The notes under the pieces: model-generated
The model's input: the letters and a program-made list of their open reading frames with translations, nothing else
Told to the model about the DNA's origin: nothing
Database searches by the model: none
Shown here: positions 1-35,099 of the stretch, piece by piece
Layout: each line of letters opens with the position of its first letter
How positions within the stretch are numbered: the stretch's first letter is position 1
Made by a program: the position numbers and the translations under genes
Assembly: GCA_020724525.1 (NCBI GenBank)
Contig: DYGU01000004.1
Coordinates: 1 to 35,099, forward strand
Direction of reading: 5' to 3'
Length of the DNA: 35,099 nt
Source: Dehalococcoides mccartyi
GTDB taxonomy: Bacteria; Chloroflexota; Dehalococcoidia; GIF9; DYGU01

Positions 1-16
1 CTCCTTTTTTCTTATT

Positions 17-520
17 TTACAGGTGCACTGTGCGCTCATTTAATTCTCCTCCTTTAGTGAAAAATTTGCGTAATTCCCGGCTCATAGCTTGCCAGTGAGT
101 TCCCTGCCAGTAAATACGGTGGCAGGAGGGGCATTCCATATATTGGTTCTGGGTTTTGAAAACATAAGGCGGCACCAAATTAGATACCTCACCCTTGTTT
201 CGGCTTACCAATTCCTGATTGCATTCGAGACACAGAGAAAAAGGTTTAAATCGGCTTAAGTTTAGAGCTGTCACCACCTGTTTTAGTTGTGCCTTCGGAT
301 TGTCCTCCTCAATAAAAATAACCTTCAGCCTGCCACTGGTAACCAGGCGACGTTTTAAAATCTGGGTGTCTCGGGTCAAAATTATTCTATCCTGAGACAG
401 AGCAACATTTATCATTTTGCCATCGTCCGCTTCCTTAAATAAAAGCGTATCATAACCCATTATCCTTAGCCACTTTGCCAGTTTGCCAGCATTATTGTCA
501 ACAATGAATTTAGTGTCCAT
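17..520 (-). CDS. Mut7-C RNAse domain protein
   Basis: A 167-residue protein of the Mut7-C (DUF82) family, a PIN-related putative RNase domain. The N-terminus (residues about 1-80) has the acidic positions expected of the PIN-like fold: FIVDNN near residue 8, GYD near 24, and an ILTRD segment around residue 50. The C-terminus carries a zinc ribbon: C-x2-C near residue 97 and CPSC near 132, followed by the family hallmark RIYWQGTHW. Length is normal for stand-alone bacterial members. It is the last of three minus-strand genes (CorA, queuosine transporter, Mut7-C) with spacers of 24-32 bp, probably one transcript. The RNase role is known only by family inference; the substrate is unknown. Family assignment is secure. 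Confidence 0.9.
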   Translation of the reverse strand: MDTKFIVDNNAGKLAKWLRIMGYDTLLFKEADDGKMINVALSQDRIILTRDTQILKRRLVTSGRLKVIFIEEDNPKAQLKQVVTALNLSRFKPFSLCLECNQELVSRNKGEVSNLVPPYVFKTQNQYMECPSCHRIYWQGTHWQAMSRELRKFFTKGGELNERTVHL

Positions 521-544
521 GGCTATTTTATTTAATTGACCTTA

Positions 545-1213
545 TTAAGTAATATACAGGGGGTTGAAATTGGTATCATAGTCATAAGTATCAATACCTT
601 CTTTTTTCTTTAGATAACCCACGGTGGCGTAGGTGAAAGGGGTGGCTACTGTTTCATAAGCTGTTTTTATAAGCCAGTGACTTAGAATCATACCACCAAG
701 GATAGGGATAGGTAGCTTTCCCCAAAAAGCAATTGTCAGGACGATAAGGGTATCAACTCCTTGCCCGGCTAAGGTTGAACCTATAGTCCTCATCCACAAC
801 CAGCGTCCTTTAGTCCTTATTTTCATTTTAGCCAGAACAAAAGAATTGACAAATTCACCGGCTAAATAAGCTAAGAAGGAAGCTAACAAGAAACGGGGGG
901 TGCTGCCCAGAATGCGCTCATAAGCCTCTTGGGCTTCAAAAACTGGTGCTGGAGGCAGGAGTTTGCCAATCCAGATAGCCAACACGGCAATTAAGTTACA
1001 GAAAAACCCAAGCCAGATTACTCTTCGGGCTTGCTGATATCCATAAACTTCAGTAAGAACATCCCCAAGGATATAACTCAGGGGAAAGATGATTATGCCT
1101 GCAGGCAGGGTTAACTTACCAATACTTATCTGCTTTACGATAATAATATTAGCAGTGATAAGGCAGGTGACAAAGAGGGCAGCGACAACCACGAGTCGGT
1201 AAGAGACGGTCAT
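545..1213 (-). CDS. yhhQ: Queuosine precursor transporter (YhhQ/VUT family)
   Basis: A 222-residue integral membrane protein of the VUT/YhhQ family (ECF-transporter-like; imports queuine or preQ0/preQ1). About six hydrophobic segments are visible, beginning at residues 6-26. The family signature is the GDVLTEVYGYQQARR segment around residues 50-64, and a second conserved stretch, LAGEFVNSFVLAKMK, lies near residue 118. The ATG at 1213 is the natural start. A QueF homologue at 11477 makes a queuosine role more plausible: an organism encoding QueF can make preQ1 from preQ0, so the transporter may supply preQ0 or salvage preQ1. Substrate specificity cannot be told from sequence. Confidence 0.9.
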   Translation of the reverse strand: MTVSYRLVVVAALFVTCLITANIIIVKQISIGKLTLPAGIIIFPLSYILGDVLTEVYGYQQARRVIWLGFFCNLIAVLAIWIGKLLPPAPVFEAQEAYERILGSTPRFLLASFLAYLAGEFVNSFVLAKMKIRTKGRWLWMRTIGSTLAGQGVDTLIVLTIAFWGKLPIPILGGMILSHWLIKTAYETVATPFTYATVGYLKKKEGIDTYDYDTNFNPLYIT

Positions 1214-1245
1214 GAGAAAAGGCTTTTACCCCTAACAATCTCCGG

Positions 1246-2217
1246 CTAAATCCATCGGCGACGACGAAAGTAAAAGAGCATAGCTACAGCTATTAAAAGC
1301 ATGATAAAAAGGATTACAGCCAGGGTAGTATAACTAATTATGCCAACATCGATTCCCCCCGGTAAGGCTACGTTCATACCGAAAATACTGGCAATGAGGG
1401 TACCTGGCGCCATAATAGCCATTATAATGGTGAGTATTCTCATTATTTCCTGAATGCGGTGGGAGGTTAGCCAATTGCTGGTATCAACCAGCCCATCAAC
1501 AACCTCTTTGCAGTCCTCAAGACCATCCCAGATTTTGCGGATATGGTCAGCAATATCACCGAAATAAATTTCAGGGTCTTCTTTAAAGAAAGGATACTCC
1601 TCCCTCTCCAGTGCCTCAACGACACCAATCTGAGGATGAACAACACGGCGGAAAGAGATAAGGTCGCGACGAATAAGTGAAATTTCGCGGACTGTTTCTG
1701 GAACTGCTCGGGCAAAAATGAAGTCTTCTGCTTTCTCAAGGTTTTCAATAACTTTATTTAAGATGGGGAAGCAGTAATTAACCAATCTGTCTAGAATATG
1801 GTAAAGGAGATAGCTTGAGCTCCGACCCATATATGTCTGCCGAGTCTCCTCATCAATCTGACATTCTTTAAAGAATTTAGCCAGGGGTTTAAGGTCACCG
1901 GAACAATGGACGGTGACCAGATAATTTTCACCAATAAAAATATCTACTTCACTGGGGGTAGTCACCCGGTTTTCTTTGTCATAAACCGGAAAGTGTAAAA
2001 CAATGAAGAGGTGGTCTTCATACTCATCAATTTTAGGCCGCTGGATTCGGCTGGTAACATCGTCCAGATTAAGGGGGTGGAAATTGAAATGCTCAGCCAG
2101 ATAAGTAACCTCACCGCGGGTTGGCTTTTCTATATAGACCCAGGTCAATCTCCCATGAGTTACCATTTCCAGATTTAGCTTCTTCTTTTCCAGATCAATT
2201 AAGGGCATGGACATCAC
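1246..2217 (-). CDS. corA: CorA-family magnesium/cobalt transporter
   Basis: A 323-residue CorA/MIT-family divalent cation channel. A long soluble N-terminal domain (about residues 1-260) with a charged helical region near 150-240 is followed by two C-terminal transmembrane helices. The first helix ends in the ion-selectivity motif GMN (in IFGMNVALPGG, near residue 280). The basic tail FRRRRWI sits on the cytoplasmic side. Three starts are possible: GTG 2217, ATG 2214 and ATG 2208; the protein differs by only three residues, and no strong Shine-Dalgarno decides between them. It is first in a minus-strand gene set with the queuosine transporter and Mut7-C protein. Confidence 0.93.
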   Translation of the reverse strand: MMSMPLIDLEKKKLNLEMVTHGRLTWVYIEKPTRGEVTYLAEHFNFHPLNLDDVTSRIQRPKIDEYEDHLFIVLHFPVYDKENRVTTPSEVDIFIGENYLVTVHCSGDLKPLAKFFKECQIDEETRQTYMGRSSSYLLYHILDRLVNYCFPILNKVIENLEKAEDFIFARAVPETVREISLIRRDLISFRRVVHPQIGVVEALEREEYPFFKEDPEIYFGDIADHIRKIWDGLEDCKEVVDGLVDTSNWLTSHRIQEIMRILTIIMAIMAPGTLIASIFGMNVALPGGIDVGIISYTTLAVILFIMLLIAVAMLFYFRRRRWI

Positions 2218-2330
2218 TAATCTCGGCTGGAAATTTTAACCTTATTTTACCACAATTCAAGCATAAATAGGGGGTTGCTAAAAAGTCCTCATGTCTTTCC
2301 AAAGTAAACCTATGCTTAACCCGTCTTTAA

Positions 2331-2370
2331 ATTCGGGGCCCCCTGAAAAACGAAGTTTTTCAGGGGTTTT
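2331..2370. repeat. 12-3-12 hairpin element, copy 1
   Basis: CCCCTGAAAAAC (2340-2351), loop GAA, GTTTTTCAGGGG (2355-2366): a perfect 12-bp stem with a 3-nt loop. It is immediately preceded by GGGG (2335-2338) and C, so the CCCC arm could alternatively pair with the upstream G-tract. A near-identical copy in the opposite orientation lies at 32345-32380. Just upstream, at about 2268-2290, AAATAGGGGGTTGCTAAA resembles the outer end of the CATTGCGAG elements elsewhere in the window. It lies between the divergently read corA and zinc-ribbon genes. Confidence 0.8.
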
Positions 2371-2399
2371 AAATAGTCATTGTTAGCCGGTTCCACCCC

Positions 2400-2428
2400 T
2401 TGACAAACTGCCTAATTGGTGATACATT
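2400..2428 (+). promoter_or_regulatory. Sigma-70-type promoter for the zinc-ribbon gene
   Basis: A perfect -35 TTGACA (2400-2405), a 17-bp spacer and a -10 TACATT (2423-2428). The start codon it would serve (GTG 2481) lies about 50 nt downstream, with AAAGGAGG at 2464-2471. Confidence 0.7.
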
Positions 2429-2480
2429 TGTTTCACGAACACTTGGTCATAAAATGCTAAAAGAAAGGAGGTTTATCGGG

Positions 2481-2750
2481 GTGCCAAGTATAAAGGAGTT
2501 ACTGGGGTGTCCTAAATGTGGCTGTACTATTTTACCGGATGCTATTAAATGCCCTAATTGCGGCACGACTTATGATGACAATGGGACAGGGAATGTGGTC
2601 GATAAGATTACTTATTCTCCCCAGCCCGGGATAAGGGAAATAGGCATTAAAGCCATAGTAGCTTACTATCAGTTTACTTGTCCTCATCATGGCAGAGTTA
2701 ATGTTAGGGCTACTGTTATGGCTCCAACTATTAAGTGTCCCTTTTGCTAA
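2481..2750 (+). CDS. Small zinc-ribbon protein
   Basis: An 89-residue protein starting at GTG 2481. This start is chosen because AAAGGAGG (2464-2471) sits nine bases upstream and a good promoter ends at 2428; the reading frame is open further upstream to 2400, but that stretch holds the promoter. The sequence contains CPKCGC near residue 10 and CPNCG near residue 25, a double-cysteine zinc ribbon. A second metal-binding set is at the C-terminus: CPHHG near 70 and CPFC as the last four residues. No catalytic motif is visible. Function unknown; a regulatory or nucleic-acid-binding role is possible but unsupported. Confidence 0.7.
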   Translation: MPSIKELLGCPKCGCTILPDAIKCPNCGTTYDDNGTGNVVDKITYSPQPGIREIGIKAIVAYYQFTCPHHGRVNVRATVMAPTIKCPFC

Positions 2751-2757
2751 ATTGATA

Positions 2758-2792
2758 AACAACCCCCACCTCTTGACAAAAAGAGGGTTGTT
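2758..2792 (+). terminator. Hairpin after the zinc-ribbon gene
   Basis: AACAACCC (2758-2765) pairs with GGGTTGTT (2785-2792), eight bases below the stop codon at 2750. CCTCTT/AAGAGG inside can extend or compete with the stem. No clear T-run follows, so intrinsic termination is uncertain. Confidence 0.4.
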
Positions 2793-2878
2793 GATTGATT
2801 ATGAGACACGAAGGCTAATATTGTTGCTATAGGGCTGGCAAAGTCATAAGAAAATATCTGCTCCTAACAGTAATAATC

Positions 2879-3514
2879 TTGTTACTTTTACTTGGTTGTC
2901 GTACCGAGGCACCGGCTAAACTAGGTATTTCCTTTCCACCCTCTGAAGCCGATTTCACAGCTACTCCAACGCAAGGGTTTATCCCTTTCACTGTCACTTT
3001 CACAAATCAATCTAAAGGTAGCATCAGCCAGTGGCACTGGGATTTTGGCGATGGCAAATTCAGTAATGAGCTGGCACCAGTCCATATTTATACTACTGCT
3101 GGTAAGTTCACTGTTTCGTTAACCGTAACCGGTCCCGGTGGCAGCAACACTAAGACAAAAGTTGATTATATAGAAGCCAAGTTAGAAGTTATTTCCTGGG
3201 AAGAAGCCTGGAGGTATATCGGGCAGACTAAAGTTGTTGAGGGAATTGTTGTTGACGCCAAATATGCTGTCACCTCAAAAGGTCAGCCCACTTTTTTAAA
3301 CATAGGCAAGCCTTACCCACAGCCGGGAAGGTTTACTATACTTATCTGGGGTAGTGACCGACCAAAATTTGCCGCCAAATTTCCGCCCAACCCCGAGACC
3401 TATCTCTTAAACAAGCGCATCCAAGTAACCGGTGTCATTGGAGAATATCCCAAAGGCTCCGGCAACCCTGAAGTCATCCTCTCCGACCCTTCCCAGATTA
3501 AGGTCATAGAATGA
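2879..3514 (+). CDS. Lipoprotein with PKD domain and OB-like C-terminal domain
   Basis: A secreted lipoprotein. A lipobox LLLLLGC is followed by a PKD domain (about residues 22-98 from the TTG start) with the typical HWDFGDG core and ending GGSNTKTK. The remaining 110 residues form a beta-rich domain (VVEGIVV, FTILIWGSDRPKF, KRIQVTGVIGEY, ILSDPSQI) resembling an OB-fold seen in some extracellular nucleic-acid-associated proteins; that is inference. The TTG at 2879 leaves only six residues before the lipobox cysteine and no basic n-region. The open frame upstream encodes IRKYLLLTVIILLLLLGC, a textbook lipoprotein signal, so the true start is probably upstream, at ATA 2846 or CTG 2858. Likely anchored on the outer face of the membrane. 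Confidence 0.75.
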   Translation: MLLLLGCRTEAPAKLGISFPPSEADFTATPTQGFIPFTVTFTNQSKGSISQWHWDFGDGKFSNELAPVHIYTTAGKFTVSLTVTGPGGSNTKTKVDYIEAKLEVISWEEAWRYIGQTKVVEGIVVDAKYAVTSKGQPTFLNIGKPYPQPGRFTILIWGSDRPKFAAKFPPNPETYLLNKRIQVTGVIGEYPKGSGNPEVILSDPSQIKVIE

Positions 3515-3518
3515 AAAA

Positions 3519-3590
3519 TGGCAGCGGAGGGATTCGAACCCGCGACCAAGGGCTTATGAGTCCCCTGCTCTACCACTGAGCTACGCTGCC
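3519..3590 (-). tRNA. tRNA with CAT anticodon (Met, or Ile2)
   Basis: On the minus strand the acceptor stem is GGCAGCG (3590-3584) paired with CGCTGCC (3526-3520), with an A discriminator at 3519. The D-arm is GCTC..GAGC, the anticodon loop is CTCATAA, and the T-loop is TTCGAAT. No CCA is encoded. The G1-C72 pair argues against an initiator tRNA. Elongator Met versus Ile2 (lysidine-modified CAT) cannot be settled by eye; the TTGGTCG variable-loop region resembles Ile2. Two stem mismatches (A31-G39, and C50-T64) are visible. Confidence 0.9.
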
Positions 3591-3598
3591 TGTTTTTG

Positions 3599-3629
3599 AT
3601 TATACAACAGAATGTGGTTTTGGTGTCAA
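3599..3629 (-). promoter_or_regulatory. tRNA promoter
   Basis: On the minus strand TTGACA (3629-3624) and TATAAT (3604-3599) are both consensus, although the spacer is 19 bp. The -10 lies 9 bp before the tRNA 5' end at 3590, as expected for a tRNA gene with almost no leader. Confidence 0.65.
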
Positions 3630-3685
3630 TTCTTTGGGCTTATCGTATACCTTTTCTCTATCATTAATAGACTGTGCTATACTAA

Positions 3686-6021
<2,336 letters not shown>

Positions 6022-6040
6022 GCTACTCCTAAAAAAGTTA

Positions 6041-6610
6041 ATGAAACTAATCGTTGGGCTGGGTAACCCAGGCAAGACTTATGCCTATAACCGCCATAAT
6101 ATTGGTTTCCGCTGCCTGAATCACTTCGCCAAACTCCATTCCATCCCCATCAAACACTACCAGTGCCACTCCCGAATTGGCACTGGTAAAGTAGATAGCA
6201 TTGAGGTACTACTGGCTAAACCCCAGACTTTTGTCAACAAAAGTGGCGATGCCGTAAGCCTATTAGTTAGCAGATATGATATCCCCACTAATGACCTCTG
6301 TGTTATCCACGATGACCTTGACCTGCCTTTAGGCAAAATCCGCCTCCGTCAGGGTGGTGGTGCCGGCGGGCACAAAGGAGTTGACTCCATAATTTCAGCT
6401 CTTAAGAGCCAGGACTTCTGCCGCATAAGAGTCGGCATTGGTCGCCCCAACCAGCCTGTTACTGATGAAGAAGTCATAGTTAAGTATGTCCTCGGCGACT
6501 TCATCCCCGAAGAAGACACAGTCATGAAACAGACCATTCCCCAGGTCTCCCAAGCCCTCTACTGCCTCCTCATCCAAGGCATAGAAATAGCCATGAATAG
6601 ATTTAACTAA
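6041..6610 (+). CDS. pth: Peptidyl-tRNA hydrolase
   Basis: A 189-residue peptidyl-tRNA hydrolase, which recycles tRNA from peptidyl-tRNAs released prematurely by ribosomes. The ATG at 6041 is chosen because the family begins with KLIVGLGNPG; the frame is open further upstream but that sequence is not family-like. Catalytic N9 (GLGNPG), H19 (NRHNIG) and the aspartate of HDDLDLPLG near residue 93 are present, as are NKSGDAV and GGAGGHKGVDSI. The 3' end, including stop and downstream sequence (6574-6626), recurs at 6934-6986. Confidence 0.97.
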   Translation: MKLIVGLGNPGKTYAYNRHNIGFRCLNHFAKLHSIPIKHYQCHSRIGTGKVDSIEVLLAKPQTFVNKSGDAVSLLVSRYDIPTNDLCVIHDDLDLPLGKIRLRQGGGAGGHKGVDSIISALKSQDFCRIRVGIGRPNQPVTDEEVIVKYVLGDFIPEEDTVMKQTIPQVSQALYCLLIQGIEIAMNRFN

Positions 6611-6626
6611 AACAAAGCTTTTATAG
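6574..6626 (+). repeat. Direct repeat of pth 3' end, left copy
   Basis: A 53-bp segment covering the last 11 codons of pth, its stop and 16 bp beyond. The same segment with two substitutions is at 6934-6986, 360 bp downstream. The last 10 bp before each 3'-end copy region also share ACCATTCCCC (6532 and 6922), suggesting that the right copy is a longer but internally deleted duplicate. Confidence 0.9.
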
Positions 6627-6692
6627 TAAAATACCAAAAGAATTGCCAAAGGTTTAGTTCGTTTATAAAAGCTCGTCTATAGAGGGGCAACT

Positions 6693-6860
6693 TTGAATAA
6701 AGACACAATATTTCTTATTCTTTTTTTATTATTTGCTCTTTTTTTCATCATATCCTGGTGGGGGGAAACAATCTTAGGGAGAATATTTATAATCATATGT
6801 TCTGCTTTTGCCGGCTATTTTCTTGCCAGAATAATAAGAGAAAAGAGAGCTAAAAAATAA
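6693..6860 (+). CDS. Small two-helix membrane protein
   Basis: A 55-residue ORF starting at TTG 6693, with AGAGGGG at 6681-6687 as ribosome binding site. It reads MNKDTIFLILFLLFALFF and onward through a WWGE turn, a second hydrophobic helix (IFIIICSAFAGYFLA) and a basic tail IIREKRAKK. Two transmembrane helices with the C-terminus in the cytoplasm are expected. It lies between the two copies of the duplicated pth 3' end, so it belongs to the inserted accessory segment. Function unknown; no recognised family. The clean helix-tail architecture and RBS support a real gene. Confidence 0.6.
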   Translation: MNKDTIFLILFLLFALFFIISWWGETILGRIFIIICSAFAGYFLARIIREKRAKK

Positions 6861-6933
6861 ATTTAATTTCCAAACTACAGAGCTTGATCAGTCACTTTAC
6901 TTCAAAGAAGTAATGGGATAAACCATTCCCCAC

Positions 6934-6986
6934 CCAAGGCGTAGAAATAACCATGAATAGATTTAACTAAAACAAAGCTTTTATAA
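6934..6986 (+). repeat. Direct repeat of pth 3' end, right copy
   Basis: Right-hand partner of 6574-6626 (2 mismatches over 53 bp). It ends eight bases before the ATG of the DNA methylase, so the methylase's upstream region is made of duplicated pth tail. Confidence 0.9.
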
Positions 6987-6994
6987 GAAAACGG

Positions 6995-7888
6995 ATGAGA
7001 GAAGTTACCAGAGAGGAATATCAAGAGTTTTTAAAGACTCATAAAGAGGTAATCATAGAGGAAACTCCTGTCAAACTCGTTAACTGGGGGAAGATTAGCC
7101 TATTTGAACCAAAAGAATTCGCTTTAGAGAAGACAACAGTCTGGTCTTTTGAAAACCGAGGGAAGTGGGCAACACACCGGGGAAATTATCGGGCTAATTG
7201 GGCTCCTGAGATTCCAAGAAATTTGATCCTCCGCTATACAAATCCTGGTGGCCTGGTTCTGGACCAGATGGTTGGCTCAGGGACTACTTTAGTAGAGTGC
7301 AAACTTTTGGGCAGGGATGGCGTGGGAGTGGACATAAATCTTGATGCTATAATGGTTGCTTGGAATAGACTCGATTTTACCTATGCTGCAACAAACACCG
7401 TCCAAAAGCTATACCAAGGGGATGCTCGCCACTTAAATTTGATTGAAAAGGAAAGTATAGACCTCATAGCCACTCATCCACCTTACGCTAATATTGTGCC
7501 ATTTTCTAAGCAAAAAAAAATAGAAGGCGACCTTTCCCAAGTACGTTCTATAGGTGAGTTTATCGCCGGAATGAGGGAGATAGCTAATGAAAGTTTTAGG
7601 GTCTTAAAGCCAGGTAAGCATTGTGCCATCCTCGTCGGAGATACACACCGACACAAACACTATGTGCCTATAGCGTATAGGGTCATGGAGACATTTCTGG
7701 ATGTTGGCTTCATTCTGCGAGAAGATGTGATTAAGAGACAATGGCATACCCAAACTATGAGAGGACGCTGGAAGGAAAGCTGTGATCACAATTTCCTTTT
7801 GACCTATCATGAGCATCTTTTTATATTCCGAAAACCCGATAAGAACGAAAAACTATCTAAATTCAAAGAAAGTATGAAATGGCATTAA
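6995..7888 (+). CDS. DNA methyltransferase (amino-methylating, N4/N6 type)
   Basis: A 297-residue SAM-dependent DNA amino-methyltransferase. Motif I (SAM binding) is VLDQMVGSGTTL at about 90-101, followed by GVGVDIN (motif II). The catalytic motif IV is the variant THPPY near 162, replacing the usual (S/D/N)PPY; HPPY variants are known in this superfamily. Motif order I then IV indicates a non-beta class arrangement. No separate target-recognition domain is obvious. The next ORF overlaps its 3' end by 10 bp, as in compact restriction-modification pairs. Target sequence unknown. It lies in an accessory patch behind the duplicated pth tail. Confidence 0.85.
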   Translation: MREVTREEYQEFLKTHKEVIIEETPVKLVNWGKISLFEPKEFALEKTTVWSFENRGKWATHRGNYRANWAPEIPRNLILRYTNPGGLVLDQMVGSGTTLVECKLLGRDGVGVDINLDAIMVAWNRLDFTYAATNTVQKLYQGDARHLNLIEKESIDLIATHPPYANIVPFSKQKKIEGDLSQVRSIGEFIAGMREIANESFRVLKPGKHCAILVGDTHRHKHYVPIAYRVMETFLDVGFILREDVIKRQWHTQTMRGRWKESCDHNFLLTYHEHLFIFRKPDKNEKLSKFKESMKWH

Positions 7889-8349
7889 TCCCAATCTACA
7901 CAGCACAAAATGGAACCGTTATCGGGGTTGTGAAAGGAGGAAAATCTCTCTACAACTTCCGTGTTAAATATCGAGGACAAGGTAAACAGGAACGAACGCC
8001 CAAGCATATGCATGTTATCATCGACCTTTATATGAAGTTAGTCGGTAACGAGCCACTTACTATGCGAATGGTCGACCACATCATCAACAACATTATTCTT
8101 AAGGTTAGCCCGGCTACTGCCTTCCCACCAAAGCTACAAATATTTCAGCCATCGCAAGTGCAAACATATCAAGTGCTCAATCAGTATGGGGAATATCCTG
8201 TTGACTTTCTGCTCGTAGTGACTGAACTTATCCAAATTCAAGAAAAAACCAACTATCCCACCGGAACTTTGAATCTTAATCTATTTCAACTCTTTAGGAG
8301 AAAGGCAGATATTTTTAGTGTTGTAAGTGCTGCTACTTTTCGCAGATAG
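7879..8349 (+). CDS. Uncharacterised partner of the DNA methylase
   Basis: A 156-residue protein whose ATG lies inside the methylase 3' end (10-bp overlap), implying translational coupling. I do not recognise the family. The N-terminal 45 residues (PIYTAQNGTVIGVVKGGKSL and VKYRGQGKQERTPKHMHV) look like a compact basic beta domain. The middle has a helical stretch, HVIIDLYMKLVGNEPLTMR, and the C-terminus ends NLFQLFRRKADIF. No PD-(D/E)xK, HNH or GIY-YIG nuclease motif is evident, so calling it a restriction enzyme would be context only. A specificity or nuclease partner of the methylase is the leading inference; a truncated product is possible. Confidence 0.55.
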   Translation: MALIPIYTAQNGTVIGVVKGGKSLYNFRVKYRGQGKQERTPKHMHVIIDLYMKLVGNEPLTMRMVDHIINNIILKVSPATAFPPKLQIFQPSQVQTYQVLNQYGEYPVDFLLVVTELIQIQEKTNYPTGTLNLNLFQLFRRKADIFSVVSAATFRR

Positions 8350-8437
8350 GAACGAGATCTAGTCCTGATTCATTGTTATCCATCCAACCGAATGTTATAA
8401 TTCGCTTCTAAACTACAGCACAAAGTCGTAGCCAAAA

Positions 8438-8554
8438 ATGGTTAAAGAAGATGCCAAAGGCAAGTTAGTAGGCATAGAAGTTCTTTCTGCATCCAACCGT
8501 ATAAATTTGGGACATTTGCTACCGGTAGAGATAACCAAAGAAGTGGCAAAGTAG
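8438..8554 (+). pseudogene. DUF2283 domain remnant
   Basis: A 38-codon ORF, ATG to TAG, encoding DAKGKLVGIEVLSASNRI and ending LLPVEITKEVAK. This matches the C-terminal half of DUF2283 proteins (compare GGNIIGVEILNWLPIG in the intact protein at 13450). The N-terminal strands expected before it are missing from 8350-8437, so it is a truncated remnant. DUF2283 proteins are commonly antitoxin-like partners. The rest of 8350-8639 shows no further gene. Confidence 0.55.
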
Positions 8555-8639
8555 TAGAACCCTGGTAGATTGACTCCTGAATTAGGGCATAGACCTGAAG
8601 TGGATAGAATTAATAAGACGACAATTATCTGGACAAATA

Positions 8640-11476
<2,837 letters not shown>

Positions 11477-11477
<1 letters not shown>

Positions 11478-11896
11478 TGAGTGAACTAAAAAATAGGGTG
11501 AAAAGCCTCAAGTTAGAATATAAGGGCTACCCCCAAAAAGAATTGCTAATATCTATGCCCAATCCTAATCCCGAGAGGGAATATGAAGTAGAAATAACTT
11601 ATGACGAATTCACTTGTCTCTGCCCTCTCAATCCCGGCCAACCCGATTATGCTTCCATCAATATCAAGTATGTCCCTGACCAGGAGATAGTGGAACTTAA
11701 GTCCCTAAAGTTTTACCTTACCAGTTACCGGACAGTGGAAATATTCTACGAAGCAGCTACTAACCGAATACTGGAGGATTTAGTTAACCTCCTTAAACCA
11801 AGCAGGATAGAAATTGTCACTGATTGGAATATAAGAGGCGGAACTAAAGCTAAAGTCAAAGCCAGCTACACAAAAGAGTTATTAGAAACCCTGTAA
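11477..11896 (+). CDS. queF: NADPH-dependent 7-cyano-7-deazaguanine reductase QueF
   Basis: A 139-residue single-domain QueF, reducing preQ0 to preQ1 in queuosine synthesis. The catalytic cysteine lies in FTCLCPLNPGQPDYAS (about 49-64), with the catalytic Asp in GQPD. The QueF signature motif is VELKSLKFYLTSYR, about 75-88, giving the NADPH-binding strand. The usual FHE substrate motif is FYE here (IFYEAATNRI), keeping the glutamate but not the histidine; I believe similar variants occur in other unimodular QueF proteins. Its ATG overlaps the MBL stop codon. A queuosine-precursor transporter is at 545-1213. Confidence 0.93.
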
Positions 11897-11932
11897 AAGC
11901 TGGCGATTTTATGAGGTAAAGAGGGGAATGAA

Positions 11933-13151
<1,219 letters not shown>

Positions 13152-13154
13152 CAA

Positions 13155-13386
13155 AGGAAAGTAAATTTGTCCGTTCCACACTATACAATCCATTGTCACC
13201 TTCGGTGGCCTTAGTGTCCTCTCAGTCTTTTTGGGCTGGATTCCTTTCTTCGGTTAGCTTTCAAGAGCAATTATCTGGATTTTAAGCTTCGTTTTGTGGA
13301 TTGTGCTTATAGTCAAAGCCTACCAAGGAGAGACTTACAAATTGCCCGTTGCCGGTGATATTGCTAAGAGTCAACTAACTTCATAA
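13155..13386 (+). pseudogene. Decayed DUF4870 (TIC20-like) small membrane protein
   Basis: In one frame the region reads FHTIQSIVTFGGLSVLSVFL, GWIPFFG, then TAG (13255-13257), then LSRAIIWILSFVLWIVLIVK and AYQGETYKLPVAGDIA to a TAA at 13384-13386. This is the C-terminal two-thirds of a DUF4870 membrane protein (known families read GW[L/I] at the stop position). The TAG is one base from TGG (Trp). Just upstream, KFVR is in another frame, implying a frameshift near 13170, and the N-terminal helix is absent. It is a clear pseudogene rather than a short gene; no start codon or RBS is seen. Confidence 0.75.
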
Positions 13387-13427
13387 ACTCGAGCGCGTTG
13401 CGAAACTCTCTCAATTAAAAATAATAT

Positions 13428-13446
13428 GCCTCAAGTTAGTTGAGGG
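13428..13446 (-). terminator. Terminator-like hairpin for the DUF2283 fusion gene
   Basis: CCTCAA (13429-13434), a 5-nt loop and TTGAGG (13440-13445). Read on the minus strand, it lies just past the stop of the DUF2283 gene (13450) and is followed by an A/T-rich stretch (CATATTATTTTTAATT). Confidence 0.5.
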
Positions 13447-13449
13447 CTA

Positions 13450-14085
13450 CTATGTTTTAATACCCAGTTCCTCTCTGAATCTTACCCAAGCTCTCTCAAC
13501 CATCTGTAGGGTGATTCCCGGGCTGCTAACTGCTTCTTCTACGCCCACGATTACCTTTGCTACAGGACGTGAAGCTCTGGGCGTTTTATTCAAACTGGCA
13601 AGTTTCTCTCCGTGCTTTTTAAGTGCCTTTTCAAAAGCCTCCGAAGCATTTTTATCTAACCAGTTTAGATAGGCTATGCTACAAATGATTATATCTGCTA
13701 TATCTACTTCAATGCCTTCAGCCTTGCGTCCTCCGTTGACAGCAAGATACTTGTTAGCGACGCTACCTAATTGTCCACTCAGCAGTGTTATGAAGAACGC
13801 TGAGGTATAGACCATTTCCTTATCGTATTTTTCGGATACTTCCTTTACCTTAAGCTGAGCTTCCCTTAAAGGCATTCCTGTATCTATTTCTATCGGCTCG
13901 TCTAACTTCCAACTCCCAATGGGTAGCCAGTTCAGTATCTCAACTCCAATTATGTTCCCTCCTTTGTCCTTTCTTAAGACAAGCCCCTCTCTCACCTCTT
14001 CACATATAAACTCCCAAGAGGGCTCGCCCCACCAAAGGTCAAGAGTATTGCCCTCAGCATCATGCCTTACTATTACTTTTGCCAT
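13450..14085 (-). CDS. DUF2283 domain fused to a MazG-like helical domain
   Basis: A 211-residue protein. Residues 1-65 form a DUF2283 domain (VIVRHDAEGNTLDLWWG, then GLVLRKDKGGNIIGVEILNW). The C-terminal 140 residues are helical and contain EVDIADIIICSIAYLNWLDK followed by ASEAFEKALKKHGEKL, which resembles the second half of MazG-like NTP pyrophosphohydrolases (EVADVLIYL..KLEKN). The acidic EExxE half expected before it is not evident, so activity is doubtful. The ATG overlaps the 3' end of the small upstream gene by 13 bp, with GGAGGTGAG as RBS. The fusion is my inference; the DUF2283 part is secure. Confidence 0.65.
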   Translation of the reverse strand: MAKVIVRHDAEGNTLDLWWGEPSWEFICEEVREGLVLRKDKGGNIIGVEILNWLPIGSWKLDEPIEIDTGMPLREAQLKVKEVSEKYDKEMVYTSAFFITLLSGQLGSVANKYLAVNGGRKAEGIEVDIADIIICSIAYLNWLDKNASEAFEKALKKHGEKLASLNKTPRASRPVAKVIVGVEEAVSSPGITLQMVERAWVRFREELGIKT

Positions 14086-14285
14086 ATTAGCTCACCTCCC
14101 CCTATTTTTGTCTCTGGGAAAGCTGTAATTAGAAACGCCTCGTCATTAAGATGTTTTGCCACGACACGAATATAGTGATCCTCAAATTTTCTGTGGTATC
14201 GATACACCTTAGTATTCTTAGGATCACGTCTTATCTCATCAGGGTCTTCTAACACCCTCCGCAAGTCGTTTTCCCTTCCGCTCAT
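14073..14285 (-). CDS. Small toxin-like protein upstream of DUF2283 (5' end uncertain)
   Basis: A 70-residue ORF from ATG 14285: MSGRENDLRRVLEDPDEIRR, then KVYRYHRKFEDHYIRVVAKH and DEAFLITAFP. The pattern (strand-rich core with RVVAKHLN..FLITAFP) matches small phage-barrel or RelE-sized proteins often paired with DUF2283. Sequence upstream in frame, GKYVRITEERWYKVITNKHP, looks like the genuine N-terminus, but the only canonical start for it is ATG 14393, which overlaps the DUF488 stop (TAATG) and is followed by an in-frame TGA at 14355-14357. Either a CTG at 14351 is used or the gene is interrupted. Product function unknown; toxin role inferred from context. Confidence 0.55.
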   Translation of the reverse strand: MSGRENDLRRVLEDPDEIRRDPKNTKVYRYHRKFEDHYIRVVAKHLNDEAFLITAFPETKIGGGELIWQK

Positions 14286-14392
14286 CTCGGGATGTTTATT
14301 TGTTATAACCTTATACCAACGCTCCTCTGTAATTCTAACATATTTTCCCAGTTTTCACTTCACTTTAAAGTAAATACGAGCTCTATTAGCCA

Positions 14393-14788
14393 TTACCTTA
14401 AAGCATTAGCCCCAATATTTAGGCTTTTCAATGTCTCTACTATATATCTCCTATGACACCCGCTATCGCTCCGCTCTTTACACATAAGCACTACATTCCC
14501 CTCTTTAGCCAACGCTATGAGCCTATTAATGCCATCTTTATAAATGTCTGACTGCATGTGCTTGCGGTAGCCACCTCTGCGTAGTCCCCCTAACATATCT
14601 CCCATGAAAACATACCTTATTCCAAATTCAGGCAATTTCGCTACGAGATTTTCCCTATTATATTCAAATGCTGAACTCTTTGGGAAACGGCGAATATCTA
14701 CAACAAAACTAATATCATGCTCTTTTAAAAGAGATACGAAGTTCATAAACTTTCGGCCTCCATAGCCAATTGTAAAAATGGTATTCAT
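14393..14788 (-). CDS. DUF488 family protein
   Basis: A 131-residue DUF488 protein. Motifs: IFTIGYGGRKFMNFVSLLK near the N-terminus, VVDIRRFPKS near 29, RYVFMGDMLGGLRRG near 58 and the cysteine motif VLMCKERSDSGCHRRYIVETL near 100-120. Family function is unknown; the conserved D-R and C-H-R residues suggest an enzyme. The C-terminus is complete though short. Its stop codon overlaps an ATG (TAATG at 14395-14391), so downstream genes on the minus strand are probably co-translated. Confidence 0.85.
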   Translation of the reverse strand: MNTIFTIGYGGRKFMNFVSLLKEHDISFVVDIRRFPKSSAFEYNRENLVAKLPEFGIRYVFMGDMLGGLRRGGYRKHMQSDIYKDGINRLIALAKEGNVVLMCKERSDSGCHRRYIVETLKSLNIGANALR

Positions 14789-14830
14789 TATCTTTTGCTT
14801 CTCGACCCCTTCTTTCTCAAATCGTTCTCC

Positions 14831-14975
14831 TCATTCAAACGAAATATCTTTGCACTCCTCTGACCATCTAACAGCGGTATCCTGATACACTTCAGGTATA
14901 CCATCTATATCCTTAAGATGTTCCAACATATCATGTTCAGCGTATACTTGCCAAGGGGCTTCTGTTGAGGTCGTT
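14831..14975 (-). pseudogene. 3' fragment of an unrecognised gene
   Basis: A minus-strand open frame reads TEAPWQVYAEHDMLEHLKDI, then DGIPEVYQDTAVRWSEE and CKDISFE before TGA (14833-14831). Composition is protein-like and in phase just upstream of the DUF488 gene. It has no start codon and runs into the palindromic repeat beginning at about 14979, so the 5' part seems lost. Family not recognised. Confidence 0.4.
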
Positions 14976-14978
14976 TAG

Positions 14979-15046
14979 CAATTGTCCAGTTGTCATTGCG
15001 ACCCTTCAACTTGTGAAGGGGTGGCAATCTTAAATAGTACCTAAAC
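14979..15046. repeat. MITE-like CATTGCGA element, copy A
   Basis: Outer ends GTTTAG (about 14974-14979) and CTAAAC (15041-15046); inner start TGTCATTGCG (14991-15000) and inner end GGCAATCT. The centre is a hairpin CCCTTCA-ACTTG-TGAAGGG (15002-15020). It lies directly upstream of the sigma-factor -10 box. Confidence 0.7.
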
Positions 15047-15069
15047 TTTTTTAAATCCCCTCCGTTTAA

Positions 15070-15112
15070 TATAATAGACACCGGACATAACCAGGGAGAG
15101 TGTCTGGTGTCT
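15070..15112 (+). promoter_or_regulatory. ECF sigma promoter with overlapping 12-bp dyad
   Basis: A consensus -10 TATAAT (15070-15075) with only a T-run (15047-15052) in the -35 position. Directly abutting is an inverted repeat, AGACACCGGACA (15076-15087) and TGTCTGGTGTCT (15101-15112), 12 bp with a single G-T pair. The 13-nt interval contains the Shine-Dalgarno GGGAGAG, and the GTG start (15107) is inside the right arm. It could be an operator or an RNA hairpin masking initiation. Confidence 0.65.
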
Positions 15113-15649
15113 ACAGAAGAAATTTTAGTCCGTCAGGCAATAGAAGGAAATGAGGAAGCTTTTGCCCGACTCTATGGTGAGCATTTCAATAAAATTTATC
15201 GGTATGTTTATTTTAAGGTGGGCAATAGAACAGAGGCAGAAGATTTAACCCAGGAAGTCTTCCTGAAGGCTCTGGGGGCTATACGTTCCTACAAATGGCG
15301 ACAGCTCCCCTTTTCCTCCTGGCTGTTTCGCATCGCCCACAATGAGGTGATTGATTATTTCAGAAAACGAGAAAGGGTAAAGCTAACAGAACTTAATGAT
15401 AGAACTATAAATGTTGAGGATGACCCAATGTCCATTGCTGAGCGATCTTTGGAAAAAAAGCAACTTATGGCAGCCATACAAAAATTATCTCCAGCCCGGC
15501 GAGAGGTAATCTGTCTCCGTTTTATTGCTGAGTTATCTATTGCCGAGGTGGCTAAGACTTTAGGTAAAAGTGAGGGGACAGTAAAAGCCTTACAGTTTAG
15601 CGGCACCGCAGCCTTAAGGAAAATTCTCACTGAGACGGGAAATGGGTAA
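15107..15649 (+). CDS. ECF-type RNA polymerase sigma factor
   Basis: A 180-residue extracytoplasmic-function sigma factor. Region 2 spans about 20-95: FARLYGEHFNKIYRYVYFKV, EAEDLTQEVFLKAL (polymerase contact) and SSWLFRIAHNEVIDYFRKRE (-10 recognition). Region 4 spans about 120-175: SPARREVICLRFIAELSIAE with the helix-turn-helix VAKTLGKSEGTVKALQFSG. No region 3. The GTG start is supported by GGGAGAG and by the family N-terminus. The next gene, a DUF5667 membrane protein, starts inside its 3' end, a pairing typical of sigma/regulator couples in Chloroflexota and Actinobacteria. Possibly autoregulated through the dyad at its start. Confidence 0.93.
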   Translation: MSTEEILVRQAIEGNEEAFARLYGEHFNKIYRYVYFKVGNRTEAEDLTQEVFLKALGAIRSYKWRQLPFSSWLFRIAHNEVIDYFRKRERVKLTELNDRTINVEDDPMSIAERSLEKKQLMAAIQKLSPARREVICLRFIAELSIAEVAKTLGKSEGTVKALQFSGTAALRKILTETGNG

Positions 15650-16544
15650 AAAGCTGGAAAACATTTTTAATGAATGTCTGGAGCGGGTTCTCCGGGGGGA
15701 AAGCATCGAGGACTCCCTAAAGAGCTACCCTAAAGAAGCAGCTAAACTTGAGCCATTACTTAAAGTTGCCTTCACCGTCCACAAAAACACCACCTCTATT
15801 CAACCCCGCCCCACCTTCAAGGAGCAAACATTCCTTAACCTAAGAGGGGCATTTCTTTATGCCCGGCGCCAAAAACAACTCAGACCAAAGCCAGAGGTCA
15901 GCTTCTGGGGCTGGCAACGCCGTTGGGCATTCGCTGTAACTATAATTCTTATTGTCTTCATAGTAGGTGCCGGAACTACTGCTGCCTCAAACCAGGCTTT
16001 ACCCGATGAACTCCTTTATCCAGTAAAGTTGGCTACCGAGCAAGTCAGACTGACTTTAGCTTTTTCAAATATGGATAAGGCTGAGCTCCAAGCTCGGTTT
16101 GCCGAAAGAAGAGCTAAAGAAATCACAGCTATGGCACGCCAAGGGAAAATTGCTTACATTACGAGGACAATAGACCGGCTGGCTATTCATTTAGAGAAGG
16201 CAGAGGGCTATGCTGTCAGTATGAGACCACCAAAGCCAGAAGCCAAAGTAACGCCACCGTTACCGGCACCAATACCACCAGTTCCTCCAGAACGTATTAC
16301 CGAGCTAAAAAAGTTACTGGATGAGAGCGCCCCCCGGAGCTTAGCTGCCCTGGAGCTGGCTCTCCAACAAGCCCCGGAACAAGCTAAGCCAGCCCTGCGC
16401 CATGCCATAGAGATGAACAAGAAAAAATACCAGAAAATATTAGAGAAATTGGAAGAAAGAGGTATGGCACCACCCACACTTCCAGTGGCACCGGAACAAA
16501 AAGGACCACCGGAAAGGAAAAAAGCTACCAGAAGCACTCGCTAA
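15642..16544 (+). CDS. DUF5667 membrane protein, probable sigma-factor partner
   Basis: A 300-residue protein. The N-terminal cytoplasmic helical part (residues 1-85; FNECLERVLRGESIEDSLKS, then EPLLKVAF) is followed by one transmembrane helix at about 95-117 (FAVTIILIVFIVGAGTTAAS). Right after it comes the DUF5667 signature: LPDELLYPVKLATEQVRL. The outer region is rich in long helices and a proline-rich linker (KVTPPLPAPIPPVPPE, about 204-219), ending in a basic tail. It overlaps the sigma gene by 8 bp. An anti-sigma or sensing role is inferred from this arrangement; a ZAS zinc motif is absent. Confidence 0.8.
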   Translation: MGKKLENIFNECLERVLRGESIEDSLKSYPKEAAKLEPLLKVAFTVHKNTTSIQPRPTFKEQTFLNLRGAFLYARRQKQLRPKPEVSFWGWQRRWAFAVTIILIVFIVGAGTTAASNQALPDELLYPVKLATEQVRLTLAFSNMDKAELQARFAERRAKEITAMARQGKIAYITRTIDRLAIHLEKAEGYAVSMRPPKPEAKVTPPLPAPIPPVPPERITELKKLLDESAPRSLAALELALQQAPEQAKPALRHAIEMNKKKYQKILEKLEERGMAPPTLPVAPEQKGPPERKKATRSTR

Positions 16545-16584
16545 AACGACTCAAGTAGAACCGCCACACAAAAATCAAAGTCAC

Positions 16585-16717
16585 TCCCTAAACCTGAGAT
16601 TGTTTACCAACCCATTCTGTCATTGCGAGGGGCGTTAGCCCCGAAGCAATCCCAGAGATTGCCTCGCTTCGCTCGCAATGGCGGGTAAGAATTGCTAAAC
16701 GGTCCCTAAACCTTGAG
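16585..16717. repeat. MITE-like CATTGCGAG element, copy B, with flanking direct repeats
   Basis: Inner inverted ends CATTGCGAG (16621-16629) and CTCGCAATG (16672-16680). Outer imperfect ends TTGTTTACCAA (16600-16610) and TTGCTAAAC near 16692-16700. The whole unit is bracketed by a 14-of-15 direct repeat, TCCCTAAACCTGAG (16585-16598) and TCCCTAAACCTTGAG (16703-16717). No gene is visible in 16545-16748. Confidence 0.75.
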
Positions 16718-16748
16718 GTGGCTTTTTCGTTTTATTCAGCGGAGACAG

Positions 16749-17006
16749 ATGAGAATACAGGAAATAATAGACGCTTTCACTTTACCCGCAGGACTGGAAG
16801 CCCTTCTTCTCGGGAAAGAAGTTATTACCTCCGACGGAGGCTTATTAGGGATAGTTAAAAAGGTGGAGATTGATTTATCCCAAAATAAATTGGAAATGGT
16901 AATAATAGATAATTATCACAGACCCAAAGCAGTCTCCATTGATGATATCCAGTTCCTCAACCACAAAATAATCCGCCTCAAGAACGGTATTAGGCTGGAT
17001 AGCTAA
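16749..17006 (+). CDS. PRC-barrel-like protein
   Basis: An 85-residue protein from ATG 16749, preceded by CGGAGA; the frame is open back to TTG 16713 but that stretch includes the edge of the repeat. The sequence LLLGKEVITSDGGLLGIVKK followed by VEIDLSQNKLEMVII and a final HKIIRLKNGI fits the PRC-barrel beta fold (related to the C-terminal domain of RimM). PRC-barrel proteins may bind RNA or regulate photosynthetic or other complexes; no specific role can be assigned. It lies just upstream of the CTP-transferase-like gene. Confidence 0.7.
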   Translation: MRIQEIIDAFTLPAGLEALLLGKEVITSDGGLLGIVKKVEIDLSQNKLEMVIIDNYHRPKAVSIDDIQFLNHKIIRLKNGIRLDS

Positions 17007-17045
17007 AACTTCGGTATAATTTACTTGTATTAAATTTTTATCTGA

Positions 17046-17645
17046 GTGTCCTTGAAAAACGAGCTACCAAGACGGTTATTTCATGCCTGTAGTTGTCTCA
17101 TTTTCCCTATCGCTGCCTTGCTGTTACCCACAAATATTTTCTTTTCTGCCCTTATTTCGGTAACAGCAGTCTTCCTTCTTCTTGAAATTATCCGCCTCAA
17201 GTCCTCCTCGGTAAATCGCTGGTTCCTTAACTCCTTCCGCATCTTAGTCCGGGAGAAAAAAGAGGAAAGAGGGCTTACCGCCAGTAGTTATCTCCTTATT
17301 GCCGCTGTCATTGCCTTTTGGTTGTTAGACAAAGGTATTGCTGTGCTCTCTTTTGCTTTTTTAGCCGTGGGAGACCCTATAGGTGGTGCTGTCGGTGAAA
17401 GGTGGGGGAAGAAGAGGCTAAGGGGCAAAAGCTTAGAAGGTAGTTTAGCCTTTTGCCTGGCGGCTCTAACCTTTGGGATTATTTTGAATATGGTGGTTCA
17501 TATTACCTTGCTGATACTCCTTGTTGGGGTCTTCAGCGCTACCTTGGTCGAATTTTTAGCCTTGCCCCCTGACGATAATTTCACCATACCTTTGTTATCT
17601 GGCGGGATCATGACTTTAGTTAAATTTGTAGTATCGACCTTATAA
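17046..17645 (+). CDS. CTP-transferase/dolichol-kinase-like membrane protein
   Basis: A 199-residue membrane protein with about six hydrophobic helices, related to SEC59/Dgk1-type CTP-dependent kinases and phosphatidate cytidylyltransferases. The N-terminal PRRLFHACSCLIFPI resembles the kinase-family RK..H motif. The nucleotide/cation signature is GDPIGGAVGERWGKKRLRGK followed by SLEGSLAF (about 108-135). Its substrate is probably an isoprenol or a diacylglycerol lipid; phytol kinase activity cannot be excluded. GTG 17046 start; TTG 17052 is an alternative. Forms a plus-strand pair with the PRC-barrel gene. Confidence 0.8.
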   Translation: MSLKNELPRRLFHACSCLIFPIAALLLPTNIFFSALISVTAVFLLLEIIRLKSSSVNRWFLNSFRILVREKKEERGLTASSYLLIAAVIAFWLLDKGIAVLSFAFLAVGDPIGGAVGERWGKKRLRGKSLEGSLAFCLAALTFGIILNMVVHITLLILLVGVFSATLVEFLALPPDDNFTIPLLSGGIMTLVKFVVSTL

Positions 17646-17709
17646 ATGTCTTGAACCTTAAAGGTTGAAAATCATAGGAAATCACCGGTTAACTAACGCG
17701 AGAATGCAT

Positions 17710-17883
17710 TTAAGCGACTTTACTATCCTCATACAGGAACGTGAAAACAAGTGCTTCAGAATCAGGAAGGGCCAGCCGTAACTGACGCCCAGCCAAACTA
17801 AACTCGTCTCCCATGATTTGAAGCATAGCTGGCTTCAGGCATGTCTCAATGTATTTCTGTTTCCGAGGGATATATAGGAGCAT
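17710..17883 (-). CDS. Short ORF divergent from the 17920 gene
   Basis: A 57-residue open frame from ATG 17883 to TAA 17712-17710: MLLYIPRKQKYIETCLKPAM, LQIMGDEFSLAGRQ, LRLALPDSEALVFTFLYEDS. It is well-formed protein-like sequence with alternating strands, and fills the otherwise empty 17646-17889 region. No clear Shine-Dalgarno. No family recognised; it could be the 3' part of a longer lost gene or a small regulatory protein. It is divergent from the next ORF across a perfect palindrome. Confidence 0.4.
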   Translation of the reverse strand: MLLYIPRKQKYIETCLKPAMLQIMGDEFSLAGRQLRLALPDSEALVFTFLYEDSKVA

Positions 17884-17890
17884 ATCTTTT

Positions 17891-17904
17891 TGCCCCGCGG
17901 GGCA
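17891..17904. promoter_or_regulatory. Perfect 14-bp palindrome between divergent ORFs
   Basis: TGCCCCGCGGGGCA, a perfect dyad, lies between the ATG of the minus ORF (17883) and the ATG of the plus ORF (17920). Its position suits an operator shared by both; an alternative is a short structural hairpin. No promoter boxes are clear. Confidence 0.45.
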
Positions 17905-17919
17905 ACCCGCTATTTCTTC

Positions 17920-18135
17920 ATGAGTGACATACGCAACCTTGAGGGAATAATCAACCGAAATCTAGATGAGGCAATTGAGATACTAGGCAAATCATTAAAC
18001 GAGCGACTAATTCAAGCGGAAAAGAAGAAATTCATTGGGCGTCGAGTTGCTGCCATTGACGAGCACCGAGTGAAAGCAGCAGAAGAGGCCGTGTCCAGAA
18101 TCACCCTGGAAAGTGCCAAACTGGAGACTGCTTAG
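17920..18135 (+). CDS. Small helical protein, unknown function
   Basis: A 71-residue protein from ATG 17920 (the frame is open to TTG 17890, but that overlaps the palindrome). Almost entirely charged helix: NLEGIINRNLDEAIEILGKS, then RLIQAEKKKFIGRRVAAIDE and VKAAEEAVSRITLE. It has antitoxin-like size and composition but no DNA-binding motif. A good promoter lies downstream, so it is transcriptionally separate from the following pair. No recognised family. Confidence 0.45.
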   Translation: MSDIRNLEGIINRNLDEAIEILGKSLNERLIQAEKKKFIGRRVAAIDEHRVKAAEEAVSRITLESAKLETA

Positions 18136-18167
18136 GATCTTGAACAGGCTGCTAAGGCACTGAAAAC

Positions 18168-18194
18168 TTGACCTTTAAGAGAAAGTGCTATAAT
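18168..18194 (+). promoter_or_regulatory. Promoter upstream of the VapBC-like pair
   Basis: TTGACC (18168-18173) and a consensus TATAAT (18189-18194), spacer 15 bp. The leader then contains the hairpin at 18219-18252 before the ATG at 18287. Confidence 0.55.
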
Positions 18195-18218
18195 TCATGC
18201 AGAGCTTATATTGATAAC

Positions 18219-18252
18219 CCCTTCTCTTAGCATAGGGAGTCCCAGAGAAGGG
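18219..18252 (+). promoter_or_regulatory. Leader hairpin
   Basis: CCCTTCTCT (18219-18227) pairs with AGAGAAGGG (18244-18252), 9 bp, with a small inner GGGA/TCCC dyad. It sits in the leader downstream of the TATAAT at 18189. A moderate ATTTTT run follows at 18258, so it may attenuate transcription. Confidence 0.4.
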
Positions 18253-18286
18253 TAAGGATTTTTGAGGACAAGGGCTGAAGTTTAAC

Positions 18287-18532
18287 ATGGTTTTGACGGA
18301 TGAAGAGCAGCAAGCAGGGTTTAGTTTGACGGTCGCTGATCTTCTGATCTATGTATACCGAGCGGAAGAGATAATCGCAGTATTTCCAGTGGGGACGATG
18401 TCCTCGGTTATACGTGAAATAGTGCAGGCGGAAAAAATGAGAAGTCCTACAGAATTTCTATATGGTAGCGTAAAAAGCGAAATAGATGCTGTAAAGGCAA
18501 TAAGAAGATTTAGGGAGTCTGGCAGAAGGTGA
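18287..18532 (+). CDS. VapB-like antitoxin of a PIN toxin pair
   Basis: An 81-residue protein. The stop codon TGA (18530-18532) overlaps an ATG that begins MYYIDTN, the start of a PIN-domain toxin, so the gene occupies the antitoxin slot of a VapBC-type operon. It contains EEQQAGFSLTVADLLIYVYR and an amphipathic helical tail, AEKMRSPTEFLYGS then KAIRRFRESGRR. No AbrB or ribbon-helix-helix signature is obvious, so antitoxin identity rests on position. The toxin partner is destroyed. Confidence 0.5.
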   Translation: MVLTDEEQQAGFSLTVADLLIYVYRAEEIIAVFPVGTMSSVIREIVQAEKMRSPTEFLYGSVKSEIDAVKAIRRFRESGRR

Positions 18533-18733
18533 TGTATTACATTGATACGAACGGCGGCAAGATACGCGAGAAATTACGATATATGGCCATATGATGCTAT
18601 CCATGTCGCAGTTTCTACACATCGCACAATTAGAAGGATAATCTCAGCGGATAAAGAGTTAGATAAGATTGGTTTCATTCAGAGGGTTGATCCCCTCGAA
18701 TATACGAAGCTTAATTTGAGGAGCAGCTTTTGA
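18532..18733 (+). pseudogene. VapC-like PIN toxin with internal deletion
   Basis: ATG 18532 begins MYYIDTN, the first acidic motif of a PIN domain. After about 7 codons the sequence jumps, in another frame, to ARYARNYDIWPYDAIHVAVS and IISADKELDKIGFIQRVDPL, the PIN C-terminal half with its last acidic motifs. Roughly 60-70 codons of the core are gone and the frame is shifted, so no active nuclease can be made. The separate C-terminal ORF from TTG 18542 is a by-product. Confidence 0.8.
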
Positions 18734-19443
18734 GTTTATTTATTGTGTTTGAAGGGGGGGATGGGGCAGGCAAGCATACCCAAGCACAAGCGCTTTACCG
18801 GCGATTACGCTGGAGAGGATATCCCGCAATCCTCACTGAAGAGCCGGGCGGCACGTTGTGGGGCCGAATGTTACGAAGGTGGCTAACCGCACCACAGGTT
18901 GCCTCTCCTCCCGACAAGGAGGCTCAGCTTTTGCTTACCGAGAAGGCGACGGGGGATGAGGCATTGCCAGACATTATCTTATTTTCTATAGCTCCACGGG
19001 CTGAGTTTTTACTATTTCTGCTATCACGAGCGCAGTTAGTAGACGATGTTATCTATCCTTCCCTAGAGAAAAGGAAAATAGTCATTTGCTCCCGCTACGC
19101 TCCTTCTTCTGTAGCATATCAAGGCTACGGGCGTGGGTTGGATATTTCTCTCATCGAGGAAGCCAACAAGATCGCTACCCGTGGTCTCCGGCCCGATCTT
19201 ATATTCTTATTGGATATGCCGCCTGAGGAGGGCCTCAGGAGAAAGTATTCCGCTGGCAAACGAGGCCCTTACGGAGAGAAAGAGATAGTCTTCCAGGGAC
19301 GGGTGAGAGAAGGCTATCGGAAGATGGCTGCTGATGATCCTCAGACATGGGTGATAATAGACGGAACTCAGCCGATGCCGAGGATAAGAGACCTTATTTG
19401 GAGGCGGGTACAACCTTTTTTGGTATCAAGATTTAACCTCTAG
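18730..19443 (+). CDS. tmk: Thymidylate kinase-like protein, atypical
   Basis: A 237-residue homologue of dTMP kinase. The P-loop is EGGDGAGKHTQ, with H16 where Ser/Thr normally binds Mg-phosphate. EEPGG (37-41) matches the substrate loop. The usual catalytic DR(Y/F/H) motif is CSRY (S121-R122), lacking the Asp; QGYGRGLD follows as in true dTMP kinases. Between 45 and 90 there is an insertion of about 30 residues. The arginine-rich LID is reduced to GPYGEKEIVFQGRVREGY. It sits upstream of dnaX as tmk often does. Either a divergent enzyme or a second, neofunctionalised copy. The TTG start overlaps the preceding PIN remnant. Confidence 0.8.
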   Translation: MSLFIVFEGGDGAGKHTQAQALYRRLRWRGYPAILTEEPGGTLWGRMLRRWLTAPQVASPPDKEAQLLLTEKATGDEALPDIILFSIAPRAEFLLFLLSRAQLVDDVIYPSLEKRKIVICSRYAPSSVAYQGYGRGLDISLIEEANKIATRGLRPDLIFLLDMPPEEGLRRKYSAGKRGPYGEKEIVFQGRVREGYRKMAADDPQTWVIIDGTQPMPRIRDLIWRRVQPFLVSRFNL

Positions 19444-19473
19444 GGTTCAATAAATAAATTGTTAAAAACTCCT

Positions 19474-19501
19474 TTAGCAACTGGAATATATGAGGTATAA
19501 T
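19474..19501 (+). promoter_or_regulatory. dnaX promoter, possibly giving a leaderless mRNA
   Basis: TTAGCA (19474-19479), 16-bp spacer, perfect TATAAT (19496-19501). Transcription would begin near 19508, only about 3 nt before the dnaX ATG at 19511. Confidence 0.5.
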
Positions 19502-19510
19502 AAAAGCAAG

Positions 19511-21043
19511 ATGACTTCTCAAGTTTTCTACCGAAAATGGCGCCCCCACACTTTGGCTGAAGTAGTTGGACAAGAACATGTAACCCGGACCTTGCGTAAT
19601 GCTTTAGCCTTGGGGAGGGTGAGCCATGCTTACCTCTTTTGCGGTCCTCGGGGTACCGGTAAGACCAGCACCGGACGAATTCTGGCAAAAGCAGTGAATT
19701 GCCTAAGCCCTGCCCAGGGCGGGCCGTGTAATGTCTGTAGCTCATGTCAGGCAGTTAATGAGGGTAGGGCTCTGGATGTTATAGAAATAGATGCTGCCAG
19801 TAATCGGGGCATTGATGAAATCAGAGACCTTAGAGAGAAAGTTAACTATGCTCCCAATCTGGCTCGGTATAAAGTTTATATTATAGACGAAGTCCACATG
19901 CTCACTGAACCTGCCTCTAATGCTCTGCTTAAGACTTTAGAAGAGCCACCTCCCCACGCCATTTTTGTTCTGGCAACTACAGAACCCCATAAAGTCTTGC
20001 CAACTATTGTCTCCCGATGTCAGCGGTTTGATTTCCATCGACTTTCCCAATCAGCCATAATAGATAAACTCAGCTTTATTTGCCCTAAAGAAAATATTGA
20101 TATTGAACCGGAAGCTCTAAGACTTATTGCCCGGGCAACGGCTGGGAGTTTACGGGATGCTGAAAATTTACTTGAGCAATTAGCTGCCTATTACGGGCAT
20201 GAAATAAAACTGGCGCAAGCCCAAACCATGTTAGGCATTAATAGTGACCTGCGAATTGCCGAGTTAGCCAGGCATATTGTCAGCCGGGATATTCCGGCTG
20301 GACTCCAAACTATTAATAATGTTAGCGAGGATGGTCTTGACCTTCGTCAATTCAACCGAGGCTTAGTTGACTACCTCAGGTGTCTGCTTCTGGTTAAATC
20401 TGGCTCTGGAGAGGTCGTTGATGTTACCAGTAATGAACTGGAAGAAATGAAAAGACTGGTGGTTAACACCACCCTTGACCACTTACTTAAAGCTATTAAA
20501 CTCTTCGGTGCCATTGACCTCCGTCTGGATAATTACTCCCCTCTACCTCTGGAACTGGCTTTAGTAGAGTGTGTATTACCCTCCGCAGAAAAACAACCAC
20601 CTCTGTCGGCTCAGTTCGCAGAAGTGACAAAAGCCGCCAGTCTTCCAGTTGAGGCAGAAAGTCCCAGACCGCCCGAAGCTGAGGTTAAACAAGATATTGA
20701 TTATTTCCGAAAACACTGGAAGGAATTCATCCAGTCCTTACGGGGAGAAGGTTCCAGGGGTAACCTTGATGCCCTTTTGCGCAGTGCCTGCGAGCCGATA
20801 GCCGTTGAAGGGGACACCTTGATTCTCGGCTTTTATTATCGATTCCACAAAGAAAAGATTGAAGACCCCAAGTATCAGCATCTGGTAAAAAGAAAACTTG
20901 GTGAAGTCTTTGGGCAACCTTATCAGCTACGCTGTGTTCTTATCAGCCGGGACAAAAAGGCTTCATCTCAAACAGAATTGGAAAACCCATTGGTGAGAGC
21001 CGCCCTGGAAATGGGGGCTAAAATTGTTAACGAAGAGTCTTGA
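19511..21043 (+). CDS. dnaX: DNA polymerase III tau/gamma subunit
   Basis: A 510-residue clamp-loader ATPase. The ATG at 19511 gives MTSQVFYRKWRP, the canonical family N-terminus. Walker A is GPRGTGKTSTGR (45-56). The zinc module is C64, C73, C76, C79 (CNVCSSC). Walker B is DEVHML near 120, sensor 1 TTEPHKV near 155 and the Arg-finger region SRCQRF near 165. Domain III and a linker end in a C-terminal tau-like region (about 400-510). Length fits a Chloroflexota tau. ybaB follows with its RBS inside the dnaX stop region. Confidence 0.96.
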   Translation: MTSQVFYRKWRPHTLAEVVGQEHVTRTLRNALALGRVSHAYLFCGPRGTGKTSTGRILAKAVNCLSPAQGGPCNVCSSCQAVNEGRALDVIEIDAASNRGIDEIRDLREKVNYAPNLARYKVYIIDEVHMLTEPASNALLKTLEEPPPHAIFVLATTEPHKVLPTIVSRCQRFDFHRLSQSAIIDKLSFICPKENIDIEPEALRLIARATAGSLRDAENLLEQLAAYYGHEIKLAQAQTMLGINSDLRIAELARHIVSRDIPAGLQTINNVSEDGLDLRQFNRGLVDYLRCLLLVKSGSGEVVDVTSNELEEMKRLVVNTTLDHLLKAIKLFGAIDLRLDNYSPLPLELALVECVLPSAEKQPPLSAQFAEVTKAASLPVEAESPRPPEAEVKQDIDYFRKHWKEFIQSLRGEGSRGNLDALLRSACEPIAVEGDTLILGFYYRFHKEKIEDPKYQHLVKRKLGEVFGQPYQLRCVLISRDKKASSQTELENPLVRAALEMGAKIVNEES

Positions 21044-21051
21044 GAAGGAAA

Positions 21052-21357
21052 ATGGATAAGTTTGTCTTGCGTCAAGCGCAAGAAGTGCAGGCAAAGCTAA
21101 CTAAAGCCCAACAAGAACTTAGCCAGATGACCACAGAAGCCAGCTCTGGCGGCGGTGCTGTTAAGGTAATAATCGATGGTCAGCAAAAAATTCGGTCTAT
21201 AAAAATATCGCCTGAGGCAGTTGACCTTAAAGATTTAGAATTTTTAGAAGACTTAATTATGGCAGCAGTAAATGAAGCTATTCAAAAATCCCAGGAGCTT
21301 GCTGCCAGCCACTTGAGCCGCCTCACCGGAGGTGTTAAGCTCCCAGGACTAACCTGA
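21052..21357 (+). CDS. ybaB: YbaB/EbfC nucleoid-associated protein
   Basis: A 101-residue YbaB/EbfC-family DNA-binding protein. A long N-terminal helix (FVLRQAQEVQAKLTKAQQEL) is followed by the beta-hairpin core VKVIIDGQQKIRSIKISPEA and a C-terminal helix (LEDLIMAAVNEAIQKSQELA) ending LPGLT. ATG 21052 is chosen over TTG 21040 because AGAAGGA precedes it. dnaX-ybaB-recR is a conserved gene order in bacteria and supports the call. Confidence 0.93.
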   Translation: MDKFVLRQAQEVQAKLTKAQQELSQMTTEASSGGGAVKVIIDGQQKIRSIKISPEAVDLKDLEFLEDLIMAAVNEAIQKSQELAASHLSRLTGGVKLPGLT

Positions 21358-21397
21358 ACAAGTCTTTCCACCAAACCATAATCAAGGAGGAAGAAAT

Positions 21398-21583
21398 ATG
21401 GAATTAGCTATAAAGATACTGGCTGGCTACACAATTGTAGTTATGATGGTAGTTATCGCCACTTCTATCTGGCAAGTCGGTGAGACCAGCGAGCATAGTC
21501 GCGCTGCAGCTGTAATTAATTTTATTGCCCTTAGTATTGTCATTATTTTCGCCATGCTCGTTCTCCTCAAAGGAAGGTTTTAA
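21398..21583 (+). CDS. Small two-helix membrane protein between ybaB and recR
   Basis: A 61-residue protein with strong RBS AAGGAGG before ATG 21398. Two hydrophobic helices (residues about 5-25, ILAGYTIVVMMVVIATSIW, and 42-57, INFIALSIVIIFAMLVLL) are separated by a charged loop GETSEHSRA. It ends KGRF. Function unknown; likely cotranscribed with the recombination genes simply by position. Confidence 0.65.
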   Translation: MELAIKILAGYTIVVMMVVIATSIWQVGETSEHSRAAAVINFIALSIVIIFAMLVLLKGRF

Positions 21584-21597
21584 ATAGGGGGAAAATT

Positions 21598-22209
21598 TTG
21601 GGGGCTGACTCTATACCAATTGCCGAGCCCATAGCCCGGCTGATTGCAGAATTTAACAAGTTACCGGGGATAGGACCGAAAACTGCCCAGCGGTTAACCT
21701 ATTACTTGCTCCGGGTTTCTAACGAAGGGGCTAAGACTTTGGCTGAAGCTATTTTAGCTATGAAAGAGAAGGTGAGTTTATGCTCCATTTGCTTTAACAT
21801 TGCCGACTCCGACCCCTGCCTCATCTGCCGAAATGAAGAACGAGACCAGACTAAGATTTGTGTGGTGGAAGAACCATTGGACATCATCCCTTTAGAGCGG
21901 ACTAAAAAGTATAAGGGACTTTATCACGTCCTTCACGGAGTAATCACCCCCACAGAAGGGGTAGGACCTGACAAATTGAAGATTAAAGAGCTTCTTCACC
22001 GTCTCCAGGGTGGGCTGGTAACCGAGGTTATCCTGGCAACAAACCCAAACTTGGAAGGGGAGACTACCGCGATGTATCTGCAGCAATTAATCTCCCCATT
22101 AGGTATTAAGGTCACCCGGTTGGCTCGAGGCTTACCCTTTGGAGGCGACTTAGAGTATGCTGATGACATCACTTTGACCCGAGCCTTGGAAGAGAGACGA
22201 GAAGCCTAA
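21598..22209 (+). CDS. recR: Recombination mediator RecR
   Basis: A 203-residue RecR, acting with RecO to load RecA at gaps. The helix-hairpin-helix is KLPGIGPKTAQRL (21-33). The C4 zinc finger uses C62, C65, C74, C77 (CSICFNIADSDPCLIC). The Toprim domain starts with ICVVEEPLDI near 86 and includes EVILATNPNLEGETTAMYL near 142-160 and TRLARGLPFGGDLEY near 173. TTG 21598 start, preceded by TAGGGGG. Complete length. Confidence 0.96.
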   Translation: MGADSIPIAEPIARLIAEFNKLPGIGPKTAQRLTYYLLRVSNEGAKTLAEAILAMKEKVSLCSICFNIADSDPCLICRNEERDQTKICVVEEPLDIIPLERTKKYKGLYHVLHGVITPTEGVGPDKLKIKELLHRLQGGLVTEVILATNPNLEGETTAMYLQQLISPLGIKVTRLARGLPFGGDLEYADDITLTRALEERREA

Positions 22210-22222
22210 ATATAGCCTTTCA

Positions 22223-23020
22223 ATGACGACACCTCGAGTTTATAAAACAGAAGCCATCATACTTAAGCGAATCAACTTAGGAGAAGCCGATAGGATAATG
22301 ACTCTTTACACCCCCCAGTTGGGCAAGATAAAAGCCATAGCCAAAGGAGCGCGCCGCCCTGGGAGTAAATTAGGCGGTCATATTGAGCCTTTGACCCACA
22401 GCTTGATAATGTTAGCCCGCGGGCGTAACTTTGACATTATTACTCAGACCCAGACAATTAACAGCTTCTTACCCCTAAGAAATGACCTGTGGCGAACAAC
22501 CTGGGGGCTTTATGCCTGCGAACTTGTTGACTCCTTCACCGAAGAACGCTTAGCCAATCGTCCCATATTTGACCTGCTCCTTAACACTTTCAACTGGTTG
22601 TGTGAAGCTAATAATGGCGAAAACATTCTCCGCTATTTTGAACTCCACCTCCTCAATTACCTTGGCTATCGTCCTCAGCTCCGGCAATGTGTAACTTGCA
22701 ACTCGCCCCTCCAGCCTATACCTAATTTCTTCAGCCCCCACCAGGGGGGAGTTTTATGCCCCAATTGTGGACTTCAAGAACCGGTAGCTCGACCCCTATC
22801 GGTTAATGCCCTAAAAGTTTTACGGCTATGGCAGAATAGTGACTACACTACGGCTCGTCGAATCAGGATAAATCCACAATTAGCCTCAGAAATAGAACAG
22901 GTAATGCGGGAATACATCCGGTATCTCCTGGAACGAGAAGTAAAGTCAACAGCCTGGCTGGACAAATTAAGGCAAGAAACTCAAAGAATTGTAGTTGACA
23001 ACTTAACCAAGCCAAACTAA
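22223..23020 (+). CDS. recO: DNA repair protein RecO
   Basis: A 265-residue RecO. The N-terminal OB-fold begins TPRVYKTEAIILKRINLGEA and includes KIKAIAKGARRPGS. A helical middle domain has WGLYACELVDSFTEE. A C4 zinc finger lies near 155-185: CVTC and CPNC. RecO anneals ssDNA and works with RecR, whose gene is 13 bp upstream. ATG 22223 is the only reasonable start. Typical length. Confidence 0.95.
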   Translation: MTTPRVYKTEAIILKRINLGEADRIMTLYTPQLGKIKAIAKGARRPGSKLGGHIEPLTHSLIMLARGRNFDIITQTQTINSFLPLRNDLWRTTWGLYACELVDSFTEERLANRPIFDLLLNTFNWLCEANNGENILRYFELHLLNYLGYRPQLRQCVTCNSPLQPIPNFFSPHQGGVLCPNCGLQEPVARPLSVNALKVLRLWQNSDYTTARRIRINPQLASEIEQVMREYIRYLLEREVKSTAWLDKLRQETQRIVVDNLTKPN

Positions 23021-23071
23021 AATTCGCCATAACCGAAATGATATTTATCGGGGGTGGCTGGGTAAGCAAAT

Positions 23072-24604
23072 TTGCGTAGTAGCTGGCATCCAAAGCCGGG
23101 GGATAAGTTTGTTCGCCGTCCCCGACTTAAATTACATCCTTTAAGACGAGTTCTCGGTGTTCCAGCCCTTTATAGTGCTGGATACGGTAATGTTGGTTCC
23201 TCTATTTACTATGCTTTAGGCATTGTTGCTTTAGTAGCCTTTGGGGCAACACCCATAGCCTTAGTTTTAGCAGGCATCTTCTTTGTCTTTACAGCTCTTA
23301 CCTACGCTGAAGGCACAGCCATGTTTCCCGAAGCTGGTGGTTCTGCCAACTTTGCCCGCCATGGATTTAATGATTTAGCCGGCTTCATTTCAGGTTGGGC
23401 ATTAATGCTAAGCTACATCGTTACCATTGCTATCTCAGCTTTCGTTATCCCTCCTTATCTGGGTTACTTTTGGCTACCGCTCAAGGAGTCTCCTATTGCT
23501 GGCACAACCATGTCCATGGGAATAGTCTTCTTCCTCATGATTATCAATGTTCTCGGCGTGAAGGAAACCTCCTTTGTTAACATAGCTACTGCTATCTTAG
23601 ATTTAACCCTCCAAATAATCATAATAGTGTTAGGTCTCCTTCTTATTTTTGATTTTGGTATTTTAAGCCGTCATGTCACCCTTTACTGGCCCTCTTGGGA
23701 AAACCTCATCTTAGCCATAGCCTTAGCCACCATTGCTTATACTGGAGTTGAGACCATGTCTCAGATGGCTGAAGAAACCAGACAGCCAGCAAGAAGAGTC
23801 CCTCAGGCTTTAGTACTGATGGTAATAACTGTACTAGTCCTCTTCAGCGGTGTGTCCACAATTGGGCTTTCGGCAATGACACCTCTTGAATTAGCTTCAA
23901 AATGGGCGACTGACCCCGTGGCTGGTATTGCCCACAGTCTTTCAGTAACTATTGTTCCCACTGAGATAGCAACAAGATGGTCTTCAGAGCCAGCAGTACA
24001 GATTATCCTTGCCTGGGTTTTTGAAGAAATCCGAAATCTGCTTCCAGCTCTGGTAAGTATATTGGCAGCTTCTATTCTGTTTATAGCCACCAACGCCGGA
24101 CTAATGGGAGTTTCTCGCCTTGCTTTTGCCCTGGGGAGATACCAGCTTATACCCCCACTTTTGGGCAGGGTTCATCATCGTTCCAAGACCCCCTATATTG
24201 CTATCATTCTCTTTTCCAGTGTGGCTCTGCTCATTTTGATCCCCGGCTTTATCGCCAGAGATGCCTTCACTAACTTAGGAACTTTGTACGCTTTCGGCTC
24301 CTTGTCGTCTTTCTTTTTAGCTCATGCCTCTATTATAAGCCTTCGTATTAAAAAGCCTGAGCTACTCCGTCCGTTTAAATTAGGTCTAAATATTAGACTG
24401 GGGGCACGAGAATTGCCCATAACCGCCATTTTAGGACTAATATTTACAGCAGTAGTCTGGTTAGTTGTGGTTCTTACTCAACCTTACAGCCGCTGGATTG
24501 GCTTTGCCTGGATGGGAATAGGGCTTCTCGCTTATGTGCTTTTTCGACCGCGACAATTTTCTTTTCACCAATTAGACAAGGGTTCTGGTTTTTCAAAGAA
24601 GTAA
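23072..24604 (+). CDS. APC-family amino acid permease
   Basis: A 510-residue polytopic membrane protein with about 12 hydrophobic segments. The first helix has the APC substrate motif YSAGYGNVGSSIYYALGI near 34-51, and AEGTAMFPEAGGSANFARHG near 80-100 corresponds to helix TM3 and its loop. ETMSQMAEETRQPARRVPQA near 225-245 is the conserved loop between helices 6 and 7. The N-terminus is long and basic. TTG 23072 has only a weak RBS. The UspA and TrkA-type genes downstream (spacers 10-40 bp) suggest joint regulation, possibly of a cation/amino-acid transporter. Substrate unknown. Confidence 0.88.
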   Translation: MRSSWHPKPGDKFVRRPRLKLHPLRRVLGVPALYSAGYGNVGSSIYYALGIVALVAFGATPIALVLAGIFFVFTALTYAEGTAMFPEAGGSANFARHGFNDLAGFISGWALMLSYIVTIAISAFVIPPYLGYFWLPLKESPIAGTTMSMGIVFFLMIINVLGVKETSFVNIATAILDLTLQIIIIVLGLLLIFDFGILSRHVTLYWPSWENLILAIALATIAYTGVETMSQMAEETRQPARRVPQALVLMVITVLVLFSGVSTIGLSAMTPLELASKWATDPVAGIAHSLSVTIVPTEIATRWSSEPAVQIILAWVFEEIRNLLPALVSILAASILFIATNAGLMGVSRLAFALGRYQLIPPLLGRVHHRSKTPYIAIILFSSVALLILIPGFIARDAFTNLGTLYAFGSLSSFFLAHASIISLRIKKPELLRPFKLGLNIRLGARELPITAILGLIFTAVVWLVVVLTQPYSRWIGFAWMGIGLLAYVLFRPRQFSFHQLDKGSGFSKK

Positions 24605-24644
24605 AGGAGTATAATTAATTTAGATACTGAGGTAGTAGTTATCT

Positions 24645-25070
24645 GTGGAGCTCGAGAAGATTCTGGTGCCCGTCAGTGGCAATAGTGCTGACGAAGAAAC
24701 TATAAAACTGGCTTGCAGTCTGGCTAAGAAGTCTAAAGCCAAAATTTATGTAGTTTACGTCATTCAAGTTAAGCGGAGCCTTCCCCTTGATGCCGGAATT
24801 GAGTCGGAGATCAAAAAAGCTGAAGACGTGCTAACCCGGGCTGAAGACATTGCCGCCGAAGAGGATTACGAAGTTGAGACAGATTTACTCCAAGCCCGAG
24901 AGGTAGGACCAGCTATTGTTGATGAAGCTATGGAAAGGGAAGTAAACCTGATTTTGATGGGCATTGGCTATAAGAAACGGTTTGGTATGTTCAGCCTGGG
25001 TATGGCTGTGCCTTATATCCTGAAAGAAGCCTCCTGTCGGGTGATGCTCCTTCGGGAGCCTCCTCCTTAA
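24645..25070 (+). CDS. Universal stress protein (UspA family)
   Basis: A 141-residue Usp fold. It starts LEKILVPVSGNSADEETIKL (strand 1 plus helix), has AKIYVVYVIQV near 35 and a C-terminal ligand loop ILMGIGYKKRFGMFSLGMAV followed by CRVMLLREP. The typical ATP-binding GxxGxnGxxxxxxxGSvs motif is degenerate (GIGYKKRFGMFSLG), so ATP binding is uncertain. GTG 24645 start. It lies between an APC permease and TrkA-like proteins, a combination known in Chloroflexota. Confidence 0.88.
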   Translation: MELEKILVPVSGNSADEETIKLACSLAKKSKAKIYVVYVIQVKRSLPLDAGIESEIKKAEDVLTRAEDIAAEEDYEVETDLLQAREVGPAIVDEAMEREVNLILMGIGYKKRFGMFSLGMAVPYILKEASCRVMLLREPPP

Positions 25071-25079
25071 GGTGACAAT

Positions 25080-25496
25080 ATGAAAGTGGTCATTATGGGC
25101 TGCGGTCGTGTTGGTGCCCAACTGGCAAGTCTACTGGATGCGGAAGGGCATAAAGTAACTATTCTCGATATAGATGCTTACAGCTTCAGACGGTTACCAC
25201 CATCTTTTAACGGTACAGCCCTGGTTGGGGATGGTACCGATGAAGATACGCTTAAGAAAGCCGGGATTGAGGAAGCCGATGCTTTTGTTGCCGTAACCCA
25301 GGGCGACAACCGCAATGTTATGGCAGCCCAAATTGCCAAACACATCTTCAATATCCCCAGGGTTCTTTGTCGAATTTATGACCCGCTCCGTAAAGACCTA
25401 TATGAAATGTTAGGGGTGGAAGCCATAAGCCCAACCATAGTTTTTGCTCACTTGTTTAAGGAAAGACTTGAAGCTGGCACCAAAGCCAAAACATAA
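25080..25496 (+). CDS. TrkA-N (RCK) domain protein, short
   Basis: A 138-residue regulatory nucleotide-binding (RCK_N) domain. The Rossmann motif is VIMGCGRVGAQLASLL (GxGxxG), the acidic residue is in VTILDIDAYSF near 29, and DGTDEDTLKKAGIEEADAFV follows. It ends after one domain with no TrkA-C; the next gene supplies one. It probably assembles with that protein as a K+ channel/transporter regulator gating the adjacent APC permease or an unlinked TrkH. Confidence 0.88.
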   Translation: MKVVIMGCGRVGAQLASLLDAEGHKVTILDIDAYSFRRLPPSFNGTALVGDGTDEDTLKKAGIEEADAFVAVTQGDNRNVMAAQIAKHIFNIPRVLCRIYDPLRKDLYEMLGVEAISPTIVFAHLFKERLEAGTKAKT

Positions 25497-25518
25497 CTAA
25501 ACTCAAAGTAAGACAGCT

Positions 25519-26181
25519 ATGTACATAATCATCGTTGGTGGCGGGGTAGTTGGCTACCATCTATGTCGAGCTTTAATTGACGAGGGTCACGAAGTCCTGG
25601 TTATTGAGAAAGATGCTAAAAAATGCGAACGCTTCCTTGACGAACTGGGAAGTATATGTATGCGGGGCGATGGCTGTGAAACAGCCATTTTAGCCGAAGC
25701 CGGTGCCTCCAGAGCTGACCTTCTCATTGCTACTACTAATGAGGATGAAGATAACCTGGTGGCTTGCCAGGTAGCCAAACATAAATTTAATGTGCCCCGA
25801 ACTATTGCCCGGATTAACAATCCCAAAAATGAGAAACTCTTTAAGAGATTGGGTATTGATTGCGGCATTAGCATCACTAACATCCTTTTAGAGCACATTG
25901 AAGAGGAAATCCCCACTCATCCCCTGATTCATCTTCTAACCTTGCCCAAAGAAAACCTGGAAATTGTTGAGGTCAAAATACCTGAAGGTTCCAAGGCAGT
26001 AGGTAAAGCGGTCAAACAAATACCTTTACCACCGGACTCTCTTTTATCCTTGCTTATCCGCAATGCCCAGAAGCCCCAGGTGCCGTCACCGGAGACTGTC
26101 TTCAAAGCTGGCGACCGGATTATTGCCCTGACCTCCACTGAGAGTGAACAAGCCCTCCGAGAAGTTCTCACCACTAAATAA
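25519..26181 (+). CDS. TrkA family K+ uptake regulator (TrkA-N + TrkA-C)
   Basis: A 220-residue protein with TrkA-N (IIVGGGVVGYHLCRALIDEG at the N-terminus; binding-site acid in VLVIEKD near 33) and a C-terminal TrkA-C domain from about 140 (LEIVEVKIPEGSKAVGKAVK to DRIIALTSTES). It may bind NAD(H) or ATP/ADP through the first domain and c-di-AMP or cations through the second; which one is not predictable. 22 bp separate it from the first TrkA gene. The last gene of the permease cluster. Confidence 0.9.
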   Translation: MYIIIVGGGVVGYHLCRALIDEGHEVLVIEKDAKKCERFLDELGSICMRGDGCETAILAEAGASRADLLIATTNEDEDNLVACQVAKHKFNVPRTIARINNPKNEKLFKRLGIDCGISITNILLEHIEEEIPTHPLIHLLTLPKENLEIVEVKIPEGSKAVGKAVKQIPLPPDSLLSLLIRNAQKPQVPSPETVFKAGDRIIALTSTESEQALREVLTTK

Positions 26182-26205
26182 GCCACAGATTTACCTTTAT
26201 TCCTG

Positions 26206-26347
26206 TCCCAAGCGTAGCGAGGGAACTCAAGGGAATTGTTGAGATTGCCACGCCTCCTACACCCAGCCGAATCTGCGATTCGTCTGGGAACCCGGGGGTC
26301 CCCACAAAATCATAGATTTTGTGGGGTGTTTTCGGCTTGCAGTGACA
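26206..26347. repeat. Composite repeat: palindromic element in reverse with a nested hairpin
   Basis: Read on the minus strand it begins TGTCACTGCAAGCCGAA and ends in GAGGCGTGGCAATCTCAA. Two hairpins are visible: CCCAGCCGAATC-TGC-GATTCGTCTGGG (26262-26288, one mismatch) and CCCCACAAAATC-ATA-GATTTTGTGGGG (26300-26326, perfect). The second interrupts the otherwise continuous match to the element at 29044-29160. It fills the gap between the TrkA and HIT genes (26182-26364). Confidence 0.75.
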
Positions 26348-26364
26348 CAAAAAAGAGGGGCTGT

Positions 26365-26841
26365 CTAATCTATTTTGCTTTTTAGTTTCTGGTAAGTTTC
26401 CTTTAAGGCTTCGGGGACTACTTTAGTATTGGAGACGACAGACATAAAGCTGGTATCCCCTTGCCATCGGGGCACAATGTGGGTATGAATATGGTCTTCT
26501 ATCCCGGCTCCAGCCGTTTTGCCTAAATTCAGCCCGATATTAAAGCCCGTCGGCTTTAAAACCTCTGTCACTAACTTGACACTCTTCCTAACCATATCAA
26601 AATGTTCGAATAGTTCTTCGTCGGTTAACTCATCCAGGTGGGCTATATGACGATAAGGGGCTACCATTAGATGACCCGGGTTGTAGGGAAAAACGTTCAG
26701 AATTATGAAATTGTTTCGACCCCGGGCAAGAAGGAAGTTAGCTTCGTCATCCTTTTCCTTCGGTTTCTGACACAAAATACAACCACCGGTCTGTGCCTGA
26801 AGTATGTACTCTATCCGCCACGGTGCCCAGAGATATTCCAT
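26365..26841 (-). CDS. HIT family nucleotide hydrolase
   Basis: A 158-residue histidine-triad protein. N-terminal APWRIEYILQ and a CILC pair (C21, C24) as in Ap4A-phosphorylase-like HIT members. NFIILNVFPYNPGHLMVAPY near 47-66 is the conserved core. The triad is HIHTHIVPRWQGDTSFM near 115 (H-x-H-x-H). It hydrolyses or phosphorolyses nucleoside phosphates bearing alpha-phosphate linkages; physiological substrate unknown. Divergent from the plus-strand metalloprotease-like gene, with a repeat element between them. Confidence 0.93.
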   Translation of the reverse strand: MEYLWAPWRIEYILQAQTGGCILCQKPKEKDDEANFLLARGRNNFIILNVFPYNPGHLMVAPYRHIAHLDELTDEELFEHFDMVRKSVKLVTEVLKPTGFNIGLNLGKTAGAGIEDHIHTHIVPRWQGDTSFMSVVSNTKVVPEALKETYQKLKSKID

Positions 26842-26904
26842 TTGTCAGCCTTTCATCTTACCCCCCTTTGCCATTAATTGCAATAGTCAATGACTAATGT
26901 TTAC

Positions 26905-26980
26905 TGTCATCGCGAGCCAAAGGCGTGGCGATCTCAAGAGATTGCTTCGCTTCGCTCGCAATGACAAATAGGGGCTGCTA
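26905..26980. repeat. MITE-like CATTGCGAG element, copy C
   Basis: Inverted ends TGTCATCGCGAG (26905-26916) and CTCGCAATGACA (26954-26965), 12 bp with one mismatch. The right flank AATAGGGGCTGCTAAAC continues the outer end common to the other copies. It lies between the HIT and HEAAH genes. Confidence 0.8.
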
Positions 26981-27045
26981 AACATCCTCATTGACTTTAT
27001 CAGGCAATATTGCTATCTTTTTGCCACAAGTTTGGGGAGAAACAA

Positions 27046-27894
27046 TTGACTACAGAGATTAATGTCATAGAAAAGGGGAAAATCCCCGGTGGGATTAAAA
27101 GGGAGGTCGTAAACACTCTCCGGGACTGTTACCGGCAGTTCGGCTCCAAAGCACCGGATAGAGTTGAAGTCCAGCTAATAGACAGAGAAGCCACCATGCT
27201 GGATTTTATTAGAGAAGAAAAATTCAAATTAGGCATAACCACCGGTGGTGAAGAGGGATTTCTGTGTTGTCACGATGCCTGGCGCGGTTTTCCCAGAATA
27301 ATTATTTGCACCGAAAAATTAGCCAGGCTAAATAAGTTAGCTCGAATAGGGGCTATTCAGCATGAAGCCGCTCATAGCGCTCTTCATGGTTCTCTGGAGT
27401 ATTACATCTTCCTCACTTCCGATAACTGTCACCATCGGGCAAGAATAAGAGGAATTGACCCGCCTGCCCTTGAGCAAGCCCTTTATTTCATATCCATTGC
27501 TGTTAAAGATTTTGAAGTCACCAGATTTCTTGCAAACTATGACTATCTCAAGTATCAGTTTGCTTTTGCCCTGGAGATAATGCAACCTTCCGAGGAAGAT
27601 AAAGCCGCCTGGAAATTAGCCAAGAACAATCGTCAAGCTCGCTTTCTCTGCTACACTGCTGCCCTGAAGCCGATACTTTCCGCTAACCCCTTACTCTCCC
27701 TTCCTAAATCCAAAAAAATCCCCCTACAACAGCAAGTTGACCTGGGTAGACGCGTCGAAATGACAATTGAACATATGGAAGAAACCGAGCAGAGAAAGCT
27801 AATTCAGGTAGCCAGCAACATCATCCAGGGTCTAACCAACGACACCCACCAGAACGTTGACCTGGCTTTATACCAGTCCCTGGAGCTGGTATAG
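27046..27894 (+). CDS. HEAAH-motif putative metalloprotease
   Basis: A 282-residue protein. Start TTG 27046 is chosen because GGGGAGA (27034-27040) is well placed; TTG 27010 is in frame but has no RBS. It carries a zincin motif, IQHEAAHSALHG (H106, E107, H110), and a candidate third ligand in KDFEVTRFL (E157). IIICTEKLARLNKLARIGAI precedes the motif. No signal peptide or membrane helix. I do not recognise a named family; peptidase activity is inference. The 3' end (about 27833-27878) is duplicated at 28626-28671. Confidence 0.7.
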   Translation: MTTEINVIEKGKIPGGIKREVVNTLRDCYRQFGSKAPDRVEVQLIDREATMLDFIREEKFKLGITTGGEEGFLCCHDAWRGFPRIIICTEKLARLNKLARIGAIQHEAAHSALHGSLEYYIFLTSDNCHHRARIRGIDPPALEQALYFISIAVKDFEVTRFLANYDYLKYQFAFALEIMQPSEEDKAAWKLAKNNRQARFLCYTAALKPILSANPLLSLPKSKKIPLQQQVDLGRRVEMTIEHMEETEQRKLIQVASNIIQGLTNDTHQNVDLALYQSLELV

Positions 27895-27916
27895 GGGCTC
27901 AAGGGCGAGAAAGGGA

Positions 27917-28208
27917 ATGAAAGCTAAGAGAACAACAAAGGACATAGAGCATCTTCTACGTCGATGTCATTCTATTTGGTTCTTTCGCCAAAAACAAAGC
28001 AGACGAGGATTCAGACATAGATATTGCTGTGGTGCTTAAAGGTGAGGTTAAAAGGATGAAAGAGATAGACAGAATAAGGGATATTTTATACGAGTTAATG
28101 TTACAAACAGACGAGCTAATTTCTGTTCACCCTGTATCTGAAGAAGAGCTCAAAAACTCAATCTGGCCATTATACTATCATATCAGGAAAAAAGGCTTAA
28201 AATTATGA
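27917..28208 (+). pseudogene. MNT-type nucleotidyltransferase (antitoxin), frameshifted
   Basis: From ATG 27917, KAKRTTKDIEHLLRR is one frame; then, in another frame from about 27960, YVDVILFGSFAKNKADEDSD continues IDIAVVL. That is the minimal nucleotidyltransferase active site (GS-x10-DxD). The tail IWPLYYHIRKKGLKL ends in TGA (28206-28208) overlapping the HEPN ATG, the usual MNT-HEPN coupling. A single frameshift near 27955-27965 breaks it; an assembly error is the alternative. Confidence 0.8.
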
Positions 28209-28592
28209 AGGAAATAAAAGCTTTAATGAAGAGAACTGAAAGATATATTAAAAGTGCTGAACTGTTAATAAAGGAAAAAGATTTTGATAGTTCGGTTTCC
28301 CGTTCCTATTATGCGATGTTCTATGCAACAGAAGCTGTGCTTTTAACCAAGAACTTAAAATTTTCTTCCCATAGAGGTGTTATTTCCCTCTTTGGAAAAT
28401 ATTTTATAAAGACAGGCATTTTCAACCCGAGATGGGTAGACACTTAGGAATGCTTTCGATAGACGTTTAACCGGAGATTACAGTTTCATTTCTGAAGTAA
28501 CCCGGGAGGAAGCCAAAGAAGTGCTAAATTGGGCAAAGGACTTCATCACCGAGATAAGAAATTATCTCGAGAGAGAAGGATATATAAAATAA
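28205..28592 (+). pseudogene. HEPN-domain toxin, frameshifted twice
   Basis: ATG 28205 starts IKALMKRTERYIKSAELLIK and SVSRSYYAMFYATEAVLL, a HEPN domain (partner of MNT). After SLFGKYFIKTGIFN the frame shifts twice: EMGRHL is in a second frame and RNAFDRRLTGDYSFISEVTR then LNWAKDFITEIRN in a third, ending TAA (28590-28592). Both shifts lie within about 30 bp. The annotated ORF alone would stop at TAG 28445-28447, 80 codons. Non-functional as written. Confidence 0.8.
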
Positions 28593-28616
28593 TGCTCACC
28601 GCCAACTGTTTATTAA

Positions 28617-28705
28617 TCCAGGAGCTAACCAACGACATCCACCAGAACGTTGATCTGGCTTTATACCAGTCTTTAGGATTAGACGAACCAATATGCCGCT
28701 GTTAG
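28617..28705 (+). pseudogene. Duplicate 3' end of the HEAAH gene
   Basis: LTNDIHQNVDLALYQSLGLD then EPICRC and TAG repeats the C-terminus of the upstream gene (LTNDTHQNVDLALYQSLELV). DNA match is about 46 bp with two substitutions (28626-28671). It lies at the far side of the MNT-HEPN module. Since its tail is longer, this copy may be the ancestral end of the gene. Confidence 0.85.
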
Positions 28706-28744
28706 GCGACATTTTTATTACAATAAATAGCATGAGGAGATAAT

Positions 28745-29041
28745 ATGAAGCTATTAAGTTATAGAGTCCTGCTCAGAAAAGAACCTGATTGTGGTTATAC
28801 AGTGATAGTTCCTTCTCTTCCCGGTTGTGTTACATACGGCGACACAATAGAAGAAGCGATAGAAATGGTAAAGGAAGCCATCGAGTTATACATAGAGAGC
28901 CTGAAAACGCATGGTGAAGAGATTTCAACGGAAGAAGTAACTTTTGAATACACTTTGACTGTGCAGACCCATGCTAATCTCCCTTCTCTTATTCCTGAGA
29001 AAATTATCAAGGCACTCGAAAGAGAGCGTTTAGCAACATAA
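28745..29041 (+). CDS. HicB family antitoxin (orphan)
   Basis: A 98-residue HicB. The partially degraded RNase H-like fold is visible in CGYTVIVPSLPGCVTYGDTI followed by EEAIEMVKEAIELYIESL, the family signature. RBS GAGGAG precedes ATG 28745. No HicA-type double-stranded-RNA-binding toxin (about 60 residues, normally adjacent) is present on either side; a repeat element starts 3 bp after the stop. Likely an orphan antitoxin or one whose toxin was lost. A CRISPR-Cas or housekeeping role is not suggested. Confidence 0.85.
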   Translation: MKLLSYRVLLRKEPDCGYTVIVPSLPGCVTYGDTIEEAIEMVKEAIELYIESLKTHGEEISTEEVTFEYTLTVQTHANLPSLIPEKIIKALERERLAT

Positions 29042-29043
29042 CC

Positions 29044-29160
29044 CGTCATTGCGAGCCGAAGGAGTTCCCTGGGTTCCCAGCCGAATCTGCGATTCGGTTG
29101 GGTGTAGGAGGCGTGGCAATCTCTTGAGATTGCTTCGTCAGTATGCTCCTTGCAATGACA
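29044..29160. repeat. MITE-like element, copy D, with a 12-3-12 hairpin
   Basis: Ends CGTCATTGCGAG (29044 on) and CTTGCAATGACA (to 29160). Inside is CCCAGCCGAATC (29076-29087), loop TGC, GATTCGGTTGGG (29091-29102), preceded by GGG-TT. The right flank continues AGTTTGAGTTAATAAAC. It begins three bases after the hicB stop. Apart from it, 29042-29266 holds no gene. Confidence 0.8.
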
Positions 29161-29266
29161 GTTTGAGTTAATAAACCCTCTTTAATTACTGTACATTAGT
29201 CCCATTTGTTCAAAGCACCAGAATTCAAATTAAGGCTCATAAGTCTGGTAGCTTTCTTAAAAGGAT

Positions 29267-29959
29267 TTACAAGCTCTTTAGAAATTTGTCAATTGCCCGG
29301 TTGACTTCATCGGGTTTTTCCACAAAGACAAAATGGGTGCCGCCGTCAATGACAACCAAACGAGCACCGGCAATCTTATTAGCCAGATACTGGCTGTATT
29401 TTACCGGCGTCAGGTTATCATCGCTGCCACAAATAATAAGAGTGGGGCATTTAATTTCATGGACTCGGTCCATAATGTCAAACTTATCACAACATTGAAA
29501 GTCATTGAGCTGGATGGTGGCACCAACTTCAGCCACCTTCTTTATTACTATCTCCCTTAGTTCTGGGCTAACCCGAGCATATATAGGCTCAGCAAACTCC
29601 TTTAGCCATTTGGTGGGCTCAGCTATCCCAGCCGCCATCACCGCCAGAAAATCAGGATGAACACGGAGCTTAGCACCAGTAGCTACCAGAATGAGAGCTT
29701 TCAAGGCATCGGGGTGGTTCAGAGCATAAGCCTGAGCAATAGCCCCGCCTAAAGAATGCCCGGCTAAAATGGGCTCATTATAACCTTGTTTTAGAATATA
29801 TTCGTGCACCCATTCCACATAATCATTCACATTCGTAGCAGGCTCTCCTCCCTGAAGATGTCGGGAAGATTAATGGCTTCAGAATCAGGGGAAATAAGCA
29901 GTCTAATAGTGCCAGACTTCTTTGGTATTACCGGAGCCGTGGATAAAGATTAATTTCAC
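29267..29959 (-). pseudogene. Alpha/beta hydrolase coupled to lon, broken
   Basis: Ancestral start is GTG 29959, overlapping the lon stop, with [17 protein letters not shown] (oxyanion HG). Codon 19 is TAG (29905-29903, where Gln is expected), a +1 shift follows at TTCCCC, and a -1 shift at CCCGA restores the frame (PDSEAINLP, then QGGEPATNVNDYVEWVHEYI). The intact remainder (GTG 29830 to 29267, 187 codons) has nucleophile GHSLGGAIAQAYA, the Asp in LIICGSDDNLTP and the catalytic His in DGGTHFVFVEKP. The catalytic triad is present but the N-terminal strands are out of frame; the short ORF could still be translated. Confidence 0.75.
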
Positions 29960-32316
29960 CTTTTGGCTGCCTCGGGGACTTTGAGAGCTACTTCCAAAGC
30001 CTGGTCAATATTGTCTACAAAAATGAACAGAAGCTCGCTTTTAATATGCCCAGGCACTTCTTCCAGTTCTTTCTCGTTTTCTTGGGGCATGATTATCTTT
30101 TTTATACCCGCCCGGTGAGCGGCTAAAACTTTTTCCTTTATACCCCCAACAGGCAGTACTTTACCCCTTAAGGTAATCTCACCCGTCATACCCATTTCTT
30201 TACTTGTCGGACGTTTTGTCAAAGCCGAAGCCAGAGCCACTGCCATAGTAATGCCGGCGGAGGATCCGTCCTTGGGGATAGCTCCCGCCGGGACATGAAT
30301 ATGGACATCGGTCTTCTCATAGAAAGTTTCCGGGACTCCCCAGGAATCAGCCCGAGAACGAGCATAAGTAAGGGCAGCCCGGGCTGATTCTTGCATTACA
30401 TCACCTAACTTTCCGGTAAGAATAAGCTCACCTTTCCCCGGGACCAGAGTTGCTTCCACAAACAGGACATCGCCTCCGGCTGGTGTCCAGGCAAGTCCAG
30501 TGGCGACACCGACTTCGTCAGCTTCTTCAGCCATTTCATAACGAAACTTTTCCGGACCGAGATAATCGTGGAGTTTATCTGGAGAGACCACTACTTTTTC
30601 GGTCACACCCTCAGCTACTTTCCGGGCTGCCTTGCGACAGATAGCACCAATCTCCCGTTCCAGATTCCTGACCCCGGCTTCACGGGTATAATTGCGAATA
30701 ATCTTGAGCACAGAATCGTCGGCAATCTCAAGCCTTTCTTCACTGAGTCCATTTTCCCGGAACTGTTTAGGGATAAGGAATTTCTTAGCGATATGGAGCT
30801 TCTCCTGTTCCGTATAGCCGGGCAGTTCCAGAACTTCCATCCGGTCTTTCAATGCCGGCGGGATGGGGTCAGTAATGTTAGCAGTGGTAATAAACATCAC
30901 CCTTGATAAGTCAAAGGGGACATCCAGATAATGGTCAACAAAGGCAAAGTTTTGCTCCGGGTCAAGGACTTCCAGCAAAGCTGCTGATGGGTCACCCCGG
31001 AAGTCAGCACCCACCTTGTCAATTTCGTCGAGCATGAAAACCGGGTTATTTGACACAGCCCGACGCAGCCCTTGGATAATTCTACCCGGAAGGGCACCCA
31101 CATAAGTTCGCCGATGCCCCCGGATATCGGCTTCGTCTCTAATACCACCAAGGGACATCCGGACAAACTTACGCCCCAGCGCCCGGGCAATAGACTGCCC
31201 GACAGAAGTCTTGCCTGTCCCTGGCGGACCGGCAAAACAAAGTATTGGACCTTTCATATCTGTCTTTAGCTTACGCACCGCTAAGTAGTCTAAAATTCGT
31301 TCCTTTACCTTATCCAGGTCGTAATGGTCTTCATCCAGAACTTTAGCTGCCTGGGCAATATCCAGGTTATCCTCGGTGCTCTTTGACCAGGGCAAGTTAA
31401 TAAGCCAGTCCAGATAAGTTCGGGAAACAGTATACTCAGCCGCCTGGGGGGACATTTTTGCCAACCGGTCAAGTTCCCGTTCCGCTTCCTTGAGAGCTTC
31501 AGAAGGTAAATTTGCTTCGGCAACTTTTTGCCGAAGCTCGTTTATCTCAATAGTCCGCTCATCCAGCTCTCCAAGCTCTCTCTGGATGGCTTTCAGTTGC
31601 TCCCGAAGATAGAACTCCCTTTGTGCCTTGTCGAACTTCTCCTTAACCTGGGACTGAATTTTACTGCCAAGCTCCAGAACCTCCAGTTCTCGGTTAATAA
31701 AAACAGTCAATTTTCTAATTCGTTCTATAACATCAATAGTCTCCAGGATTTCCTGTCCTTCCTCCAGGCTGAGGTTAATATGGGCAGCAATAAAGTCTGC
31801 CAGGTCACCGGGGTCAGTAATATTAAGAGCGGCAATACCCAATTCACTGGGCAAGTTTGGTGCCAGTTGGACCACTTTCTGGAACAGGGTTAACAAATTT
31901 CGAGTTAGGGCTTCCAGTTCGGTAGTCCTGTCTATCTTGTCTTCAATTATTTCTATTTTGCCTTTAAGATAAGGCTCAGTCTGGGTGATTTTCTTCAGCC
32001 GAATTCGGGTCAATCCCTGGAAAAAAGCGCGAATAGAACCATCAGGCAACTTAAACATCCGGGCGATAAGAGCTGCCGTTCCTATGTGGTAAAGATTCTC
32101 AGGTACAGGTCGCTCTAAGCCGGGACGCTGGGCAAAAAAGCCAATAATCTTATCCCCAGCCGCAGCTTCATCTATGAGCCTGACTGTTTTTGCCTCCCCG
32201 GTACCTAACGGCAAAATAATAGCCGGATAGACCACAGTGTCACCACTGGGGAAAATAGGTAATTCTTCAGGAAGTCGAACTTTCGGCTTAATCTCTTTTT
32301 CCTCATTAACAAGCAT
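29956..32316 (-). CDS. lon: ATP-dependent protease Lon
   Basis: A 786-residue LonA. An N-terminal substrate-binding domain ([19 protein letters not shown] onward, about 1-210) is followed by a coiled-coil helical region ([20 protein letters not shown]). The AAA+ domain has Walker [13 protein letters not shown] and Walker [12 protein letters not shown]. The C-terminal protease domain has the Ser-Lys dyad: Ser in [17 protein letters not shown] and Lys in [13 protein letters not shown]. It degrades misfolded and regulatory proteins in the cytosol. The stop overlaps the start of the downstream hydrolase pseudogene. It lies beside hsp20, a sensible protein-quality pairing. Confidence 0.98.
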
Positions 32317-32339
32317 CGTTTCTACCTTAACAACTAAGA

Positions 32340-32440
32340 AATTACCCCTGAAAAACTAAGTTTTTCAGGGGACCCCGGATTTAGTTTCATTTTAAGCGGG
32401 GTCCCCCATGAAAAATTCGCTTCGTTCTTTTTCAAGAGGC
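32340..32440. repeat. Head-to-head hairpin elements between hsp20 and lon
   Basis: First unit: CCCCTGAAAAAC (32345-32356), loop TAA, GTTTTTCAGGGG (32360-32371), perfect 12-bp stem. Read on the minus strand it matches copy 1 at 2331-2370. Then GACCCCG (32371-32377) pairs with CGGGGTC (32397-32403), and a second, imperfect unit follows: TGAAAAATTCG..CGTTCTTTTTCA (about 32409-32436). On the minus strand the first hairpin may terminate hsp20 transcription. Confidence 0.7.
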
Positions 32441-32441
32441 T

Positions 32442-32885
32442 TTAAGCAAGCTTTATTTCTACCCGCCTTGTCTCTTCCCGGAGTTTGGGTAAGACAATTT
32501 CCAGAAAACCTGCCTCATAGTAGGCTTTAGTCCCATCAGCATCCACCACTACCGGCAGGGTAATGCCCCTTTCAAAAGGTCCCCACAGAATTTCCATTTG
32601 ATAATAGCTCCGTCTAATCCCCTGTTTTATATCCCGCCTCTCCCCCCTGATGACAAGGCTATTGCCCTGGACAACCACTTCAATTTCCTCTTGCTTAAGC
32701 CCGGCTAATTCCACCAGTACCACAATCTCATCAGCAGTCTCGTAGACATCTATATTTGGCTCCCAGGCTCTCGGTGAAAAACGCACTGAAGGAGGTTTAC
32801 GGCTGGTAAAATCACCTAAAAGACGCTCCATATCCTGCTGTATAGTAATTATGACTTCTGACCAGTCTCGCCTTAACTCCACCAT
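32442..32885 (-). CDS. Hsp20/alpha-crystallin small heat-shock protein
   Basis: A 147-residue Hsp20. The alpha-crystallin domain spans about 40-130: EPNIDVYETADEIVVLVELA, then GLKQEEIEVVVQGNSLVIRG and the RSYYQMEILWGPFERGITLP strand. YYEAGFLEIVLPK is the conserved A-x-x-x-(N/G)-G-[VIL]-L-x-[VI] motif region near the C-terminus. ATP-independent holdase chaperone of the cytosol. The RBS AGGAGG precedes ATG 32885. It lies between gyrA and lon on the minus strand, with its own probable promoter. Confidence 0.94.
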   Translation of the reverse strand: MVELRRDWSEVIITIQQDMERLLGDFTSRKPPSVRFSPRAWEPNIDVYETADEIVVLVELAGLKQEEIEVVVQGNSLVIRGERRDIKQGIRRSYYQMEILWGPFERGITLPVVVDADGTKAYYEAGFLEIVLPKLREETRRVEIKLA

Positions 32886-32926
32886 TATTTACCTCCTAAA
32901 AGGGGTTAAACTTTGACTTCACTTCT

Positions 32927-32932
32927 ATTATA
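32927..32932 (-). promoter_or_regulatory. -10 box upstream of hsp20
   Basis: TATAAT on the minus strand (32932-32927), 42 bp before the hsp20 ATG; no good -35 at 17 bp. A CIRCE element was not seen. Confidence 0.4.
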
Positions 32933-33056
32933 AAGCAAAAATAAACTACTTTCCTAAAATTTCCAGCACACCTTGACGGGTATTAAATCAATTCAAAAGT
33001 CTAACTGCTACCTGAGACAACTTAGGCTCTTGGACTGAGACTGATGGAGATGAGCG

Positions 33057-35099
33057 CTAACGAGACGATGAGACCTTCGTCTTCTTGTCTTTTTCCCGGG
33101 ATTGACAAGCGACGGAAACTACTTTATCACCCTCATCCAGCCTCATCGCATAAACCCCCCGGCTATTTCTGCCGACAACAGGGATTTCCCGAACTGGGAT
33201 TCTAAGAACATTACCTTGGGCAGAAATTATTGATAGGTCCTGTTCTAGAGAAAGACACTTGGCTGCTACCACCCTACCGGTTTTCTCGTTAATCACTTGA
33301 GCGCGTACCCCTTTGCCACCCCGATTATGAATCGGATAACTACTTACCGGAGTTAGCTTGCCAAAGCCATTTTCAGTAACTATAAGCAAGTAAGCGCCGG
33401 CAAAGATAACATCGGCACTGATAACTCGATCGTCCGAAGCCATTCGCAAACCACGGATACCACCACTGGTTCTCGAAGCTACTCGTAACTTATCTATTTT
33501 AAAACGAATAGCTTGCCCATTTCGACTAATCAGAATGACTTCATCAGCACCAGTAACTATGTTAGCTGCTACCAGCTCATTCTCTCCTTTAAGATTAACC
33601 GCAATAAGCCCACTGCTTCGAACTGAGACAAACTCTTTCAAAGGCATTTTTTTTATTTCGCCATTACTGATGACCGTCAGTAGAAATAACCCTGAGTCAA
33701 AGTTAGTTACCGTTAAGATTGCCGTTACTTGCTCCCTCGGGTCTATAGACATTAAATTGGCTAAGGCTATTCCTTTACTTGTTCGGGACAGGTCTTGAGG
33801 GATATCATAACATTTGAGGCAGTAGACTTTACCCCGATTAGTAAACAGAAGTAAATTATCATGGGTATCAGCAACTACCAGGTGTTTTATCACATCCGTT
33901 TCTCGGGGTGTCATGCCAATAATACCTTTACCACCCCGATGCTGCAAGCGATAAGTACCGTAAGGAATCCTTTTCATATAACCTTGACTACTCAGAGTCA
34001 CTACTACTGTCTGGTGCGGTATAAGGTCTTCTTCACGAAACTCAGTAACTTCCTCCCGGCTAATTAAAGTACGCCGGGCAGCGTCATACTTAGACTTCAA
34101 CTCCTTAGCATCTTGCTGAATGAGAAATAATATCTTTTTAGGATTGTGCAAAAGGTCTTCCAAATAGGCAATGTTCTTCACCACTTCAGCATATTCATCA
34201 ACTACTTTCTTTCTTTCCAGATGAGCTAAACGCCTGAGCTGTAAATCAAGGATAGCTTGTGCTTGAAGTTGAGACAGACCAAAGTTTTTCATCAAGTTGG
34301 CTCGGGCGGCATCGACAGTCTCCGATTTCCGAATAGCGTCAATGACCTCCTCAAGATGGTCTAAAGCAAGTCTGAATCCTTCCAAAATATGAGCTCTGTC
34401 TTTGGCTTTTTGTAATTCAAATTGGGAACGCCGGATAATAACTTCCCGGCGAAAATCAATATAGGAGTCCAAAGCCTGTTTCAGGTTGATTATCTTTGGT
34501 TGACCATCAACCAGAGCCACCATATTAATGAAGTAGGCAGATTGCATCGGAGTATACTTATATAAATTGTTAATTACCTTAGATGACTGAGCTTCTTTTT
34601 TAAGGTCGATGACCAGACGGATACCCTGGCGGTCTGATTCATCACGAACTTCAGCTATCCCCTCAATTCTTCTTTCCTTGGCTAACTGGGCAATTCTGGC
34701 TACTAACGCCGCCTTATTGGTCTGATAGGGAAGCTCAGTAATAACTAACTGGGACCGCCCGCCTTTTAAGGTTACCTCTTCAACTTTAGCCCGGATTACG
34801 ACTTTACCCTGACCAGTGGCATAAGCAGTCTTAATACCATCCTGACCTAAGACTATAGCGCGCGTTGGGAAATCAGGTCCAGTGATAAATTGCATCAACT
34901 CGTCAATTGTAGCCTCAGGATTGTTAATCAAATAAACAACAGCGTCACACACATCACTCAGATTATGTGGGGGAATATTAGTAGCCATTCCCACAGCAAT
35001 ACCTGTAGCGCCATTAACGAGTAAATTGGGCAACCGAGCCGGTAAAATTGATGGCTCCTCTAAACTACCATCAAAATTAGGGGCAAAATCCACAGTGTT
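33057..35099 (-). CDS. gyrA: DNA gyrase subunit A (5' end beyond window)
   Basis: About 680 codons, open to the window edge, ending at 33057; the N-terminal portion with the catalytic tyrosine lies outside. The visible part starts at [20 protein letters not shown] (breakage-reunion domain), then [12 protein letters not shown], the coiled-coil region ([16 protein letters not shown]) and the C-terminal beta-pinwheel. The GyrA box is QHRGGKG (in [14 protein letters not shown]), which supports gyrase rather than topoisomerase IV ParC; it differs from the common QRRGGKG by one residue. Introduces negative supercoils with GyrB. Followed on the same strand by hsp20. Confidence 0.95.

Follow-up and report, generated by a model that had tools for sequence, protein, structure and literature searches.

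Four short hairpins in a single stretch of DNA, each with a 12-bp stem and a 3-nt loop and with stems that differ among sites, raise the question of what keeps the arms of such structures complementary while their sequences diverge. The stretch that we analyzed (the window) comprises 35,099 nucleotides, contig C2:1-35099 of a genome of 1,336,744 nt (~1.34 Mb) in 25 contigs. A first-pass annotation of the window had proposed that the hairpins form one family of fixed geometry in which structure rather than sequence is selected, and that they might act as a switch or mark the activity of a REP/Y1-type transposase.

Four hairpins of the window and a genome-wide family

All four hairpins are present in the window at the coordinates first proposed for them (Table 1). 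The structures at 2340-2366, 26300-26326 and, on the minus strand, 32345-32371 are each a perfect 12-3-12 hairpin, and that at 29076-29102 has 11 Watson-Crick pairs and one G.T. The stem varies among the sites, as had been claimed; because those at 2340 and 32345 are the same (CCCCTGAAAAAC), there are three stem types at the four sites and not four. A G-tract lies 5′ of the C-tract, and next to it, at every site (in order of position along the window, GGGGC, GGGGGT, GGGTT, and GGGGT).

The gene neighbors of the sites are unrelated to each other (corA; a trkA-like gene and a HIT gene; a hicB-like gene; lon and hsp20). The A1 copy lies between corA (minus) and an ORF at 2400-2750 (plus), i.e., between divergent genes; its upstream segment is common to seven other copies, the loop being GAA in this copy and three others and TTC in four. 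The double hairpin is found in the gap between the TrkA-like gene (plus) and the HIT gene (minus). The hairpin at 29076, located downstream from the HicB-like antitoxin gene, has lost its type B partner and sits inside a GAGAGCGTTTAGCAAC...GTCATTGCGAGCC... repeat. The fourth hairpin lies in the hsp20-lon gap, 28 nt 5′ of the lon start codon.

Table 1. Features of the hairpin family in the window
Feature	Positions	Strand	Sequence or composition
Type A1 copy	2277..2372	+	~60-nt conserved upstream segment GTCCTCATGTCTTTCC...TCTTTAAATTC, tag, hairpin, then TTTTAA
Type A1 tag and hairpin	2335-2339 (tag), 2340-2366 (hairpin)	+	GGGGC; CCCCTGAAAAAC-GAA-GTTTTTCAGGGG
Head-to-head double hairpin	26262..26326		Type B′, spacer, type B
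Type B′ hairpin of the double	26262-26288	-	CCCAGACGAATC-GCA-GATTCGGCTGGG, 11/12 pairs
Spacer of the double	26289-26299		AACCCGGGGGT
Type B hairpin of the double	26300-26326	+	CCCCACAAAATC-ATA-GATTTTGTGGGG
Single type B′ hairpin	29076..29102	+	CCCAGCCGAATC-TGC-GATTCGGTTGGG; tag GGGTT at 29071-29075
Type A hairpin	32345..32371	-	CCCCTGAAAAAC-TTA-GTTTTTCAGGGG; tag GGGGT on minus strand
Second inverted repeat	32368..32406		GGGGACCCCG (32368-32377) / CGGGGTCCCC (32397-32406), overlapping a hairpin arm of 32345

An alternative pairing of the G-tract with the C-tract, which had been taken as a hint of a switch, is unsupported at the first three sites because it needs a loop of 1-2 nt and because the predicted fold (sites 1-3 as DNA; sites 1 and 2 as RNA) is the 12-3 hairpin. 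Only at 32345 is there competition for the GGGG arm, from the second inverted repeat.

The same geometry stands out across the genome. A model-free scan finds 40 perfect hairpins whose stem is exactly 12 bp and whose loop is 3 nt, compared with 0.3 expected from order-3 Markov simulations; at the neighboring stem lengths with this loop there are seven (11 bp) and three (13 bp), and other loop lengths are far rarer. At least 12 stem sequences occur among the perfect 12-3-12 hairpins. Their inner end, AAA[TA]C-NNN-G[TA]TTT, is almost invariant, the outer half is variable, and the loop is free. The pairing also holds in a test that is not circular: By searching with a 9-base 5′ motif alone (CGGGG[TC]CCC, CGGGTTCCC or CGGGTACCC), without preselection of hairpins, we find that 35 of 50 occurrences are followed by a 12-3-12 arrangement with 10 or more of the 12 pairs formed, and none of eight alternative geometries accounts for more than two. 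In an alignment of 15 distinct hairpins there are changes on both sides at eight of the 12 pairs; the percentage of paired positions in that alignment is given by construction, since the sequences were chosen as hairpins. The proposal of a single family that keeps its geometry while its stems vary is upheld.

A covariance model, as suggested in the first-pass annotation, gives 153 matches on both strands of the genome, which collapse to 79 distinct hairpins; nine or more pairs are formed in 73 of these. It finds matches in relatives as well. Among the 876 pair cells of the 73 hairpins, 830 are Watson-Crick, 23 are G.T, and 23 are other mismatches. Eight of the 73 lie within crude ORF calls and the remainder are intergenic. 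The association with gene ends that had been envisaged is not seen, convergent gaps showing no enrichment (eight of the 65 hairpins outside genes, versus 100 of 701).

Anatomy of the unit and its insertion sites

In a unit of the family, the 12-bp hairpin with its 3-nt loop is preceded by a tag, in most cases GGGGT, GGGGC, or GGGTT. Many hairpins are paired head to head with different stems, typically tag to tag around ACCCCGGGTT, as in the CCCCACAAAATC hairpin (reversed) followed by ACCCCGGGTT and the CCCAGCCGAATC hairpin; 19 of 54 units contain two hairpins. Three single hairpins (C22:16591, C19:25810, and C4:23453) are chimeric, joining the left arm of one hairpin to the right arm of its partner. 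These look like collapsed pairs, and a related genus offers a comparison at an orthologous locus, where one genome (G013) has the pair and two others (G021 and G066) have the collapsed form. Among the copies that persist are collapsed chimeras whose stems are mismatched. At C13:44498 a hairpin resembling the family stands between the 23S gene and a tRNA gene, and it has a counterpart in G006 (L127:139-171); since the position is the same in two families of the order, this would be an old, vertically kept copy.

Several copies can be compared with the site lacking them. The 23S rRNA gene of the genome (3083 nt) carries a 75-nt double hairpin that is absent from all 10 relatives aligned across the position, and further genomes match both flanks of the site without the insert. 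This gene also holds a second 12-3-12-like hairpin, TCCAGCGAAATT-GAA-AATTTGGCTGGA (L096:6860-6915, minus), where relatives have an unrelated variable hairpin. A type A hairpin occurs in frame in the formate dehydrogenase alpha gene (C1:19173-21821, minus): The insert has the form CTAATAAA-[34 nt]-CTAATAAA, with an 8-bp direct repeat, and adds exactly 14 codons. The 14 residues are absent from 17 homologs in the same order, and the three solved homologs among the alignments listed are also shorter at this position.

Other copies are nested. Inside another palindromic element, the empty site GAGGC-TTTA-GCCTC (C24:82898) has a filled counterpart, GAGGC-TTTA-[double hairpin]-TTTA-GCCTC, and in a related genus filled CCCA-ATAAA-[pair]-ATAAA-TTGGGC compares with unfilled CCCAATAAATTGGGC. 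Depending on the genome, an orthologous locus of a related genus is occupied by a double hairpin, by collapsed chimeric singles, or by another module, or it is empty. In the genus of G013 (L181, L182, L184-L189, and L202), one orthologous locus was noted to contain a MITE-like element, GGCTGTTTAA...TTAAACAGCC; its inner module is swapped from genome to genome and can be a double hairpin, a single one, or a GTCATTGCGAG-like repeat. G063 and G064 lack the element.

Four of 29 independent units (the collapsed set) are flanked by direct repeats of 6 bp or more, where 0.87 are expected (P = 0.0065), and repeats of at least 5 bp flank seven of the 29, where 3.15 are expected (P = 0.03). Some B units have a 5-bp repeat, TTCTT, that is part of an outer repeat and is thus not counted as independent support. 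Repeat length ranges from 4 to 8 bp and many copies have no repeat at all; in view of this variable length we speak of direct repeats rather than of a fixed target-site duplication.

Comparison of these filled and empty sites shows that the hairpins are mobile DNA. We identified no mobilizing enzyme for the family, and this counts against the explanation that we favor below. The ORFs between pairs of neighboring units, judged by reading, look like ordinary genes together with a CRISPR array, with no transposase among them. In principle, replication slippage on a remote template, and not transposition, could also give rise to short inserts flanked by repeats.

Loop inversion, stem covariation, and the preferred reading

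Within stem classes, the loops occur as reverse-complement pairs: TTC/GAA, ATA/TAT, TGC/GCA, TTT/AAA, TGT/ACA, and AGG/CCT. Altogether, 59 pairs of copies have reverse-complement loops, compared with 20.4 under a null of shuffled loop columns (none of 5000 shuffles as high); plain reversal of the loop without complementation gives no pairs in the same test. In individual cases the orientation of the loop is fixed by the flanks. Two near-identical stretches of ~200 nt on contig C16 have loops CCT and AGG, along with two substitutions, two single-base gaps, and divergence at the end. The eight A1 copies require three to four changes between TTC and GAA on a flank tree that is weakly supported. 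Two copies of another repeat, in G028 and G038, have CTC and GAG. Outer palindromes also occur with the loop in both orientations (GAGGC-TTTA-GCCTC at C24:82898 and GAGGC-TAAA-GCCTC at C24:92294).

A polymerase that switches template between the arms of an inverted repeat inverts the spacer and homogenizes the arms (PMC8604942), and the process has been put forward as a way in which paired stems arise and are kept (PMC8794818). The loop inversion, as read from the sequences, points to such a signature. It shows arm exchange by a mutational mechanism, so that compensatory changes in the stem need no selection at the RNA level. Since the loops flip and this mechanism is known, we infer that the stem covariation is probably produced by the same template switching. 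The claim that structure is selected is therefore not supported by the covariation: The pairs do covary, but the inversion provides a route to this at the level of DNA, and covariation is then no proof of selection. The hairpins may loosely be called a replicative signature, in the sense that their loops invert as in DNA template switching and not as the mark of a REP/Y1 transposase. Base-pair covariation is the standard proof of a selected RNA structure. Here it is accompanied by recurrent loop inversion, and a DNA copying mechanism can therefore yield it without selection; the family offers a natural benchmark for tools that take covariation as a sign of function.

We consider it probable that the hairpins are a mobile, dispersed, and non-autonomous REP-like palindromic repeat, often dimeric, in which template switching within each copy inverts the loop and copies arm changes. 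Copies move as DNA, by something other than the Y1/RAYT gene found here: Single and double hairpins have entered the 23S rRNA gene, the reading frame of a protein gene, where the frame is kept, and repeats of other kinds, several of them with short direct repeats. DNA polymerase would switch template between the two arms of a copy. This would invert the 3-nt loop, an inversion that is visible in the sequences, and, to judge by these flips and by what is known of template switching, would also copy changes from arm to arm, so that stems diverge and yet stay paired.

A more specific reading, which we regard as possible but doubtful, is that the bare hairpin of ~34 nt is itself mobile in Chloroflexota by a non-Y1 route; the 12-3 geometry would be the substrate rule of the machinery, with loop inversion as a by-product. 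Candidates for the route would be an unrecognized hairpin-acting enzyme or replication-based insertion via folded single strands. The dispersed REP-like repeat with template switching that we prefer is a very small mobile unit without a known transposase. It can enter rRNA genes as well as protein genes, the latter in frame, and it is found in several of the phylum's lineages.

Selection on an RNA-level structure (a regulatory hairpin, a switch, or an mRNA stabilizer), with pairing kept in the RNA, appears unlikely to us. The loops are unconserved and invert wholesale, copies occupy gene gaps of every kind as well as a protein gene and an rRNA gene, and chimeric copies survive with mismatched stems. 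Rfam, above its gathering cut-off, reports only one tRNA in the window and no family at six loci. These observations stand against the strong covariation, the stable predicted RNA folds, and the position of one copy 5′ of lon, all of which would suit an RNA function. The G.T pairs would suit it as well, amounting to half of the mismatches (23 of 46), a share to be read with the tolerance for G.T of the covariance model by which the hairpins were found.

The genome does encode one RAYT-like protein (C5:12233-12940, minus; L028:1198-1908), whose gene overlaps the start of an rsmI-like gene; it matches PF01797 (E = 2.2e-20) and scores 72 bits against NCBIfam REP_Tyr_transpos, under the cut-off of 80. 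That the hairpins are GTAG-type REP elements mobilized by this RAYT/Y1 protein is nonetheless very unlikely. Among 60 relatives, RAYT genes co-occur weakly with hairpins (seven of 24 genomes with hairpins versus three of 36 without; P = 0.07, Fisher's test), but, across the phylum, 21 of the 24 genomes that carry hairpins lack Y1_Tnp, among them some with 16-20 hairpin matches, and the nearest homolog of the RAYT gene belongs to a hairpin-free genome (G046). The 13 RAYT-homologous sites (our own plus 12) have no hairpin of the family within 1.5 kb, where the loci extended so far, and the sole covariance-model match in 41 kb around these sites is poor (12 bits). In addition, some inserts bear flanking direct repeats, and no Y1 transposase is known to generate these. 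A hairpin with a 5′ tag and head-to-head dimers are REP features (PMC3733652); the tag, however, is GGGG(T) and not GTAG, and known RAYTs recognize a GTAG tag in single-stranded DNA (PMC8266576). The suggested REP/Y1 transposase is thus nearly refuted as a general explanation.

We give still less credence to intrinsic (rho-independent) terminators of like shape. A pattern scan does score the sites at 2340, 26300, and 32345 as terminator-like, and GGGG-TTTT ends most A1 copies, but the T-run is missing from many copies, the 2340 copy lies between divergent genes, and convergent pairs are not enriched. The copies within the 23S rRNA and formate dehydrogenase genes, both of which need read-through, cannot be strong terminators. 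Finally, the chance resemblance of unrelated hairpins is practically excluded by the excess over simulation, the motif-only test, and the common tag, inner AAA[TA]C-NNN-G[TA]TTT, and flanks.

Known systems, relatives, and neighboring repeats

By its general features the family is a REP-like palindromic repeat: a short palindrome in high copy number, mainly extragenic, with head-to-head dimers. It departs from the GTAG/RAYT class in two defining features, having GGGGT, GGGGC, or GGGTT as tag and no RAYT gene flanked by hairpins. Similarities to the GTAG and CGTC REPs (PMC3733652) include a short hairpin tagged on one side, a copy number in the tens with most units extragenic and some intragenic, head-to-head dimers including heterodimers of different stems, and several stem families per genome; CGTC REPs, like the hairpins here, are without an associated transposase. 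The differences are the GGGG(T)/GGGTT tag, the constant 12-bp stem and 3-nt loop (4-nt in some relatives), the variable and inverting loop, the lack of a RAYT partner, and the direct repeats at some insertions.

Three further systems invite comparison. Rickettsia palindromic elements (PMC10969869) also enter protein genes in frame, of which there is one clear case here; they measure ~150 bp, whereas this insert is 34 nt plus an 8-nt repeat; the likeness is one of insertion behavior. Mitochondrial double-hairpin and repetitive hairpin elements (PMC2800124) occur as single and double hairpins with conserved stems and variable loops, have no known enzyme, and insert, like the 23S copy, in variable parts of rRNA genes, being retained in the RNA as that copy may be; they belong to organelle genomes and are unrelated in sequence, and thus only work alike. 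The likeness to MITEs lies in the direct repeats and in the nesting of some copies in 100- to 250-bp elements with terminal inverted repeats (e.g., GGCTGTTTAA...TTAAACAGCC). Apart from its palindrome, however, a hairpin unit shows no clear terminal repeats, and the ORFs read between neighboring units revealed no insertion sequence that could be its parent. In the literature searched, which leaves out most subscription journals, we found no description of this hairpin family, nor of loop inversion in any REP-like family.

Matches to the covariance model occur in 24 of 60 genomes of the order, in 25 of 294 of a class sample, and in 21 of 301 of a phylum sample; the model was seeded with the stems of this genome, so other stems would escape detection. 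Identical stems (CCCCTGAAAAAC, CCCCACAAAATC, and CCCCACGAAATC) are found in other orders and classes, and some relatives have 12-4-12 hairpins. The double-hairpin pattern, with any outer stem, matched one of 84,980 species genomes besides our own, a Dehalococcoidia bacterium, and no contig of a viral collection; the class and the phylum name Chloroflexota are taken from this relative. Together, the pattern and model searches show a narrow distribution for the double form with the ACCCCGGGTT spacer and a broad one for the single hairpin.

Other repeats were seen along the way. A second abundant palindrome family, ACCCTCACCT..CCTCTCCCT-TCA/TGA-AGGGAGAGG..AGGTGAGGGT, has stems of 9-27 bp and dozens of copies (e.g., C12:29578, C4:59339, and C16:46644, all outside the window), its middle varying with pairing kept. 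A structured leader, TGACAGATATCGTC...CAATAARCTGTCATGGGG...CATTATGG...AAGGAGGGTT, without an Rfam match, is repeated 5′ of genes in L010, L012, and L028 (L028:204-346, minus). A CRISPR-like array at C16:1750-4290 contains about 35 copies of GGAAACAACCTAATCCTCGCCAGGGGACTCCTA; family hairpins (C16:55, 4293, and 4487) come immediately after the terminal repeat, where a stretch of ~200 bp is duplicated. In G018, one similar CRISPR-like repeat is likewise followed by a hairpin (L112).
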